Source of the DNA: Chelativorans sp. YIM 93263
GTDB lineage: Bacteria; Pseudomonadota; Alphaproteobacteria; Rhizobiales; Rhizobiaceae
NCBI RefSeq assembly: GCF_028767125.1
Contig: NZ_JAKCWP010000003.1
Span: 62,001 to 126,000, forward strand
DNA length: 64,000 nucleotides
Direction: 5' to 3'
Part shown: positions 1-64,000 of the stretch, piece after piece
Layout: every line of letters begins with the position of its first letter
Position numbering within the stretch: the stretch's first letter is position 1
Program-made: the position numbers and the translations under genes
Notes under the pieces: model-generated
What the model was told of the DNA's origin: nothing
What the model saw: the letters and a program-made list of their open reading frames with translations, nothing else
The model's database searches: none

Positions 1-1183
1 CGACAAGGGCAAAGTAGGAGTGCAATGGAGCCGAGGTCTCGCCGACCGCTGTGCGCACATAGGTCAGCGTCGCTTCATGATCGGACTGAACGGCTTCTTC
101 GACTTCCGTCTTGCTCTCAACCGACGGCTCGACCTGGCCGTCGACCCGCTCGAAGATGGGCCGCGCCTCGCTGGTGGAGCCCACAACGCGCCACTCATTG
201 CCGTCTCGCTCGAGCATCAGGTCGATCAGCCCCAGATGAGAGCCCCAGAAGCCGCCCATGACGCCCGGCTTGCCGCCGATCGTTCCGGCGGCGTTGTCCA
301 CGCCCGCGACGCCGTCGAATTTCGGACCCGGAAAGTCGAGATGGCTATGGCCGGTCACGATTGCATCAATGCCGTCAATGCCGGCGACCTGCAGCGATGC
401 ATTTTCCAGATTTTCCTCGTAGCGCGCGGGCCCGACGCCTGAGTGGGAGAGCGCAATGATCACGTCAGCGCCCTCTTCTTTCATCTGCGGCACCCAGGCC
501 TCCGCGGCCTTCACGATATCGCGGGTCATCGCCTTGCCCGTCAGGTGGCCGGCGTCCCAAGTCATAATCTGCGGGGGTACGAAGCCGATCAGGCCGATGC
601 GAACGGGATGCTCCTCGCCCGCGCCGTCCTTCACCGTCTTGTCGAGAATGACGTAGGGCTTCATGAAAAGCTCGTCTTTGCGCGGGTTTGCGGCAAGGTT
701 GCCCTTGGTCAGGTTGGCGCAAACGAATGGGAAGTTGGCTCCGGCGAGGACCTTGAACATGAAGTCCAGGCCGTAGTTGAACTCGTGATTGCCGAGTGTG
801 GAGCACTCGTAGCCCAGTGTGTTCATGGCCTTGATGATCGGATGGAGGTCGCCCTCCTTCATGCCGCGCTCATAGGCGATGTAGTCGCCCATGGGGTTGC
901 CCTGCAGGAAATCGCCATTGTCGATCAGCATCGCGTTCGTCGCCTCGGCGCGGATCTGGTCCATGATGGTCGCCGTGCGGGCAAGGCCCATGGTATCGTT
1001 GGGCTTGTCGGCGTAATAGTCGTAGGGAAACACGTGCACGTGCAGGTCCGTCGTTTCCATAATGCGCAGGTGGGCCTGATTGGCCGCCGCCCGCACTGAG
1101 AATGGATGCAGCGCGATCAAGGCGCCGGCCGCGCCTGCGCCAGCGAGAAACGAACGACGGGAAAAAGCTTGGTGGGCGTTCAC
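1..1183 (-). CDS. cpdB: 2',3'-cyclic-nucleotide 2'-phosphodiesterase/3'-nucleotidase (partial, 3' end missing)
   Basis: Exported metallophosphatase that releases nucleosides and phosphate from 2',3'-cyclic nucleotides and 3'-nucleotides in the periplasm. The visible 394 codons begin at a GTG (1181-1183) preceded by GGAG seven bases upstream. The start shows a twin-arginine signal (RRSFLAG, residues 9-15) and then the metallophosphoesterase motifs TTDLHVHV (44-51), NGDFLQGNP (89-97), GNHE (131-134) and GHSH (near 277). The family is about 650 residues long, so the C-terminal 5'-nucleotidase domain lies beyond the left edge. The reading frame is intact to the edge, so this is truncated by the window and not a pseudogene. 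It stands alone; the next gene upstream is 120 bases away. Confidence 0.9.
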   Translation of the reverse strand, partial: MNAHQAFSRRSFLAGAGAAGALIALHPFSVRAAANQAHLRIMETTDLHVHVFPYDYYADKPNDTMGLARTATIMDQIRAEATNAMLIDNGDFLQGNPMGDYIAYERGMKEGDLHPIIKAMNTLGYECSTLGNHEFNYGLDFMFKVLAGANFPFVCANLTKGNLAANPRKDELFMKPYVILDKTVKDGAGEEHPVRIGLIGFVPPQIMTWDAGHLTGKAMTRDIVKAAEAWVPQMKEEGADVIIALSHSGVGPARYEENLENASLQVAGIDGIDAIVTGHSHLDFPGPKFDGVAGVDNAAGTIGGKPGVMGGFWGSHLGLIDLMLERDGNEWRVVGSTSEARPIFERVDGQVEPSVESKTEVEEAVQSDHEATLTYVRTAVGETSAPLHSYFALV

Positions 1184-1302
1184 AGGTGATCTCCTCTGGA
1201 AGTGCGATTCTTCCTCTAGTGACGCGAGAGACTTTGCGCCGTTAGGATTTCATCCAGCAGATTCCCGTGACAAGGCGATGAACAGATCAACCTTGCTGAG
1301 GG

Positions 1303-1776
1303 CTATGCCATATCGGGCTGAATGCCGGTTCCGGTACGGTCCACCACCTCACGCAGGGCGAAGGAGGAGTTGATCTTGATGACGTGCGGCATTCCCGTCA
1401 GCCATTCCTTGTGGATGCGCTCGTAGTCTTCTAGATCCCGGGCGGCGACCCTGAGAATGTAGTCGTAATCCCCGGACATCAAATGGCAGGAGACCACGTT
1501 CGGACAGCGCTTGATCGCCGCCTCGAATTCGCTCAAGGTCTTTTCGAACTGGCCCGACAAGGAGACGTGCACGATAACCGTGATCCGATGGCCCAGTGCC
1601 TCGTTGGAGAGCCGCGCGTGGTACCCGGTGATGACACCGGCTTTCTCCAGGTTGTCGAGGCGGCGCGAGCACGCGGACTGAGACAGCCCGACCCTTTCCG
1701 CCAGGGCGGCATTGGAGATACGTCCGTTCTTCTGGAGTGTCTCCAGAAGCGCAATATCAATCCTGTCTAGCGGCAT
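1303..1776 (-). CDS. Lrp/AsnC-family transcriptional regulator, probable regulator of ald
   Basis: A 157-residue Lrp/AsnC protein. An N-terminal winged helix-turn-helix (about residues 5-60, with [19 protein letters not shown]) is followed by the RAM ligand-binding domain (about 70-150, with [14 protein letters not shown]). It is transcribed divergently from ald, with 142 bases between the two start codons. In many bacteria such a neighbour (AldR or BkdR type) binds alanine or other amino acids and controls ald, so the same role is inferred here. An in-frame TTG 39 bases further upstream is possible, but ATG at 1776 has GGAGG eleven bases before it and matches the usual family N-terminus ([13 protein letters not shown]). 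Confidence 0.9.
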
Positions 1777-1918
1777 CTTTCGAATTTCCTCCCTCCGCGC
1801 CTGGCTTCTATGCAATTATTACCGAATCCCGTCATTGCCAGCAAAGGTATTCGCAAGGACGTTCCGGGCATTTTGTGGTTTCTTGCGCATAGATTCACAT
1901 ATTTGGAGCTGCAGGGAA

Positions 1919-3034
1919 ATGCGCATCGGATGCCCGAAGGAGATCAAGAATCACGAATATCGTGTCGGCCTCACGCCGGGTGCGGTGCGCGAATACGTTG
2001 CTCACGGCCACGAGGTGCTGGTTGAAAGCGGTGCGGGTGCGGGTATCAGCGCTGATGATAATGCCTATCGCGCCGCCGGTGCCGCAATCGCTAAATCCGC
2101 GCAAGAGGTTTTCGCCAAGTCGGATATGATCGTTAAGGTGAAGGAGCCTCAGCCCTCGGAGTGGGTGCAGCTTCGCGACGATCAGATCCTTTATACCTAT
2201 CTTCACCTGGCTCCCGATCCGGAGCAGACCAAGGGCCTGGTCGAGAGCGGCGTTACCGCGGTCGCTTACGAGACGGTGACGGACGAGCGCGGCGGGCTGC
2301 CGCTGCTGGCTCCCATGTCGGAAGTGGCCGGGCGCCTTGCCATTCAGGCCGGTGCGACCGCGCTTCAGAAAGCGAATGGCGGACGCGGCGTGCTGCTGGG
2401 GGGCGTGCCTGGCGTGCTGCCCGGAAAGGTTGCGATCATTGGCGGCGGCGTCGTGGGCCTGAACGCGGCGAAGATGGCTGTCGGACTCGGCGCGGATGTC
2501 ACGATCATCGACCGTTCCATTCCGCGGCTGCGTCAGCTCGACGACATTTTCAATGGTCGAGTCCACACCCGCTACTCGACCGTGGAGGCGCTGGAGGAAG
2601 AAGCCTTCTCAGCTGATATGGTGGTCGGCGCCGTGCTGATCCCGGGAGCGGCAGCGCCAAAGCTGGTGACGCGCGAGATGCTGTCGGGCATGAAGAAAGG
2701 CGCTGTTCTGGTGGACGTCGCCATCGACCAGGGCGGCTGTTTCGAGACCTCCCACCCCACCACCCACTCTGACCCGACCTATGATGTCGACGGCATTGTC
2801 CATTATTGCGTGGCGAACATGCCGGGCGCCGTGCCGGTGACCTCGGCCCATGCGCTCAACAACGCTACGTTGCACTATGGACTTCAGCTCGCTGACAAGG
2901 GACTTAACGCGTTGACGGACGACCCGAACCTGCGCAACGGGCTCAATGTCCATAGGGGCAGGATCACAAACAAGGCCGTTGCGGAAGCGCTCGGATATGA
3001 GATGATTGAACCGAAAGCGGTTCTGGCCGCCTGA
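1919..3034 (+). CDS. ald: Alanine dehydrogenase
   Basis: NAD-dependent alanine dehydrogenase that interconverts L-alanine with pyruvate and ammonia in the cytoplasm. The 371 residues match the usual family length. The start [10 protein letters not shown] carries the conserved substrate Arg (about 15). The Lys of VKVKEP (about 75) and the His of YLHLAPD (about 96) are present. A Rossmann glycine motif [10 protein letters not shown] lies near 170-180, and the catalytic Asp sits in DVAIDQGG (about 270). ATG at 1919 is chosen because the protein aligns from its first residue; the ribosome binding site is weak. It is divergent from the Lrp-type gene and is followed by a strong terminator. Confidence 0.97.
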
Positions 3035-3053
3035 GGTATTCCTCCCCAACTCC

Positions 3054-3080
3054 ACGCCCGCCATCAGGCGGGCGTTTTTT
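3054..3080 (+). terminator. Rho-independent terminator of ald
   Basis: A 9-bp stem (ACGCCCGCC/GGCGGGCGT) with loop ATCA is followed directly by six T residues. It lies 20 bases after the ald stop codon. The stem overlaps the stop codon and last codons of the converging DUF1203 gene, whose TGA is at 3064-3066. Confidence 0.9.
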
Positions 3081-3552
3081 GTGCGCGTTCTATACGGCAC
3101 TGGTAGCAATTGTTTCTGGCCGAGCGCAGATGCACATAGGCAACGTCCGGCCTCTGCAACAATTCATGGGCCTGCGTGCAGACAAGCCGTTTCGGCGTAA
3201 TCTCTCCCGTTCCGTAAATGATGCGGTCGTCGCGATCATAGCCGCGCATCAGAAATTCCGTTGAAGCTCGAAGCATCTCCGGCATCACGTCACTGTCTTC
3301 CGCACGCGGACATTCGTCGGCGCAAAGGAAGATCGGGCCGGTCTCAGCATAGGGTTGGAGGCGCGGGAATGGTCTATAGGCGAGTATCAGATAAGCCTTG
3401 CCTTGCGGTATATATCGCAAGCAATGGCGGCACGGCAGACCGCCACCGTCGGAAACGTGACGTTCTGGCGGGATGCCGTAAGCATCAGACTCTCCTCGCT
3501 GATAGGCACGCGCCTCGTTGCTGGCCATGGCAATGAACCGGATGAGTCCCAT
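3064..3552 (-). CDS. DUF1203 family protein
   Basis: A 162-residue protein of the DUF1203 family, which has no assigned function. It shows the cysteine/histidine-rich core typical of the family: GLPCRHCLRYI near residue 40, LCADECPRAE near 75, GYDRDDRIIYGTG near 105, and CYQC near the C-terminus. The cysteine pairs could bind a metal, but this is only inferred. ATG at 3552 is preceded by GGAG at seven bases. The gene converges on ald, and the ald terminator lies inside its last codons, so the two transcription units share a terminator region. Confidence 0.8.
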   Translation of the reverse strand: MGLIRFIAMASNEARAYQRGESDAYGIPPERHVSDGGGLPCRHCLRYIPQGKAYLILAYRPFPRLQPYAETGPIFLCADECPRAEDSDVMPEMLRASTEFLMRGYDRDDRIIYGTGEITPKRLVCTQAHELLQRPDVAYVHLRSARNNCYQCRIERAQKTPA

Positions 3553-3636
3553 CTGTGATCTCCATGCTAAAACTGCGTGGAGATTAGCCGGGCTCTTCTG
3601 CGGGGCCACCCGATTCACGCGGGCACTTGTATGTTG

Positions 3637-4212
3637 TTATCGAAGCAGAACCTGCGCCTTCTCTTCCGGAGAGAGCTCTTTCACCGTTTCTTCCCGGCGA
3701 TCAACGGCCGTGAAACCCAGTTTCTGATACAGCCCCAGAGCTGCCGGGTGATCGAGCGTGCACGTTTCAACCGAGATTAGTTGCGGCCTGTGGGACCAGG
3801 CCGTGCGTATGGCCGTACCGAGAAACCAGCGCCCAAGGCCGCGCCCGATCGCATGTTTCATCAGTCCGAAATGGACCAGACGGCATTCTTGCTCCGACAT
3901 CAGGCGCAGCTCGAAAAAGCCTGCCGGACAGCCATCCAAGTTCAACACGCAAACATCCGTGCGCTCACTTTCCAGGCGTTCCGCCAGTTGAGCGTCCGAG
4001 AGCGAGAGCGCCGCCGTCCAATGCCAGTCGCGCCCAACACGATCATAGAGGTACCGGTAGAAGTGCAACGGCATGGATTCGCATTTGAGAAGCGCGAGTT
4101 GCTGGCCAATTGGCGCCGGCGGATAGGTGCCCGGCGGTTCTTTCATCTGCAAATGCGTGACCGTGGCCTGCAAGGTCCTTCCTCGTCGAAGACTGGAGAA
4201 GTTCGTGGTCAT
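3637..4212 (-). CDS. GNAT-family N-acetyltransferase
   Basis: A 191-residue acetyltransferase of the GNAT fold. The acetyl-CoA binding region with GRGLGRWFLGTAI is followed by the C-terminal strand/helix signature DHPAALGLYQKLGF. The substrate cannot be predicted. Its ATG overlaps the stop codon of sseA by four bases (ATGA), so it is probably translationally coupled as the second gene of an sseA operon. Similar acetyltransferases adjoin sseA in related genomes as far as I recall, but I could not check this here. Confidence 0.85.
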   Translation of the reverse strand: MTTNFSSLRRGRTLQATVTHLQMKEPPGTYPPAPIGQQLALLKCESMPLHFYRYLYDRVGRDWHWTAALSLSDAQLAERLESERTDVCVLNLDGCPAGFFELRLMSEQECRLVHFGLMKHAIGRGLGRWFLGTAIRTAWSHRPQLISVETCTLDHPAALGLYQKLGFTAVDRREETVKELSPEEKAQVLLR

Positions 4213-5060
4213 TCATCCTCCGTCACCACCGGCGTGTCGTTACGGCTACCCCACTCGCTCCAGGAGCCATCATAAAGCTTGTTTTCTTTGTGTCCTAGCG
4301 TCTCCAGCGCAAAGGTGATGGCGGCGGCCGTTACACCTGAACCGCAGGAAGTGACGACCGGCTTGTTCAGGTCGAGACCTGCCTCCTGAAGCGTCTTGCG
4401 CAAGCGTTCGGGCGGCAGAAGGCTGCCATTCTCCGAAAGCGCTGTGGCCGGCACGTTGCGCGCGCCCGGCATATGGCCCGAACGCATCCCGGCGCGCGGC
4501 TCCGGCTCTGCGCCGGTGAAGCGGCCAGGCGGACGCGCGTCGGCAATCTGCATCTTTCCGTCTTCCACGATGCCACGCATCTCGTCGAGAGACGCCACGC
4601 GGCTTTCATCGAAGCGCGGCACGAACGCGGCCGGCGCTATGCGGGTCGGCTCGTCCGTAACAGGGCGCTCTTGGGCGCGCCAGCGGTCGAAGCCCCCATC
4701 GAGAATAAAGACCTTGTCGGCGCCCATGACACGGAACATCCACCACACGCGCGGCGCGGAGAAAAAACCAGGGCCGTCATAGACGACGATGGTGTCCCGC
4801 TCGGAAATGCCCATCGAGCTGGCAAATTGCTCGAATGTCAGGGGTTCGGGCAGCGCGTGAGGCAGGTCGGAATCGGGATCAACCACCCGATCCTGATCGA
4901 AGAACACGGCGCTGGGAATATGGGCTTCGTCATATTCCGCCCGCGCGTTTCGTTCCTGCACCGGAAGATACCAGGAGCCATCGACGATCGAGAGGCCCGG
5001 CATTTCCAGGTTTTCTTCCAGCCAGTAGGCTGAGACTACAAAGGGATGCTTTTCACTCAT
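4209..5060 (-). CDS. sseA: 3-mercaptopyruvate sulfurtransferase (tandem rhodanese)
   Basis: A 283-residue tandem-rhodanese protein that moves sulfur from 3-mercaptopyruvate to thiol acceptors or cyanide. The inactive N-terminal rhodanese domain spans about 1-145 and the catalytic domain about 155-283. The active-site loop is CGSGVTA with the nucleophile at Cys239, which is the mercaptopyruvate-type loop and differs from the CRxGx[RT] loop of thiosulfate rhodaneses. ATG at 5060 gives the usual N-terminus (FVVSAYWLEENL). The frame stays open further upstream, but nothing there looks like protein of this family. It overlaps the following acetyltransferase gene by four bases. Confidence 0.93.
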   Translation of the reverse strand: MSEKHPFVVSAYWLEENLEMPGLSIVDGSWYLPVQERNARAEYDEAHIPSAVFFDQDRVVDPDSDLPHALPEPLTFEQFASSMGISERDTIVVYDGPGFFSAPRVWWMFRVMGADKVFILDGGFDRWRAQERPVTDEPTRIAPAAFVPRFDESRVASLDEMRGIVEDGKMQIADARPPGRFTGAEPEPRAGMRSGHMPGARNVPATALSENGSLLPPERLRKTLQEAGLDLNKPVVTSCGSGVTAAAITFALETLGHKENKLYDGSWSEWGSRNDTPVVTEDE

Positions 5061-5160
5061 ACGGCACCCGTTTCGGTGGCAGTATTCTCGGTAGAGAGAT
5101 CCGACACCCAATAGATAGGAACGCGGGCGGCGGGACAAGTCCCGCATATCGGCAGTCTCG

Positions 5161-5907
5161 TTACGCCGGCAGCGGACCGAAGCGAATGCGGAAGCGGCGG
5201 TTCTCACGCCCCTTCTTCTCGATCTTGCCGATATGCACCTCACCGATTTCACCGGTCCGGGCGACATGGGTTCCCCCGCAGGGTTGGCTATCAACGGAGG
5301 AACCTTCACCAATGCAAACAAGGCGGACCCGCCCGACACCTACCGGTGGACGCACATTCTTAGATTTCACCAGCGACGGATTTTCCGCCAGATCTTCTTC
5401 ACTGATCCAACGGGTAAAGACCGGGTGATCGGCTTCGACCAGCTCCTTGAGGCGCTCGGTGGCGATCTCCTTTGTCCAGTCCGTTTCCGCCAGATCGAAG
5501 TCGATGCGCGAATCCTCCTCGCCCACCGAGGCGCCGGTGATAGGGTGCGGGCAGATGGCGCTCAGCAAATGGCAGGCCGTGTGCATGCGCATCAGCTTAT
5601 GGCGGCGATCCCAGTCAATGGCCGCGGTCACTTTCTCGCCGATTTCAGGCACCGGCTGCTGGGCGTCGGGTACGTGGATAATCTCGTCCTTCGTGCGCCC
5701 GGTCACCGTCGCCGCGATCGCGATCCGCGAGCCATCCTCACGCTCGAGATAGCCCGTATCACCCGGCTGGCCGCCCGACGTTGCGTAGAAGATCGTGCGG
5801 TCGAGGATAATGCCACCCCGATCGTTAATGCCGACGACGCTCGCTTCGACCGTTTTCAAATAGCCCTGCTCACGAAAGAGCGGCTCGGTGCGTATCATCT
5901 GCTCCAC
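5161..5907 (-). CDS. Alanyl-tRNA editing protein (AlaX family)
   Basis: A free-standing editing domain that hydrolyses Ser or Gly mischarged on tRNA-Ala. The 248 residues contain both zinc-binding motifs of the family: HTACH (His109, His113) and CGGTH (Cys210, His214). They also have the N-terminal SGGQPGDTG loop, which suggests the AlaX-M subtype that keeps the glycine-rich/barrel domain. GTG at 5907 follows GGAGG at six bases and is preferred; ATG three codons later is possible. There is a 100-base gap to sseA downstream, so the two may be cotranscribed. Confidence 0.9.
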   Translation of the reverse strand: MEQMIRTEPLFREQGYLKTVEASVVGINDRGGIILDRTIFYATSGGQPGDTGYLEREDGSRIAIAATVTGRTKDEIIHVPDAQQPVPEIGEKVTAAIDWDRRHKLMRMHTACHLLSAICPHPITGASVGEEDSRIDFDLAETDWTKEIATERLKELVEADHPVFTRWISEEDLAENPSLVKSKNVRPPVGVGRVRLVCIGEGSSVDSQPCGGTHVARTGEIGEVHIGKIEKKGRENRRFRIRFGPLPA

Positions 5908-6041
5908 GTTCTTCCTCCGGCATGGTAGTTTCGCATTTAATAACTTCGTCAGCCCCGCAATGAAAGCGGGCGGCTTTGCATTCCTGTATAAGTTGTAGCA
6001 AGATTCTTTCTTTAATAGTGGATCTCATGTCGGGAGGTCGG

Positions 6042-7259
6042 ATGGCGCACTGGAGAGCACGCGGCAAAGCCGCGCTCGCGATATGCCTGGGAATGACACT
6101 GTTGTTGACGGGCGGTTGCTGGTTCGAGCCGTCCGAGCCTGGCGCATTCTATCAGGTCGATGCGAACACACCGGAAGGCCCGCCGGGAACGATCCTGCGC
6201 ATAGACGAGCACGCGAAGGCACCGGACGGCGCCCGTGCATGGCGTGTACTTTATCGTTCGATCGGGCTGAAGGGAGAACCGATTGCCGTCTCCGGCGTCA
6301 TTTTCGCGCCGGCGGATAAACCGCAGGGCGGCAAGCGGCCGGTGGTCGCGTGGGCGCATGGTACGACGGGTGTCGCGAACCGCTGTGCGCCATCGCTTTC
6401 GGAGAGCTTTGAAGACAAGATCCCGGGCCTGAAGCAGTTTCTGGAACGCGGCTATGTTGTCGCGGCGACGGATTATTCCGGCCTCGGCACGCCAGGCCCG
6501 CATCCCTACCTTATCGGCGTGAGCGAAGGCCGCGCCGTCCTGGATTCCGTTCGCGCCGCTACACGGATCGAGGATGCCGGGGCCGCACCCCGCTTTATCG
6601 CGTGGGGGCATTCGCAGGGCGGACATGCCGCGCTCTATACGGGCCAGATGGCCTCGTCCTATGCAGCCGATCTCGAACTGGCGGGTGTGGCCGCGGCGGC
6701 GCCGGCGACGGATCTTTCCGTGCTTCTACACGATGACTGGGGGACGAGAGCCGGCAAGGTCTTCACCGCCTTTGCCCTATGGTCCTGGCACCGTGTTTTC
6801 GGCGCCCCGCTTGACAAACTGGTGTCGCCATCGACGGTCTCAGCCATCGACCGGATCGCGGAGGGGTGCCTGGAAGGCACGGTGCAGGGGCTCGTGATCG
6901 CCACGCGCGAGCGGGCAATCGATCAGGACTTTCTCCAGAAGGACCTTACCGAAACAGAACCCTGGAGAACGCTGCTCCTGCGCAACTCACCGAAAGGGCA
7001 GAACACGACCGCGCCGCTTTATCTCCTGCAGGGAACGGCCGATCAGGTGATCAATCCCCGGGTGACGCGGGCATACGCTCAGGCCGCCTGCGGAGCCGGA
7101 CAGCCTGTCCGGCTCGATCTGCGTAGCGGCCTGGACCATATGGGCGTCGTGGAAAAGGGCGCGGATAAAGCCATCGCGTGGATCATCTCACGCCTCGAGG
7201 GCTCAGCGCCAGCCACCGATTGCAACGATATGCCGACACTGTCGGGAAACAGCGGCTGA
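6042..7259 (+). CDS. Secreted lipase/esterase-like alpha/beta hydrolase
   Basis: A 405-residue alpha/beta hydrolase resembling secretory (LIP-type) triacylglycerol lipases. A signal peptide ends near Cys26 (LLLTGGCW). The TGGC sequence is only an approximate lipobox, so membrane anchoring is possible but not certain. The catalytic triad is visible: Ser191 in GHSQGG, Asp334 in GTADQV and His366 in LDHMG. The oxyanion region is AWAHGTTG (about 104-110). ATG at 6042 is chosen for the GGGAGG just upstream; an in-frame ATG at 6027 is possible. The gene converges on cysK, and the two stop codons lie inside one inverted repeat. The natural substrate is unknown. Confidence 0.82.
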   Translation: MAHWRARGKAALAICLGMTLLLTGGCWFEPSEPGAFYQVDANTPEGPPGTILRIDEHAKAPDGARAWRVLYRSIGLKGEPIAVSGVIFAPADKPQGGKRPVVAWAHGTTGVANRCAPSLSESFEDKIPGLKQFLERGYVVAATDYSGLGTPGPHPYLIGVSEGRAVLDSVRAATRIEDAGAAPRFIAWGHSQGGHAALYTGQMASSYAADLELAGVAAAAPATDLSVLLHDDWGTRAGKVFTAFALWSWHRVFGAPLDKLVSPSTVSAIDRIAEGCLEGTVQGLVIATRERAIDQDFLQKDLTETEPWRTLLLRNSPKGQNTTAPLYLLQGTADQVINPRVTRAYAQAACGAGQPVRLDLRSGLDHMGVVEKGADKAIAWIISRLEGSAPATDCNDMPTLSGNSG

Positions 7260-7276
7260 GCGCCTGCGGCTCAGCC
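7254..7276. terminator. Inverted repeat spanning two converging stop codons (possible bidirectional terminator)
   Basis: GGCTGAGC and GCTCAGCC form an 8-bp stem with a 7-base loop. The left arm contains the TGA of the lipase-like gene, and the right arm contains the TGA of cysK on the other strand. No T-run follows on either strand, so intrinsic termination is uncertain. Confidence 0.45.
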
Positions 7277-8311
7277 CTCCGCGACCTCCTCGAACGGCAC
7301 CGCGATATCGGGTTTGCGTTCCATCCAGTCCGGCACGGGCAACCCCTTCTCCCGAAGGAAGGCGGGGTTAAAGAGCTTGGATTGGTAGCGGGTACCGTAG
7401 TCGCAAAGGACGGTCACGATGGTGTGGCCGGGGCCCAGCTCTTTCGCCAGCCGAATCGCCCCCGCTATATTGATGCCCGTCGAGCCGCCGAGACAAAGCC
7501 CCTCTTCCTGGACCAGATCGAAAATGATGGGCAGCGCCTCTTCGTCCGGGATCTGGTAGGAAAGGTCGGGCGTGAAGCCTTCCAGATTGGCGGTCACGCG
7601 CCCCTGCCCTATGCCTTCGGTGATCGAACTGCCCTCGGACTTCAGCTCGCCGGTGGTGTAGTAGCTGAAAAGGGCCGCGCCCTTGGGGTCCGCCAATGCG
7701 ATCTTGACGTCGGCCTTTCGCGCACGCAGACCTTCGGCAACGCCTGCCAGCGTGCCGCCCGTTCCGACGGCGGAGACGAAACCGTCGATCTTTCCCCCGG
7801 TCTGTTCCCAGATCTCGCGGGCCGTCACTTCCCGGTGGCCGTCGCGATTGGCGGTGTTGTCGAACTGGTTGGCCCAGATGGCACCATTCGATTCGCTGCG
7901 TGCCAACTGCTCCGCCAAGCGGCCCGAAAGCTTCACGTAGTTGTTTGGATTGCGATAGGGCACCGCAGGCACTTCAAGCAGTTCGGCGCCAAGGATGCGC
8001 AACGCATCCTTTTTCTCCTGACTCTGTGTTTCAGGAATGACGATCACCGTGCGGTAGCCGAGCGCCTTACCCACAAGTGTCAGGCCGATTCCGGTGTTGC
8101 CCGCCGTGCCGTCGACAATGATGCCACCGGGCCCCAAAAGCTTCCGCTTCTCGGCATCACGAATGATGAACAGCCCTGCCCGATCCTTCACGGACTGGCC
8201 AGGATTCATGAACTCCGCCTTGCCGTAGATCTCGCAGCCGGTTTCTTCGGAAGCGCGGTTGAGACGGATAAGCGGCGTGTCGCCGATAGTATCGATCACC
8301 GAATGATGCAT
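7271..8311 (-). CDS. cysK: Cysteine synthase A (O-acetylserine sulfhydrylase)
   Basis: PLP enzyme that makes L-cysteine from O-acetylserine and sulfide. The 346 residues show the fold-type II signature: PLP-binding Lys42 in NPGQSVKDRAG, the substrate-binding TAGNTGIGL loop, the phosphate loop VGTGGTLAG and the C-terminal LGGSTGIN. The protein is somewhat longer than E. coli CysK (323) and belongs to the alphaproteobacterial 340-residue type. Some members of that group could use O-phosphoserine or act in cystathionine metabolism, so the exact substrate is inferred. ATG at 8311 has GAGG about eight bases upstream. It is a single gene, convergent with the lipase-like gene. Confidence 0.88.
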   Translation of the reverse strand: MHHSVIDTIGDTPLIRLNRASEETGCEIYGKAEFMNPGQSVKDRAGLFIIRDAEKRKLLGPGGIIVDGTAGNTGIGLTLVGKALGYRTVIVIPETQSQEKKDALRILGAELLEVPAVPYRNPNNYVKLSGRLAEQLARSESNGAIWANQFDNTANRDGHREVTAREIWEQTGGKIDGFVSAVGTGGTLAGVAEGLRARKADVKIALADPKGAALFSYYTTGELKSEGSSITEGIGQGRVTANLEGFTPDLSYQIPDEEALPIIFDLVQEEGLCLGGSTGINIAGAIRLAKELGPGHTIVTVLCDYGTRYQSKLFNPAFLREKGLPVPDWMERKPDIAVPFEEVAEG

Positions 8312-8443
8312 AATGAACCCTCGCTTTGAACGCGAAAAGTAGAAACCGGCAAGGAAACTGGCAAGGCGTCTTTTTGCACGAGCAGCCAAGCTGCTGGCAA
8401 AAGCTTCGGCGAAGTCTGCCCAGCAGGGTCGATTTTTCCTGCG

Positions 8444-9661
8444 TCAGCGCTCTGCAACTCGCGCGTCGGAGCGCTCAGCTGGTTCCGGGCGAACATCACG
8501 CGAGAGGAGGTAGATGAGGACGGTCGTCGCCAATGTCCCGGCATAAAAGGCGAACAGAACACTGTAGGCTGCCGTCGGTTCGGCTGGAACGGTGGCTGCC
8601 GTGACCACTCCACCGGTGGCGAACTGCATCAGGCCAGCGCCGCCGATCGAAAAGAAATTAAGCAGCGTCATGCCGCGGCCGGTTAAATGCGCGGGAAGAA
8701 ACGCGCGCCCATGGGCCATCAACACACCATAGCTGCCGCCACAAACACCGATGAGCACCATGGCCATGGTCACGCTGCTGATGGCAGCAGCCGGAAATAC
8801 CGCCAGCCAGGTCAGCGCGGCGATGCTGATCGAGTTTCCTGTTACGGCAACCCATTTGCGCGTGCCAAAGATGTTGTCCAGCGGTCCATAGATGAAGGAT
8901 CCGGCGGCCATAGCCACGGCCATGAACAGTGTTACCTGACCGATGAGCAGCGTCTCGGCGCCATGAACCTCGGCGAGATAGGGCCCGGCCCACAGGCCAC
9001 GAATGCCGACCGCGGCGGCGTAGTTCAGTCCGATAAGCGGAATAATCGGCCACAGGGATTTCAGTTTCAAAAGTTCCAGATAACCTAAGAAGCCTGCCCC
9101 CTCAGTTACTTCTCGCTCGGGGTCGCGTACGATGACCCAGAGCATGGCCGCAGTCGCGAACGTCGCTATCGCAACGCCAGCGATCACCTGACGCCAGCCA
9201 AACGCTTCGGCCGCAGCTGCGAAGGGCGACGCCGCGATGATGTTGCCCATTGCGCCGACGCCAATCAGCCACGATGTCATGACCGCCAGGCGGGCCGGCG
9301 AATGGGCCTTGGCGAAAATGAAAACCGAGGCCATTAAAATCGGCGCGCATCCAATGCCGATCAGCGCCATCGCGAGAACAACCATCCAGGGCGTCATGGC
9401 AAATGCGAGCAACAAGGCACCACCACCGCCGCCGAACGCAAGGAGGACGGACGCCGTTCTGCGCGGCCCGTATCGGTCAAGCGATACGCCGATGACAAAT
9501 TGCATCGCGGCAAAAGTGATGAACCAGGCGCCGGAAGCAATGGAGAGCTCGGCCTTGGTCGCGCCCAGCTCCGATACTAAGGCAGGTGTGAGGACGGCGA
9601 GAAAAGAGCGGTAAAACTGCGAAAGAACGTAGGCCACCGCCAGGGCGGCAATTCCTGCCAT
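8444..9661 (-). CDS. MFS transporter
   Basis: A 405-residue major facilitator with about twelve hydrophobic segments in two halves. The loop motif between TM2 and TM3 is GVSLDRYGPRRT, the usual MFS motif A region. The substrate cannot be predicted from the sequence. Start ATG at 9661 follows GGAG at nine bases. It lies 130 bases downstream of cysK's start in the same orientation, but the gap suggests an independent unit. The 158 bases upstream (9662-9819) hold no gene that I can recognise. Confidence 0.85.
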   Translation of the reverse strand: MAGIAALAVAYVLSQFYRSFLAVLTPALVSELGATKAELSIASGAWFITFAAMQFVIGVSLDRYGPRRTASVLLAFGGGGGALLLAFAMTPWMVVLAMALIGIGCAPILMASVFIFAKAHSPARLAVMTSWLIGVGAMGNIIAASPFAAAAEAFGWRQVIAGVAIATFATAAMLWVIVRDPEREVTEGAGFLGYLELLKLKSLWPIIPLIGLNYAAAVGIRGLWAGPYLAEVHGAETLLIGQVTLFMAVAMAAGSFIYGPLDNIFGTRKWVAVTGNSISIAALTWLAVFPAAAISSVTMAMVLIGVCGGSYGVLMAHGRAFLPAHLTGRGMTLLNFFSIGGAGLMQFATGGVVTAATVPAEPTAAYSVLFAFYAGTLATTVLIYLLSRDVRPEPAERSDARVAER

Positions 9662-9819
9662 CGAGACACTCTCCTCATCAGCGTGAATTCGCCTGTCATC
9701 GCCGATTTGTTCCGGCGACGGGTATGCCCGCTCGCTGATCTATCGCAGCTTGCAGTACCGGGCAATTGTGCCACGCCGCCTGTAAAGAACGGCCAGACTT
9801 GCCCGCCCGGCGTGCGGGA

Positions 9820-10482
9820 TCAGAACTGCAGCATTTTGTCTTCCACAGCGCAGGTTTCGCAGGTCTTCACTTTCACGGTGAGACTTCCTGGCTTGATCCA
9901 GCGCAGGCTTTGCAGATCGATTGTCCAGTTTTCCTGCAGATCGAACGGCGGAAAAGCGTGCGATTCACCGCTTTCTGCTTCTATCATGTAGAGCCACCGA
10001 GCGCCCTCCTCGCTGTTGGTCAGCGCAACAAACCGCCCTTCAGGCCCCCAGCTCTGCCAACGCTCGGGGCCATAGTGGCCAGCGAGGGACTTGCGAAACT
10101 CTTCCTCTTCCGCGTCAAGCAGCAAGACCGACCAGCAGAGCGCGTTAGCCCCGGTTCCATCACACGCTTGAACGATGCGAAACCGCCCTGACGGCGACGG
10201 CGGAAACAAAATAGCCTGACCTGCTGCAATCGGTTTCTGTGCTGACCCGTCATCCTCATACGCTGCGATCAGCGGATCAGCGAGAACGTCACCATCCTTG
10301 GAGAAAGCACCGGTCCGGCTTAAGGAGAAGCCGCAGGCCGAAATTCCGGGCGCGATCTCGAGGAAGTCCGTATCGCACTCAGTCTCGCCAGCGGGTTGGG
10401 CGGCAGCCGGCGTTGCCAGCGCGACCAACAAAAACGCGGCGCAAAGCGCCGGACCGATCCCTCTACTTGGCCGCACACCCAT
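9820..10482 (-). CDS. Secreted protein of unknown function
   Basis: Not recognised. The 220-residue product begins with a clear signal peptide (CAAFLLVALATPAAAQ, cleavage near residue 30). The mature part has several cysteines in pairs (ETECDTDF, GISACGFS, VQACDG, ALCWS, CETCAVED), compatible with disulfides in the periplasm. A stretch with WGPEGRFVAL and GARWLYMIE looks like beta-propeller-style repeats, but there are too few for a call. GAGG precedes the ATG at 10482 by six bases, so this start is preferred over ATG four codons upstream, which has no ribosome binding site. It lies between pdxJ and the MFS gene, all on the minus strand, without obvious coupling. Confidence 0.65.
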   Translation of the reverse strand: MGVRPSRGIGPALCAAFLLVALATPAAAQPAGETECDTDFLEIAPGISACGFSLSRTGAFSKDGDVLADPLIAAYEDDGSAQKPIAAGQAILFPPSPSGRFRIVQACDGTGANALCWSVLLLDAEEEEFRKSLAGHYGPERWQSWGPEGRFVALTNSEEGARWLYMIEAESGESHAFPPFDLQENWTIDLQSLRWIKPGSLTVKVKTCETCAVEDKMLQF

Positions 10483-10558
10483 CACAAACCTCATCGAAAA
10501 GACAAGCGAAGTTTGGCCGATCAAGATGAACGATTCTTTTAATAAACCCGGTCATTGC

Positions 10559-11314
10559 TCAGGAAAGCTCGTTTCCCGCTGCTCTCAGAAACCGCCTGAC
10601 GGTTTCCGCCATGCCATATTCCAGCGCGTCAGCGGTCAGACCATGGCCGATTGAAACCTCCGCCAGGGTCGGTACGCGGCGGGCGAGTGGCGGGAGATTG
10701 GCAACGGTCAGGTCATGGCCGGCGTTGATTTCCAGCCCCAAGGGAACTGCAATGTCTGCGGTTTTCCCGAGTCTTTCCAATTCGCTGGCCGCTTTTTCTG
10801 GACTGTTGTGACAAGCGCCGTAGGGGCCGGTGTAAAGCTCTATCCGGTCCGCGCCCACCTCCTTGGCAACGGCGAGTTGGGGCTCATCGGTACCGGGATC
10901 GCAAAAAAGCGAAACGCGGACTCCAAGCCGCTTCAGCCGGGCCACGGACTGTTTGAGAAAATCCGCATGCTGCCTGAAGTCCCATCCGTGATCGGAAGTT
11001 GCCTGGCTCGGATCGTCGGGCACCAGAGTGACCTGTTCCGGCTCGTTATCCTCCACCAGTTTCAAAAACGATTCAGAAGGATAACCTTCGACGTTGAATT
11101 CACAGCCGGGGAACTCATCATCAATGAGGGCCCGGATCGCGGGCAGATCGGCAAAGTGGATGTGCCGTTGGTCGGGACGCGGATGAACGGTCAATCCGTG
11201 CGCGCCCGCGGCAAGCGCGATGCGGCCCAGCCCGGTTACGCTCGGCCACGGTAAATCGCGCCGGTTACGCAGCATGGCGATGGCATTTAGATTGACCGAA
11301 AGCTTGGCCGGCAT
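10559..11314 (-). CDS. pdxJ: Pyridoxine 5'-phosphate synthase
   Basis: Last step of the DXP-dependent vitamin B6 pathway: it condenses 1-amino-acetone-3-phosphate with deoxyxylulose 5-phosphate to give pyridoxine 5'-phosphate. The 251-residue TIM barrel shows the family motifs [13 protein letters not shown] at the start, HPRPDQRHI (about 44-52), NVEGYPS, LVPDDP, the catalytic Glu of [16 protein letters not shown] and [11 protein letters not shown]. The B6 route fits the local use of PLP by cysK but there is no operon link. It is divergent from the SpoIIAA-like gene at 11433. Confidence 0.95.
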
Positions 11315-11432
11315 GGTCGAGCCCCTGTGGCGGATTTGTGTTGGCTCTTCCTATACTCGCTTTGAGCGGAACTGACAGGGCCAGATGGTGTTGTCCTGGT
11401 GGACAAGTCCGAACGGAGAAACGTGAAGCGCT

Positions 11433-11837
11433 ATGCTTATCAACGAGACGCCACCCAGCATACGCCGGATCGATACCAACCGGGAGGACGCGTTTGCCTT
11501 CGAGATTACCGGTGAAATCGAAGCAGCCGATGTCGAGAACATCTATGGGCTTCTCGAGGGCGCGTACGAATTGCACGACCAGATCGATGTGATCGTCATC
11601 TTCCATGATTACGAAGGCACCGATTGGAGCGCCGTCTGGAGCGAGAACACCATGAGCGGAAAGGGGCGCGCGCTCGAGCACATCCGCAAATATGCCGTTG
11701 TCGGCGGTCCTGGCTGGATTCAGCCAATGGTCAGCGTCTTCAAGCCGTTTCTCTCAATCGAGATGAAACATTTCGAGGACGACGACATCGAAGCCGCCTG
11801 GGAATGGATCGGCGCGAAGCCGGAGTCTCGCGCTTAG
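11433..11837 (+). CDS. SpoIIAA-like (STAS/SEC14-type, DUF3478) protein
   Basis: A 134-residue protein of the SpoIIAA-like family found in many proteobacteria: a small alpha/beta STAS-like fold related to lipid-binding SEC14 domains. Family features are FAFEITGEIEAADVENIY near the N-terminus, VIFHDYEGTDWSAVW in the middle, and the KYAVVGGPGWIQ and IEMKHFEDDDIEAAWEWI segments at the end. The function is not established; a role in anti-anti-sigma signalling is unlikely because no phosphorylatable serine motif of the sporulation type is obvious. The ribosome binding site is weak. It converges on the helicase gene, with 8 bases between the stop codons. Confidence 0.75.
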   Translation: MLINETPPSIRRIDTNREDAFAFEITGEIEAADVENIYGLLEGAYELHDQIDVIVIFHDYEGTDWSAVWSENTMSGKGRALEHIRKYAVVGGPGWIQPMVSVFKPFLSIEMKHFEDDDIEAAWEWIGAKPESRA

Positions 11838-11845
11838 GACGGTCG

Positions 11846-12973
11846 TCACCTCACGATCGTCAACCGCTCCGCCGCGCGCGTGATCGCCGTGTAAAGCCAT
11901 TGCTGACGTGTGTCGCGGAAAGCGAAGCTCTCATCGAACAAGACGACGTTGTCCCACTGTGAGCCTTGGGCCTTGTGCACCGTCAGCGCGTAGCCGAAGT
12001 CGAAATCGTCGAAGCGCTTCTTTGTCTGCCAGGCGATATCGGCTTCCGGATCCTCGAAGGCCGCCTTGAGCAGCTTGATCTTGGCCACGCCCCGGTCCGT
12101 GTCGTCCTCCTCCGGTGACACCAGGAGGTTGATCCCGGGCTTGGTGGTCTCTCGCGACGCGGTCATGACCTTCCAAAGCGAGCCGTTCAGCAGGCCCTTG
12201 GTGGGATCATTGCGCAGGCAGACAAGCTTGTCCCCGGCTTGAGGCAGGACCGTCTCAAATCCCTTCAACTCACGCAGGCGTTGATTGTAGCGCCGCCTCG
12301 TGCGGTTGATTCCGACGAGCACCTGATCCGCGTCCAGTACGATGTCCTGGTTGATATCTCTCTTGGAGACCACTTGCGCCGTGCCATAGTCGCCGAGCAT
12401 GAACTCCCTGCCCTCGCGCACATCCAGCGCCAGCCGGATGATGGGATTGTCCCGCGCCTGGCGGTGAATCTCGGTGAGCAGACAGTCCGGCTCATGCTCG
12501 GTGAAGAAACCGCCGCCGGAGACCGGAGGCAACTGGCCGGGGTCTCCCAGCACCAGGATCGGCGTGCCGAAGGACATGAGATCGCGGCCGAGTTCCTCAT
12601 CCACCATCGAGCATTCATCGATGATGACCAGTTTCGCCTTTGCGATCGGGCTTTGCCGGTTAAGCGAGAAAGTGGGCGAGATGAGCTTTCTGCCCGTCAT
12701 CTCGTCTTCGACCTGCTCTTCGCCACGGGGGCGGTAGATCAACGAGTGAATGGTGCGGGCGTTCGAAGCGCCCTTGGAGCGCAGGACTTGCGCGGCTTTT
12801 CCGGTGAAGGCGGCAAACTGCACGTCTCCGTCGACATGTTCGGCAAAGTGCCGGGCGAGCGTGGTCTTGCCCGTTCCGGCATAGCCGAAAAGCCGAAAGA
12901 GCGGTGTCTGACCGTCCCGGAGCCAGCGCGCAACGGCCTTGAGCGCCGCGTCCTGTTGCGGAGAGAAATCCAT
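11846..12973 (-). CDS. RecD-like ATP-dependent DNA helicase (superfamily 1B)
   Basis: A 375-residue stand-alone SF1B helicase of the RecD/Pif1/Dda type. The motifs are Walker A GYAGTGKTT (about 30), motif Ia FTGKAA, motif II DECSMVD, motif III LGDPGQLPPV, motif IV EIHRQARD, and a C-terminal UvrD-like 2A domain ending in LTVHKAQGSQWDNVV and LYTAITRA. There is no RecB or RecC gene nearby and the protein lacks the RecD N-terminal domain, so it is not the exonuclease V subunit. It could resemble phage Dda or bacterial RecD2-like accessory helicases. ATG at 12973 is the first with helicase homology. The 200 bases upstream (12974-13175) hold nothing recognisable. Confidence 0.85.
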   Translation of the reverse strand: MDFSPQQDAALKAVARWLRDGQTPLFRLFGYAGTGKTTLARHFAEHVDGDVQFAAFTGKAAQVLRSKGASNARTIHSLIYRPRGEEQVEDEMTGRKLISPTFSLNRQSPIAKAKLVIIDECSMVDEELGRDLMSFGTPILVLGDPGQLPPVSGGGFFTEHEPDCLLTEIHRQARDNPIIRLALDVREGREFMLGDYGTAQVVSKRDINQDIVLDADQVLVGINRTRRRYNQRLRELKGFETVLPQAGDKLVCLRNDPTKGLLNGSLWKVMTASRETTKPGINLLVSPEEDDTDRGVAKIKLLKAAFEDPEADIAWQTKKRFDDFDFGYALTVHKAQGSQWDNVVLFDESFAFRDTRQQWLYTAITRAAERLTIVR

Positions 12974-13175
12974 GCGCTCACAAACCAGATTCTGCCCGCG
13001 ATGAACAGACCGCAAATCGATCGTGTCATCTTTGTCGAGGCGGATGGGAATGGTGCGAGTTGTACGCGGCGAGAATGGGCTTTTTAAAACCGGAGCGAGA
13101 CGACATTAGGATACTTCCGCATCGAAGCGAAGAAGCGCCATTTGCAGCCCGTTCAGGCATGAAAGCCAACAGACC

Positions 13176-13775
13176 TTAGCGCAACATCGGCCAGAGCGTT
13201 GCTGCCAACGCGATCCCCATGACGATGTTGAACCATTTCAGGCGCACCGGATCGGCTAGAAACCCCCGCAGGGCGACGCCGAAGCCAGCCCAGACCGACA
13301 CGCTGGGAAAGTTCACCAGTGTGAAGGCCAGCGCCACGAGCAGGATCGAGACGAAGGGCGCCTGGGGATTGGTGTAAATGGCCATGGCTGTGACGGCCAT
13401 AACCCAGGCCTTTGGATTGACCCACTGAAAGGCTGCCGCCTGAAAGAACGTCATCGGACGGGCCGCACCGGTGGCACCCTGGCTGCCGGTGGACCGCGAC
13501 ATCGCGATGCGCCACGCCAGATACAGAAGATACGCGCCGCCGGCGATCTTCAACACCAGGTTCAATTGCGGATAGGCTGTCAAAAGCGCGCCCAGTCCGA
13601 AGCCCACCGCCAGAAGCAGCGAGGCGAAACCCGCTGCAATTCCAAGCATATGCGGGATCGTGCGGATAAAACCGTAATTCACACCTGACGCCAGGAGCAT
13701 GAAGTTGTTCGGTCCCGGTGTCACCGACGAGACGAAGAAGAATACCAGGAGGGCGAGGAAGACGTCGAGGGACAA
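13176..13775 (-). CDS. LysE/RhtB-family amino-acid exporter
   Basis: A 199-residue inner-membrane protein with about six hydrophobic segments and the family signature SSVTPGPNNFMLLASG near the N-terminus (about 17-31), followed by GFASLLLAVGFGLGALL. These proteins export amino acids or their analogues. It starts with TTG only four bases after the ilvH stop codon, and the GGAGGGG that would serve as its ribosome binding site lies inside the end of ilvH. It is therefore very probably translated from the ilvB-ilvH transcript, and branched-chain amino acids or their precursors are reasonable candidate substrates (inference). Confidence 0.85.
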   Translation of the reverse strand: MSLDVFLALLVFFFVSSVTPGPNNFMLLASGVNYGFIRTIPHMLGIAAGFASLLLAVGFGLGALLTAYPQLNLVLKIAGGAYLLYLAWRIAMSRSTGSQGATGAARPMTFFQAAAFQWVNPKAWVMAVTAMAIYTNPQAPFVSILLVALAFTLVNFPSVSVWAGFGVALRGFLADPVRLKWFNIVMGIALAATLWPMLR

Positions 13776-13779
13776 GCTC

Positions 13780-14352
13780 CTACATCCCCTCCGGTCCGCG
13801 GTTCACGGCCGCCACGCCGGTCCGGCAGACCTCGACCAGGCCGAGCGGCTGCATAATGGCGATGAACTGCTCCACTTTGGATATCCGCCCGGTAATCTCG
13901 AAGATGAAATGTTCCGTATTCGCATCGATCACCTGCGCCCGGAACGCATCGGCCAGGCGTAGTGCTTCGACGCGGTCGTCGCCGTTTCCGCTTACTTTTA
14001 CCAGAGCCAGTTCCCGCTCGAGCGGGCGGTCGTGGCCGCGCTCATGGGCAGTGACGGTAAGATCCACGACGCGATGAACAGGAACGATGCGCTCAAGCTG
14101 GTGCTTGATCTGCTCCAGCACGTGAGGCGTACCGCGCGTTACGATAGTGATCCGCGAGAGATGCCGCTCGTGCTCGGTTTCGGAGACGGTGAGGCTGTCG
14201 ATATTGTAGCCGCGGCCCGAGAACAGACCGATCACACGAGCTAGCACCCCCGGCTCGTTATCGACCAGGACGGCGAGCGTACGGGTCTCGCTCCTCTCCG
14301 TCTCACTGGTAATGAAATAGGCTGAGCCGGTTGGCTTTAGCTGGGCGTTCAT
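13780..14352 (-). CDS. ilvH: Acetolactate synthase small (regulatory) subunit
   Basis: A 190-residue regulatory subunit that binds valine and activates the catalytic subunit. An N-terminal ACT domain (about 25-100, with TLAVLVDNEPGVLARVIGLF and GYNIDSLTV) is followed by the C-terminal IlvN/IlvH domain (about 105-180). It lies 50 bases after ilvB in the same orientation and is followed at once by the LysE-type gene, so the three form one operon controlled by the attenuator at 16255-16401. The short ilvB-ilvH gap is AT-rich and could hold a secondary promoter, but none is clear. Confidence 0.96.
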   Translation of the reverse strand: MNAQLKPTGSAYFITSETERSETRTLAVLVDNEPGVLARVIGLFSGRGYNIDSLTVSETEHERHLSRITIVTRGTPHVLEQIKHQLERIVPVHRVVDLTVTAHERGHDRPLERELALVKVSGNGDDRVEALRLADAFRAQVIDANTEHFIFEITGRISKVEQFIAIMQPLGLVEVCRTGVAAVNRGPEGM

Positions 14353-14402
14353 GCGCTCACTCTCACATATCTTATCTTATAGAAAACGACTTATACGTGG
14401 AC

Positions 14403-16163
14403 CTAAACCAGCGAGCGTCCCTTGGAGTCGATGGCGTTCGCCACAGCCTCGTCCGTCGCCTCGTCGGGCAGGAGCATTTCATTGTGCGCCTTGCCTGAGG
14501 GGATCATGGGGAAGCAGTTGGCGAGATTGGCCACGCGGCAATCAAAAATCACCGGCTTGTCGACCTCGATCATCTCGTTGATGGCGTCATCCAGTTCGTC
14601 CGGTTTTTCGCAGCGAATGCCGTGACCGCCATAGGCCTCGGCGAGCTTGACGAAATCAGGCAGCGCCTCAGTATAAGAATGCGAGAGCCGGTTGCCGTGC
14701 AAAAGCTGCTGCCACTGGCGGACCATACCCATGTACTGGTTGTTGAGAATGAAGATCTTGATCGGCGCGTTGTGCTGCACAGCCGCGCTCATCTCCTGCA
14801 TGGTCATCAGCACCGAAGCGTCGCCTGCGATATCGATCACCAACGCGTCCGGATGGGCGATCTGCACGCCCAGTGCCGCCGGCAGGCCATACCCCATCGT
14901 GCCGAGACCGCCTGAGGTCATCCACCTGTTGGGCGCCTCGAAGCCGAAATGCTGTGCCGCCCACATTTGATGCTGGCCGACCTCGGTGGTGATGTAGACG
15001 TCGCGCTCCTTGGTCAACTCATAGAGCCGCTGGATCGCATATTGCGGCATGATGACTTTATTGTTCGGTTTGTAGGCCAGCGAGTTGCGCCCGCGCCACT
15101 TTTCGATCTGTTCCCACCAGGGCTTGAGCGTTTTCTTCTCTGTCTTGGCGCCGGCGCGCCACAGCCGCACGAGATCCTCCATCACCCGGCCGGCATCGCC
15201 AATTATTGGGATGTCGACATGGACGTTCTTGTTGATCGAAGACGGGTCGATGTCGATGTGAATCTTCCGAGAATTGGGTGAGAAGGCGTCCAGGCGCCCC
15301 GTGATGCGGTCGTCGAAACGCGCGCCAATGCACAGCATCACATCGCAGTCGTGCATTGCCATATTGGCTTCGTACGTGCCGTGCATGCCCAGCATGCCGA
15401 GCCAGCTTTCACCCGAGGCCGGATAGGCGCCGAGGCCCATCAGTGTCGAGGTGATGGGGAATCCGGTGAGCTCAACCAATTCGCGCAGAAGATGGCTTGC
15501 CTCAGGCCCTGCATTCACCACGCCACCGCCGCTATAGATGACCGGCCGCTCGGCCGTCGACATCAATTCGATCGCCTGTTTGATCTTTTCCTGATCGCCC
15601 TCGACCCGCGGGTGATAGCTCGTGCGGGGTGCCGTTTGCGGCGACACGTAGGAGCCCTTTGCGAACTGCACGTCCTTGGGGATATCGACGACCACGGGCC
15701 CGGGCCGCCCGGTCTGGGCAATGTGAAAGGCCTGATGCAGGGCGGCGGGCAGTTCGCTGATGTCGCGCACCAGCCAGTTATGTTTGGTACAGGGTCTGGT
15801 AATGCCGACCGTGTCGCACTCCTGAAACGCATCGGAACCGATCAGCGCCGTCGGCACCTGGCCCGAAATACAGACCAGCGGAATCGAATCCATCAAGGCG
15901 TCCTGCAGCGCCGTAACAGCGTTGGTGGCACCCGGCCCGGAGGTGACCAGCATGACGCCAACCTTGCCCGTCGAGCGGGCATAACCTTCCGCGGCGTGGC
16001 CGGCGCCCTGCTCATGGCGGACGAGGATGTGCTGGATGTCATCCTGCTGGAAAAGCTCGTCATAGATCGGCAGCACCGCACCGCCTGGGTAGCCGAAAAC
16101 GTGCTCGACGCCGTTGTCGCGCAGCGCCTGTACCACCATTTCCGCGCCCGTCATCTCCTGCAT
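14403..16163 (-). CDS. ilvB: Acetolactate synthase large (catalytic) subunit
   Basis: ThDP- and FAD-dependent enzyme of branched-chain amino acid synthesis; it makes acetolactate or acetohydroxybutyrate from pyruvate. It shows the N-terminal PYR domain (GYPGGAVLPIYDEL, catalytic Glu in RHEQGAGHAAEG), the central FAD-binding domain (about 195-330) and the C-terminal ThDP domain with GDASVLMTMQEM and NNQYMGMVRQW. ATG at 16163 gives 586 residues and has GGAG six bases upstream. ATG at 16205 (600 residues, weaker AGGA site) is an alternative. It is preceded by a leader peptide gene and a terminator-type hairpin. It is followed by ilvH. Confidence 0.96.
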   Translation of the reverse strand: MQEMTGAEMVVQALRDNGVEHVFGYPGGAVLPIYDELFQQDDIQHILVRHEQGAGHAAEGYARSTGKVGVMLVTSGPGATNAVTALQDALMDSIPLVCISGQVPTALIGSDAFQECDTVGITRPCTKHNWLVRDISELPAALHQAFHIAQTGRPGPVVVDIPKDVQFAKGSYVSPQTAPRTSYHPRVEGDQEKIKQAIELMSTAERPVIYSGGGVVNAGPEASHLLRELVELTGFPITSTLMGLGAYPASGESWLGMLGMHGTYEANMAMHDCDVMLCIGARFDDRITGRLDAFSPNSRKIHIDIDPSSINKNVHVDIPIIGDAGRVMEDLVRLWRAGAKTEKKTLKPWWEQIEKWRGRNSLAYKPNNKVIMPQYAIQRLYELTKERDVYITTEVGQHQMWAAQHFGFEAPNRWMTSGGLGTMGYGLPAALGVQIAHPDALVIDIAGDASVLMTMQEMSAAVQHNAPIKIFILNNQYMGMVRQWQQLLHGNRLSHSYTEALPDFVKLAEAYGGHGIRCEKPDELDDAINEMIEVDKPVIFDCRVANLANCFPMIPSGKAHNEMLLPDEATDEAVANAIDSKGRSLV

Positions 16164-16254
16164 GCTCGTCTCCTGCCATTTAAGCGCCGGCGCTCGCTGG
16201 TCCATCTCTTTATCCTGCCCCGTTTGTCTATCGTCATGTCGTCGTTCGGCCAAT

Positions 16255-16277
16255 AAAAAAGGCCCCCGAAGGAGCCT
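16255..16277 (-). terminator. Attenuator terminator hairpin in the ilv leader
   Basis: Read on the minus strand, AGGCTCC-TTCG-GGGGCCT forms a 7-bp stem (one G-U pair) closed by a stable UUCG tetraloop and followed by six T residues. It lies between the leader peptide stop codon and the ilvB start, 50-90 bases before the gene. That placement is expected for a transcription attenuator and not for the end of an operon. Confidence 0.88.
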
Positions 16278-16309
16278 GTCTTTCGCACATGAGCTGCTTC
16301 CGCCGGCGG

Positions 16310-16363
16310 CTACGCCGCCTTGCCCATGTGCATTCCTACTACGATAATAAGCTGTGTGTTCAT
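16310..16363 (-). CDS. ilv leader peptide (attenuation peptide)
   Basis: A 17-codon reading frame, MNTQLIIVVGMHMGKAA, with five consecutive branched-chain codons (Leu-Ile-Ile-Val-Val, codons 5-9). It ends 33 bases before an intrinsic terminator that itself precedes ilvB. Ribosome stalling at these codons when charged Leu-, Ile- or Val-tRNA is scarce would be expected to prevent terminator formation. There is no Shine-Dalgarno sequence; the predicted promoter places the transcript start only about 2-4 bases before the ATG, so the peptide is probably translated from a near-leaderless mRNA. The seven bases GCACATG in codons 11-13 can pair with CATGTGC after the stop, and GGCGGC/GCCGCC flank the stop codon. 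Confidence 0.85.
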   Translation of the reverse strand: MNTQLIIVVGMHMGKAA

Positions 16364-16372
16364 GGTAGCGGA

Positions 16373-16401
16373 CAATAAGGCGCATCGCTCCGCAATGTCA
16401 A
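16373..16401 (-). promoter_or_regulatory. Predicted sigma70-type promoter of the ilv operon
   Basis: On the minus strand, a perfect -35 box TTGACA (16396-16401) lies 17 bases from TTATTG (16373-16378) as the -10 element. Transcription would start near 16365-16367, just before the leader peptide ATG at 16363. Confidence 0.6.
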
Positions 16402-16604
16402 CGCTATAAATAATAGAAGCGACGGGAGAGTTCCGGTGGCAAGCGGTGAGTAAATGAGTTTGAGGCCCTTCCCCGGTGCCGTGCAGGACATCGCGTATTC
16501 TCACCATCGGGAACGCATTAATCCCGTCTCAACCATCCCGCCTTATTCGGCCTTAACCCTCTGCGCCTATGCTTGCGCAAAATAGAACAGGGGAAGAGGC
16601 TTTC

Positions 16605-18410
16605 ATGGATACTGGCGGGTCTGCCGGCTCAGGCGAAACACCTGTGCAGGACCGGCGCGAGGCCGGACAGCCGCAGCGTCGCGTGCTGGGCCATGTGGTT
16701 CAATGCGACGGCGCGCGTGCGATCATTGCAACAAGCCTCAATACGAACGAATTATCCGCGAGCGGAAACTGGACCGTCGGCAAGGTGATCTCCATCAACC
16801 TGGGATCAATCCGCACGGTTGGGCTTATCTACGCCATCGAGCGCCCGCAACGGCGCTGGGATGACGACGGCAGCAACCCTATCATGATCTTTGTCGAGCT
16901 GATGGGTGAGGTGCGCGACGAAAACGGCGTACCCGCGTTTGACCGCGGCATCACCGAATACCCCCATTTGGGTGCGATCGCGCACCGCATCCGCGCGCGC
17001 GACCTGCGCGCCATCTACGATCTGGGCGGGCGGCGGTCCGTCACGGTCGGTAACCTTTCCCAGGATAGCGCGGTTGAAGCCTGCGTGGCGGTGGATGAGG
17101 CTCTCAACCGGCACTTCGCCGTCGTGGGCACGACGGGTGTCGGCAAATCGAGCGCGGTGTCGCTTCTCCTGCGTAAAACCATTGCCACGCGTCCGGATTT
17201 GCGTGTGCTGATTCTTGATCCCCACAACGAGTTCGCCTCGTCGCTTCCGGGCCATTGCGTACGGATCGACACCAACTCGCTCGACCTGCCGTTCTGGCTT
17301 TTCAGACTGGAGGAACTCGTGGAGGTCCTTTACCGCGGCCGCGATCCGGTCTTGGAGGAAGTGGAACTTCTGCGGGATCTCGTTGGCCATGCCAAGCAGG
17401 TCTATAACACATCCACCGGCACGAGCATTCTACGCCGCGGCACGGACCATGGCGGGCTGACCGCCGATACGCCCGTGCCTTACCGCATGACCGATATCAT
17501 CAGCGAAATCGACGAGCGCATCGGCCATCTGGATGCCAAGAACGAGCGTCCCCACTACCGCCAGCTTCGCACGCGCATCGAGTCTGCCATGGCTGATCCG
17601 CGCTATCGCTTCATGTTCGCATCGCGCCTTATCGAGGATTCCATCCATGAAACGATAGGCCGGATATTCCGCGTACCGAGCGAGGGCCGACCGGTGACCT
17701 GTTTCGAAATGGCGGGGCTCCCCTCGGAGGTGGTGAACTCGGTCTGTTCCGTGCTGGCGCGGCTCGCTTTCGACCTCGCGCTGTGGAGCGACGGAAAGCT
17801 GAAGCTTCTCGTCCTGTGCGAAGAAGCGCACCGCTATATGCCGGCGGACACGCGCCTTGGCTTCGCGCCTACGCGCCATGCACTCTCGCGTATAGCCAAG
17901 GAGGGACGCAAATACGGCTGCTATCTCGGAGTGGTGACCCAACGCCCTGGTGATCTCGACCCGACAGTGCTTTCGCAGTGTTCAACCATTTTCGCCATGC
18001 GGCTCGCGAACGAGCAGGACCAGGCAATAATCAGGTCGGCTATTGCGGATTCGGCCGCCTCGACCCTCAGCTTTTTGTCCTCCATGGGACAACGGGAAGC
18101 GATCGCCTTCGGCGATGGCGTGGCGACGGCCATGCGCATGAAGTTTGAAAAGCTGCCGGAACATCTTCTGCCCGGCGCAAAAGTTCCCGACGGTGAGCAG
18201 GCGGACAGCGGATCGATCGACGATGTCGAGTTGGCGCCGATCGTCGCGCGAATGCGCTATACCGGAAAGCGGAGCCGAACGGGCGCGAGCGTGTATAGCG
18301 CGGAGCGACAAAAGCAGTCGGAACCGCTGCAGAAAGTACCGGTCTATGAGGAACCGCGCGGCGCCGCTCCAGGTCGTCCACCCTCCGCCTATAGCCCTTT
18401 TCGGCGGTAG
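16605..18410 (+). CDS. HerA-like ATPase (HAS-barrel, DUF87)
   Basis: A 601-residue DNA-translocase-like ATPase of the HerA/FtsK superfamily. An N-terminal HAS-barrel region (about 27-110, from LGHVVQCDGARA) precedes Walker A GTTGVGKSS (175-183), LILDPHNEF, Walker B LLVLCEEAH (about 400) and a sensor region with GVVTQRPGDLDPTVLSQC. The C-terminal tail (about 520-601) is basic and low in complexity. In archaea HerA works with the nuclease NurA in DNA end resection; in bacteria some HerA proteins act in phage defence with a nuclease or Sir2 partner. No such partner is beside it here, so its role is open. ATG at 16605 follows GAGG. It converges on the MscS gene. Confidence 0.87.
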   Translation: MDTGGSAGSGETPVQDRREAGQPQRRVLGHVVQCDGARAIIATSLNTNELSASGNWTVGKVISINLGSIRTVGLIYAIERPQRRWDDDGSNPIMIFVELMGEVRDENGVPAFDRGITEYPHLGAIAHRIRARDLRAIYDLGGRRSVTVGNLSQDSAVEACVAVDEALNRHFAVVGTTGVGKSSAVSLLLRKTIATRPDLRVLILDPHNEFASSLPGHCVRIDTNSLDLPFWLFRLEELVEVLYRGRDPVLEEVELLRDLVGHAKQVYNTSTGTSILRRGTDHGGLTADTPVPYRMTDIISEIDERIGHLDAKNERPHYRQLRTRIESAMADPRYRFMFASRLIEDSIHETIGRIFRVPSEGRPVTCFEMAGLPSEVVNSVCSVLARLAFDLALWSDGKLKLLVLCEEAHRYMPADTRLGFAPTRHALSRIAKEGRKYGCYLGVVTQRPGDLDPTVLSQCSTIFAMRLANEQDQAIIRSAIADSAASTLSFLSSMGQREAIAFGDGVATAMRMKFEKLPEHLLPGAKVPDGEQADSGSIDDVELAPIVARMRYTGKRSRTGASVYSAERQKQSEPLQKVPVYEEPRGAAPGRPPSAYSPFRR

Positions 18411-18424
18411 CGACTGCCGCAGGA

Positions 18425-20713
18425 TCAAACCTCCGTTTCGCCTCCAGCGGCCGGCCCATCCTGCTCGATTGTTTTGCCTCGGCGCTTTTTCCCTGGTGTC
18501 GCACGGCGCTTGGCGTGGCCCCCACCAGCCTGATCTTCGGAACCGGCAGGAGGTAGAGGTGTCTGCAGCGCGGGAGCACCACGACTGAGATGAATCGCGT
18601 AATGCGGAAGCGGAATCTCGATACCGCGCTCGTCGAACACCTCCTTGATGATCTCGTTGTAGGCGCGGCCCAAGGCCCATTGCTGGCCGGGAGCGGTCAT
18701 GATGCGGGCACGCACGATAATCGATGAATCGCCGAACTCGGTTACGCCGTGCATCTCGAGATTTCCGATAACATGCTGCCCCGCCTCGCCGGCTTTGAGC
18801 CTTTCGAAGGCTTCCTGCATGGCGAGCTTCACCTCGGAGATGTTCTCCTGATAATCGACGCGAATCATTGCAACGTGATAGCTGAAATTTCTCGTGAAAT
18901 TGGCAACTGCCTCGACCGAGGAAAAGGGGACCAGATGATAGGCGCCGTCGAGCGTCCGCAGGGAGACTGAGCGAATGGTCAGGCGCTCGACCGCGCCCGT
19001 GACACCACCCACGGTGACGACATCGCCCTCGTTGAGTGCGTTCTCGAACTGAATGAACGCGCCGTTGATGATATCCTGAACCAGCTTTTGCGCGCCGAAC
19101 CCGACGGCCAGCCCGATTATGCCGGCCCCGGCAAGGAGCGGCCCAATGTTCACGCCAAGCTCGGAAAGAACGAGCATGGTGATGATCACGGCAAGGGCGA
19201 GGCTGAAGGCATTACGGAACAGAGCGAGCAGCGTGCGCTCTCGCGGACTTGGGACGCGCCCATACTCGGGATTGAGGCGGTATTCGATCCAGGAATGGAT
19301 TGCGAGGTGGATCAGCGCGCCCAAGAGGAGAATGAGCGCGGCAGAGACCAGGGCCGTTGCGATGCGCTGGCCGAACTCGCTGGAAAGCCAGCCGATCAGG
19401 TCGGCTACGCTCCATATCTGGGCCATGACCAGAAGAACCGAAACGGCAATTACCACGCGCACCACCCGAAGGACATTCGGAACGAAGGCATTCAGGCGGC
19501 GCTCGAGCAGCGGCAGCCGCGCTTTGACATCGGGCGGGAGGCGCATCCCGCGTTCGGCAATCCGGCTAATGGCCAACGAGAGGACGACACCCGCCGCGAT
19601 AGCCGCGAGCGACTCCAAGGTGGAGAAGAGGACGAAGGGCAGCGCGGCCTCGTGCTCAACGAGCCATAGGATGAAAACCATCAACAGATAACCTATCGCC
19701 GCGATATGCCATATCCTGGATAGCGGGACCACGACCCGGGTCAACGGACCGGGCTGGCCATTTTCGGCAAGGCGCATCAGGCGCAGGCGCACCGCATCAC
19801 GGTTTTGCAGGATAATGAGGCAGGCCATGGCCAGCGCGCAGGAAACCACGACGACGCGGAGAGCATCGGCCGCGCCCGCCGATACATCCACCGCCAGCAA
19901 TGGCGCGAGAAAAAGAAAGGTGTAGCCGACAATGCTCACAAGGCGACTTAGCCAGAAATACCAGTAAGCCGCTGTCGTATCTTCCAGCCGTGTAAAGCGT
20001 AAGCCTGGCCATTTCGGCGCGAGGAGGACGCGCGCGGCTGCCTTGGCGAGTTCGATAAAAAGGAAGGCGCTCAGGAAATGCGCTTGTCCGCTGCCGATCT
20101 GGTCCGACCAACCCGCGTAGAGCGTCGGCAGATAGCCGGCCGCCCAGGCAAGCAGGACTGTCAAAAGATCGGCGGCCGCCGAGAGCACAATGGGACCGGC
20201 GCGCTGTATCATGTCCGGCTGGGCGGTGGCAGCGCGGGCCATCGTGCCTTGAAAGCGCCGGAAAATAACGCGCAGAGCCGTGAACACCGCGAACGTGATG
20301 CCGACCACAAGGGCGACGTCTCGAACCGCAACCCAGATATGGTGCGTATCGACGGAGGCATTGCCCGTTGCGATGTCGGTAGCATGGTGACCGAACTCGA
20401 TCACCGCGCGGATGAGATCGACCGTCCCAGCAACCGCTCCGCGCGCATATGCGGCAATCTGATGGGCAATCGCCTGCTCCGAAGCAAGGAGAATGGACGT
20501 GTTATCGGGTTGCGCCTGCGGGTCCGCTTCGCGAAGCCTCTCAAGCAGCCGCTCCCTGGCCTGATCATCCTCGAGCACGCGGATCAGAGCGTCGACATCT
20601 GCATCGGAAGCAGCAACATCTGCCGACCCGCCAGTCATAACCTGCCCGGGGTTCGACTGCGCAAGTGCCGGCGAAACCAACATTAGCAATATCAAGAGCA
20701 GAACAAGCCGCAT
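18425..20713 (-). CDS. MscS-family mechanosensitive ion channel
   Basis: A 762-residue inner-membrane protein. It has a signal peptide (LVLLLILLMLVSPALAQ), a periplasmic segment to about 130, about ten hydrophobic segments, and near 500-690 the MscS core. The pore helix is GAGIIGLAVGFGAQKLVQD, followed by the beta domain (NEGDVVTVGGVTGAVE, TIRSVSLRTLDGA) and the alpha/beta cytoplasmic domain. A charged low-complexity tail of about 60 residues ends the protein. It resembles the large MscS paralogues (YbiO/MscM-like size class), which open on osmotic downshock. ATG at 20713 is the only canonical start before the signal peptide, although its ribosome binding site is poor. Confidence 0.9.
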   Translation of the reverse strand: MRLVLLLILLMLVSPALAQSNPGQVMTGGSADVAASDADVDALIRVLEDDQARERLLERLREADPQAQPDNTSILLASEQAIAHQIAAYARGAVAGTVDLIRAVIEFGHHATDIATGNASVDTHHIWVAVRDVALVVGITFAVFTALRVIFRRFQGTMARAATAQPDMIQRAGPIVLSAAADLLTVLLAWAAGYLPTLYAGWSDQIGSGQAHFLSAFLFIELAKAAARVLLAPKWPGLRFTRLEDTTAAYWYFWLSRLVSIVGYTFLFLAPLLAVDVSAGAADALRVVVVSCALAMACLIILQNRDAVRLRLMRLAENGQPGPLTRVVVPLSRIWHIAAIGYLLMVFILWLVEHEAALPFVLFSTLESLAAIAAGVVLSLAISRIAERGMRLPPDVKARLPLLERRLNAFVPNVLRVVRVVIAVSVLLVMAQIWSVADLIGWLSSEFGQRIATALVSAALILLLGALIHLAIHSWIEYRLNPEYGRVPSPRERTLLALFRNAFSLALAVIITMLVLSELGVNIGPLLAGAGIIGLAVGFGAQKLVQDIINGAFIQFENALNEGDVVTVGGVTGAVERLTIRSVSLRTLDGAYHLVPFSSVEAVANFTRNFSYHVAMIRVDYQENISEVKLAMQEAFERLKAGEAGQHVIGNLEMHGVTEFGDSSIIVRARIMTAPGQQWALGRAYNEIIKEVFDERGIEIPLPHYAIHLSRGAPALQTPLPPAGSEDQAGGGHAKRRATPGKKRRGKTIEQDGPAAGGETEV

Positions 20714-20864
20714 GGATCGCTTTACGCCGCTGGTTACGGTCAGAGGCAAAGCCTCAGCAGAATCATTGATAACCTGCGATTTATTAGCAAGGAACTAATA
20801 CAATAAATGAGTGTACAGACATCCATGCGGCCACGCCGTTAAATCCCATCGGCCAGGGAGATCG

Positions 20865-21644
20865 TCAGGCGCGAACGCGATTGCGCCCGAGGCGCTTGGC
20901 CTCGTACAGCATTCGATCGGCGCGGCGGTAGAAGTCGTCCGCCGTTTCCTTTCCGTTCCAGACAGCCAGGCCAACACTTGTCGTCACCCGCAGCCGCGCG
21001 CTGCCGGCTTCCACAACCAGGTCGGAAATCACCTTGCGAATGCGCTCGGCCAGCTTCACGAGGGAGTCCTGGTTCATATTCGGAGCTACGATGGCGAACT
21101 CCTCACCGCCAAGCCGCGCCACAACGTCGTGATAGCGCGTCATGTCCTTCAGCGTACGGGACACCTGACGCAGAACCTCGTCGCCGATGTCATGACCGTG
21201 CGTATCGTTGACATCCTTAAAGTGGTCGAGGTCCAGCACCATGAGGCCAACCGGCTTGTCGATGCGGCCGAACTCCCGAAGGTATTCCCGCAGCGCATCG
21301 TCGAAAAAGCGGCGATTTTGCATCCCTGTCAGTCCGTCGGTGAGAGCGGCGTGTTGCAATGACTCCGAGCGGGCGCTCAGAGACTCTGTCATGGCGCGCA
21401 GTTTTCCTTCTTCGCGGACCTGGGTACGGATAATGGGATAGATGAAGAAGAGGCCGAACAGAACGGCTAGTGTCAATAGAATGCCGGTGCCCAGAAGCAG
21501 ACGGGTGAAGTCACTGAGTTCGCGCGGCTCGAAAGCCGGCGCGTTCAGCCGCATCATGCCGTAGGCAAAAACCAGCAAAACACCAGCCCCGAAGACCAGT
21601 GCCATGAAGACAAAAAAGGCGGATTCCGCTTTGTGAAGGCGCAT
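20865..21644 (-). CDS. Membrane-anchored diguanylate cyclase
   Basis: A 259-residue protein with two transmembrane helices (about 8-30 and 48-71), a short coiled segment and a GGDEF domain (about 98-258). The active-site motif is GGEEF (179-183) and an inhibitory I-site RxxD (Arg170-Asp173) lies five residues before it. It is therefore predicted to make cyclic di-GMP from two GTP and to be subject to product inhibition. No sensory domain is visible beyond a periplasmic loop of about 18 residues. It stands alone between the MscS gene and miaA. Confidence 0.9.
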   Translation of the reverse strand: MRLHKAESAFFVFMALVFGAGVLLVFAYGMMRLNAPAFEPRELSDFTRLLLGTGILLTLAVLFGLFFIYPIIRTQVREEGKLRAMTESLSARSESLQHAALTDGLTGMQNRRFFDDALREYLREFGRIDKPVGLMVLDLDHFKDVNDTHGHDIGDEVLRQVSRTLKDMTRYHDVVARLGGEEFAIVAPNMNQDSLVKLAERIRKVISDLVVEAGSARLRVTTSVGLAVWNGKETADDFYRRADRMLYEAKRLGRNRVRA

Positions 21645-21748
21645 GCCGAACCTGCTACATGCCTATCGCCTTCTTCTTTCACAGCGCGCCTTATAATGGG
21701 TTAAACAAATTCCGCAGACTGAAATAAACTCCACATCGGGGGATTCCA

Positions 21749-22627
21749 TCAGCGCGTCACGCGCAGCCAGTCCGGTCCAAGTTGATTGCGAAACCACGTC
21801 ATCTGGCGCTTGGCATATTGACGGGTTGCGGCCTTTGCGCGGGTGATCGCTTCATCAGCGGACATTTCCCCCCGAATGACGGCAGAAAGCTCCGGAACAC
21901 CGATGGCCTTCATCGCGGGCAGCGACGGAGACAAATCGAGGGCCAGGAGCGCCCTCACCTCTTCCAGAGCACCCTGCTCGATCATGCGGTCGAAGCGCGC
22001 CTCAATGCGCTTTGCGAGTAGCGCCCGATCAGGGGCCAGGATCAGTTTTCGCGCCGCTTGCGTATCCACGACGGGTGCGGAATGCCTCGCCTGCCATTCG
22101 CTGATCGGCGTACCGGAGGAGTCATGGACTTCCAACGCTCGTACGATGCGCTGCCCGTCGGGCGGGCAAATGCGCGCCGCGGACACGGGATCGACTTGGG
22201 ACAGGAGCCTGTGGAGGGCTTCGGCGCCCTCGTCGGAGAGCCGCGCGCGCCAATGCTCGCGAACCGCGGGCGATACATCTGGAATCTGTGCGAGACCGTG
22301 AATCAAGGCACGGAAATAAAGCCCCGTTCCGCCTACGAAAATCACTTTCCTCCGGTGGAGATCTTCCGTTTCGATCAGCCTCTCAACGTCGCGCAGCCAC
22401 CTGCCGGTGGAATAGGCCCCGCCTGGGTGCACATGGCCATAGAGATGATGAGGCACGACCTTCAGGTCCTCAACCCCGGGGCGGGCGGTGAGCAGCGACA
22501 GCACGGAGTAAACCTGCATGGAATCGGCGTTGACGATGACCTTACCATCGCGCTGCGCCAGCTCGAGCGCCACGGACGACTTGCCGCTGGCCGTTGGGCC
22601 CGCTATCAGGGTGACGTCTTTCAGCAA
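21749..22627 (-). CDS. miaA: tRNA dimethylallyltransferase
   Basis: Transfers a dimethylallyl group to A37 of tRNAs that read UNN codons, the first step towards ms2i6A. The 292 residues show the P-loop GPTASGKS (9-16), the tRNA-binding DSMQVY, the VGGTGLYFRAL segment and the C-terminal AIGVPEL and TRQYAKRQMTWFRNQ motifs. The start is a TTG at 22627, since an in-frame TAA lies five codons upstream and no ATG or GTG fits the family N-terminus. Its start codon is only 21 bases from the divergent serB start, so the two promoters must overlap each other's coding regions. Confidence 0.93.
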   Translation of the reverse strand: MLKDVTLIAGPTASGKSSVALELAQRDGKVIVNADSMQVYSVLSLLTARPGVEDLKVVPHHLYGHVHPGGAYSTGRWLRDVERLIETEDLHRRKVIFVGGTGLYFRALIHGLAQIPDVSPAVREHWRARLSDEGAEALHRLLSQVDPVSAARICPPDGQRIVRALEVHDSSGTPISEWQARHSAPVVDTQAARKLILAPDRALLAKRIEARFDRMIEQGALEEVRALLALDLSPSLPAMKAIGVPELSAVIRGEMSADEAITRAKAATRQYAKRQMTWFRNQLGPDWLRVTR

Positions 22628-22648
22628 ACTCTTGCGGCCTTAATTCCC

Positions 22649-23536
22649 ATGACACTTGTCGCCACGCTCATCTCCAATCCGCAGACCCGCGCGCTGACTC
22701 CTTCAGCCGCGAATATGGCAAGCCAAGCGCTCGGCGCAAGCGGTGTGAACTGGCTGGCCGAAGAAATCGCCTGCGATATTCCCCTTCCGGACGGGCTTGA
22801 AGCCGAGGCAGCGGACCAACGTCTCCGCGAAGTGCTGGACGGGCGACCGATCGACATAGCGGTGCATTCGGCGGAAGGGAGACGCAAGAAGATGCTGATC
22901 GCCGACATGGATTCCACCATGATCGATCAGGAATGCATCGACGAGCTGGCGGACGAGATCGGCATCAAAGAGCACGTTGCGGCCATTACAGCGCGCGCGA
23001 TGAATGGCGAGGTCGATTTCGAGCCGGCGCTGCGCGAGCGCGTCGCTCTGCTCGAGGACCTGGAGACCGCCGTCATCGAGCGCGTTATCGAAAATCGTAT
23101 TTCGCTTGCCGCCGGCGGTCGCACTTTGCTGGCGACGATGAATGCCGACGGCGCCTACACGGCGCTCGTCTCTGGAGGGTTCGATCTCTTTACGGGACGC
23201 ATCGCGGCCAATCTCGGCTTCCATGAACATCGCGCCAACCGGCTGATGGAGCGCGCCGGACGCCTGACGGGCAAGGTTGCCGAGCCTATTCTTGGCCGGC
23301 AGGCCAAGGCCGATGCTCTTACAGAAATTGCTGAGCGCCTCCGGCTTGAGCACAGCGAAATCATCGCCGTGGGAGATGGCGCGAACGATCTTTCGATGCT
23401 TCATCTCGCCGGGATGGGCGTAGCACTCCATGCAAAGCCGTCCGTTGCTGCCGAGGCGAGCATCCGGATCGACCATGGTGATCTGACCGCCCTGCTCTAC
23501 CTGCAAGGCTACGCTAAAGCGGAATTTGCCGAATGA
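22649..23536 (+). CDS. serB: Phosphoserine phosphatase
   Basis: HAD-superfamily enzyme that completes serine synthesis by removing phosphate from L-phosphoserine. The 295 residues have an N-terminal regulatory extension (1-75) and the HAD motifs: nucleophile Asp86 in DMDSTMID, Ser in VSGGFDLF, Lys in LGRQAKAD, and GDGANDLSML. ATG at 22649 matches the family start. It is divergent from miaA and overlaps the following acetyltransferase gene by four bases (ATGA). Confidence 0.95.
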   Translation: MTLVATLISNPQTRALTPSAANMASQALGASGVNWLAEEIACDIPLPDGLEAEAADQRLREVLDGRPIDIAVHSAEGRRKKMLIADMDSTMIDQECIDELADEIGIKEHVAAITARAMNGEVDFEPALRERVALLEDLETAVIERVIENRISLAAGGRTLLATMNADGAYTALVSGGFDLFTGRIAANLGFHEHRANRLMERAGRLTGKVAEPILGRQAKADALTEIAERLRLEHSEIIAVGDGANDLSMLHLAGMGVALHAKPSVAAEASIRIDHGDLTALLYLQGYAKAEFAE

Positions 23537-24096
23537 CCCTGATCACGACTGAGCGGCTCATCATCCGCAATTGGACGGATGCGGATCGGGAGCTCTTCCA
23601 TCGAATCAACTCGGACAGCCAAGTCATGGAATTCTATCCCTTTCGGAGAGACAGGGAGGAATCCGACCGGATGCTCGACCGTTTGCGCAGCGGGATTGCG
23701 GAACGCGGGTTTGGATTCTCCGCGCTCGAGATTCGCGACAGCGAAACGTGCATAGGTTTTGCGGGACTGCATGAAGTGACCGGCGTTCCCTCGCTGCCTG
23801 CCGGAACCATCGAGATCGGCTGGCGTCTCGTGCCGGAGTATTGGGGCAAAGGTTACGTCTCCGAGGCTGCGCGTGCTTGGCTCGCGTTTGGGTTCGAAAC
23901 ACTCGGGTTGGAGGAGATCGTATCCTTCGCCGTCTGGAACAATACGCGATCCACCGCGGTAATGGAGCGCATCGGCATGACCGCTGCGCCGGAACGGGAT
24001 TTCGACCACCCAACGGTTCCCGACACGCACCCTCACCTGAAACGGCATGTGCTCTACCGCATCGCGCGAGAAGAGTGGCAGAGCCGGATACGATAA
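23533..24096 (+). CDS. RimJ/RimL-type GNAT acetyltransferase
   Basis: A 187-residue acetyltransferase of the RimJ/RimL subgroup (Acetyltransf_3). It opens with TERLIIRNWTDADRELF, has the acetyl-CoA loop region EYWGKGYVSEAARAWLAFGF and the WNNTRSTAVMERIGM motif. Members modify protein N-termini or small molecules; the substrate here is unknown. Its ATG overlaps the serB stop codon, so it is translationally coupled to serB. It ends 73 bases before the converging AidA-like gene. Confidence 0.87.
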   Translation: MTLITTERLIIRNWTDADRELFHRINSDSQVMEFYPFRRDREESDRMLDRLRSGIAERGFGFSALEIRDSETCIGFAGLHEVTGVPSLPAGTIEIGWRLVPEYWGKGYVSEAARAWLAFGFETLGLEEIVSFAVWNNTRSTAVMERIGMTAAPERDFDHPTVPDTHPHLKRHVLYRIAREEWQSRIR

Positions 24097-24169
24097 GACG
24101 CGGAGAAGGTGTCAAGCAACTCGCTCCGCGCCGCCGGGTGATCACAGAAGATCACTGCGAATTCCTGCG

Positions 24170-24694
24170 TCAGCTTACAGTGATGGAAGGATCCCAGTAG
24201 CCATAGCCGAGGAGTTCCTGGCTCTCGCCATCGTCAGAAAGCGTGTAGATTGCAATTTTGACGTAGTAATACTCGGTTCCCTTCTGCCTGACGACAGAAT
24301 CGAAGCTGGCGAAGCTGGCCTGCTGATGGGTGGCCGGCAGGCCGCCATCCGTTTTCCAATCCGGCATTGCAGCATTCTGCCGAACGATCGTGTCCGGGCG
24401 GAATGAGTTGAAAACGTAGTCCTGCTTCCAATGCTCAATGCCGTATACGATTACCGCATCCTGTGAATTGGCGGAAAGCGAGACGCCGGAAAACGAAACC
24501 ATATCGCCGACATTGGCCGTAAATTCGAGATCTGCAGTGGCTTCCCTCGCGACAAGGTTTGCGTGATTGCAAATCATGAACTTTCCTGCGTGATGGAGAC
24601 CCGTGGGATTATCCGGATCTTGACTGAGCGTCGGATGGTCAGCCTTCAGTTTTTTCGTGTCGATCGCTACAAGAATATTGATATTTTCACTCAC
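24170..24694 (-). CDS. AidA/PixA-family (inclusion body) protein
   Basis: A 174-residue protein of the AidA/PixA family. It begins MSENINILVAIDTKKLKADHP and has the family segments FMICNHANLVAREA, GDMVSFSGVSLSANSQDAVIVYGI, YYYVKIAIYT and YGYWDPSITV. PixA forms cytoplasmic crystalline inclusions in Xenorhabdus, and AidA homologues are quorum-sensing-controlled in Burkholderia and Ralstonia; the biochemical function is not settled. The start is GTG at 24694 with AAGGAG seven bases upstream. The gene has an unusually AT-rich upstream region and sits between serB and degP genes that form a conserved neighbourhood, so it is probably an accessory acquisition. Confidence 0.8.
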   Translation of the reverse strand: MSENINILVAIDTKKLKADHPTLSQDPDNPTGLHHAGKFMICNHANLVAREATADLEFTANVGDMVSFSGVSLSANSQDAVIVYGIEHWKQDYVFNSFRPDTIVRQNAAMPDWKTDGGLPATHQQASFASFDSVVRQKGTEYYYVKIAIYTLSDDGESQELLGYGYWDPSITVS

Positions 24695-24868
24695 TATGCG
24701 GCTCCTTATCAGACAAGCAAACTAGAATTTATTAATTTACTAGGTAATTAAAAATAATACTTGAACAAACCACTACAGATGACAACCTCCAAGTGACTTA
24801 GGAACCATATTCTATTTTTTTATTTTATATATTGTAGAAAATTACAATCGTCCTGAAGGAACCGACTC
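24695..24868. promoter_or_regulatory. AT-rich upstream region of the AidA/PixA-like gene with inverted repeats
   Basis: This stretch is strikingly AT-rich compared with its GC-rich surroundings. It contains a perfect inverted repeat ATTGTA-N6-TACAAT (24831-24848) and CTAG half-sites near 24723 and 24741. These are candidate operator sites for the GTG-initiated gene read to the left. I cannot assign promoter boxes with confidence. Confidence 0.4.
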
Positions 24869-24961
24869 GTGACGGAATTGCCCTGGGACGCAGTTCCGCC
24901 ACAGATCCTAGAGGCTCTGGACACTCCGGCACTGCCTGAGTTTCAGAACGGGCCGTGGTGA
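24869..24961 (+). CDS. Possible 30-residue small protein
   Basis: GTG at 24869 follows AAGGA at eight bases and opens a 30-codon frame rich in Pro, Leu and Trp (starts VTELPWDAVPPQILEAL, ends EFQNGPW) that stops at TGA 24959-24961. Base composition returns to GC-rich exactly where it begins. The frame is closed by a stop four codons upstream of the GTG. No homologue is recalled; it may be a genuine small protein, a gene remnant, or chance. Confidence 0.3.
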   Translation: MTELPWDAVPPQILEALDTPALPEFQNGPW

Positions 24962-25000
24962 GGATCAAGAGATTGCCTAGGCTACAGTTGGCCGGCTTCT

Positions 25001-26506
25001 TCAGTCCATACGCAAGGTGACGAAGCGTAAGTCGCCGGTTTCAGTAGCCAGCATAATCAGCGCGTTTCTGCGCCCCTGCGTTTTCAGAGCCGATATCTGA
25101 TCGAGAACTTGCTGGGGAGTGGAAACCGAAGTCTGGGCGATTTCGATAATGACATCACCGGGCTGTACGCCTTCCGCCGCTGCGGCAGAACTTGCGTCCA
25201 CCTCGGAGACGAGAACACCATTGATGTCCTCGGCAAGCCCGAATTCCGTTCTCAGCGTCTCATCGAGTTCCTGGAGGGTCATTCCAAGCACCTCGGCGGC
25301 CGCCGCTGGAGAAGCTCCTTCATCCGGCTCGTCTTGTTCCACAGAGGCACTCTCCGCCTCTTCCAGGCGGCCAAGCGTGATGTTGACAGTTTCGCTCTCG
25401 CCATCGCGCAGAATGTCGACAGACACTTCGGCTCCTACGGGGCTTTCGGCAACCGCGCGGCTCAGTTCACGCACATCTTCGATCTTTCTGCCCTCGAAAC
25501 CGATGATGACATCGCCGGCCTCAAGCAGGCCACCTTCGGCAGGGCCGCCTTCCTCAACCCCGCTGATCAAAACACCCGCGGCTTCATCGAGGCCAAGGCT
25601 TTCCGCAACCTCTTCACTCACCGGCTGTATGCGCACGCCAAGCCATCCACGCCGGGTCTCGCCATGCTCGCGGAGCTGATCGACTACATTGACGGCCAGT
25701 TCGGATGGAATGGCAAAGCCGATACCGATCGAACCGCCGGTCGGTGATATAATAGCGGTGTTAATCCCGATGACTTCGCCGTCCATGTTGAATAGCGGTC
25801 CGCCAGAATTACCGCGATTGATAGCAGCGTCTGTCTGAATGTAGTCATCATAAGGCCCGGAGCCGATCTGCCGGTTGCGTGCCGAGACAATCCCTACTGT
25901 CAACGACCCACCAAATCCGAAGGGATTGCCGATCGCCATCACCCAATCGCCGATGCGCAGAGCGTCGGAATCACCAAAAGACACTTCCTTCAGCGTACGC
26001 TCACCTGCATCGATTTTTAGAACGGCAAGGTCCGTTTTGGTGTCGGTGCCTACCAGTTCCGCGTTATAGGTGGAGCCATCGGCCATGTTTACAACGATCT
26101 CATCCGCTTCGGTGATGACATGGTTGTTCGTAACAATGATGCCTTCATCGGCATCGATGATGAAACCGGAACCAAGAGATGAGCCGGGGCCCGGCATCTG
26201 TGGCCCGCGGTCCCCGTCCTGAAAAAAGTCATCGAAATACTCGTGAAAGGGGGAATCCTCGGGCAATTGCGGTGCGGGAATCTGCCCGGGCCCGCCGAAT
26301 GGGGCACCTTGCGTGGTAGAGATATTGACCACGGCATCCAGCAGTTGTTCGGCCATATCGGCAACGGATTCCGGCCCGCGCGTCCCGGCCACGGCATCGC
26401 CTTGCTGTTGCGCGATGGCCGGGGCGGGCCATGAAAGAAGACCGGCCGTGAGGCCGGCTATCATGAAAAATTGAGACGTCGTGTGAAACGGTCTTGGCGA
26501 TGCCAT
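25001..26506 (-). CDS. degP: Do/DegP-family periplasmic serine endoprotease
   Basis: Periplasmic protease/chaperone that degrades misfolded envelope proteins. The 501 residues comprise a signal peptide (ending AIAQ, about 32), a trypsin-like domain with the triad His129 (TNNHVITE), Asp159 (TKTDLAVLK) and Ser234 (RGNSGGPLF), and two PDZ domains (about 290-375 and 410-495). A Q-linker/LA loop rich in Pro, Asp and Gly spans 68-110. It is the last gene of the run hflK-hflC-DUF2065-degP, an arrangement known from other alphaproteobacteria. There DegP and the membrane protease FtsH/HflKC share envelope quality control. Confidence 0.95.
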   Translation of the reverse strand: MASPRPFHTTSQFFMIAGLTAGLLSWPAPAIAQQQGDAVAGTRGPESVADMAEQLLDAVVNISTTQGAPFGGPGQIPAPQLPEDSPFHEYFDDFFQDGDRGPQMPGPGSSLGSGFIIDADEGIIVTNNHVITEADEIVVNMADGSTYNAELVGTDTKTDLAVLKIDAGERTLKEVSFGDSDALRIGDWVMAIGNPFGFGGSLTVGIVSARNRQIGSGPYDDYIQTDAAINRGNSGGPLFNMDGEVIGINTAIISPTGGSIGIGFAIPSELAVNVVDQLREHGETRRGWLGVRIQPVSEEVAESLGLDEAAGVLISGVEEGGPAEGGLLEAGDVIIGFEGRKIEDVRELSRAVAESPVGAEVSVDILRDGESETVNITLGRLEEAESASVEQDEPDEGASPAAAAEVLGMTLQELDETLRTEFGLAEDINGVLVSEVDASSAAAAEGVQPGDVIIEIAQTSVSTPQQVLDQISALKTQGRRNALIMLATETGDLRFVTLRMD

Positions 26507-26641
26507 CCTGTCAATCTCCCGCCGGGCGAAGTGGGCAATATCCCACGTAATAGGATAAGGCGAATTGTGGCGGCGTCGAGAGCTTTACGAAGTTGTGATT
26601 TCGCTGGACCTCCCACCGCCAACCGGTCAAGCACCGGAACC

Positions 26642-26827
26642 TCATCCGCGCACCAGCCAGACGATCAAGACTCCCCCGACCATAACCGCCAACCCGAGGG
26701 TACGCATGACGTTCTCCGGCAATTCGGTCACGTCCTTCGCCATACGCTTGGCAAGATGTGGAAAGCCACCATAAAGCAGCCCTTCAAGGACAAGAACGAG
26801 GCCGAGGGCAGCGAGAAAATCACTCAC
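26642..26827 (-). CDS. DUF2065 (YjeT-like) small membrane protein
   Basis: A 61-residue protein with two hydrophobic helices (about 5-20 and 42-60) joined by a basic loop (PHLAKRMAKDV). It matches DUF2065, the YjeT family that is encoded beside hflC in many proteobacteria. Function unknown; the conserved position suggests a link to the HflKC complex. It starts at GTG (26827), 43 bases after hflC. Confidence 0.85.
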   Translation of the reverse strand: MSDFLAALGLVLVLEGLLYGGFPHLAKRMAKDVTELPENVMRTLGLAVMVGGVLIVWLVRG

Positions 26828-26870
26828 TGCCCCCGCTCCCGAACTTTACAGATCTTCGCGGACACGAGCC

Positions 26871-27890
26871 CTACTGTGTCACTGCTGCACCGGAGGCCGG
26901 AGAAGTGCTGGTCTCCGGGGCCAGCGGCTGAGGGTCCTGCCCCTGCTGCGAGGGCGTAAGCGAGCCGGTCAACGGCCCTTCGGCATCGGCAGGTGCGTCG
27001 TCATCACCAGTACGGCCGCCGTCGCTACCAAAGAAACGGAAGAACTCCGAGTCAGGCGAAAGCAGCATTGTCGTACCCGATGGGTCCAATGCCTCACGAT
27101 ACGCGGCCATTGAGCGATAGAAGTCGAAGAAGTCCTCGTCACGCTGGAACGCGTCTGCGAAGATAGCGTTACGTTCTCCTTCGCCTTCACCGCGCAGGAT
27201 TTCGGATTCGCGCTGCGCGGCAGCCAGGATTTCCACCACCTCGCGATCGGCACGGGCACGGATGCGAGCTGCGGCCTCACGACCGCGAGCGCGCAGGCGC
27301 TCCGCCTCGGCGAGACGCTCGGCTGTCATCCGATCATAGGTCTGCTGCGAGACCTCGTCGGTCAGGTCCGTCCGCCGGATACGCACATCTTCGATCTGAA
27401 GGCCGAGGGAGGCCGCGGCGGGACGCAACTGCTCGGCGACTTGGCGCATCATCGAGGTACGCTCTTCCGACAGAGCAGCCTCAAAACCGCGCTGACCGTA
27501 GACCCGCCTGAGTGCGGCATCGAGGCGTGTCCTTAGGCGCTGCTCCGCCAGCATGACGCTACCGGATACAGCCGACCGGAAACGACGCGGATCCTCGATC
27601 GAATAAGCGACAAAGGCGTCCACCTCGTAGAACTTACCGCCCGAGACCTGAACCCGAATATCATCAAGATCGAAACGCATGATGCGATCTTCGATAATCT
27701 GCACATTGTCGGCCTCGGCGAAGGCGAACGGCAGTTTGAAGTAAAGCCCCGGCACGCGTTCGACGCGGACGATCTCACCAAAACGGATGACGATGGCCTG
27801 CTCACGCTCGTTAACGACGAAAATCGACGAATAAAGCAGGTAAAGCGCGACCGCGGCAATGACCAGGATAATAGGGAGACGATTGGACAT
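26871..27890 (-). CDS. hflC: HflC, SPFH-domain protease modulator
   Basis: A 339-residue inner-membrane protein with one N-terminal transmembrane helix (about 6-24), an SPFH/band-7 domain (about 22-190, from VNEREQAIVIRFGEI), a long coiled-coil (about 185-250, rich in Ala, Arg and Glu) and a disordered C-terminal tail rich in Pro, Ser and Gln. With HflK it forms the periplasmic cage around FtsH and tunes its access to membrane substrates. Its start overlaps the hflK stop codon (TGATG), which implies coupled translation and matched amounts. Confidence 0.95.
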   Translation of the reverse strand: MSNRLPIILVIAAVALYLLYSSIFVVNEREQAIVIRFGEIVRVERVPGLYFKLPFAFAEADNVQIIEDRIMRFDLDDIRVQVSGGKFYEVDAFVAYSIEDPRRFRSAVSGSVMLAEQRLRTRLDAALRRVYGQRGFEAALSEERTSMMRQVAEQLRPAAASLGLQIEDVRIRRTDLTDEVSQQTYDRMTAERLAEAERLRARGREAAARIRARADREVVEILAAAQRESEILRGEGEGERNAIFADAFQRDEDFFDFYRSMAAYREALDPSGTTMLLSPDSEFFRFFGSDGGRTGDDDAPADAEGPLTGSLTPSQQGQDPQPLAPETSTSPASGAAVTQ

Positions 27891-29053
27891 CAGCTATTTC
27901 CTCCCTGCACCTGGCCGGGATTCTGTACGCCGGGGTTACTGTTGTTGTTGTTATTATTGTTGTTGTTGTTGTTCTGCATATTGCCTTGCGACCTCTGGCG
28001 CAGCTCGGGCAACGGAAGATACGGAACGACGCCCTGACCGTTGTTCTGCTCGACGATAACCTTGTTGGCTCCGCGCAGAACATCCTCCATGGTTTCGAGA
28101 TAGAGGCGCTTACGGGTCACGTCCGGCGCATTGGCGTACTGTTCGAACACGGAAATGAAGCGCTGAGCTTCACCTTCGGCTTCCAGCACGACGCGGTTAC
28201 TATAGGCTGCGGCAGCCTCGCGGATCTGGGCAGCCTCACCGCGCGCCTGACCAAGCTGCTGGTTTGAGTATTGATTTGCCTCTTCGACGAAGCGGTCTTC
28301 GTCCTGCTCGGCACGCTGCACTTCATCGAAAGCATCGGCGACTTCCGGCGGCGGCGCCGCATCCTCGATGGAGAGCGCGTTGACCTGCAGACCCGCGCCA
28401 TACTCGTCCATGGTGCTTTGGATGACATCGCGAACAGCAATAGCAATGCCCTCACGATCATCACGGAAGATGTCCTGAGCCGGACGTCGTCCCACAATCT
28501 CACGCATGGCACTTTCGGCAACCTGACGGATCATCCCATCCGGGTCTTCCACGTTGAAGAGGTAAGCCGCAGGATCGGACACCTGATAAGCCACGGAGAA
28601 GTAGACATCCACGATGTTCTGGTCGCCGGAAAGCATCAAGCCGGACGAGCCGCCGCTGCGAATGTCTCCGAGATCGATCAATTGCTCTGCGATCGAAGCT
28701 TTCTCGACTGTCTCGACAGGCCACCAATGGAAGTGCAGTCCCGGCTCGGAAAGCTCCTGTTTCGGCTGGCCGAAGCGAAGCTCGACGGCGCGCTCATCCG
28801 GCTGCACGGTGTAAACCGCCTGGAAGAGCCAAAGCCCGACCAGCACAAGTATAATGAGGCCGAACATGGCGGGGCTCGGGCCACCGCCTCCCGGCAGCAT
28901 CCCGCGGAGCCGATCCTGTCCGCGCCGGATAATTTCCTCCAGATCGGGCGGAGAACCCTGTGGTCCACTGGGACCGCGCGGCCCCTGGTCCCAGGGCCCC
29001 CCCGAGTTCCCACTGCCCCAAGGGCCGCCGCCGCCTTGATTGTTCCAGGGCAT
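27890..29053 (-). CDS. hflK: HflK, SPFH-domain protease modulator
   Basis: A 387-residue partner of HflC in the FtsH-HflKC complex. A Gly/Pro/Asn-rich cytoplasmic N-terminus (1-60, starting MPWNNQGGGGPWG) precedes one transmembrane helix (about 62-82), the SPFH domain (about 80-260) and the coiled-coil with EEANQYSNQQLGQARGEA. Near the C-terminus lies a run of eleven Asn residues encoded by AAC/AAT triplets, which is unusual and could vary in length by slippage. It is the first gene of the hflK-hflC-DUF2065-degP run and has a convincing promoter just upstream. Confidence 0.95.
   Translation of the reverse strand: MPWNNQGGGGPWGSGNSGGPWDQGPRGPSGPQGSPPDLEEIIRRGQDRLRGMLPGGGGPSPAMFGLIILVLVGLWLFQAVYTVQPDERAVELRFGQPKQELSEPGLHFHWWPVETVEKASIAEQLIDLGDIRSGGSSGLMLSGDQNIVDVYFSVAYQVSDPAAYLFNVEDPDGMIRQVAESAMREIVGRRPAQDIFRDDREGIAIAVRDVIQSTMDEYGAGLQVNALSIEDAAPPPEVADAFDEVQRAEQDEDRFVEEANQYSNQQLGQARGEAAQIREAAAAYSNRVVLEAEGEAQRFISVFEQYANAPDVTRKRLYLETMEDVLRGANKVIVEQNNGQGVVPYLPLPELRQRSQGNMQNNNNNNNNNNNSNPGVQNPGQVQGGNS
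27943..27975 (-). repeat. Trinucleotide (AAC/AAT) repeat within hflK
   Basis: Eleven consecutive Asn codons, AAC or AAT on the minus strand, form a short in-frame microsatellite near the hflK C-terminus. Length change would add or remove Asn residues without a frameshift. Confidence 0.8.
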
Positions 29054-29108
29054 TATTGTTCCTTTTGCTTATTGTCGGCCGATGTGCACCGATTCTGACG
29101 TCCGGACT

Positions 29109-29137
29109 GTTATAAGTATGTGGAAGCGCGCTTTCAA
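29109..29137 (-). promoter_or_regulatory. Predicted promoter of hflK-hflC-DUF2065-degP
   Basis: On the minus strand TTGAAA (29132-29137) is separated by exactly 17 bases from TATAAC (29109-29114), about 50 bases before the hflK ATG. The flanking CTTATAA and the TTGAA core also resemble the alphaproteobacterial RpoH consensus (CTTG...CYTATNT), so heat-shock control is possible. Confidence 0.6.
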
Positions 29138-29208
29138 CGCGATGCCAACCGGTTTACTGCCGTAACCTGGCACTCTCGACCAAGCGGTCTCGCCACACTC
29201 ACGCATTC

Positions 29209-29727
29209 TTACGCGTTTTCACGCGGTGTTCGCCGTTCGTAGACGACATAGCGCGTCGGGTAAATGTCCTTTTCACCCACGGGAACCGTCTCACTGGAAA
29301 TCGGCTGCCAGATATCCTCATCGATTGCCGGGAAGAAGGTGTCGCCATCGATCTCGGCTTCGATATGGGTGACATAGAGACGGTCGGCTTTTAGCATCGC
29401 TTCGCGGAAGATATCACCGCCGCCGATAATGCAAATTTCGTCGCAACCCGTTTCGCTCCCCTCCTCCGCAATCGCAACAGCCTCATCTAGGGAAGTTGCC
29501 GTCTTGGCGCCTTCCGCGCTGTAATCAGGATCCCGCGTTACAACGATATTGAGCCTGCCGGGCAAGGCCCTGCCAAGACTTTCCCATGTCTTTCTCCCCA
29601 TGACGATAGGCTTGCCCATGGTGATGGCCTTAAAGCGCTTCAGATCGGTCGATAGGCGCCAAGGCAGGCCGCCCTCGCGGCCGATGACGCCGTTTTTCGT
29701 CACGGCAACAACGAATGAAAGTTCCAT
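29209..29727 (-). CDS. folA: Dihydrofolate reductase
   Basis: NADPH-dependent enzyme that regenerates tetrahydrofolate. The 172 residues show VIGREGGLPW (substrate/Met20 loop), GRKTWESLGRALPGR (cofactor phosphate site) and CIIGGGDIFREA (nicotinamide loop). It lies 18 bases after thyA in the same direction; ThyA oxidises methylene-tetrahydrofolate to dihydrofolate and FolA reduces it again, so the operon pairs the two steps. Confidence 0.96.
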   Translation of the reverse strand: MELSFVVAVTKNGVIGREGGLPWRLSTDLKRFKAITMGKPIVMGRKTWESLGRALPGRLNIVVTRDPDYSAEGAKTATSLDEAVAIAEEGSETGCDEICIIGGGDIFREAMLKADRLYVTHIEAEIDGDTFFPAIDEDIWQPISSETVPVGEKDIYPTRYVVYERRTPRENA

Positions 29728-29745
29728 ATCAGCTCCAGGCCAGCG

Positions 29746-30540
29746 CTATACCGCGATCGGCGCCCGGATGGGCGGATCGGCCACGTAACCTTCCAGGCGG
29801 AAATCCTCATACTGAAAGGCGAAGAGATCGTCGATTACCGAATTGATCCACATGGTGGGCAGCGCCTTGGGACTCCGGGTCAACTGCTCCCGCGCCTGAT
29901 CGAAATGGTTCTTGTAAAGATGCGCGTCGCCCAGCGTGTGAACGAACTCACCAGGCCGGAGGCCCGTAACCTGCGCGACCATCATCGTCATGAGCGCGTA
30001 GGAGGCGATGTTGAAAGGCACGCCCAGGAAAATGTCGGCCGAGCGCTGATAAAGCTGACACGAGAGTTTGCCCTCGGCCACGTAGAACTGGAAGAGACAA
30101 TGGCAGGGCGGCAGCGCCATGTCGTCGACCTCCGCCGGATTCCACGCCGTCACGATATGTCGTCTTGATTCAGGTTTTTCGCGGAGTCCCTTGAGAAGAT
30201 TGGCAATCTGGTCGATCTGGCGGCCGTCCGGAGCCGGCCACGAACGCCACTGCGCGCCATAAACCGGGCCGAGATCACCATTCTCGTCGGCCCATTCATC
30301 CCAGATGGTGACGCCGTTCTCGTTCAGATAGCGGATATTGGTATCGCCCTTCAGGAACCACAGAAGCTCATGAATAATCGACCGAAGATGAAGCTTCTTG
30401 GTGGTCAGCACCGGAAAACCAGCTTCCAGATCGAAACGCATCTGGTGACCGAAAACGCTTCGTGTCCCGGTGCCGGTGCGGTCGTCCCGGTCGATACCGT
30501 TTTCCAGAACGTGGGCGAGCAGGTCGAGATATTGGCGCAT
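29746..30540 (-). CDS. thyA: Thymidylate synthase
   Basis: Makes dTMP from dUMP with methylene-tetrahydrofolate as methyl donor and reductant. ATG at 30540 gives 264 residues, the same length as E. coli ThyA. The active-site cysteine lies in [12 protein letters not shown] and is followed by [17 protein letters not shown], the classical signature. It is the first gene of a thyA-folA pair. Confidence 0.97.
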
Positions 30541-30627
30541 GAATGACGGAGCCGAATCGTGTTGCTTTGCGGATGATACTAGGAACAATCATCACGCCGT
30601 AAAGCGGTCAACCCGGCTCCGCCCGTC

Positions 30628-30939
30628 TTACAGGTCGGTCAGTTTGTTCAAATGCTTCGCGGTGAGATAATAGAATGTCACGCGGTTCTTGGCGCGATCC
30701 CCGCTCATTGTCTCACAGACCTTCTCTATGACACTGTCGCAGTGCGTATCATCAGTTTCGCCCAAATGTTTCTTGCACCAACTCTCCCGTACGCGGGCAA
30801 GCTCTTCTGGATCTGTACACGACACCAGCGCTGAATCCCGGTTGCGCAACGCGATGCCCAGGTGGCTGACGATTTTCCCAACAACATCCTCATTAGCATC
30901 CGCATGATACTTTTTGACGTCTTCAATGTGATTTTGCAT
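30628..30939 (-). CDS. DUF2853 family protein
   Basis: A 103-residue helical protein of family DUF2853 (segments VVGKIVSHLGIALRNRDSAL, DPEELARVRESWCKKHLG and CETMSGDRAKNRVTFYYLTAKHL). No function is established for the family. ATG at 30939 has a strong GGAGGGAG seven bases upstream. A 17-bp interrupted palindrome GAACAG-N5-CTGTTC (30995-31011) lies upstream and could be an operator. Divergent from ssrA. Confidence 0.85.
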   Translation of the reverse strand: MQNHIEDVKKYHADANEDVVGKIVSHLGIALRNRDSALVSCTDPEELARVRESWCKKHLGETDDTHCDSVIEKVCETMSGDRAKNRVTFYYLTAKHLNKLTDL

Positions 30940-31104
30940 GAAATTACTCCCTCCTGTCGATTCGGCACTTTCAATACCGAACAATACCACAAGCGAACAG
31001 ATCACCTGTTCATCTTGTATTGAAGGCTGGAAATTCTTTATTATAGGTCAACGAAAAATCTCCAATATTGAAACGCCACCCTTTTCCTGTCACCGTGACG
31101 GGCC

Positions 31105-31110
31105 TATATA
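31105..31110 (+). promoter_or_regulatory. Probable -10 element of ssrA
   Basis: TATATA, inside CCTATATAGG, lies about 7 bases before the expected 5' end of the tmRNA precursor. A matching -35 box at 17 bases (TTTTCC, 31082-31087) is poor, so the assignment rests on position. Confidence 0.45.
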
Positions 31111-31114
31111 GGGG

Positions 31115-31434
31115 ACGTCAGCCGTGAGCTGACTATGGCGATAAACTGCCGATGCAATAAGCCTATCGGACCCGGGGGCGGTACCCGGCGCCTCCACCAG
31201 AAACCGCCAGTCCATGACGGCTTCTGATGGGGGCGAAACAGGATCGACGAGGGTGTAAAGATCGGACTTTCGCTCGGCATGGTACCACCGATATCGGACC
31301 GAACCTTATAGTTGCCAACGACAACTATGCGGAAGCACGTCTCGCCGCGTAAGCGGTGCGATAGCTTCAATTCAAGCCTTAGGCCGTCGCAGGTCTAAGC
31401 GGGGTTCGGAGGCACCTGGCAACAGAAGCCTCCA
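31115..31434 (+). ncRNA. ssrA: Transfer-messenger RNA, circularly permuted two-piece form
   Basis: tmRNA rescues stalled ribosomes and tags their products for proteolysis. The acceptor piece comes first: a GTCAGC/GCTGAC hairpin, then a T-arm CCGGG/CCCGG with loop GGCGGTA, and the 3' end CGCCTCCACCA (to 31199). After a short spacer the coding piece starts at 31229 with GGGGGCG, which pairs with CGCCTCC of the acceptor piece to make a 7-bp acceptor stem (one G-U). It carries the resume codon and tag frame ANDNYAEARLAA (31314-31352) and ends with a GGAGGC/GCCTCC hairpin (31408-31433). This gene order, with the 3' half first, is the hallmark of the alphaproteobacterial permuted gene. The spacer 31200-31228 must be removed. 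sspB, which delivers tagged proteins to ClpXP, lies 3 kb downstream. Confidence 0.95.
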
Positions 31435-31442
31435 CTTCCCCT

Positions 31443-31496
31443 CTCCTTCTCCTTCTCCTTCTCCTTCTCCTTTTCCTTCTCCTTCTCCTTCTCCTT
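31443..31496 (+). repeat. Hexanucleotide tandem repeat (CTCCTT)9
   Basis: Nine tandem copies of CTCCTT fill these 54 bases; only the sixth unit differs (TTCCTT). The tract begins nine bases after the last ssrA hairpin and ends 70 bases before the next start codon. One strand is all pyrimidine, the other reads as repeated AAGGAG. No coding frame accounts for it. Confidence 0.95.
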
Positions 31497-31566
31497 AACA
31501 GCAACATCATTGATGGCGCCCGCATCGCTGCGGGTGGCGCGTCTATTTCGCTATGGAGTAAAATCG

Positions 31567-32133
31567 ATGACTTATCTTGCGTCGTCGCGGAATTTTTTCA
31601 TCGTCAGCGGCGGTCCCGGGTCAGGCAAGACAACCCTTCTTTCACATCTGCAGAGCGCGGGAGCAGCAACTGCGCCCGAGGCGGGGCGAGCCATCATTCG
31701 CGCGCAAACTGCGATTGGCGGCCCTGCCCGGCCCGACCACGATCCCGCGCTCTACGCGGAATTGATGCTTTCCTGGGACTTGCGGTCCTATGAGGAAGCA
31801 TCGAGCCACCCCGGTAATGTCTTCTTCGATCGCGGTGTACCGGATACGCTCGGCTATCTACGGCTCGTCGGCCAGGCTATACCCTCGCATATGTGGCGGG
31901 CTGCGGAGGCCTTTCGATATAACGAAGCTGTTTTCATGCTCCCGCCTTGGCCGGAAATCTACGCGCCCGATACGGAACGCAAGCAGACGCTCGACGACGC
32001 AGAGCGGACGTTTGAAGCGCTCCGCCAAATCTATCTGGAGCTCGATTACCGGCCGGTCCTTCTACCGCGCTCATCAGTCGAGGAGCGCGTAAAGTCTATG
32101 CTGGCGGCCATTGACGATCACATGAATGAATGA
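31567..32133 (+). CDS. AAA-type P-loop ATPase/kinase-like protein
   Basis: A 188-residue P-loop protein of the AAA_28 group (predicted ATPase or nucleotide kinase). Walker A is SGGPGSGKTTLLSHL (14-28), with EAGRAIIRAQ, an acidic FFDRGVPDTLGY resembling the Walker B/lid region, and TFEALRQIYLELDYRPVLLP near the end. The reaction is unknown; similar proteins may phosphorylate small molecules. ATG at 31567 has GGAG eight bases upstream. It is a single gene closed by a strong terminator. Confidence 0.8.
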   Translation: MTYLASSRNFFIVSGGPGSGKTTLLSHLQSAGAATAPEAGRAIIRAQTAIGGPARPDHDPALYAELMLSWDLRSYEEASSHPGNVFFDRGVPDTLGYLRLVGQAIPSHMWRAAEAFRYNEAVFMLPPWPEIYAPDTERKQTLDDAERTFEALRQIYLELDYRPVLLPRSSVEERVKSMLAAIDDHMNE

Positions 32134-32135
32134 AT

Positions 32136-32163
32136 GAGCGCGGCTGCAAGCCGCGCTCTTTTT
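32136..32163 (+). terminator. Rho-independent terminator
   Basis: A 9-bp stem GAGCGCGGC/GCCGCGCTC with loop TGCAA is followed by five T residues, two bases after the stop codon of the P-loop ATPase gene. The end of the T-run abuts the stop codon of the converging MFS gene. Confidence 0.9.
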
Positions 32164-33372
32164 CTACTCGGCTGGTGCTTGTGCCGCTTGCTCGGGCTCT
32201 CGTCCAAGGGTGACCTGCGTCAGCGTCAGCGCGAGCAGGCCGCCGATCGCGATCGCGGCGACCATCGTCAGTGGGGTACCGTCGAAGAACAACCCGGCAA
32301 CAGCCATGATCGCGGCGCCCGTAGCGAAGTGCAGCATCCCCATCAGCGCGGACGCCGTGCCAGCTATTTCGCCGTGATCATCCATGGCCATGACAGACGT
32401 TGTCGGAATGACAAGCCCCAGAAACCCGAAGCCAATAAACAACAGTGAGATCAAGAGCCACAGCGGCTGGTATCCGGTGGCCATGATAGCAAAAAGCGCG
32501 ATGCTGGCGACCGCAAACCCGGCGACTGCGAAACGCACCAGCGCGGGAAGACCAAACCGGTCGGCGAGCATTCCGGTGAGTTGCGACATGGAGAAGAAGG
32601 AGATCGCGTTGACCGAAAAGCAAAGGCTGTAAAGCACCGGCGAGAGATTATAGTGGTCGATCAACACAAAGGGCGAGTTCATTAAATAGACGAACAGCCC
32701 GGAGATGCTGAAACCACCGATGAAGGTGAGCCCTAGAAACCGGCCGTGGCCCAACAGGAAACGATATCCCACCAGGGCCGAACGGAATGAGCTGCCGATG
32801 CGCTGTGCCGGGGGACGCGTTTCCTCCAGCGCGGTCAAAAGAAGCACCAGCCCGATTAACCCGACAATCGTCACCGCCCAGAAGACAGCGCGCCATCCGA
32901 ACGCTTCGATAATCAGGCTGCCAGTGAGCGGCGCCAAAATAGGTGAGACGGAGAACACCAGCATCAGAAGCGACATGAGTCGTGCCGCCTCGTTGCCCGT
33001 GTGCAGGTCGCGCACGACTGCGCGGGGCACGACCATGCCCGCTGCAGCTCCGAACCCCTGGAGAACGCGAAATGCGACCAGCCATTCGACTGTCGGCGCA
33101 AGCGCAGCGCCAATGCTGCCGGCCATAAAAAGCCCAATGCCGATATATAGCGGCGTTTTGCGGCCCAGCATATCGGAGAGCGGACCGACGACGAGCTGCG
33201 CAAGCCCCATCGTGAGCAGAAACAGCTGAAGGCTAAGCTGAACGGCCGTGGTCCCCGCATTCAAATCATCGCCAATGGTAGGCAAAGCTGGAAGGTACAT
33301 ATCGATGGCGAAGGGTCCCATGGCCGTCAAAAGGCCGAGCACCACCGCCATACGGAAAAAAGCAGTCGTCAT
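32164..33372 (-). CDS. Bcr/CflA-type multidrug efflux MFS transporter
   Basis: A 402-residue, twelve-helix transporter of the drug:H+ antiporter-1 family. The N-terminal half carries LLTAMGPFAIDMYLPALPTIGDDL, typical of Bcr/CflA proteins, and motif A as GPLSDMLGRKTPLYIG; motif C is represented by APLTGSLIIEAFGWR. It should export drugs or metabolites from the cytoplasm. It is divergent from a TetR-type gene, and the two predicted promoters overlap face to face, so that regulator probably represses it. ATG at 33372 lacks a good ribosome binding site. Confidence 0.9.
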   Translation of the reverse strand: MTTAFFRMAVVLGLLTAMGPFAIDMYLPALPTIGDDLNAGTTAVQLSLQLFLLTMGLAQLVVGPLSDMLGRKTPLYIGIGLFMAGSIGAALAPTVEWLVAFRVLQGFGAAAGMVVPRAVVRDLHTGNEAARLMSLLMLVFSVSPILAPLTGSLIIEAFGWRAVFWAVTIVGLIGLVLLLTALEETRPPAQRIGSSFRSALVGYRFLLGHGRFLGLTFIGGFSISGLFVYLMNSPFVLIDHYNLSPVLYSLCFSVNAISFFSMSQLTGMLADRFGLPALVRFAVAGFAVASIALFAIMATGYQPLWLLISLLFIGFGFLGLVIPTTSVMAMDDHGEIAGTASALMGMLHFATGAAIMAVAGLFFDGTPLTMVAAIAIGGLLALTLTQVTLGREPEQAAQAPAE

Positions 33373-33476
33373 GATTTGCGCTTTCGAATTTTCAGGACAC
33401 GGGAATGGTGCCCTGGCTAAAGGACGTTGCGGAGACGGTTTATCCGACAATCATCGGAAGGGGGCTTGCCAATATT

Positions 33477-33519
33477 TTTATACATTCTTGTCCAAATTGT
33501 CAATCATGCCTATATAGGC
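33477..33519. promoter_or_regulatory. Overlapping divergent promoters with a 12-bp palindrome
   Basis: Rightward (TetR gene): TTGTCC (33488-33493), 17 bases, TATATA (33511-33516). Leftward (MFS gene): TTGACA (33498-33503 on the minus strand), 15 bases, TATAAA (33477-33482). A perfect palindrome GCCTATATAGGC (33508-33519) covers the rightward -10 and is a candidate TetR operator. The 15-base leftward spacing is short. Confidence 0.55.
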
Positions 33520-33554
33520 TTTGTGATGCAACAAACAAACCTCCTGCCAGTCTC

Positions 33555-34205
33555 ATGACACGCAGCCACGCGGCCAAACGCCAGTCGATCATTAATGCAG
33601 CAGCAGCGGTTTTCTGCCGGGAAGGGCTCGCCGGCGCCAATATCGATCTGATTGCGGCGGAAGCGGGCGTTTCGCGGCAAACGATCTACAATCATCATGG
33701 CGACAAGGAAAAACTTTTCGACGCGGTGCTGCGCCAGGTTACCGATCGGTGCAACGCGCGAGCGTACGCCGTTCTGGACACGTTTCCAGATCATCCGACT
33801 GATCTGGAGCGTGACCTGACGGACTTCGCCCTGCGTATGAATAAGATCTGCCTGTGCTGCCAGGATGGGGAGTTTCTGAACAAGCTCATCCAGTTGGAAG
33901 GCGAGCGTCATCCGGAGCTCTTCGACGTCTGGCGCGAGGAAGGGCCGGGCAAGATCGAGTCGGCGCTTGCCGCTCGTTTTGCAAGGTTGGCCTATAGCGG
34001 TTATCTGGAAATAGACGATCCTGATGTCGCCGCGCGGCATTTCATGGCGCTGAATCAATCCGACATTCACCTGCCATCCACTTTCGGCAGGCAACTCAGT
34101 GACGAGCAATTGCTGGCCTCCACGAAGTGCGCCGTGAGCACGTTTCTGCGCGCCTTCGGCCGGAAGCCGATTCGAACACCGGAAACCGAGACGATACGCG
34201 GCTGA
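33555..34205 (+). CDS. TetR/AcrR-family regulator
   Basis: A 216-residue regulator. The N-terminal helix-turn-helix (about 10-55, with FCREGLAGANIDLIAAEAGVSRQTIYNHHGDKE split over two helices) is followed by a ligand-binding domain resembling the AcrR C-terminal type (TetR_C_7-like, about 80-205). It is divergent from the Bcr/CflA pump and very likely controls it and itself. ATG at 33555 gives the usual N-terminus (TRSHAAKRQSIINAA) but has no clear ribosome binding site; the predicted transcript start lies about 30 bases upstream. Confidence 0.88.
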   Translation: MTRSHAAKRQSIINAAAAVFCREGLAGANIDLIAAEAGVSRQTIYNHHGDKEKLFDAVLRQVTDRCNARAYAVLDTFPDHPTDLERDLTDFALRMNKICLCCQDGEFLNKLIQLEGERHPELFDVWREEGPGKIESALAARFARLAYSGYLEIDDPDVAARHFMALNQSDIHLPSTFGRQLSDEQLLASTKCAVSTFLRAFGRKPIRTPETETIRG

Positions 34206-34319
34206 GCATAAAGGAAACATTTTCCTTTTTTCTTTCAGCAACCTTTCTTCGGTTTACGACGGCACTAAGCTTCAGTAGAGCTAGGCGGAATCGCCACAGA
34301 TCAGGAATCCGCAACGCCT

Positions 34320-34841
34320 ATGTCCGAGGACCGCATTCGCTACGACATACTCGTCCAGGAGGCTCTGCGCAGTGTCGTGCGCAAAGTGCTGCAGGAAGTA
34401 GCGCGCGCGGGGCTGCCTGGAGACCACCATTTCTTCGTCACGTTCCTGACCGGGGCGCCGGGCGTGCGCATGTCCAGCCGGTTGCGGGAGCGCTATCCCG
34501 AGCAGATGACGATTGTCATCCAGTATCAATATTGGGATCTCAAGGTGACCGAGAAGGGTTTCGAGATCCTTCTCTCCTTTTCCGACGTACCGGAAAAGCT
34601 GGAGGTTCCTTTCTCGGCGGTGCATGGCTTCTACGATCCGGCAGCCAACTTCGAAGTCGAGTTCGAGGTGAAGTCGGAAACGGCCGAATCCGAAGCGCCC
34701 GTGAAGGACAATGATCAACCGGCTGAAAAAGACCAGGTCGCACTTGCCGAAGCGGCGGCGGAGGAAAACGAAGCCGAGGAAAACACCGACAATGGCAAAG
34801 GCGCGGAAGTTGTTTCCCTGGACGCCTTTCGCAAGAAATAG
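34320..34841 (+). CDS. sspB: SspB, ClpXP adaptor for ssrA-tagged proteins
   Basis: A 173-residue alphaproteobacterial SspB. The substrate-binding domain (about 1-115) contains HHFFVTFLTGAPGVRMSSRL and QYQYWDLKV. A long acidic linker (about 118-160) follows. The C-terminus ends in VVSLDAFRKK, the conserved tail that would dock on ClpX. It tethers ssrA-tagged or other substrates to ClpXP and so partners the tmRNA encoded at 31115-31434. Its start ATG at 34320 fits the family. The ribbon-helix-helix gene follows after 18 bases, so the two may be cotranscribed. Confidence 0.93.
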   Translation: MSEDRIRYDILVQEALRSVVRKVLQEVARAGLPGDHHFFVTFLTGAPGVRMSSRLRERYPEQMTIVIQYQYWDLKVTEKGFEILLSFSDVPEKLEVPFSAVHGFYDPAANFEVEFEVKSETAESEAPVKDNDQPAEKDQVALAEAAAEENEAEENTDNGKGAEVVSLDAFRKK

Positions 34842-34859
34842 CGGCGCGATTAGAGCGAG

Positions 34860-35081
34860 ATGAGCCGGCCGGAAAAGCGCTCGGTCACCATTCGAGGACA
34901 CCGTACCAGCTTTTCGCTTGAAACGGACTTTGTATCGGAACTCGAGCGGATCGCAGCGAGACGCGAAATGACCATGGCGGCGCTCATTGCCGAAATCGAC
35001 GCCAGCCGCGCGCCGGATACCAATCTTTCCTCGGCATTACGGCTTTATGTGCTTGAAGCTGTGAAGAGCGAGCGCCGATAG
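34860..35081 (+). CDS. Ribbon-helix-helix domain protein (RHH_4)
   Basis: A 73-residue protein with one ribbon-helix-helix fold: the strand KRSVTIRGHRTSFSLE and two helices from VSELERIAARREMTMAALIAEID to SSALRLYVLEAVKS. It matches the RHH_4 family of small DNA-binding proteins seen beside sspB in rhizobia. The target is unknown. No toxin gene is next to it, so it is not an obvious antitoxin. It lies 18 bases after sspB. Confidence 0.82.
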   Translation: MSRPEKRSVTIRGHRTSFSLETDFVSELERIAARREMTMAALIAEIDASRAPDTNLSSALRLYVLEAVKSERR

Positions 35082-35108
35082 ACGAGAGACATCAAGCCCA
35101 AAGCGAGG

Positions 35109-38100
35109 CTACGGTTTGTTGTCAAGCAGTTCCAGAAGCTTGTCGACTGTGAGGCTCTGAATATCGATTCCGGTCTGGCCGGTTTGCGATTGGTTGTTGG
35201 AGCTGTTTGCATTCCCTTGCGCGGGCGGAAGCGGTCCTCGCTCGATGGGGCTTTGCGACGATTGCGGCTCATCAACTTGTGCGTCCGGAATATCCCCCCC
35301 TTGCATTTCCTGCGTTGAGTCATCTTCGGATTCCGCGGCGGCTTGCTCCGCCCTTTGCCGCTCGCGCTCGGCACGTTGGCTCCTCTGCATTTCCGCCTGG
35401 CGTTCAAGGCGAATACGCTCGGCCTGCACCGCCCTGCGCTCGTTTGCCCGGGCTTCGAAGTAACGCTCCTCGCGCCGTAAACGCTGCGTCTCCAGCAGGA
35501 CAGCCTGCATGTGCTCGACGCGCCGCTGCTCCCGCTCAAGCGCACGCTGGGTGAGAAATTGTGCCAGTGGCTCGGTGTCTATGTCGAACCGCGCTCCTCC
35601 CATGGGGCCGCTGGCGGTGAAGAAAACACTCGGCTCGGAGCCGGCCATGCCCTCCTCTTCGGGATCGTAGGCTATGGTCCCCGTGGCGGAAACGGTCCGC
35701 TCTCCGACATCAGCGACAGCCTCGACACTCACCGACGCGTGTTCGCTCTCAAGCTGCACGGGCGGCGTACGTACAACGCCATTAGCGGCGGAAAAGGCGA
35801 ACTCCACATCGTTAGCTCTAAAATCGCCGCCTTGCACCAGCGGCGGCGCAAAAGCGGCAACATCCTCGGCATCTATATCGATGCCGAGCGGGTCCGCCCG
35901 GTCGAGAATCGCCGGAAGCGCCTCGTCCTCGATACCCATGATCCGCAAATCGCTCAAACTCACCGATCCGGAACCGGAGAGTGAAGCCGCCATCGCGTTC
36001 ACAGATCTTCCGCTGGATGTCAGGCTGGCGCTGAGATCACCGCGACCAGAGAGGCTCGCATCCGGCAGGAGGTCCTCAAGAACGATATCGTCCAGGGAGA
36101 GTTGTGCCGAAAGCAGGCCGGTTCCCTCATTGTTTCGAAACTCGGCAAGGCCTTCAACCGAGCCGTCGAACATCGTCGCCGTCAATTCCGAAACCGAAAA
36201 CTCGCCCGGCTCCAGCACCAGATGCATTTGTGCGTTCTCCGCACCAATCGTGTTCCCGAACCAGAGGCTATCGGCGAAGAGCGCCACGTCAGCGGAAAAT
36301 GGAACGCTCGTGTTCTGCCGGAATGGCGTTTGCGGCCACGCCCCTTCATCAGGCTGAAAGGCATTGCTGCCCGCAATCATTTCCGCGCCGATCCCTAGAT
36401 CGAGGAGGCTAAGCGTCAATTCTCCCGTCAAATGCGGAATTCCCTCACGTAACTCACCGTTGAGATCGCCGCTGACCGCACTTTCGGCAACATGGCCGCT
36501 GATGTCGCTCAGTACGGCAAGCTCATTGCTGTATTCCAGCGCAGCAGTGAGGTTAACCGGCAAGCCGAATCCGAAACCGGGGAAAGAGACACCCGTGACG
36601 GCGAGCCACGGTTCCAGGTCCGCACTTTCCAAGCTGGCTGCGCCGTGCACGCCAAACCCTTCGTTCGTGAATGCTACCTCGCCCTCAAAATCGGCCGAGA
36701 GATCGTCCCCAGCAAATTTGATCGTTGTCTCCATCCCGTCGGCTGGAACTCCCGTGGCGGTAAGGTCCACCTCGGCTTCGCCGGCGAGATCGAGCGGCAG
36801 GGCCGGCAAGCCGAATAGCGCATATAGTACCGCCGCCCCGTTCCGTGCGGTGAAATTCACGGTCGTCCGGGACGATGCCAAATCCGCCGGTGTTCCCTGG
36901 CCCGATATCGAAGCGCTGAACTCGGTGCCGCCAGCTCTTCCGTCAGCGCTCACGGCAAGGCTGCTGGAACTGTCGCCGTTATCGGCGGCGCTGGCCACAA
37001 TGTTCACTTCACCATCGGAAAGGAGGCCGGGGAAATTCTCTGCGTTGCGGGCCAGTGCCGAGAGAGGACCGGCCTCCGGAAAGCGCCGCGCTAGCAATTC
37101 CGTCAGCGGCGCAAGATCCACGGAAATGATCGTGGCATCCACCCTGCCCGTCGGTGTAGAGCCGAGATCGCGCACTTGTCCCGTCGCGCTGATGCGTGCA
37201 CCCGCAAGGCCCGTGATGGTGAGCTGGTCGATCTCCACTGCCCCTTCCCGCAGCCGCAACGCGGTTTCGAGCCGCTCGGCGGTCACGCCACGGGCAGTGA
37301 CAGGACCGGCACTGATTTCGAGATCGACGTCGTGGCTTGCCAGCCGATTGCGCCCGGTGTCGTCGAGAAACAGGGAGGCAAAAGCCTGCATTCCCTCGAC
37401 ATCCAGTCGATCACCATCCAGGTTCAGCACGAGGGAAGGACGTGCATCCTGCGGATTTCGGCGGTCGATGGCCCCGCCAAACCGGGCGTCTCCCAGGATC
37501 AGCTCGAGGTTATCGAAAGTCTGACGTTCCGGTGCAAGCACGACATCGGCCGCAAAACCTGCCGAAGGCAAACGACGAATGACGTCGTCAACATCCCGGG
37601 CAAGCCAAGAGGCAAAGCCTGACGGCTGCCCGATCGCGAGGAGCATGTGACCGTCGAAAGACAGGCTCTCGCCCGTCTCAAGCAACCCTTCCCCCTCGAA
37701 GCGGGTTCGGCCGGGTAGCGTGGCGGCGGCGGAATGGATGGACCAGCCCGAATCCACCGGCTCCGCCTCAATCCGGATATTGCGGATGGTCGTATCGCCC
37801 GCGACGATAGCCGGCAGATTGACAGCAACCGTCCCCGGAATCGTAGGCTTCGGCAGGTTAGCCATGAATTCGGTGAGCGCGGCCAAGCGCTCTTGTGCAG
37901 AGACCCCGGCAACCCCATCGCCGGATGTGTCCGATGGATCAATTCTGATCTGTGCCCCATCGGCCGTAATCGAGAAGGACGGCTCCGCGCCGAGCATAAC
38001 CATCGCCCGGCCTTCTGCCGTGTAGGGGTCATCCTCCGGCCCGGTCTCGAACAGAAATTCGTCGACTGCCAAATGTTGGTGATTAAGAGAGAACCGCCCC

Positions 38101-38891
38101 GAGACCCGGTTGCCCAGGCTTTCGGTCTGGTCGTTCTGCCGCTCTTCACCGTCTTGATCCACTGTACGCACCTGAAAGGTGCCTGCGTAGAGCCCCTCTT
38201 TCTCAACGAAGCTGGCGTGACCATCGGTGGTTAATGCAATTGGAAAATCCCGCGGCTCAAGGGATATACGGACGCGCATCCGGCCGTCCTCTCCAACAGA
38301 GCCGGTCGCGGCGGATAGGGAGGCCGGCATTCCGTCGATCTCAAGAGATCCGTTGACGCGCCAGGGTCCGGACAGATTGCGGGCGGACAACTCGCTCTCG
38401 ATATCGCTCAACCTCACCGTGCGTCCGCTGGCCTGCTGGTGGACAGCGATCGTGCCGTCCGAGACGGTCACATTCTCCAGCGTCACTTGCCGTGGATTGA
38501 ACCGTGAGGAAGGGCGAACGGCCCAGTCCACCGTTCCGTCAGGGGCGATTTCGACACGCATATTCGGCCGGACGAGGCGCATGTCGAAGATGAAGACCTC
38601 GCCTCTCAGAAAGGGCGCAAGCTCCGCGTCCATGGAGAATTCATCCACGGTCATCGCTGGTTCGCCGGTCTCCGGATCAACGACGACCACATCCGTGAAC
38701 GTCACCGAAGGAAAAGGCAGAAGACGCGCGCGGGCCGTTCCCTCCACCTGGACCTCACGTCCTAATATGTGCCCCGCCTCGCGCTCGAACGCGGAGCGGT
38801 AAGAACTCCAGTCGATAAAATACGGGGCCACCAGCGCCGCCGTGAGCGCCAGCACCACGAGGCCACCAAGAAAGACGAAAAGGCGCGCCAG
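35109..38891 (-). CDS. AsmA-family protein (non-canonical CTG start)
   Basis: A very large AsmA-like protein (1260 residues) of the kind that bridges inner and outer membrane and influences outer-membrane assembly or lipid transport. It has an N-terminal membrane anchor, an AsmA N-terminal domain (VAPYFIDWSSYRSAFEREA, ILGREVQVEG), long beta-rich repeats, a C-terminal AsmA-like segment (GSVSLSDLRIMGIEDEALP), and a coiled, Arg/Glu/Gln-rich tail of about 150 residues. The first canonical codon, GTG at 38858, leaves only half of the membrane helix and has no ribosome binding site. CTG at 38891 restores LARLFVFLGGL, which matches the MARLFVFLGG start I recall for rhizobial homologues, and has GGGGAG seven bases upstream. 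It follows the flavoprotein gene by 77 bases. Confidence 0.85.
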   Translation of the reverse strand: MARLFVFLGGLVVLALTAALVAPYFIDWSSYRSAFEREAGHILGREVQVEGTARARLLPFPSVTFTDVVVVDPETGEPAMTVDEFSMDAELAPFLRGEVFIFDMRLVRPNMRVEIAPDGTVDWAVRPSSRFNPRQVTLENVTVSDGTIAVHQQASGRTVRLSDIESELSARNLSGPWRVNGSLEIDGMPASLSAATGSVGEDGRMRVRISLEPRDFPIALTTDGHASFVEKEGLYAGTFQVRTVDQDGEERQNDQTESLGNRVSGRFSLNHQHLAVDEFLFETGPEDDPYTAEGRAMVMLGAEPSFSITADGAQIRIDPSDTSGDGVAGVSAQERLAALTEFMANLPKPTIPGTVAVNLPAIVAGDTTIRNIRIEAEPVDSGWSIHSAAATLPGRTRFEGEGLLETGESLSFDGHMLLAIGQPSGFASWLARDVDDVIRRLPSAGFAADVVLAPERQTFDNLELILGDARFGGAIDRRNPQDARPSLVLNLDGDRLDVEGMQAFASLFLDDTGRNRLASHDVDLEISAGPVTARGVTAERLETALRLREGAVEIDQLTITGLAGARISATGQVRDLGSTPTGRVDATIISVDLAPLTELLARRFPEAGPLSALARNAENFPGLLSDGEVNIVASAADNGDSSSSLAVSADGRAGGTEFSASISGQGTPADLASSRTTVNFTARNGAAVLYALFGLPALPLDLAGEAEVDLTATGVPADGMETTIKFAGDDLSADFEGEVAFTNEGFGVHGAASLESADLEPWLAVTGVSFPGFGFGLPVNLTAALEYSNELAVLSDISGHVAESAVSGDLNGELREGIPHLTGELTLSLLDLGIGAEMIAGSNAFQPDEGAWPQTPFRQNTSVPFSADVALFADSLWFGNTIGAENAQMHLVLEPGEFSVSELTATMFDGSVEGLAEFRNNEGTGLLSAQLSLDDIVLEDLLPDASLSGRGDLSASLTSSGRSVNAMAASLSGSGSVSLSDLRIMGIEDEALPAILDRADPLGIDIDAEDVAAFAPPLVQGGDFRANDVEFAFSAANGVVRTPPVQLESEHASVSVEAVADVGERTVSATGTIAYDPEEEGMAGSEPSVFFTASGPMGGARFDIDTEPLAQFLTQRALEREQRRVEHMQAVLLETQRLRREERYFEARANERRAVQAERIRLERQAEMQRSQRAERERQRAEQAAAESEDDSTQEMQGGDIPDAQVDEPQSSQSPIERGPLPPAQGNANSSNNQSQTGQTGIDIQSLTVDKLLELLDNKP

Positions 38892-38921
38892 TTACTGTCT
38901 CCCCGTTCGTATCGAATGCAT
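38892..38921 (-). other. Possible upstream micro-ORF abutting the AsmA start
   Basis: ATG (38919-38921) opens a nine-codon frame, MHSIRTGRQ, whose TAA is immediately followed by the CTG proposed as the AsmA start (TAACTG). The ribosome binding site proposed for AsmA lies within it. Termination here could feed reinitiation at CTG, but the frame may be chance. Confidence 0.3.
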
Positions 38922-38968
38922 CCAACAGGTAAGGCCGACTGCAGTGTTCATAAAGTGACCCAAAGCAA

Positions 38969-40387
38969 TTAATCCAGAGCCGGGCCGAGAATCTTGCCGG
39001 GGTTCATGATGTTAAACGGATCAAGCGCCTGCTTGATGGAGCGCATCAGGTCAACGCCGTCTCCATGTTCCTCTCGCAGATAGCGCATCTTGCCCTGCCC
39101 GATACCGTGCTCGCCGGTACACGTGCCCTCCATCGACAATGCACGCTTGTTAAGCCCGGAGACAAATGCTTCGGCGCGCGCGATTTCTTCCGGGTCTTCC
39201 ATATCCATCAGAACGGTGACGTGGAAATTACCGTCTCCGACATGCCCGACAATCGGCGCGACGAGGCCGGATTCTTCGATATCAGCCTCCGTCTCGATGA
39301 TGCACTCGGCCAGCCTCGAGATGGGCACACACACATCCGTGGCCAGCGCCTTGGTGCCCGGCCGGAGCGTAAAGCCTGCCCAATAAAAGTCGTGGCGCGC
39401 TTTCCACAGCTTCTGGCGCTCCTCGGCCGCGCGGGCCCATGAGAACGGGCCGCCGGAGAATTCCTCGGCGACCTCGCCGAAGGTTTCGGCCTGTTCAGCC
39501 ACACCGGACTCGGTTCCGTGGAACTCCAGGAACAAACAGGGGCTCTCCGGATAGTCGAACTTGGAATAGGTGTTGATGGCACGCATGCCGAGCGCGTTGA
39601 CCAGCTCTATGCGCGCAATCGGAATACCCATCTGAATGGTCATTATGACCGCATTGCAGGCCGCCTCCACGGTGGGAAACGGGCAAACTCCACCCGAAAT
39701 CGCCTGTGGAATGCCGTGAAGCCGCAGGGTCACCGAGGTGATTACTCCCAGCGTGCCTTCGGAGCCGACAAGAAGCCGCGTCAGATCGTAGCCGGCAGAA
39801 GATTTCCGCGCTCGGCGGGCCGTCGTAACGAGGCGCCCATCCGGCATAACGGCTGTCAGCGAAAGCACGTTCTCGCGCATCGTACCGTAGCGTACGGCAT
39901 TGGTGCCGGAAGCGCGGGTCGACGCCATACCGCCAATGCTGGCGTTCGCGCCGGGATCAATGGGAAAAAACAGTCCGCTGTCGCGCAGGTAGTGGTTTAG
40001 CTCCTCGCGGGTGATCCCCGGCTCCACCGTGCAGTCCAGATCCTCCTGATTGACCGAAAGCACCCGGTTCATGTGCGACATGTCGAAACAGACGCCGCCC
40101 TGCGGAGCATTCACATGACCCTCGAGCGAAGAACCCGCCCCAAAGGGAATTATGGGCACTTGGTTTTCCGCGCAGATGCGAACAGCTTCCTGTACCTCCT
40201 CCTGAGTTTCGGGAAAAAAGACGGCATCCGGCGCCTGCGTCGGGATGTAAGTGGTCGTGTGACCATGCTGCTCGCGCTGAGCATGGCCCGTTTGCAGACG
40301 GTCGCCGAAGCGGGAAGCCAATCGCTCGATCGCGGTAGCAATCCCTTTCTCGTTGCGCTCTGCTTCAGCCTTTGCCGCAATGGCCAT
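38969..40387 (-). CDS. FAD-linked D-lactate dehydrogenase-like oxidase
   Basis: A 472-residue flavoprotein of the GlcD/Dld family that oxidises D-lactate or a related 2-hydroxy acid and passes electrons to the respiratory chain. The FAD-binding PCMH domain (about 50-230) includes PIIPFGAGSSLEGHVNAPQGG and GANASIGGMASTRASGTNAVRYG. The C-terminal domain (about 235-470) ends with the metal-ligand motifs IVGHVGDGNFHV and GTCTGEHGIGQGK. There is no glcE/glcF partner, so a single-chain D-lactate dehydrogenase (cytochrome type) is the best call. ATG at 40387 has GGAGG upstream. Divergent from the thioesterase gene across a large palindrome. Confidence 0.88.
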   Translation of the reverse strand: MAIAAKAEAERNEKGIATAIERLASRFGDRLQTGHAQREQHGHTTTYIPTQAPDAVFFPETQEEVQEAVRICAENQVPIIPFGAGSSLEGHVNAPQGGVCFDMSHMNRVLSVNQEDLDCTVEPGITREELNHYLRDSGLFFPIDPGANASIGGMASTRASGTNAVRYGTMRENVLSLTAVMPDGRLVTTARRARKSSAGYDLTRLLVGSEGTLGVITSVTLRLHGIPQAISGGVCPFPTVEAACNAVIMTIQMGIPIARIELVNALGMRAINTYSKFDYPESPCLFLEFHGTESGVAEQAETFGEVAEEFSGGPFSWARAAEERQKLWKARHDFYWAGFTLRPGTKALATDVCVPISRLAECIIETEADIEESGLVAPIVGHVGDGNFHVTVLMDMEDPEEIARAEAFVSGLNKRALSMEGTCTGEHGIGQGKMRYLREEHGDGVDLMRSIKQALDPFNIMNPGKILGPALD

Positions 40388-40470
40388 GTTTTTCCTCCGC
40401 TAATTCCTTCTATGCCCTTGTGAAGCAAGGGCCATTTCGTTTCTATGATCCTAGAGGCTGTTTTGGACTT

Positions 40471-40499
40471 GGGCTAGTGCTGCAGTGCAGCGCTAGCCC
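40471..40499. repeat. 29-bp near-perfect palindrome between divergent genes
   Basis: The 14-base arms GGGCTAGTGCTGCA and TGCAGCGCTAGCCC are complementary except for one G-T pair, with a single central base (40485). It lies in the 159-base gap between the flavoprotein gene (start 40387) and the thioesterase gene (start 40547). The one-base loop argues for a protein-binding site and against an RNA hairpin; no T-run follows. Confidence 0.8.
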
Positions 40500-40546
40500 C
40501 ATACCAGCCTTTAGCTCCGATGTCGGATGCGACGAAAGGAGAAAGC

Positions 40547-41032
40547 ATGGATTTGACCCACGCCCCGCATGTTTCGCGCATCTTTGAAATCGAGAAGGAC
40601 TGGATCGACTATAACGGTCATATGAATATGGCCTATTACACCGTCCTTTTCGATCGCGCATCTGATGAAATGTGCGAGATGGTCGGCATGGGTCCGGATT
40701 ATGCCCGGGTGCGCGGCCTGACCACCTACACGGCCGAGATTCACTTACGCTACGTGCGTGAACTTCATCTCAGCGATCGCGTCAAGGCAACTTATCAACT
40801 CCTCGACCACGACGAAAAGCGGATTCACTCATATCAGGAACTGTACCACTTGGACGGATGGCTGGCGGCAAGCTGCGAAGTCATGACGCTGCACGTGGAT
40901 ATGAGTGGGCCGAAAGTTGCGCCATTCCCTGCGGATATCATGGAAAATGTCAGAACGCTTGCCAAAGCACATGCTTCGCTCCCCCGACCGGAAGGAGCGG
41001 GCCGCTCCATTGGAATCCGGCGCCGGAGCTGA
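40547..41032 (+). CDS. Hotdog-fold acyl-CoA thioesterase
   Basis: A 161-residue thioesterase of the 4-hydroxybenzoyl-CoA thioesterase type. The active-site motif is DWIDYNGHMNMAYYTVLFD (about 16-34), with the catalytic Asp/Asn/His cluster, followed by the hotdog strands TYTAEIHLRYVRELHLSDRV and CEVMTLHVDM. The acyl-CoA it hydrolyses is unknown; relatives act near carnitine or 3-hydroxyacyl-CoA metabolism. ATG at 40547 follows AAGGAG at five bases and is preferred over ATG at 40520. It lies 6 bases before the ClC gene. Confidence 0.87.
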   Translation: MDLTHAPHVSRIFEIEKDWIDYNGHMNMAYYTVLFDRASDEMCEMVGMGPDYARVRGLTTYTAEIHLRYVRELHLSDRVKATYQLLDHDEKRIHSYQELYHLDGWLAASCEVMTLHVDMSGPKVAPFPADIMENVRTLAKAHASLPRPEGAGRSIGIRRRS

Positions 41033-41038
41033 TGGGAA

Positions 41039-42673
41039 ATGTCTTTTAGGCTCCTGCTTCGGCTTCCCTATGTACTGCGCTCCTGGTTCGAGCCGAACCT
41101 GCGCGCGTTTCTGGAAGCCCGGCAGCCTTTCGTCTGGTTTCTGGCGCTGCTGCTGGGCTTTGGCGTGGCCGTTGCGGCGATTATCTTTCGCGAGCTCATA
41201 GGTCTTTTCCAGCTCTTCTGGCTCGGCACGCGCTCGGAGCAGGTCTATTCCACGGCGATGGATCTGCCCTGGTACTGGGTAATGGCCGGCCCCATCCTCG
41301 GCGGGCTGGCTGTGGGGCTGCTTCTCACGCAGCTCAGCTCACGGGGCACGGGTGTCGTGGCAGATGTGATCGAGGCGCGTGCCCTAGCGGGCCGCAAGCT
41401 CTCCCTGCGCGACGGGCTGCTTTCCGCACTGACCACCGCCCTGTCTCTCGGGTCGGGCGGAAGTGCTGGCCGTGAAGGTCCGGTCGTACACCTGGGCGCT
41501 GTCCTGGCCTCGGCCGCTGCATGGCGGGTCGAACTTTCCGGTTGGTGCCGGCGTACACTGCTGGGCGCCGGTGTGGCGAGCGCCATTGCCGCCTCATTCA
41601 ACGCCCCGATTGCCGGCGTTCTTTTCGCGCACGAGGTCATTCTCGGCCACTATTCCATGCGATCCTTCGTGCCGATCGTGATCGCCTCGACCGCGGGTGG
41701 CGTGGCCTCGCGGCTTTGGTTCGGCAATTCGGCCGCGTTCGTGATTCCCCAACATGCGATCACATCATATTGGGAGTTCCCCGCCTTCGCGTTGCTTGGG
41801 GTAACGGCCGCCGTGGTCGCCATCCTGTTCCAGTTTGCGCTTTTCGCCGGAGAGTATATCGCCCGCGGGATCCAGATTCCCGTATGGCTGACACCGCTTG
41901 CGGGCGGCGTACTGGTCGGTACTATCGGCATTGCATTTCCTCAGGTTCTGGGCGTCGGCTATGAGGTAACCAACATGGCGCTCTGGCAGCAATTGCCGCT
42001 TTCCATGATGCTTGCGCTCATCGTCGTAAAAACGATCGCCACGTCGGTCACGCTCGCCACCCGCTTCGGCGGCGGCATTTTTTCACCTTCGCTTTATCTC
42101 GGTGCATTGACCGGCTGCTCCTTTGGTGTGATCGCAGCGAGCGTGTTTCCGGACCTGGCTTCCAGCGAAGGTCTTTACGCCATCATCGGCATGGGCGCCG
42201 TGGCGGGCGCTGTGCTGGGCGCTCCGATTTCAACCACTGTGATCGTGTTCGAGCTGACGGGCGGCTATACGCTGTCCGTCGCGCTCCTGCTCTCCGTCGC
42301 AGTGGCTCACGGCATCTGCCAGGCTATTCATGGACACTCCTGGTTCCAGTGGCAGCTCGAAATGCGCGGCATCTTCATTCAAAAAGGGCCGCACCGCGTA
42401 TACAGCCAGACAACCCGTGTAATGGACTTCATGGAACCGGTCGCGGAGGATGCTGAACCGGAGATCCATGACCCCGATTCCAAACTGCCGGCCTTGAAGC
42501 CCACAGATTCGCTGGATGCGGCCCTGCGCGCGTTCGACCAGAGCGGCTATGGCCGCCTGCCCGTCGTGGACCCACGTGAGAACACCAGCATCATTGCCTG
42601 GGCATCCCATGTCCGTGCGCTGCGGTCATTCAACAAGGCATTGGTGGAGCTCAGTGAGGAAGAGCACCGGTAG
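41039..42673 (+). CDS. ClC-family chloride channel/transporter with CBS region
   Basis: A 544-residue ClC protein with about eleven membrane helices (20-435) and a C-terminal CBS-like region (about 445-535). The gating-glutamate motif GREGP (144-148, Glu146) and the GxFxP equivalent GGGIFSPSLYLG are present. The first selectivity loop reads GTGVVA (103-108) where E. coli ClcA has GSGIPE. The internal proton glutamate (E203 in E. coli ClcA) aligns with Val200 in LFAHEVI. It could be a channel or a variant antiporter, and the transported anion is uncertain. Six bases after the thioesterase gene. Confidence 0.9.
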   Translation: MSFRLLLRLPYVLRSWFEPNLRAFLEARQPFVWFLALLLGFGVAVAAIIFRELIGLFQLFWLGTRSEQVYSTAMDLPWYWVMAGPILGGLAVGLLLTQLSSRGTGVVADVIEARALAGRKLSLRDGLLSALTTALSLGSGGSAGREGPVVHLGAVLASAAAWRVELSGWCRRTLLGAGVASAIAASFNAPIAGVLFAHEVILGHYSMRSFVPIVIASTAGGVASRLWFGNSAAFVIPQHAITSYWEFPAFALLGVTAAVVAILFQFALFAGEYIARGIQIPVWLTPLAGGVLVGTIGIAFPQVLGVGYEVTNMALWQQLPLSMMLALIVVKTIATSVTLATRFGGGIFSPSLYLGALTGCSFGVIAASVFPDLASSEGLYAIIGMGAVAGAVLGAPISTTVIVFELTGGYTLSVALLLSVAVAHGICQAIHGHSWFQWQLEMRGIFIQKGPHRVYSQTTRVMDFMEPVAEDAEPEIHDPDSKLPALKPTDSLDAALRAFDQSGYGRLPVVDPRENTSIIAWASHVRALRSFNKALVELSEEEHR

Positions 42674-42816
42674 CGACGGATCATTTACCAGCCGTTAACC
42701 AAGGCCCTTAACCCACGGACCTTTGCACAAGTTTGGCACTGCCCGTTCCTTTGATGCCGCCCGCCTCCGCGTCACAATTCCCCATACGCGACACCGATTC
42801 GCCGCAGGAGGCGTTC

Positions 42817-43023
42817 TTGAAGATCGACGTGCAGCAAATGTCGGACAGACTCGCGCGTGACCCGACCATCAGCGACTACGATTTCTGGCGCGCACTGAAA
42901 TCGCTCGAAGACGAGCTTTACCACCTCAGGATTACGAGTGATCCTATACCGATCGACCTGATCTTTGCGCGCGCCATCCTGCGGCGCGCGCGACAAAGCC
43001 GCGATTGTGGAGCAGTCTTCTGA
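42817..43023 (+). CDS. Small protein of unknown function
   Basis: Not recognised. TTG at 42817 follows AGGAGG at five bases and gives 68 residues (from [20 protein letters not shown]), hydrophilic and helical, with [17 protein letters not shown] and [15 protein letters not shown]. In-frame starts upstream (ATG 42754, TTG 42733) lack ribosome binding sites. The composition is that of a real protein, but no family comes to mind. It lies between the ClC gene and a converging hydrolase gene. Confidence 0.5.
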
Positions 43024-43039
43024 AAACGCTCGTGAGGTT

Positions 43040-43915
43040 TCAGCCGAGGTTCTCTTTCAGGAAATCGACCGTCCTCTCCCAAGCGAGATTTGCTGCCTCC
43101 TCATCATAGCGTGCCTCGGAGGTGTCGTTGTTGAAGGCGTGATTCACGCCTTCATACATGTGGATCGTGTAGTCCTTTCCTGCCGCATCCAGTGCCTCCC
43201 GGTACTGATCTATTCCCGCATTGATGCGATCATCCAGGCCCGCATAGTGCAACAGCAGCGGGGCGCTGATACTGTCCACCTCCTCCGGGTCCGGCTGAGA
43301 GCCGTAATAGGCCACCGCCGCCTTGAGCGAAGGGGCATTGACGGCGAGATTGTTTACAGTGCCGCCACCCCAGCAGAAGCCGATCGCACCGACATTGCCG
43401 TTGGTAAAGTCCTGGTTTTGCAAATACTCGATCGTCGCCACACCGTTCGCGATCGTCTGTTCCGGGTCGAGATCGCCGAACATGCTGCGTGCCTCGTCCT
43501 CATCGTCCGGGGTGCCGCCGAGCGGTGACAGAAAGTCCGGTGCCAGAGCCACGAATCCCTCCAGCGCCATGCGCCGGGCCACGTCCTGGATATGGGGGTT
43601 GAGACCGCGATTCTCGTGCACTACGATCACAGCACCGAGAGGCTGATCCTCGTCGGCCGGGCGAACGAGATAGCCGCGCATCTCGCGTTCATTGCCCGGA
43701 TATGTGATCTCTTCGATGTTCAATCTCTCATCGTCCTCCGGCACGATCGCCGCACGGGCCGAGTTTGCAGCAAGCATCGGCACCACAGCGGCCGCAGCCG
43801 CGCTCGAACCGGCGAGTTTCGTCAGTTTTTCCATGAAGCCGCGCCGGTCGAGCGTTAAATGCGTGTACTCGTCATAAGCATCGATCATCGCCTGTGTAAT
43901 TCGCGATCCGGGCAT
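43040..43915 (-). CDS. Exported dienelactone hydrolase-family protein
   Basis: A 291-residue alpha/beta hydrolase of the dienelactone hydrolase family (YghX-like). A twin-arginine-type N-terminus (DRRGFMEKLTKLAG, 23-36) followed by a hydrophobic Ala-rich stretch to about 56 suggests Tat export. The catalytic residues are Cys181 in GFCWGGG, Asp in YAGLDDRIN and His in GVNHAFNN; HENRG (about 100-104) is the usual Glu/Arg motif. The natural substrate is not known. ATG at 43915 has GGAG six bases upstream. Confidence 0.88.
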   Translation of the reverse strand: MPGSRITQAMIDAYDEYTHLTLDRRGFMEKLTKLAGSSAAAAAVVPMLAANSARAAIVPEDDERLNIEEITYPGNEREMRGYLVRPADEDQPLGAVIVVHENRGLNPHIQDVARRMALEGFVALAPDFLSPLGGTPDDEDEARSMFGDLDPEQTIANGVATIEYLQNQDFTNGNVGAIGFCWGGGTVNNLAVNAPSLKAAVAYYGSQPDPEEVDSISAPLLLHYAGLDDRINAGIDQYREALDAAGKDYTIHMYEGVNHAFNNDTSEARYDEEAANLAWERTVDFLKENLG

Positions 43916-44055
43916 TTCTTGCTCCCTATCATTGCGCCCCCCGGCAGCAAGAGCATATGAAGTGCCGTATCATCGGTCCAATCAACGCTACGTGACGAGA
44001 CTGCCCTTGGCCCGTCCGCCACAAACCGGTACAAAAGGAAAACGTTCGGCCTCGA

Positions 44056-46608
44056 ATGGCCGATTCAACATTTGCGAGACTCATGTCAGGTTCTCCCGAC
44101 GATCTGCCGTTCTTCGGCGATGAAGAAGCGCCCCGTCCAACCCCGCGGGAGGGCGGAATCGCTGCACGCGCCATGGCAGCGCGACACCAGGCACCACAAC
44201 AATATCTGGAAGGATTGAACCCCGAACAGCGCCAGGCGGTCGAGACCACCGAGGGGCCGGTTCTGGTGCTGGCAGGCGCAGGTACGGGAAAAACGCGTGT
44301 GCTGACGACGCGCATCGCGCACATACTTGCCACCGGGCGCGCCTATCCATCGCAGATCCTGGCCGTCACCTTCACCAACAAGGCCGCACGCGAGATGAAG
44401 GCGCGCGTTGGTGTATTCGTCGGCGAGGCCATTGAGGGCATGCCGTGGCTCGGCACGTTTCACTCGATCGGGGTGAAGCTCCTGCGTCGCCATGCGGAAC
44501 TCGCCGGCCTCAAATCATCGTTCACGATTCTCGATACGGACGACCAGATCCGCCTTCTGAAGCAGTTGATTCAGGCCCAGGGGCTGGACGATAAGCGCTG
44601 GCCTGCGCGGCAGTTCGCGCAAATGATCGACGGCTGGAAGAACAAGGGGCTGGGGCCTTCCGAAATCCAGGAGGGAGATGCGCGCGCTTTTGCCAACGGC
44701 AAAGGCCGTGAACTCTACGCGGCCTATCAGGAGCGGCTGAAAACACTTAACGCTGTCGATTTCGGCGACCTGCTGCTGCATCCCATCCGAATTTTTCGCG
44801 ATCACCCCGACGTTCTGCGGGAATATTATCGAAAATTCAAATACATACTGGTCGACGAGTACCAGGATACCAACACCGCCCAATATATGTGGTTGAGGCT
44901 GCTCGCACAGCGCTCGAAAGGCTCTGCCTCCTCATCGAGGGAGGATAGCGCGTATATCAACATCTGCTGTGTGGGTGACGACGACCAGTCGATCTATGGT
45001 TGGCGCGGGGCGGAGGTGGACAACATTCTTCGCTTCGAAAAAGACTTTCCCGGTGCCACCGTCATTCGCCTGGAGCGCAACTATCGCTCCACCGCTCATA
45101 TCCTCGGGGCTGCCTCCCACCTGATCGCTCATAATGAAGGCCGGCTTGGCAAAACGCTGTTTACGGACCAGCCGGACCCGGACGAGCCCAAGGTCAAGGT
45201 ACATGCCGCCTGGGACTCCGAAGAAGAAGCGCGCGCGGTCGGCGAGGAAATCGAGGCGCTACAAGCCAAGGGCCATGCGCTCAATGATATGGCAATCCTG
45301 GTGCGCGCATCCTTCCAGATGCGCGAGTTCGAGGACCGTTTCGTCACGCTGGGTCTTAATTATCGTGTCATCGGCGGTCCTCGTTTTTATGAACGTCAGG
45401 AAATCCGCGACGCGCTGGCGTATTTCCGTGTTGTTGCGCAGAATGCGGATGACCTCGCCTTCGAGCGCATTGTGAACGTGCCCAAGCGCGGTCTGGGCGA
45501 AGCGGCCGTGCGCCAGATACACGATGTCGCACGGATTCGCGGCGTTCCATTGCTTCAGGCGGCGCGTGATCTCGCTGGAACAGAGGAGATGAAGCCGAAG
45601 CCGCGCGCGTCGCTTCGCAATCTTGTCGAGAGCTTTGAGCGCTGGCAGGGATTGCTCGACCGTATGCCGCATACGGAACTGGCGGAGCAGATTCTGGAGG
45701 AGTCGGGCTACACCGACATGTGGAAGAACGACCGCTCGGCCGAAGCGCCGGGCCGGCTGGACAACCTCAAGGAACTGATTCGCTCCATGGAGGAATATGA
45801 GAGCCTGCGCGCATTCCTGGAGCACGTTGCTCTCGTCATGGACACGGATCAGAACGCGGCACTCGACGCTGTCTCCTTGATGACACTCCATTCCGCCAAG
45901 GGGCTGGAGTTCGACACGGTATTCCTGCCGGGCTGGGAGGAAGGCCTCTTTCCCCATCAGCGAGCGCTTGACGAAGGCGGGCGCTCCGGTCTCGAAGAAG
46001 AGCGCCGCCTTGCCTATGTCGGCGTAACGCGGGCGAAACAGAACCTGCATATCTGGTTTACGTCGAATCGGCGTATTTACGGCCTCTGGCAATCCACCCT
46101 CCCCTCGCGATTTCTGGACGAACTTCCAGAAGCGCACGTCGACGTGGTAGAGGACGGCAGCGTCTATGGCGGCTATGGCCAATCCTACGGCGGTCAACAG
46201 CCCGGTCGGCCCAATCCTTACGGGCGCTCGCGCTTCGATGAGCCGGGCGAGGTTTTCTCAAGCCCCTATTCAACGCCTGGCTGGCAGCGCGCGCAGAGAA
46301 ACCGGAGCGAAGCGACTGCACGCAACTGGGGCACGCGCTCAGGGCACCAGGTGGAGCGTGTCGGCTATGGTGAGCCCGACTCAGGCTATGGCGCGGGACG
46401 CGGCTCGGTCAAAGGACGCACCATAGAAGGCGAGTTCGTGGCAAAGTCGGTTTCGGACACCCCATCAGCCTTCAAGGTTGGCGATCGGGTCTTCCACCTG
46501 AAGTTTGGAAACGGGAATATCGCCGCGATCGACGGCAACAAGCTGACGGTCGACTTCGATAAGGCCGGGCAGAAACGGGTGCTCGACGGATACGTGGAGC
46601 GCGTTTAG
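44056..46608 (+). CDS. uvrD: UvrD/PcrA-type DNA helicase II
   Basis: A 3'-5' SF1A helicase of nucleotide-excision and mismatch repair. The 850 residues contain GLNPEQRQAVE (Q motif), Walker A AGAGTGKT (73-80), DEYQDTN (motif II), VGDDDQSIYGWRGA (III), RNYRS (IV), TLHSAKGLEF (V) and YVGVTRA (VI). The C-terminal region is Gly/Tyr/Arg-rich (about 690-790) and ends with a Tudor-like RNA-polymerase-interaction domain (VGDRVFHLKFGNGNI to YVERV), as in PcrA/UvrD. ATG at 44056 is used; ATG at 44083 is possible. It ends one base before the converging gene at 46610. Confidence 0.95.
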   Translation: MADSTFARLMSGSPDDLPFFGDEEAPRPTPREGGIAARAMAARHQAPQQYLEGLNPEQRQAVETTEGPVLVLAGAGTGKTRVLTTRIAHILATGRAYPSQILAVTFTNKAAREMKARVGVFVGEAIEGMPWLGTFHSIGVKLLRRHAELAGLKSSFTILDTDDQIRLLKQLIQAQGLDDKRWPARQFAQMIDGWKNKGLGPSEIQEGDARAFANGKGRELYAAYQERLKTLNAVDFGDLLLHPIRIFRDHPDVLREYYRKFKYILVDEYQDTNTAQYMWLRLLAQRSKGSASSSREDSAYINICCVGDDDQSIYGWRGAEVDNILRFEKDFPGATVIRLERNYRSTAHILGAASHLIAHNEGRLGKTLFTDQPDPDEPKVKVHAAWDSEEEARAVGEEIEALQAKGHALNDMAILVRASFQMREFEDRFVTLGLNYRVIGGPRFYERQEIRDALAYFRVVAQNADDLAFERIVNVPKRGLGEAAVRQIHDVARIRGVPLLQAARDLAGTEEMKPKPRASLRNLVESFERWQGLLDRMPHTELAEQILEESGYTDMWKNDRSAEAPGRLDNLKELIRSMEEYESLRAFLEHVALVMDTDQNAALDAVSLMTLHSAKGLEFDTVFLPGWEEGLFPHQRALDEGGRSGLEEERRLAYVGVTRAKQNLHIWFTSNRRIYGLWQSTLPSRFLDELPEAHVDVVEDGSVYGGYGQSYGGQQPGRPNPYGRSRFDEPGEVFSSPYSTPGWQRAQRNRSEATARNWGTRSGHQVERVGYGEPDSGYGAGRGSVKGRTIEGEFVAKSVSDTPSAFKVGDRVFHLKFGNGNIAAIDGNKLTVDFDKAGQKRVLDGYVERV

Positions 46609-46609
46609 A

Positions 46610-47065
46610 TTATTTGAAGTAAACGTATTTGCCTTCGGCGTTCTTTTCCCGTTTCAACTCGCCCTTTCTGGCGTAACGGGACAAAGGACCAGAGAAAGCG
46701 TTGGCCCTGTATTGCGCGCCAAATCGTTCCTCGCTGGCCCACACCACGTCGCGGATCGTTCGCTTTTCCTCGAAAAAGTCGCTTGCAACCAACTTTTCCA
46801 GAACCGCGACGGCGCCGCTGGCGCTCGGCCCCTTTGCTGCTTGCTTCCGTGAAGACCGGGGTGCCCTTTCTCCGGCTCTTCCAAGCTGTCCAGGACCCGA
46901 TACGTAAGACACGGCTTCGCCTTCGGACAGATGTCCCAAATGTTGAGCTCGCTCTTCAAAAAAAAGCTCAACAATACGCAATTGCACAGCTTCGGATTCG
47001 AACCTGTTTATAGTCTCGGAAAGCTCTACGAGCTGCTGTTTTAATTCCCGGAATCCGTCATCCAT
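46610..47065 (-). CDS. Protein of unknown function, possible winged-helix C-terminus
   Basis: Not recognised. The 151-residue product starts at ATG 47065 (DDGFRELKQQLVELSETINRF), which looks like a short coiled coil, followed by a basic Ser/Arg-rich linker (about 75-95) and a C-terminal segment VLEKLVASDFFEEKRTIRDV to GELKREKNAEGKYVYFK whose pattern resembles a small winged-helix or HTH domain. That suggests DNA binding, but weakly. The frame is open 46 codons further upstream without a plausible ribosome binding site. It converges on uvrD. Confidence 0.6.
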   Translation of the reverse strand: MDDGFRELKQQLVELSETINRFESEAVQLRIVELFFEERAQHLGHLSEGEAVSYVSGPGQLGRAGERAPRSSRKQAAKGPSASGAVAVLEKLVASDFFEEKRTIRDVVWASEERFGAQYRANAFSGPLSRYARKGELKREKNAEGKYVYFK

Positions 47066-47263
47066 CAATCCCGCCCCCTGTTCACAGCCTCGCCCCTTAT
47101 CCCACCTTGTATATGGCGGTATAACCATGGGGTAAGTCAATATCGAGAACAGGGCTGTAATCGACGCGATCTCAGCGCCAGAATTAAGGGGGACTGTTCG
47201 CAATGAAGATTGCTAGAAAACGGTCCACAGCTTTCATCTCGCTTTAAATTTTGAGAACCAAAT

Positions 47264-47294
47264 AAAAAACGGGCGCCGGTTCTCCGGCGCCCGT
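47264..47294 (-). terminator. Rho-independent terminator of the secreted protein gene at 47320
   Basis: On the minus strand a 10-bp stem (CGGGCGCCGG/CCGGCGCCCG) with a 4-base loop is followed by six T residues, 26 bases after the stop codon of the gene at 47320-47859. Confidence 0.92.
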
Positions 47295-47319
47295 ACAATG
47301 AAGAATCCGCCTTTGAGGA

Positions 47320-47859
47320 TTAGCGGACGTAAAGAGTCAGAGAGCCGTCCGCCGAGCTTTCGGCCGCCACGACGTCTTCCGTCTGGAACTGTTCCTGCTC
47401 AAGACGCTGAGACACCGTGGAGCTGGCCTCGACCGCCGTGCGTAGCTCATCGATGCTGGTCTGGTTATTCGCCAACGCCTCGTCCACCGCGTTCATGCTC
47501 TCACCCTGGGCAAGATCGCTGACGCGCACAATCTCAATATTCGAAGCGTCGGTGACCGCCTCTACATCTCCGGCAGCGGTGCCACCCGCCTGGATAGCCG
47601 AGATTACTGAACCGAAATTGGCCTCGCCGCCCGTGCTTGCGGTCGTGCCTGTGTCGATGCCGCTCTGTCCGCTCATGTCGTTTCCACCATCAGCGCTTAT
47701 GCCAGCATCAGCACCTGCATCGGCTTCACTGGAGCCCACATCGGCATTTCCGTTTATCTGCGCATCGGCCTCAACGTTGTTGCTATCGGCGAACGCAGCT
47801 CCGGTAAATGCGCCAGAGACCAACAGGGGTACCGCTGCCACTTTGAGAATTCGTTTCAT
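47320..47859 (-). CDS. Secreted acidic protein of unknown function
   Basis: Not recognised. A 179-residue product with a signal peptide (MKRILKVAAVPLLVSGAF to AAFA, cleavage about 24). The mature N-terminal half is a low-complexity stretch rich in Asn, Asp, Ala, Gly and Ser (about 25-85) and the C-terminal half a helical domain with VSDLAQGESMNAVDEALANN and ending LTLYVR. ATG at 47859 has GGAG eight bases upstream, and the strong terminator downstream shows it is a complete unit. The 5' region holds a 7-bp hairpin (GGCCGCC/GGCGGCC, near 47892-47915) that may shape the mRNA leader. Confidence 0.7.
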   Translation of the reverse strand: MKRILKVAAVPLLVSGAFTGAAFADSNNVEADAQINGNADVGSSEADAGADAGISADGGNDMSGQSGIDTGTTASTGGEANFGSVISAIQAGGTAAGDVEAVTDASNIEIVRVSDLAQGESMNAVDEALANNQTSIDELRTAVEASSTVSQRLEQEQFQTEDVVAAESSADGSLTLYVR

Positions 47860-48028
47860 AAAAATCACTCCGTTTTGGTGATCGTCTCTAGGCCGCCTAA
47901 CGGGAAAGGCGGCCCGAGGGTTCCGCTTCGGAGCCAGCGAAACCGGAGCTATCAATCACAGAAAATTTGGGGCGGAAATGAGCGGGGCCAACTAGGGGCG
48001 ATCTCTGCCGCCAGTGGCATCGAGAGCT

Positions 48029-48385
48029 TCAACCACGATAGATGCACCCTTCGGCCTGTCCATCCACGCCGCGGGACACAACGACATGGCTCAGCGTCGA
48101 AACCTTGCTTTCCAACTCTTTCCAGATCCATCCGGCAACGTTCTCCAGCGAAGGCACCGACAAACCCTCAATCTCGTTCAGGAACGAATGGTCCAGCCTT
48201 TTTCTGACAACTGAAACATGCTTTTCGACCTCGTAAAGATTGGCGGGCCACCCGAATGTCGGGTCAGGCTCACCGGTAAGATGGATACGCACCTTGAAAG
48301 AGTGGCCATGGAGCCCCTCGTGGGGCTTCAGCTCATGGGCGGCTTCAAACGTAAATTCCGTAAAGGTTTCCACAGTCGTCGTCAT
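48029..48385 (-). CDS. 6-pyruvoyl-tetrahydropterin synthase (QueD) homologue with ExxHGH motif
   Basis: A 118-residue T-fold enzyme of the PTPS/QueD family. The zinc histidines are present (FTFEAAH and LHGHSF), and so is RLDHSFLN with the catalytic Asp-His pair. In QueD the catalytic Cys lies in CxxxHGH; here the sequence is HEGLHGHSF, that is ExxHGH. The conserved Glu before the C-terminal CIYRG motif also appears to be missing (VVVSRGVDGQAEGCIYRG). ExxHGH is the signature described for PTPS-III proteins that make 6-hydroxymethyl-dihydropterin for folate. No queC, queE or queF gene is nearby. Queuosine precursor synthesis is therefore uncertain. Confidence 0.82.
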   Translation of the reverse strand: MTTTVETFTEFTFEAAHELKPHEGLHGHSFKVRIHLTGEPDPTFGWPANLYEVEKHVSVVRKRLDHSFLNEIEGLSVPSLENVAGWIWKELESKVSTLSHVVVSRGVDGQAEGCIYRG

Positions 48386-48603
48386 CTTCCCTACTCCCGG
48401 TCCAATTGGGGTGCGCGTAAAACTAAGTCTCTGTTTACCAACACGTCAGGCTGCTTCACCCGGTACCCTGTGCCACGCGCCGGTTAACTTTGTATAGATC
48501 AGCTATACGGTATCGGTCAGTCTGCAGCATCATCCATCTTAGATGCTGCCGAACGGAGGCCGGACAATCACCTTTAAAGCCAATCCATCCCGGAGACCGA
48601 AGC

Positions 48604-49131
48604 ATGTATAACAAAATGGGACAAAAATTCGGATTGTTCCGCCTTCTGACAACGTTCTTCTATATTATTGCGGGAAGCTCTGCGCTCGCACAACCCCTGG
48701 ATGCTCCGTCCGGTGAGCCAATCCTTACGATTGAAGGTAATATCACCAATACGAATGTCGGCGATACCGCTCAGTTCGACCGCGCTATGCTGGAATCCAT
48801 GGGGATGGTTTCCTTCGTCACTTCGACCCCCTGGTACTCCGAGCCGTCGGAATTCGAAGGTGTTCCCCTGGCGGAGTTGATGGAACGGGTTGGTGCGCAG
48901 GGAACTGAGGTCGAAGTGGTCGCTCTTAACGACTACCGTGCACAGATCCCTATTTCGGATTTTTCAACGTTCGGTACGATCCTCGCACTGAAACGCAATG
49001 GCGAGGAAATGCCTATTCGCGACAAAGGTCCGCTCTTCGTAGTTTACCCATACGATGAGGAATCGCGCCTCCAGAATCAGGACTACTACGCGCGATCCGT
49101 CTGGCAGGTCTATAAATTGATTGTCCAATAG
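48604..49131 (+). CDS. Secreted SUOX/molybdopterin-fold protein
   Basis: A 175-residue exported protein: signal peptide to about residue 29 (SSALAQ), then one domain resembling the oxidoreductase molybdopterin-binding (SUOX) fold, with ILTIEGNITNTN, TPWYSEPSEFEGVPLAELM, VVALNDYRAQIPISDF, FVVYPYDEE and RSVWQVYKLIVQ. No cysteine ligand for molybdenum is visible, so it is more likely a binding or sensory domain than an enzyme. It lies 3 bases before the GGDEF/EAL gene, which suggests it feeds a periplasmic signal to that protein (inference). ATG at 48604 has GGAG eight bases upstream. Confidence 0.78.
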   Translation: MYNKMGQKFGLFRLLTTFFYIIAGSSALAQPLDAPSGEPILTIEGNITNTNVGDTAQFDRAMLESMGMVSFVTSTPWYSEPSEFEGVPLAELMERVGAQGTEVEVVALNDYRAQIPISDFSTFGTILALKRNGEEMPIRDKGPLFVVYPYDEESRLQNQDYYARSVWQVYKLIVQ

Positions 49132-49134
49132 CCG

Positions 49135-51615
49135 ATGACAGGTGCTTACAAAACGGCTGCCGTGAAGCAGCAGTGGAACGTCCGGACAATCCGGATCGCA
49201 CTTGCTGTCTTGATGGCAATCCTCTTGTCCGCCGGAATTTATATCACAGGGCTTGTGCTTGAGCGGCAATCAGCGCTGGAACGGCTTTCCCGATACAATG
49301 TCGCCTTTAGCGCCGGCCAAGGCGCCAACGAGTTCCTGCGACTCCGGACAGCGCTCTACTCACTAGCATTGAACCCCGAATCCACGGATGAGGCGCGCAA
49401 CACACGGCTGCGCTACGAAATCCTGATGAACCGGATGAACCTCTTCGAATCCGGGGAATTCGACGGGTTCACCAGAAGTCAGCCGGACATCCAGCAGCTT
49501 ATTGACCAAATTGAAAACACCCTGTTGGAGATCGCCCCGCTTATCGGCGAGCCAGAGGAAGCAGACACCGTACTCGCGGTTACGAATCCTCTAGAAGCGG
49601 CGTTCGTCGAAATCCTATCCAGGGCGAATGCCTACGGGGGCAGACTTGTCGCTCGCGATCAGGAAGAACTATTCGGTCTGCATTGGCAATTTACGACTGT
49701 TGCCATCGCGCTTGCGCTGTGTGGATTCGTGCTTTTCCTCTTCAATGGATGGCAGAACCGGCTGTTGATCGCTGCCCAGAGATCGCTGGCAAGCTCAAAC
49801 GAGGATTTGCAACGCGCAAGCGCGCGTCTTGCCGCATCGGTCGCGGAAACCCGAGATGCCAACACGAAGCTGGTTCGGCAAAACGAACTATTCGAAACCG
49901 CCCTGGACAACATGTCCCATGGCTTGTGCATGTTTAACCGGGACGGCAACATCATTGTTACCAACCGTCGGACGGCCGAAATCTTCGGACTGCCCGCCCA
50001 TTCGATCAGGCATGGAACGACGCTGGCCGAACTCGAAGGCGTTCTGCATCAAGTGGGGCTTTGCTCACCGCGCGGCGCGGCGCGGCTGCTTCGGATGCGT
50101 TCGGGCCCCGCGCAGTCCATGGCCCGGCACACCGCAGAGCAAACGCTGGCAGACGGACGGCGGGTGATGGTTTCCCACCAACCGATGGAGAGCGGCGGTT
50201 GGACGGCAACCTTCGAGGACATTACCGACCGCTACAAGGCGCAGGCACAGATATCCCACATGGCGCGCCACGATGCGCTTACCAACCTGCCGAACCGGAC
50301 ACTGCTTCGGGAGAGGTTGGAGGCCACGTTGGCACGCGATCATGCGACACAGCAGATCGCGGCCGTCATGTGCATCGATCTGGATAACTTCAAAAAGATC
50401 AACGATACCTACGGCCATCCTTTCGGGGACCAGCTTTTATGCGCGGTCAGCGCGCGGCTTATCTCGGTGTGCCGCGACAAGGACACGATATCACGCATCG
50501 GCGGGGACGAATTCATCGTCGTCTGCAGCGATATGGAACGGATGGACCAGGTCGATAGGGCCGCAGAACGTATGGTCCGAACGCTGTCTGAGCCATTTCA
50601 GATACAAGGACGCGAGGTGACGACTGGCTGCAGCATTGGAATCGCGACGACACGCCAAGCTGCCGACAGCGTTGATGAGCTCCTGAGGTTCGCCGACTTA
50701 GCGCTTTATGCCGCAAAAGGCTCAGGCCGCGGCACGTATGCACATTATACGGATGAAATGGGCGACCAGATCGAGCGGAAGGTAGCGGTCGAATCACGGC
50801 TTCGCGCTGAAAATTTTTGCGAAGAGTTCGCGCTCGCCTTCCAACCCATCACCAATCTGGCATCGGGACGGATGAGTTGTGTCGAGGCTTTACTCAGATG
50901 GAAAAGTCCCTCGCGGGGCACAACCGAAATTCCTGAAGTCATCCGTATAGCTGAAGAATCCGGGGCTATCGTGGACCTCGGCGCGTGGGTTTTGAAGGAG
51001 TCTTGCCTTTTCGCCACGCAGTTGCCGGATGAAATTCGCATGGCGGTGAACATCTCGGCGGTCCAGTTCAACCGGACCGATATCGTAAAAACGGTCTCGG
51101 ACACTCTGAAGGAGACGAATCTGCCGGCCAAGCGCCTGATTCTGGAGATTACGGAAACGCTCCTGCTTGAGGACAACACCAAAATCACGACGGAATTCAA
51201 GGCCTTGAAGGAGTTGGGGATCAGCCTCTCACTTGACGATTTCGGTACCGGCTATTCCTCACTCAACTATCTGAGGAAGTTTGCAGTCGATACGATCAAA
51301 ATCGATCGGGTCTTTGTCAAAGAGATCGGGAGAAATCGCGACCACGACGCCATCGTCGCCACCATCATCAACCTGGCCTCCAACCTAGGCATGGCGACGA
51401 TCGCGGAAGGCGTGGAGACCGAGGATCAGCTTCAGATTCTGCGCGCCGCCGGCTGCACCGAAATCCAAGGCTACCTTGTTGGCCTACCAATGCCGAAGGA
51501 GGCGCTAGACCGTTACATCAAGAATTTACCGGAAAATGGTGTTCTTCCGCTTCGGGAACAAGCTTCCGGTTCGCTCTCGAGCGGCTCGCACGGAGCATCG
51601 CGCTCGCGCCGATAA
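49135..51615 (+). CDS. Membrane GGDEF/EAL cyclic di-GMP signalling protein
   Basis: An 826-residue inner-membrane protein that may both make and break cyclic di-GMP. It has TM1 (about 20-42), a periplasmic helical domain (about 43-183), TM2 (about 185-205), a coiled coil, a PAS domain (about 240-360), GGDEF (about 365-525) and EAL (about 545-800). The cyclase motif IGGDEF (about 455) is intact with an RxxD I-site (CRDKD) five residues before it. The phosphodiesterase motifs are intact too: VEALLRW (about 582), NISAVQF, EITET, DDFGTGYSSL, AEGVET and QGYLVG. The preceding small secreted protein is its likely periplasmic partner. Confidence 0.93.
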   Translation: MTGAYKTAAVKQQWNVRTIRIALAVLMAILLSAGIYITGLVLERQSALERLSRYNVAFSAGQGANEFLRLRTALYSLALNPESTDEARNTRLRYEILMNRMNLFESGEFDGFTRSQPDIQQLIDQIENTLLEIAPLIGEPEEADTVLAVTNPLEAAFVEILSRANAYGGRLVARDQEELFGLHWQFTTVAIALALCGFVLFLFNGWQNRLLIAAQRSLASSNEDLQRASARLAASVAETRDANTKLVRQNELFETALDNMSHGLCMFNRDGNIIVTNRRTAEIFGLPAHSIRHGTTLAELEGVLHQVGLCSPRGAARLLRMRSGPAQSMARHTAEQTLADGRRVMVSHQPMESGGWTATFEDITDRYKAQAQISHMARHDALTNLPNRTLLRERLEATLARDHATQQIAAVMCIDLDNFKKINDTYGHPFGDQLLCAVSARLISVCRDKDTISRIGGDEFIVVCSDMERMDQVDRAAERMVRTLSEPFQIQGREVTTGCSIGIATTRQAADSVDELLRFADLALYAAKGSGRGTYAHYTDEMGDQIERKVAVESRLRAENFCEEFALAFQPITNLASGRMSCVEALLRWKSPSRGTTEIPEVIRIAEESGAIVDLGAWVLKESCLFATQLPDEIRMAVNISAVQFNRTDIVKTVSDTLKETNLPAKRLILEITETLLLEDNTKITTEFKALKELGISLSLDDFGTGYSSLNYLRKFAVDTIKIDRVFVKEIGRNRDHDAIVATIINLASNLGMATIAEGVETEDQLQILRAAGCTEIQGYLVGLPMPKEALDRYIKNLPENGVLPLREQASGSLSSGSHGASRSRR

Positions 51616-51687
51616 CGAGTATCTTCTTCAGTAGTTGCGGAACGCGAACCTTTCCTTGCGGGTTAAAGAGAGCGAGGAGGGACGGAC

Positions 51688-52971
51688 GTGATGAGCGAGC
51701 AGACCGAATCCTCAGACCAGGATGCGGAAACCGACGATCTGGACGACGAACTGAAGTACCGCCTGCGCCAGCAGGCATTGATGGGCCAGTTTGCACTTTT
51801 CGCACTGAAAACACACGACGTTCAGGCGCTACTTCAGGAAGCTACCCGAGTCTGTGCGCGCGGCTTGCGAAGCAAGCTGTGCAAGATCATGGAGTATCTG
51901 CCGGAGGAAGACGAGTTCCTCGTGCGTGCGGGCGTGGGTTGGCGGCCGGGCGTGGTCGGCCAGTCACGGGCGCGGGCCGATACAAAAAGCCCCACCGGGT
52001 ACGCCTACAAGGTCGGCAAGGCGTTCATATCCAATCACCTGGAACACGAACGCCGGTTCCGCACACCGCGTCTCCTTGCCGAATACGGCGTCAAGCGAGC
52101 AATCAACGCGCCGATCCATCGGGGCGGGACCCGATTCGGTGTTCTGGAAGTGGATAGTCCGCTAGACGGAAAGTTCACCAATGCGGACCTCGTTTTCGTC
52201 AGAGGATTCGCCGATCTGCTCGGAGTTGCTCTGGAGCGCCAGCGGAGCGAGGAGATGCTGAAAGAAAAAGAAGCTCAGCTTCAACGCGCGCTCAAACACC
52301 AGGAGACCCTCTCCGAGGAAATCAGCCACCGCGTGAAAAACAGCCTCTCGATCGTCGCCGGCCTCCTGCGGGCGCAGAGTCGCCTCTCCTCCGATCCGCA
52401 CCTGCAGCAGGCCCTGTTCGAAGCACAAACCCGAGTCGAGACAATAGCCAAGGTGAATGATCGCCTGTGGCGGGCGAACGAGGTTCACGCCGTGAATCTG
52501 GCGGAATTTGTCGGAGAGCTTTGCGAGCATGTCGGTGCGGCATCGTCCTCCCACGATCTGACCTATACGATCGCACCGGTGACGATCCCAGCCGAAGAAG
52601 CGATTTCGCTGGGCTTGTTGACCAACGAGTTGATCACGAACGCGCTGAAGCACGCATATCCCGGGAGTTCCGGCCCCATATCGATCACGCTCGAGCGCGC
52701 TGGACCGCACGATCTTTGTCTCACGGTCCGTGACTACGGCGTCGGGAGGCCCCACGGAGAGTCAGCAGAGTCCACGAAAGGCACCGGCAGCCGGGTCATC
52801 CTGAACCTGTGCCGGCATCTTGGCGGACACTATGAGTGGCAGAACGCAGACCCGGGAACACGCTTCACACTCACTTTCACTCCCTCCGATCTCTCCGACA
52901 GGGTGGCGCCACCGCCGGTCGAAACAAACCCGGCGGAGATCGCCGGAAGCCCGCACGATCATCATGAGTGA
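51688..52971 (+). CDS. GAF-containing sensor histidine kinase (HWE/HisKA_2 type)
   Basis: A 427-residue soluble kinase. A GAF domain (about 30-185) is followed by a HisKA_2 dimerisation domain (about 205-285) with the phosphoacceptor His near 213 in SEEISHRVKNSLSIVAGLL, and a HATPase_c domain with LLTNELITNALKHAYP (N box) and VRDYGVG. No transmembrane segment, so it senses a cytoplasmic signal. No response regulator gene is adjacent. GTG at 51688 has GGAGG at seven bases; ATG one codon later is equally possible. Its stop is 8 bases from the converging methyltransferase gene. Confidence 0.92.
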   Translation: MMSEQTESSDQDAETDDLDDELKYRLRQQALMGQFALFALKTHDVQALLQEATRVCARGLRSKLCKIMEYLPEEDEFLVRAGVGWRPGVVGQSRARADTKSPTGYAYKVGKAFISNHLEHERRFRTPRLLAEYGVKRAINAPIHRGGTRFGVLEVDSPLDGKFTNADLVFVRGFADLLGVALERQRSEEMLKEKEAQLQRALKHQETLSEEISHRVKNSLSIVAGLLRAQSRLSSDPHLQQALFEAQTRVETIAKVNDRLWRANEVHAVNLAEFVGELCEHVGAASSSHDLTYTIAPVTIPAEEAISLGLLTNELITNALKHAYPGSSGPISITLERAGPHDLCLTVRDYGVGRPHGESAESTKGTGSRVILNLCRHLGGHYEWQNADPGTRFTLTFTPSDLSDRVAPPPVETNPAEIAGSPHDHHE

Positions 52972-52979
52972 GCCGGGCC

Positions 52980-54203
52980 TCAGCCGGATGCCTTCGGTAG
53001 GCATTGTGTTTCGTAGATCTTGTAGAGATCGAAAACGATACCGGTGAACAGGACCACGAAGCCGGTAATCTCCACGGCAAAACTGTAGTTGACGAACATC
53101 GCATAGGCGAGCATCCCCGCCCCCAGCCCCGTCAAGAAAAGGGGGGCCGGCTGGCGGTGGAGACGAAGATTGAAGCCCGTTGCAATCACCGCGATCAGTG
53201 CGGCCGCCACAATGAAGCCAGCCCACGCGGCTTCCGGCAGGGCCATGCCGATCCCGAAAAGCGACAGAATCCCGAGCAGGCCGAGCGTACCATAGCAGGC
53301 CACCAGGGATACGCAGGCGGAGACCGCGCCCCATAGCCCACGCTCTCCGATCAATCTCAAGCGACGCGGATGCAGTCGCCGCGCAAAGCGGTTCCACCAC
53401 GGTACGGGCGCCTTCTCCTCGACACCCCGGCGCATCCTCAGTTCGATCGTTCGTGCGCCGAGCCCGGCGGCAATGCGCCGCGTATCGGCACTGGGGCTCT
53501 CGGCGAAATAGTCAAAGCTCCGCAGCACTTCGATGTCCTCGAAGCCGGCTTCCCGGAACAGATTCAGATAATCCTCGTCAATCGAGGCGCCGACAACGCA
53601 TTCGGCCCATAATTTCGGATCGCTGCGCCCGCCAACCGGGACAGGCTTGGCGATGACGATATCAGCGATTTGCACCCACCCTGTTGGCCTGAGGACACGG
53701 AAAATCTCCGCGCACGCTTTTCTCTTGTCCAGAACGAGATTGAGCACGCCGTTGCTGGTCACCACATCCACCGATTGTTCCGGCAGCGGGATTTCTTCCG
53801 CATTCGCCTCTATGGGCTCAACGTTCTTAATCCCGGCCTCGCGCAGGGTCTTCTTCAGTTGTGCCACCATCTCGGGAGTCAGGTCCAACGCGAACACCTT
53901 TCCACCGGAACCGACTTTCCGGCTGGCGAGAAGCGTGTCGGTTCCCGCACCCGAACCAATGTCGAGCACCGTGTCGCCCGGTTCGATCGCATCGGCGCGA
54001 AACGGATATCCTACGCCGACGAACCGGTCGACTGCAGCTTCCGGCACCTGATCCAGCAGGCTTTTCGGATACCCCACGGCAAGGGCGGCCGGCCTGCCGA
54101 TCGGGAAATGGAAGTACTGCCCGGGATCTTTCGCAACGTCTCCATACATAGCTTGCACAGCCGCAGCGATCTGGTCCTTTGAAAAGCCTAGAATAGCAAC
54201 CAT
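52980..54203 (-). CDS. ArsM-like SAM methyltransferase fused to a MerC-like membrane domain
   Basis: A 407-residue two-part protein. Residues 1-255 form a class I SAM methyltransferase close to arsenite methyltransferases (VLDIGSGAGTDTLLA near 75-90, SNGVLNLVLDK, CVVGASIDEDYLNLFREAGF). Residues about 275-400 contain four hydrophobic segments with SLVACYGTLGLLGILSLFGI, resembling MerC-type mercury transporters. Of the cysteines that bind As(III) in ArsM, only the CVVGA one remains; the usual GCGNP and SNC motifs read GVGYP and SNG. The substrate is therefore uncertain. It is the last gene of the sigma-factor locus, 57 bases after the anti-sigma candidate, with GGAGG before its ATG. Confidence 0.85.
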   Translation of the reverse strand: MVAILGFSKDQIAAAVQAMYGDVAKDPGQYFHFPIGRPAALAVGYPKSLLDQVPEAAVDRFVGVGYPFRADAIEPGDTVLDIGSGAGTDTLLASRKVGSGGKVFALDLTPEMVAQLKKTLREAGIKNVEPIEANAEEIPLPEQSVDVVTSNGVLNLVLDKRKACAEIFRVLRPTGWVQIADIVIAKPVPVGGRSDPKLWAECVVGASIDEDYLNLFREAGFEDIEVLRSFDYFAESPSADTRRIAAGLGARTIELRMRRGVEEKAPVPWWNRFARRLHPRRLRLIGERGLWGAVSACVSLVACYGTLGLLGILSLFGIGMALPEAAWAGFIVAAALIAVIATGFNLRLHRQPAPLFLTGLGAGMLAYAMFVNYSFAVEITGFVVLFTGIVFDLYKIYETQCLPKASG

Positions 54204-54260
54204 CTTCGCCTCCCTCGAATAATGGATGTCCCGAGCGGTCGACGCGCGGGAACTCGAAAG

Positions 54261-54494
54261 TCAATAGCGCTCCACAAGTGCGCGAACGCGGTGGCGTAAT
54301 GAATCGGGAGCCGCAGCCCGCCCGGCCTCGTTGATCCGGGCGCGCAGCCTGCGTTCAAACTCCGCCCGCGAGTAGCAGGCGCGGCAAGTCTCCATGTGAT
54401 TGGCCAAGGCCTGCTCCGTTTCTGAATCCAGCTCGCGGTCGAGATAATCCAGAAGCTTCTCGATCACTTCCTCGCAGCGCAGATCGTTTATCAT
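54261..54494 (-). CDS. Zinc-finger (zf-HC2) anti-sigma factor candidate
   Basis: A 77-residue soluble protein with the ZAS motif HMETCRAC (His33-x3-Cys37-x2-Cys40) preceded by CEEVIEKLLDYLDRELD, typical of the zf-HC2 anti-sigma domain. There is no transmembrane segment, so it resembles the cytoplasmic ChrR/RsrA-type sensors. The ATG overlaps the sigma-factor stop codon by four bases (ATGA), the usual arrangement of a sigma/anti-sigma pair. A redox or metal signal that expels zinc and frees the sigma factor is inferred. Confidence 0.87.
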   Translation of the reverse strand: MINDLRCEEVIEKLLDYLDRELDSETEQALANHMETCRACYSRAEFERRLRARINEAGRAAAPDSLRHRVRALVERY

Positions 54495-55114
54495 TTGGCC
54501 GCCCCTTTCTCCGGTCCCGCAGCGATACCGAGCTGACATGCCTGCTCCCACAGCGCATGCTGCATCAAAGAGCGGCCGCGGCTGAGACGCGAACGCACAG
54601 TCCCGACCGGAAGCCCGAGGGTGTCTGCCGCTTCGGCGTAACTGAACCCCCAAAACTCGACCATGACGATCACCAGCCGAAACGTTTCGGGCAACGTATC
54701 GAGCGCGGACTCGATATCCTCCCGCAGCAGCTTGTCCAAAAGCCGTTGCTCGGGATTGCCCCACCATAGCAGGAACGGCTGGTGCATCTTCTCGAACAGG
54801 GAAAACTCTCCCGGTGGCGCATCCTCCTCAGCCAAGACTTCCTTGGGACGCGCTTTCTCCCGCCGTTGGGCGCTGATGAAGGTGTTCACGAGAATGCGGA
54901 AAATCCATTTCTCGAAGCTCTGGCGGTCCTCCAGGCTTTCCAATCTTGCCCAAGCTTTGGCGAATGTTTCCGCAACCAAATCCTCTGCGTCCGCTTGTTC
55001 GCGGGTCAGACGCAGGGCCGTGCCGTAGAGCCGGTCCATCAGGCGCTCGGCTTGCACCTCGAAAAACTCCCGAGGCGGACACGTTTGCCAGTTGTCACCG
55101 CCGGAGCTTGTCAT
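54491..55114 (-). CDS. ECF-type RNA polymerase sigma factor
   Basis: A 207-residue group 4 (ECF) sigma factor. Region 2 (about 25-95) contains LYGTALRLTREQADAEDLVA and FEKWIFRILVNTFISAQRR; region 4 (about 140-195) contains LPETFRLVIVMVEFWGFSYAEAADTLGLP and GTVRSRLSRGR, split by the usual turn. It should direct RNA polymerase to a dedicated stress regulon, probably including its own operon. Translation is coupled to the zf-HC2 gene that follows. The gene lies 67 bases after the second ArsM-like gene. Confidence 0.92.
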   Translation of the reverse strand: MTSSGGDNWQTCPPREFFEVQAERLMDRLYGTALRLTREQADAEDLVAETFAKAWARLESLEDRQSFEKWIFRILVNTFISAQRREKARPKEVLAEEDAPPGEFSLFEKMHQPFLLWWGNPEQRLLDKLLREDIESALDTLPETFRLVIVMVEFWGFSYAEAADTLGLPVGTVRSRLSRGRSLMQHALWEQACQLGIAAGPEKGAAK

Positions 55115-55181
55115 CGTAAAGGCCCCATGGCGGCCCGGCCGTTCAAAGCCGAGGCCACCGTTCCGAGACATTCTAGGCTGC

Positions 55182-55967
55182 CTAGCGCTTGATTGCGAGC
55201 AACGACACGCTCTTGACGCCGAACTTCCGGCTTGCGCCCTGTGCATTCTCCGAAATGAAACGGTAGCTTGTGTTGTCCTCGACGGTTTCCATGCGCATGC
55301 CAGCCGCTTCGATCATGGAGCGATAGTTTTCCTGCTGAGCCGCCCCACCGATACAAGCGGCCCAGAGCGTCGAGTTGCCGACAATCGTATCCGGAAGCTG
55401 GGTCTCGGTCACGATATCGGAGATCGCGAATCGTCCGCCAGGCTTCAGCAGGCGCGCAGCTTCCCGAAACACCCGATCTTTCGTCGGCGAGAGATTGACG
55501 ACGCCATTGGAAATGACGACATCGGCTGTGCCGTTGGGCTGTGAGACCTCTTCGATGTATCCTTTCTCGAACGTGACGTTTCCAAAACCCGCGTCCTTGC
55601 GCAGTTTCTCGGCCTTTTCGAGTTGCGCATCGGTCATGTCGACGCCAATCACGCGCCCGCCCTCGCCGACTTTAAAGGCGGCGATGAACGCATCCATTCC
55701 CGATCCGCTGCCCAAATCGATAACCGTTTCGCCCGGCTTGACTGCCGCCAAGTGAAAGAAATGCCCGACACCGGCAAAGGAATCGATCGCTTCAGCGGGG
55801 ATCCGGTCGAGTTCCGCCGGATCGTATCCGAGCCGCTCGGCAAGCGCCCGTCCCATTTCGAAGTGGAAATCTCCCGTAGGATCCCGGGCGACGTCTCTGT
55901 ACATGTCCTGAACCTTCGATTCCAGTTCCCGGGGGTCGAAGGCGGTCGTAGTTGTTGCGCTGTTCAT
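55182..55967 (-). CDS. ArsM-like SAM methyltransferase
   Basis: A 261-residue class I SAM methyltransferase, a paralogue of the N-terminal part of the protein at 52980-54203. The two share DVA(K/R)DP near the start, FHF, GVG and the spacing of all motifs. SAM-binding loop VIDLGSGSGMDAFIAA (about 80-95), post-I acidic VDMTDAQLE, and SNGVVNLSPTKDRVFREAARLLKPGGR. As in its paralogue, the ArsM cysteines of the GCGNP and SNC motifs are replaced (GVGHF, SNG) while CIGGA keeps its Cys. Database names would say arsenite methyltransferase, but that activity is doubtful. ATG at 55967; 27 bases after the next methyltransferase gene. Confidence 0.83.
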   Translation of the reverse strand: MNSATTTTAFDPRELESKVQDMYRDVARDPTGDFHFEMGRALAERLGYDPAELDRIPAEAIDSFAGVGHFFHLAAVKPGETVIDLGSGSGMDAFIAAFKVGEGGRVIGVDMTDAQLEKAEKLRKDAGFGNVTFEKGYIEEVSQPNGTADVVISNGVVNLSPTKDRVFREAARLLKPGGRFAISDIVTETQLPDTIVGNSTLWAACIGGAAQQENYRSMIEAAGMRMETVEDNTSYRFISENAQGASRKFGVKSVSLLAIKR

Positions 55968-55994
55968 GACGGTTCTCTCCATTTTGCTCGGTGC

Positions 55995-56840
55995 TCACGC
56001 CTTGCGGATGACGATCTCGAGATATTCGGACGGCACCACCATCGTGCCATCTGATGCCTGGTTGGCCTGCCGAATAAGGTTGAGAATGTCGGCCTCAAGA
56101 TTCTTGGCCCCCTCCTCGTCCAGGGCGCCAAAGGCCTTCAGCATCGGCCCGTACCACTTCCGGAAAACATTGAGCCAATGCTCGGGCGAGCGATAACGGA
56201 AGACGAAATCCTTGCTGGTGATGCTGATTTCCTCGGCCTCTTCGCCGAAGGCTTCTTCTAGCCAGCCTTTCGTCCCCCACCGCACCGGGGGCACGGCACC
56301 GGGAGGCGGCGAAACATGACTGCCGATCGTTTTCAAAAGCCGGCCGATGAATCCCTCCGGGGTCCAGTTCGCCATCGCGATACGGCCGCCCGAGCGGACG
56401 ACGCGCTTCATCTCGGCTGCGGCGCGGGCGTGATCGGCGGTAAACATGATGCCGAATGTGGACAGCGCCACGTCGAAGGAGCCGTCCGGAAAATCCAACG
56501 CTTCCGCGTCCGCCTCCCGGAAATCGATCTCAAGCCCCTCCGCTTGGGCGCGTGCACGGGCTTTGTCGAGCAGAGCGGAAACGTAATCGGTCGATGTCAC
56601 CTCAGCAAAGCGACGGGCAGCGGCGAGCGAAGCGTTGCCGTTTCCCGCCGCGATATCGATGACACGTTCGCCGGATCTCAGATCTACGGCCTCGCACAGC
56701 GACTCTCCGACGATCTGGAGCGTCACGCCGATGACCGAATAGTCCCCGGACGACCACGTACCCTGCTGTTTTTGCTTAAGCGCAGCGAGATCGGGCGACG
56801 CTCCCCCGGCCGGCTGCTGTTGGTTCGTCTGTTTCTGCAT
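55995..56840 (-). CDS. SAM-dependent methyltransferase (UbiE/Methyltransf_11-like)
   Basis: A 281-residue class I methyltransferase from a different subfamily than its two neighbours. The SAM loop is VIDIAAGNGNASLAAARR (about 57-74), followed by FDVALSTFGIMFTADHARAAAEMKRV and the C-terminal DGTMVVPSEYLEIV. The first 30 residues are Gln-rich and probably flexible. The last part matches proteins that methylate small metabolites, but no substrate can be named. Start ATG at 56840 has GGAGG upstream; it is 64 bases after the DsrE-like gene. Confidence 0.85.
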   Translation of the reverse strand: MQKQTNQQQPAGGASPDLAALKQKQQGTWSSGDYSVIGVTLQIVGESLCEAVDLRSGERVIDIAAGNGNASLAAARRFAEVTSTDYVSALLDKARARAQAEGLEIDFREADAEALDFPDGSFDVALSTFGIMFTADHARAAAEMKRVVRSGGRIAMANWTPEGFIGRLLKTIGSHVSPPPGAVPPVRWGTKGWLEEAFGEEAEEISITSKDFVFRYRSPEHWLNVFRKWYGPMLKAFGALDEEGAKNLEADILNLIRQANQASDGTMVVPSEYLEIVIRKA

Positions 56841-56904
56841 AATAGTTCCTCCAGTGCAGGTGTGCGCCCATGGAGCGCGCAGCCACGCGATCGGCGGCCA
56901 GACT

Positions 56905-57273
56905 TCAGAAGCTCAGTGTCGCGGCCCCAGCCTTGATGCGCTCGTGCATGGGGCTTGCTCCGGTGACGATCACGCCCTCAAGCAAGTCTTCCTCGGAATA
57001 GCCGCGTGCCTTGACGCATGGGGTGCAGGCCCAGAGAGTTCCGCCACGGGACAGGAAATCCCGAATGAGCGCCGAGAGCGGCTCCAACGGCGCCACATGG
57101 GTCATTTCGATCCCGCCCTTGCGGACGAGATCCACGGCAGCGCTCGTGAGGAAAATCGACACATTCAAGCCGGCGGTCAGCCCGCCATTGGCGATGGTGA
57201 AACCAACCGATGACAGTTCATGGTCGGCGCCATGAGTCATCAGTACGACGAGTTCTTCCGTTGCATTGGCCAT
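56905..57273 (-). CDS. DsrE-family protein
   Basis: A 122-residue protein of the DsrE/DsrF-like fold (small sulfur-carrier or redox proteins). It opens with ELVVLMTHGADHELSSVGFT and has a CxxC in LWACTPCVKARGY (about 85-97), a position where DsrE-like proteins carry their reactive cysteine. It may carry sulfane sulfur or sense thiol state; inference only. ATG at 57273 follows GGAGG. It precedes the methyltransferases and the sigma factor on the same strand. Confidence 0.85.
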   Translation of the reverse strand: MANATEELVVLMTHGADHELSSVGFTIANGGLTAGLNVSIFLTSAAVDLVRKGGIEMTHVAPLEPLSALIRDFLSRGGTLWACTPCVKARGYSEEDLLEGVIVTGASPMHERIKAGAATLSF

Positions 57274-57383
57274 TGCATTCCTCCTCACGTTACTGGACTA
57301 GAAAGGCGCTGCCGTATCCGGCGAGTTGTCGCGCGAAGGATCGATCCGGGCGCAGCTGACCGCGTCCCCGGACCGGCCCGGAA

Positions 57384-57800
57384 TCATTCCGTATGCGGAA
57401 CCATGATCGGCTCGCCGGCGGGTCCCACCTGAAAGACGATGAAACTGGCGCCTTCGTCGGCAGAGGCGGTGCCCGCCACCATCGGCTTGTCCGGCAGTTC
57501 ATAGAAAGCGTTGCCGGCGGAGACGCTTCTGCGCTCCTCTCCCTCGACGTCAACGTCGATAGTGCCTTCCGTCACATACACGAAGACATGGCCCGGATGG
57601 ATATGACGCTCCGTTTCCCATCCGGCTTCCACCTCGTACAGCACGATGTTGGCTTCCGTCCCTTCATCGCCCACGAGTTCGGTCTGGAGCACCGCCGTCG
57701 TCTCGGCCTCTTGGGCGGAAGCACCTGTCACGCCGGTGGCGGGCAATACCAATGTTGCTACAGCGGTAACCGCCGCGAAGCTGGCAGATCTTCTCACCAT
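57384..57800 (-). CDS. Exported cupin-domain protein
   Basis: A 138-residue protein with a signal peptide (to about 30, GASAQ) and a single cupin barrel. The metal-binding motif is HIHPGHVFVYVTEGTIDVDVEG, with the His-x-His and the later motif-2 region ending FIVFQVGPAGEP. Small periplasmic cupins of this type often bind a metal or small ligand. It is the first gene of the leftward run, 110 bases from the DsrE-like gene, so it may have its own promoter. Divergent from the AraC-type gene. Confidence 0.85.
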   Translation of the reverse strand: MVRRSASFAAVTAVATLVLPATGVTGASAQEAETTAVLQTELVGDEGTEANIVLYEVEAGWETERHIHPGHVFVYVTEGTIDVDVEGEERRSVSAGNAFYELPDKPMVAGTASADEGASFIVFQVGPAGEPIMVPHTE

Positions 57801-58032
57801 GAACTCTTCTCCCTTTTCCGCTCGGCCTCGTCCGGCCCATCCTTTCGGGGCAGAGGGTCTTAAAAACGATACCGGAGCCTAGCGGGCTTCCAGGTTACGG
57901 GTCTTGGCGTTTCGGGAAGGCAGAGTTTGCGATTTGCGCACTACGCTCGGCCGGCATGGCCGATTTCGGCCCCGGGAACTTTCTTGAACAAATTGCGTCC
58001 TGTGCTGCCAAACACAGTGCTGAGGGGAAGAT

Positions 58033-59031
58033 ATGACCGAAACCGCTTATGTGCGCCCACACGAACCGGCAACGCGGGTGCCGGCAGCCCCCAGAGAGCC
58101 GGACTCATGCGACGATCACGGCGAAAGCCGGAACATCGCCTACCCTGCACTCTGGAACAAGACGATCGAAATCCTCTGCGATCGCCCGAACGCATTCAGA
58201 ATCCAGAGTCGATCCATCGCCGAAACCGCTCTCGCGGAAATCAGCTCTCCCCCCGTAACCGTGACGCAGAACAACGTCGCCGCAGGCGATCCCCATCGCT
58301 ACCATCTCATTCTTCTTCTCGAGGGGCACGGCAGGTACGCGTGGATGAACGGCGCTGTTACGCAGAGCCCCGGCGACATCGTTCTCATAGATACCGCCGA
58401 GTGGTCCCAGGTAATATCACCGGTGGAAACACGCCTTGTGAGATGGAGCTTTCCCGAGGCGCTCGTCGCGCCTTTCCTGCCGCAGCGCGACAGCGATGCG
58501 ATACTGCATCTTCCCGCGAGCAACGGCCTGAACACGGTTTTGATGCGGCACACGCGCGAACTCGCCCGGGAAGCAGAACGGCTGGATCACGCCACTCAAC
58601 ACGGTGTGCTCGCGCATCTATGCGGTCTTCTGGGGCTGGCATTGGAGGCGGCGGCAAGGCCACGCCAGGCGCGAACCAGCAACTACCGTACCTTCCAGCG
58701 CCAGCGGGTCCTTACCTACATCGAAACGCATCTGGCCGATCCTCGCCTCACTGCAGGACGTGCGGCGAAGGATCTCGGAATATCGCCGCGGTGGCTGCAT
58801 GCTCTCCTGGAAGACATGGCCGCTGGTTTTTGCGAGCTCGTGGCATGCCGCCGTCTGAAACGCAGTCGCATGCTGCTCGAGGATCCCGCCTCGGACAACC
58901 TCTCCATCGCCGAGATCGCCTTTCTTTCGGGTTTCAACGACCTGTCGACATTCTACCGCCGCTTCGGCGAACGCTACGGCATAACGCCAGGTGCGGCACG
59001 CCGGACGCGCAACAGTTTCGAGCAGCGTTGA
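58033..59031 (+). CDS. AraC-family transcriptional regulator
   Basis: A 332-residue regulator. The N-terminal half (about 50-200) resembles AraC-type ligand-binding/cupin domains (AraC_binding_2-like, with HRYHLILLLEGHGRYAWMNG split by a turn), and the C-terminal half (about 225-325) contains two helix-turn-helix motifs: AGRAAKDLGISPRWLHALLED and IAEIAFLSGFNDLSTFYRRF. It is divergent from the cupin gene and is a candidate second regulator of the methyltransferase locus. ATG at 58033 follows GAGGGG. It converges on cobF. Confidence 0.9.
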   Translation: MTETAYVRPHEPATRVPAAPREPDSCDDHGESRNIAYPALWNKTIEILCDRPNAFRIQSRSIAETALAEISSPPVTVTQNNVAAGDPHRYHLILLLEGHGRYAWMNGAVTQSPGDIVLIDTAEWSQVISPVETRLVRWSFPEALVAPFLPQRDSDAILHLPASNGLNTVLMRHTRELAREAERLDHATQHGVLAHLCGLLGLALEAAARPRQARTSNYRTFQRQRVLTYIETHLADPRLTAGRAAKDLGISPRWLHALLEDMAAGFCELVACRRLKRSRMLLEDPASDNLSIAEIAFLSGFNDLSTFYRRFGERYGITPGAARRTRNSFEQR

Positions 59032-59038
59032 TGCAGCC

Positions 59039-59794
59039 TCAGCGCCGGCGCAGCAGATAGGTGTCCATGATCCAACCTTTTCGCTGGCGGGCCTCTTCGC
59101 GCTTTTCGGCGATCTCGTCGGCCACATCGCCGAGTTTGCCGGATATCGCGATCTCGTCCTCCGCGCCGAGATAGGCGCCCCAATAGATGGTGTAATCGTC
59201 ACCGGGTAGCGCCCGGAAGGCCGTCCTGCCATCGAGCATCACCACGGCCGTGTCGGCATTCTCGGGGAAGCCCGCGGAAAGGTTGCGGCCAGTAGTGAGT
59301 TGCACCGCCCCGCCCACTGTATTGAGCGCTATGCCGTGGCTGGCGGCCAGCGCCTGAATGCTGGTGATGCCGGGGATGACTTCGCGCTCGAAATCGTAGC
59401 CGGCCATCGCCTGCAAGCGGTCGAGAATGCGCAGCGTGCTGTCGTAGAGCGAAGGGTCGCCCCAGACGAGGAAGGCCGCTGTGCCGTCTCCGCCTGTGTG
59501 TTCTGCAATCAGGTCGCGATAGGTGGCGGCGATCGCCTGATGCCAGTCGGCCACGCGTTTTGCATAGGAAGGCTCCGCCTCGTCGCGCACCGGCAGTTCG
59601 AATTCGACAAGCCGGGTTTGTTCATTGGTCAGAAAACGCCGGCAGATCTCGCGCCTGAGTTCGGCCAGATCCTCCTTCTCCTCACCCTTGCGCGGCACCA
59701 GCACGATGTCGGCGCGGTTGAGCGCGTTGATGGCCTGCACGGTCATGTGCTCGGGATTGCCCGTGCCTATGCCGATGACGAGGAGCTTGCGCAT
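59039..59794 (-). CDS. cobF: Precorrin-6A synthase (deacetylating)
   Basis: SAM-dependent methyltransferase of the aerobic cobalamin pathway: it methylates precorrin-5 at C1 with loss of acetate. The 251 residues show the tetrapyrrole methylase fold with GIGTGNPEHMTVQAINAL at the start, LVWGDPSLYDSTLRI (about 110-124) and EVIPGITSIQALAA. CobF is specific to the oxygen-dependent route, so it indicates that this organism makes B12 aerobically. Last gene of the cob operon in this window, 4 bases after cobT. Confidence 0.94.
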   Translation of the reverse strand: MRKLLVIGIGTGNPEHMTVQAINALNRADIVLVPRKGEEKEDLAELRREICRRFLTNEQTRLVEFELPVRDEAEPSYAKRVADWHQAIAATYRDLIAEHTGGDGTAAFLVWGDPSLYDSTLRILDRLQAMAGYDFEREVIPGITSIQALAASHGIALNTVGGAVQLTTGRNLSAGFPENADTAVVMLDGRTAFRALPGDDYTIYWGAYLGAEDEIAISGKLGDVADEIAEKREEARQRKGWIMDTYLLRRR

Positions 59795-59798
59795 CGCC

Positions 59799-60812
59799 CT
59801 ACCCTCCCGAAACGCCGGCTTCCGCGAAGGTCGCCATGCCGTTGTGTGAGGCGAGCGCAGCGCGCAGGATCGAGATCGCTACGGCGGCGCCGGAGCCCTC
59901 GCCCAGCCGCATGCCGAGATTGAGCAGCGGATCGAGACCAGTCGCGGAGAGCAGCTTGCCATGCGCGGCTTCCGCCGAGACGTGGCCGGCGAGCGCATGC
60001 GCCAAGCCTTCCGGATCGATACGTGCCAGCGGCGCGACCGCCGCCGTAGAGACGAAGCCGTCGATCAGCAGGGGAATGCGCTTCCGCCGCGCGCCGAGGG
60101 CGGCGCCAAACATGGCGGCAAGCTCCCGCCCGCCAACAAGCCGCAGCGCTTCGAGCGGATCGGCGAGCGCATCTCCATGGAAAGCGAGCGCGGCGTCGAC
60201 CACCTCTGCCTTGCGCTTCAACCCCGCTTCGTCCACCCCTGTGCCACGCCCGACCCACTCCGCTCCCGTGCCGCCGAAAAGGGCTGCGGCGACAGCGGCT
60301 GCCGTCGTCGTGTTGCCGATTCCCATTTCGCCCAGGCAGATGAGGTCGGCATCGTCCGACACCGCGTCAAAACCTTTTTGCACCGCCTCAGCGAATTCGG
60401 TTTCCGACATGGCGGGTTCGCGCGTGAAGTCGCCGGTGGGCTGCTCGACGTCGAGCGCCATGACGCTGAGCTGGGCGCCGGACGTCTTCGCAAGCTGGTT
60501 GATCGCGGCCCCGCCGGCCTCGAAATTCGCCACCATCTGGTGGGTCACCTCGGCAGGAAAGGCGGAGACGCCTTGCGCCACCACGCCGTGCGAACCGGCG
60601 AAGACGAGGATATCCACCCGGTCGAGTGCCGGCTTCTCCCTTCCCTGCCACTTCGCCAGAAAAACCGCGATCTCCTCCAGCCTGCCGAGGCTGCCGGGCG
60701 GCTTCGTCAGCGTGTTCTGCCGTTCGGTCGCCGCGCCGGCGGCCCCTTCGTCGCCTTCCGGCAGGTGGCGGCAGGCGGCGCGGATGGCGTCGAGGGAGGA
60801 AAGTTCGGTCAT
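59799..60812 (-). CDS. cobT: Nicotinate-nucleotide--dimethylbenzimidazole phosphoribosyltransferase
   Basis: Makes alpha-ribazole phosphate for the lower ligand of cobalamin (called CobU in the Pseudomonas denitrificans scheme). The 337 residues include TKPPGSLGRLEEIAVFLAKWQ (about 34-54), VFAGSHGVVAQGVSAFP, GEMGIGNTTTAAAV, LLIDGFVSTAA and a C-terminal LRLGEGSGAAVAI-type segment with the catalytic Glu. Ten bases separate it from cobS upstream in the operon. Confidence 0.95.
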   Translation of the reverse strand: MTELSSLDAIRAACRHLPEGDEGAAGAATERQNTLTKPPGSLGRLEEIAVFLAKWQGREKPALDRVDILVFAGSHGVVAQGVSAFPAEVTHQMVANFEAGGAAINQLAKTSGAQLSVMALDVEQPTGDFTREPAMSETEFAEAVQKGFDAVSDDADLICLGEMGIGNTTTAAAVAAALFGGTGAEWVGRGTGVDEAGLKRKAEVVDAALAFHGDALADPLEALRLVGGRELAAMFGAALGARRKRIPLLIDGFVSTAAVAPLARIDPEGLAHALAGHVSAEAAHGKLLSATGLDPLLNLGMRLGEGSGAAVAISILRAALASHNGMATFAEAGVSGG

Positions 60813-60822
60813 CAGGTCTCCG

Positions 60823-61587
60823 TCAGGTAAGAATTGCGGACGCGGTGACGAGGATTGCGATTTCGCCGCCTTGTTGGAGCGTGCCGAGCACGTCGCCGGT
60901 CTGACCGCCGATTTGATGGCGGCAAAGCCGCTCCAGCCCCCAGAACCACACCGCCAGGAGGATGGCGGCGAGCAGCGCCAGGCCCGCCCCCAGCAGGACC
61001 AGCGAGGCGGCGCCGATCAACAGCGCTACAAGGGCAGTCTGCCCCTCGATGCGCCCGAGATTGGCCGAAAGCCCATCCTCGCGCGCCGGCTCAACACGCG
61101 AGGTGAAGAGCACCATCAGCGCGCGAGAGGCCGTATGGGCGGCCAGAAGGGCGAAAAACGCCGTGCCGGCCCCTATCCCCGCCAGGGATGCCAACGCCGC
61201 CCACTTGATCAATATCGTAGTGCCGAGCGCGAGCACCCCATAGGTGCCGATGCGGCTGTCACGCATGATGGTGAGCTTCTCGTCCCGGCTCCGCCCGCCG
61301 CCAAAACCGTCGGCCAGATCGGCCAGCCCGTCCTCGTGCAGCGCGCCTGTGGCTAGCATGGCAACGCCGAGCGCGATCGCCGCTGCGACCGTTGCCGGAA
61401 TACCGGCCCAGAGGCAGGCAAGCAGGACCAAGCTCGAGATGAGTCCCACCACGGCGCCGGCCACAGGTGCGGCCCATTGCGCGGCGGCGAAGTCGTCCAC
61501 CCGCGCCCCGACCGGCAGGCGCGTATAAAAGCCGATGCAGGCCAGGAGATCGGCGCCTAAGCTGCGGCTGGACACCTCGCGCTCCAT
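60823..61587 (-). CDS. cobS: Adenosylcobinamide-GDP ribazoletransferase (cobalamin synthase)
   Basis: Integral membrane enzyme that joins adenosylcobinamide-GDP and alpha-ribazole (phosphate), the final assembly step. The 254 residues contain about six hydrophobic segments. The conserved acidic motif is LHEDGLADLADGFGGGRSRDEKL (about 82-104), and LAAHTASRALMVL follows. Three bases after cobB and ten before cobT, whose product supplies its substrate. Named CobV in the Pseudomonas denitrificans scheme. Confidence 0.94.
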   Translation of the reverse strand: MEREVSSRSLGADLLACIGFYTRLPVGARVDDFAAAQWAAPVAGAVVGLISSLVLLACLWAGIPATVAAAIALGVAMLATGALHEDGLADLADGFGGGRSRDEKLTIMRDSRIGTYGVLALGTTILIKWAALASLAGIGAGTAFFALLAAHTASRALMVLFTSRVEPAREDGLSANLGRIEGQTALVALLIGAASLVLLGAGLALLAAILLAVWFWGLERLCRHQIGGQTGDVLGTLQQGGEIAILVTASAILT

Positions 61588-61590
61588 GAC

Positions 61591-62901
61591 TCAACCCCGC
61601 GCAATGGCGTGGAAATAGGTGCCGGTAACACGTCCGCGCCGCCCGCCGGAGTGGCCGCGCGCATTGCCCATCGCATCGGCCAGATCGGCCAGCGGTTCGT
61701 CGGAGCCGGGCTCGGTCAGGCGCGAATAGTGAAACTCGTGCCCGCGCACCGTCTCGCCCGCCTTTCCAAGCGGACAATCGGAAAGAAGGCGCGCTTCGCG
61801 ATAGCCGAGATTAATCTTACGCCGGGCGAAGCTTGTGACGTGACTAAGCAGGCCGGACATCTCGTGGGTCACGCCTTCGGCATCCTCCAGCGCCTTACCC
61901 AGAACCATGTAGCCGCCGCACTCGCCGTGCACCGGGCGCGTTTCGGCGAAACTGACGAGCCCCGCCTTGAAATTAGCGGCCGCGGCGAGCTGGCCGGCAT
62001 GAAGCTCCGGATAGCCTCCGGGCAGCCAGCAGGCATCGCAGGAGGCGTCCGGCGCATCGTCGGCAAGCGGCGAAAAGGGGACGAGTTCGGCGCCTACCTC
62101 GCGCCAATGCCGGGCGGCGTGGGGATAGACGAAGGAGAATGCCGCATCCTGTGCGATGGCGATGCGCTGGCCCGGAGGCGGGAGGAAGTGCCCGTCCGCC
62201 CCGCTGACGGTGGATACGGGACCCGCCGCACGCAGGACCGCATCGAGGTTTAGCGATTTCTCCATCGTGTCTGCCAGCCGCTCGATAAAGGCTTCTAGCG
62301 CGGCGTGCTCGCTCGCCTGGACGAGGCCCAGATGCCTTTCGGGAAGCGCCATGTCGGGGTTGCGGTAGATCGCGCCGAGCACGGGGATGCCCGACGCTTC
62401 GATCGCCGCGCGCGCCTGCGCCTCGTGCCGTTCGCTGGCGACCTGGTTGAGCACGACGGCGGCGATTTTCACGCCGGGATCGAAGGTGGCGAAGCCGTGG
62501 GCGATGGCGGCGGCTGTTTGCGATTGGCCTGAAATGTCGAGCACCAGGAGGACCGGGAGACCATAGTGCCGCGCCAGATCGGCGGCGGCCCCCGAGCGAC
62601 CATCCTCCTTGCGCACCCCGTCGAAAAGCCCCATGGCGCTTTCCACGATCAGCGCGTCGGCGCCATCCACCTGCTTCGAGAGCAACGAATCCAGCAGGCC
62701 GGGTGCCATCGCCCAACTGTCGAGATTGACTCCGGGGCGACCGGTTGCGGCGGCGTGGAAGCCGGGATCGATATAGTCCGGCCCGGACTTGGCGCCAGCG
62801 ACCGTCAGCCCTTGCCGCCGCAAAGCGCGCATAAGGCCGATGGTGACGCTGGTCTTGCCGGAGCCGGATCGCGCGGCTCCGATGATGAGGCCACGGGTCA
62901 T
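61591..62901 (-). CDS. cobB: Cobyrinate (hydrogenobyrinate) a,c-diamide synthase
   Basis: Glutamine- and ATP-dependent amidation of the a and c carboxylates of (hydrogeno)byrinate. The 436 residues have an N-terminal dethiobiotin-synthetase-like domain with P-loop GAARSGSGKTSVTIGLM (7-23) and a C-terminal glutamine amidotransferase domain with the nucleophile Cys in PVHGECGGYMVLG and the final His near GHEFHYSRL. It overlaps cobA by four bases (ATGA). Confidence 0.95.
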   Translation of the reverse strand: MTRGLIIGAARSGSGKTSVTIGLMRALRRQGLTVAGAKSGPDYIDPGFHAAATGRPGVNLDSWAMAPGLLDSLLSKQVDGADALIVESAMGLFDGVRKEDGRSGAAADLARHYGLPVLLVLDISGQSQTAAAIAHGFATFDPGVKIAAVVLNQVASERHEAQARAAIEASGIPVLGAIYRNPDMALPERHLGLVQASEHAALEAFIERLADTMEKSLNLDAVLRAAGPVSTVSGADGHFLPPPGQRIAIAQDAAFSFVYPHAARHWREVGAELVPFSPLADDAPDASCDACWLPGGYPELHAGQLAAAANFKAGLVSFAETRPVHGECGGYMVLGKALEDAEGVTHEMSGLLSHVTSFARRKINLGYREARLLSDCPLGKAGETVRGHEFHYSRLTEPGSDEPLADLADAMGNARGHSGGRRGRVTGTYFHAIARG

Positions 62902-63704
62902 GGGATCAATGTTCCTTCCTGCTGCAACTGGCGCAGCGTTTCGCGCATGCGGACGATCTCCCCCACCACGATCAGCGCCGGAGCGCCGAAGCCTTCCGCG
63001 CGCGCCTTTTCGGCTATCTCGGAGAGCGTACCGGTCAGTACTCTTTCGTCAGTGGTTGTTGCGGACATGAGGATGGCGGCTGGCGTGGTGCCGGAAAGCC
63101 CGCCTTCCATGAGGGCGTCGGCGATCCGGTCCAGATTGCGCATGCCCATATAGATGACGAGCGGCTGGCCGGTTTTCGCCAGCGCGGCCCAGTCGAGATC
63201 GTCCGACGTTCCCGCCGCATGGCCGGTGGCGAGGATGACGGCCTTGTTGACGCCACGAAGCGTCACCGGAATGCCCGCCCCCGCCAACGCCCCGACGGCG
63301 GAGGTGATGCCCGGCAAGAAGCGGAAGGGAATGCCGGCCTTGGCGAGGGCCAGCGCCTCCTCGCCGCCGCGCCCGAAGGTGTTCGGGTCGCCACCCTTCA
63401 GCCGCAAGACACGGCGCCCTGCCCGGGCGTGCTCGATCATGAGTCTATTGATCTCTTCCTGCGGCGTCGAGGGCTTGCCCGCGCGCTTGCCGACAAAGAA
63501 ATGCTCCGCCTGCACGGCTACCTGCAACACATCCTGATCGACAAGAGCATCATAAATCACCACGTCGGCCTGTCCGAGCGCCGCCACCACGTCAAGCGTC
63601 AAACAGCCGAGCCCGCCCGGTCCGGCACCGGCAAGCCAGACATGACCCGGCTCGAAAGGTGCGGATGCATAAGGCAGCCGCGCTATGGCTTCACCAAGGC
63701 TCAT
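62898..63704 (-). CDS. cobA: Uroporphyrinogen-III C-methyltransferase
   Basis: Methylates uroporphyrinogen III at C2 and C7 to give precorrin-2, the branch point to cobalamin and siroheme. The 268 residues show VWLAGAGPGGLGCLTLDVV (P-loop-like SAM site), VIYDALV, LKGGDPNTFGRGGEE (about 101-115) and PGITSAVGALAGAGIP. Single-domain SUMT, without the oxidase/chelatase part of CysG. Its start overlaps the cobM stop codon (ATGA). Confidence 0.95.
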   Translation of the reverse strand: MSLGEAIARLPYASAPFEPGHVWLAGAGPGGLGCLTLDVVAALGQADVVIYDALVDQDVLQVAVQAEHFFVGKRAGKPSTPQEEINRLMIEHARAGRRVLRLKGGDPNTFGRGGEEALALAKAGIPFRFLPGITSAVGALAGAGIPVTLRGVNKAVILATGHAAGTSDDLDWAALAKTGQPLVIYMGMRNLDRIADALMEGGLSGTTPAAILMSATTTDERVLTGTLSEIAEKARAEGFGAPALIVVGEIVRMRETLRQLQQEGTLIP

Positions 63705-64000
63705 AGGCTCTCCCGTCCCCTGAAACGGCGCTGATAGCCGGCATCGTAGAGCGCGCTCTCCCGGAAATCCCCGGCTGCCAGGCCATGTCCGACAAAGACG
63801 ATGGCCGTGCGCTCGATTGGATTGCGCGCGGCTTCCGTCTCGATGGTCGCCAGCGTGCCATGCAGAATGCGCTCATCCGGCCAGGTTGCGCGGGCGACGA
63901 TGACGACCGGACAGTCCGGCCCGTAGAGCGGGGTGAGCTCGGCCACGATCTCTCCGAGCTTGTGGATGGCGAGGTGGACAGCAAGCGTCGCGCCCGTGCG
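63701..64000 (-). CDS. cobM: Precorrin-4 C11-methyltransferase (partial, 5' end missing)
   Basis: The last 99 codons of a tetrapyrrole methylase: ATLAVHLAIHKLGEIVAEL, YGPDCPVVIVARATWPDERI and IVFVGHGLAAGDFRESALYD, which match the C-terminus of CobM/CbiF. CobM adds the C11 methyl group of precorrin-4. The start lies beyond the right edge. Its stop overlaps cobA, and the gene continues the aerobic cob operon. Confidence 0.9.
   Translation of the reverse strand, partial: RTGATLAVHLAIHKLGEIVAELTPLYGPDCPVVIVARATWPDERILHGTLATIETEAARNPIERTAIVFVGHGLAAGDFRESALYDAGYQRRFRGRESL

Follow-up and report, generated by a model that had tools for sequence, protein, structure and literature searches.

Attenuators of branched-chain operons

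Leader peptides with branched-chain codons, followed by a terminator ahead of ilvB or ilvI, are already described from the alphaproteobacteria, as far as the accessible text of the relevant papers goes. An "ilvB leader peptide" appears in Corbino et al. 2005 (PMC1273637), where it is credited to the earlier description by Vitreschak et al. 2004, the ilvIH cis element of S. meliloti is listed in PMC2573895, which cites Vitreschak et al. 2004, and attenuation of the Caulobacter ilv operon (ilvBN) is shown in PMC4117421. The M. tuberculosis ilvB1 attenuator, as presented in the accessible part of PMC13236596, has LVVI codons and a proposed antiterminator. In having a terminator and branched-chain control codons in front of ilvB1 it resembles the locus treated here. 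It differs in its 166-nt leader and its actinobacterial host, and in that part of the paper we found no statement of a leaderless frame. A leaderless attenuator leader is described in rhizobia as rnTrpL/peTrpL of Sinorhizobium meliloti, where the available portions of PMC7298713 and PMC10117765 give rnTrpL as starting with its ATG. That system differs from ours in its tryptophan control of trpE(G) and in the action in trans that is demonstrated for rnTrpL.

In the literature that we searched, with subscription papers mostly outside its scope, we found no paper that links the small RNA Atu_C8 to ilv or that terms an ilv leader leaderless. The original Atu_C8 sRNA paper is reportedly that of Wilms et al. 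2012. Canestrari et al. 2020 are said, going by their title, to treat leaderless polycysteine attenuators of mycobacteria, which would share a leaderless short frame with the present leader and differ in the amino acid, cysteine, and in the operons. The accessible text of PMC5913331 only lists the Atu_C8 family, RF02502, among test families. The ilv leader described below is one more alphaproteobacterial ilv attenuator. What the comparison adds here is the bimodal distribution of start mode, the geometry between a hairpin that we call P2 and the last Leu, Ile or Val (LIV) codon, and a test for the antiterminator.

The ilv leader and its surroundings

The window, that is, the whole stretch of 64,000 nucleotides of Chelativorans sp. 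YIM 93263 that was analysed, carries the leader on its reverse strand, with ilvB on one side and a divergent HerA-like gene on the other; features below are on that strand unless stated otherwise. An earlier note had described a 17-codon frame with five adjacent Leu/Ile/Val codons, a UUCG terminator with six Ts ahead of ilvB, and a TTGACA-17-TTATTG promoter, and all of these are present. The -35 element TTGACA (16396..16401) comes from a consensus scan, and the same scan together with the sequence gives a -10 element (16372..16378) that reads as TTATTG at a spacing of 17 or, alternatively, as TATTGT (16377-16372) at a spacing of 18. The leader peptide frame, MNTQLIIVVGMHMGKAA (16310..16363), runs for 17 codons from an ATG at 16363-16361 to a TAG at 16312-16310, its start being probably leaderless, and contains the adjacent codons CTT ATT ATC GTA GTA (LIIVV). 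The 5' arm of hairpin P2, GCACATGGG (16323..16331), lies within leader codons 11-14 and forms a helix with the 3' arm, CTCATGTGC (16285..16293), which was identified by covariation and by comparison of own with swapped arms. Between them the inner hairpin P2a, GGCGGC GTA GCCGCC (16305..16319), likewise seen by covariation, contains the leader stop codon.

The intrinsic terminator stem, AGGCTCC TTCG GGGGCCT (16260..16277), was found by scan, by covariation and by own against swapped arms; it comprises a 5' arm at 16277-16271, the loop TTCG at 16270-16267 and a 3' arm at 16266-16260, and the sequence continues in a T run (16255..16260), so that the whole occupies 16277-16255. Counted from the ATG, the T run ends after about 110 nt, which agrees with the length that had been proposed for a released leader. 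Taken on the window alone, the promoter and terminator scans give a modest excess over shuffles, 2 versus 0.3 and 2 versus 0.7.

Downstream there are encoded ilvB, the acetolactate synthase large subunit (14403..16163; NF006581, 1202.8 bits, cut-off 974; the start codon is our choice), ilvH, the small subunit (13780..14352; NF008864, 220.7 bits, cut-off 119), and a LysE-type translocator (13176..13775; Pfam PF01810, 73.3 bits, cut-off 25.6), to which all NCBIfam matches fall below their cut-offs. The lysE gene that had been counted as part of the operon is present here but is not a constant member, since a homologue was found in the 2.5 kb downstream at 18 of 80 ilvB loci; ilvH lies within this flank at 76 of the 80.

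Some further features of the neighborhood may be recorded. The ilvB reading frame continues upstream without a stop through the entire leader, as far as an ATG at 16385 (16385-16163), and a gene caller could for that reason place the ilvB start ahead of the promoter-proximal leader. The Val-Val-Gly codons of the leader (16342-16334) read GTAGTAGGA, and their AGGA stands six bases 5' of an in-frame ATG, codon 13 (16327-16325); this combination, which is conserved across much of our alignment A1, could be a Shine-Dalgarno-like site for pausing or starting inside the frame. The divergent gene (16569-18410, forward strand) has a HerA central domain (Pfam PF01935, 129.7 bits), and the NCBIfam anti-phage HerA models match it only far below their cut-offs. 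A two-piece alphaproteobacterial tmRNA is found at 31078-31436 on the forward strand (RF01849, 300.1 bits).

Membership in Rfam family Atu_C8

The ilv leader is a member of a known Rfam family, RF02502 (Atu_C8), whose entry gives a Rhizobiales sRNA gene only, with no function, and which is here tied to ilvB. The match (16244..16364) is full length, covering model positions 1-122 of 122, and scores 98.6 bits (E = 2.8e-20) against a gathering score of 50. A scan places RF02502 in 76 of 101 related genomes, over the cut-off in 62, and the distribution follows kinship, with 59 of 61 genomes of the window's family positive versus 17 of 40 from other families of the order. Of the 80 named ilvB loci we chose 20 for scanning, and in 17 of these RF02502 is found immediately ahead of ilvB; at the Agrobacterium locus L098 the match ends 83 nt 5' of the ilvB match. 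One genome (G044) has two RF02502 copies (L005 and L076), in an assembly of 7.4 Mb in 1890 contigs that could be a mixed one.

Three or more Leu, Ile or Val codons stand side by side in a frame at 77 of 77 RF02502 loci (the 76 and the window), but because those loci were found with a model that contains the leader stretch, the fairer test is the set anchored on ilvB. There, with the frame start required to lie 120-260 nt ahead of the ilvB match, an LIV leader frame is found at 69 of 80 loci versus 51 of 1600 dinucleotide shuffles. Loss of the frame and terminator in relatives, which the earlier note had set beforehand as the outcome that would tell against it, was looked for in this comparison and not found: relatives keep the frame, at the numbers of loci just given, and the terminator. 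The comparison across relatives thereby supports the anatomy of a branched-chain attenuator ahead of ilvB-ilvH. The terminator finder found no hairpin at five loci (L115, L117, L123, L128 and L134). Ahead of ilvB of Bartonella tribocorum (L152) an LIV leader frame was not found, and Bartonella tamiae (L109) has one.

For the comparisons that follow, dropping one leader where the finder failed (L083), one with a misplaced start (L126) and identical stretches left 135 leaders with a terminator, 88 in the window's group and 47 in the other. Subtracting L055, L062, L068, L132 and L146 from the 88 gives a group of 83, and L064, which has no P2 by the rule used, is left out of the pairing tests, so that these cover 87 + 47 = 134 leaders.

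The filing of Atu_C8 as an sRNA gene raises the question of whether it is an independent or dual-function sRNA, acting in trans as RNA or as peptide. Rfam's own description would fit that, as would the precedent of rnTrpL, a leaderless attenuator RNA which acts in trans according to the available text of PMC7298713 and PMC10117765. The position ahead of ilvB in the loci scanned and the control codons favor a role in cis, with which a role in trans would nonetheless be compatible, and we consider the sRNA account rather unlikely.

Two probable start modes

The spacing between TTGAC and the ATG of the leader is bimodal, forming two classes with a near-empty gap at 40-53 nt. In the window's group, TTGAC is found 35-38 nt before the ATG in 83 of 83 distinct leaders (3, 15, 40 and 25 leaders at the successive distances), where the ATG nearest 37 nt was taken if several are in frame, and where the tight range is partly by definition, since we set the class limit of 41 nt ourselves; the 40-53 gap is not so defined. 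In the other 47 leaders the distance is 53-67 nt in 42 and 42 nt in one, and four have no TTGAC. Shine-Dalgarno-like matches of at least 4 bases are present in 13/83 leaders of the window's group and in 38/47 of the others. The window's group also has C before the A of the leader ATG, at -1 in 73/83 and at -2 in 70/83, and it is the promoter-to-ATG distance that is constant while the ATG-to-LIV distance varies.

From the fixed promoter spacing, the CA at the start and the small number of Shine-Dalgarno-like sites, we infer leaderless ilv leaders in this group. The promoter spacing in the window would put the transcript start at the A of the ATG or 1-2 nt before it. The near-leaderless start proposed in the earlier note thus agrees with the comparison, although the 2-4 bases that it allowed before the ATG appear slightly too many. 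The ribosome binding site that it singled out as missing is indeed absent, but this is the rule in the window's group and no peculiarity of the window.

A transcript start well upstream was the other outcome that the earlier note named as telling against it, and it was judged here by promoter spacing. A promoter further upstream, or a start more than 5 nt before the ATG, would make the leader an ordinary led one. The constancy of the -35-to-ATG spacing and the scarcity of Shine-Dalgarno-like sites in this group, set against a second class that is led, make that very unlikely. A like spacing ahead of the trp leaders in the same genomes argues in the same direction. Of 40 trpE loci used for calibration 35 were matched, in a search limited to 34-40 nt, and 30 of those 35 have TTGC or TTGAC 35-36 nt before the ATG; the rhizobial rnTrpL is published, in the text accessible, as starting at its ATG.

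The class boundary does not coincide fully with the family. The Rfam set contains 60 leaders from the window's family: 55 belong to the short class and 4 (G016, G025, G049 and G054) to the long one, with 1 (G019) ambiguous. The ambiguous one, L055, could start either at 39 nt, which is the leaderless distance, or further down behind GGAG, at 60 nt, and is possibly an intermediate between the two start modes. Isolated short-class leaders occur as well (L146, G087 and G081). A single origin of the leaderless state was considered on a first ilvB tree (62 of 81 rows labelled), which requires 2 changes with the same-family exceptions left out and the labels of L126, L132 and L136 set to unknown by hand. 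With 12 rows added, exceptions included (73 of 93 labelled), the short class requires 5 changes, and the single origin was dropped. Constraining the 35 leaderless rows together on the ilvB tree is not rejected (p-AU 0.83, with L146, L203 and L204 set apart after inspection of the tree), a result that does not by itself make them a clade. The trp leaders L188, L192 and L193 have the short 35-nt spacing. Two of their genomes, G016 and G025, carry ilv leaders of the led class, and the third, G072, belongs to another family; a joint change of mode in the two leaders is thus not required.

Hairpin P2 and the position of the ribosome

A pairing of GCACATG inside the peptide with CATGTGC after it had been proposed from the window. 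This helix, P2, is confirmed and covaries over 83 related leaders. The structure made up of P2, P2a, P2b and the terminator has 93.6% of its cells paired over the 83 leaders, compared with at most 56.1% for slid versions, and both sides change in 14 of its 25 pairs, in 128 cells versus 40 in shuffles. Taken singly, the P2 helix has 98.9% of cells paired and 4 of 9 pairs changed on both sides, P2a has all 6 of its 6 pairs so changed, and the terminator stem covaries too. Own arms also pair better than swapped ones, with z = -14.6 for P2 in the window's group and -17.2 in the other, and -13.0 and -11.7, respectively, for the terminator. The consensus fold of the led-group alignment A2, at -0.73 kcal/mol, has five terminator pairs and does not recover P2, probably because a good alignment is lacking.

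Counting from the first nucleotide of the final LIV codon, P2 starts 6-8 nt downstream in 81 of the 87 leaders from the window's group, and in 29 of the 47 from the other. Footprints of 9-15 nt are generally assumed for the ribosome. With 12 nt between the A-site codon and the ribosome edge, invasion of P2 begins at the last LIV codon in 67 of 82 leaders, and at a Val codon in 80 of 82; an edge at 9 nt moves this to the next codon and one at 15 nt to the preceding codon. Since P2 begins so shortly after the last LIV codon, usually Val, a ribosome stalled there would break P2. A hairpin that a stalled ribosome could open beside the control codons is present, then, in P2, its opening being computed from this geometry.

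Search for an antiterminator

The earlier note could find no clear antiterminator pairing, and this is borne out: none was detected over 134 leaders, in a test of limited power. Its positive control, 20 of 37 trp leaders (the ones in which the same finder had located a terminator), gave z = -1.9, which has the expected sign but is weak, and for that reason absence is not demonstrated. Pairing of the P2 3' region with the terminator 5' arm is no better than in shuffles (mean z +0.19 in the 87 leaders and +0.20 in the 47), reaching p of at most 0.05 in 4/87 and 0/47. The same pairing is weaker than that of swapped partners, with z = +2.2 and +2.5 (987 and 1000 of 1000 permutations). Even when P2 is masked, it is the terminator that prevails in full-length folds.

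Several candidates were tried and rejected. The window's own candidate (16268..16300) pairs GAAG and AGCT (16300-16297 and 16295-16292) with GGCT and CTTC (16276-16273 and 16271-16268); it appears in the fold of an unfinished transcript with the leader masked to nt 36, the helix alone having -9.4 kcal/mol, and is no better than shuffles (p 0.17) and shows no covariation. A core pairing AGCC:GGCU seen in the alignment shows none either, though 86.3% of its cells pair. An extension of P2 into the terminator 5' arm, noticed by eye in the folds, is unsupported. Another by-eye pairing, of the terminator 5' arm with upstream sequence once the ribosome is at the last Val, arises also with shuffled strands of like make-up and hence is not used as evidence. 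Finally, 20 segment pairs were tested as antiterminator in three groupings, with none supported.

These results bear on whether the attenuator may work without a classical antiterminator, P2 and the terminator acting in sequence and the stalled ribosome acting, for example, via polymerase pausing at P2 or through an unspecific free P2 strand. The two strongly covarying hairpins suit such an account, and so do the failure of any upstream segment among the 20 pairs to co-evolve with the terminator 5' arm and the weaker own than swapped pairing with that arm. Weighing on the other side are an invariant core that cannot show covariation by its nature (slid versions pair in 8-47% of cells, well under the figure above), the weakness of the test as judged by the trp leaders, and a weak opposite signal at the terminator 3' arm (R2:T3, z = -2.4 over 134). 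On balance we find this account improbable. A further reading, in which there is no fixed antiterminator helix, only P2 and the terminator are selected, upstream pairing of the terminator 5' arm is mildly avoided and a Rhizobiaceae group has shifted to leaderless starts, we hold to be quite unlikely. If it were true, attenuation would depend on pausing or kinetics of the polymerase under the control of the ribosome, in place of the textbook choice between two exclusive helices.

Proposed mechanism and significance

With good confidence, we regard the element as an attenuator that controls transcription of the ilvBH operon in a ribosome-dependent way, and its form in this group as probably a leaderless, group-specific version of the ordinary attenuator switch. 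Transcription would begin at or within two bases of the leader AUG, and the ribosome would start on this leaderless end without a Shine-Dalgarno site. When charged Val, Ile and Leu tRNAs are plentiful, the ribosome would reach the stop codon and the terminator would form, releasing, as the anatomy suggests, a leader RNA of about 110 nt, which would be Atu_C8. A stall at the end of the LIV run would have the ribosome cover the P2 5' arm and open P2, and by the P2 geometry the last codons, nearly always Val, should be the most sensitive. The freed P2 3' strand would supposedly then delay the terminator so that polymerase reads into ilvB, and this is the weak link of the model. Both the transcript start and the amino-acid response of the leader are predictions.

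Should an antiterminator truly be lacking, an exception to the textbook model of attenuation would be called for. For the family, the finding offers a likely job for Atu_C8, an Rfam sRNA family that was described but unexplained. It also presents an attenuator family in which the same downstream RNA probably follows either a leaderless or a Shine-Dalgarno-led start, which makes a natural experiment on how the mode of start affects attenuation.
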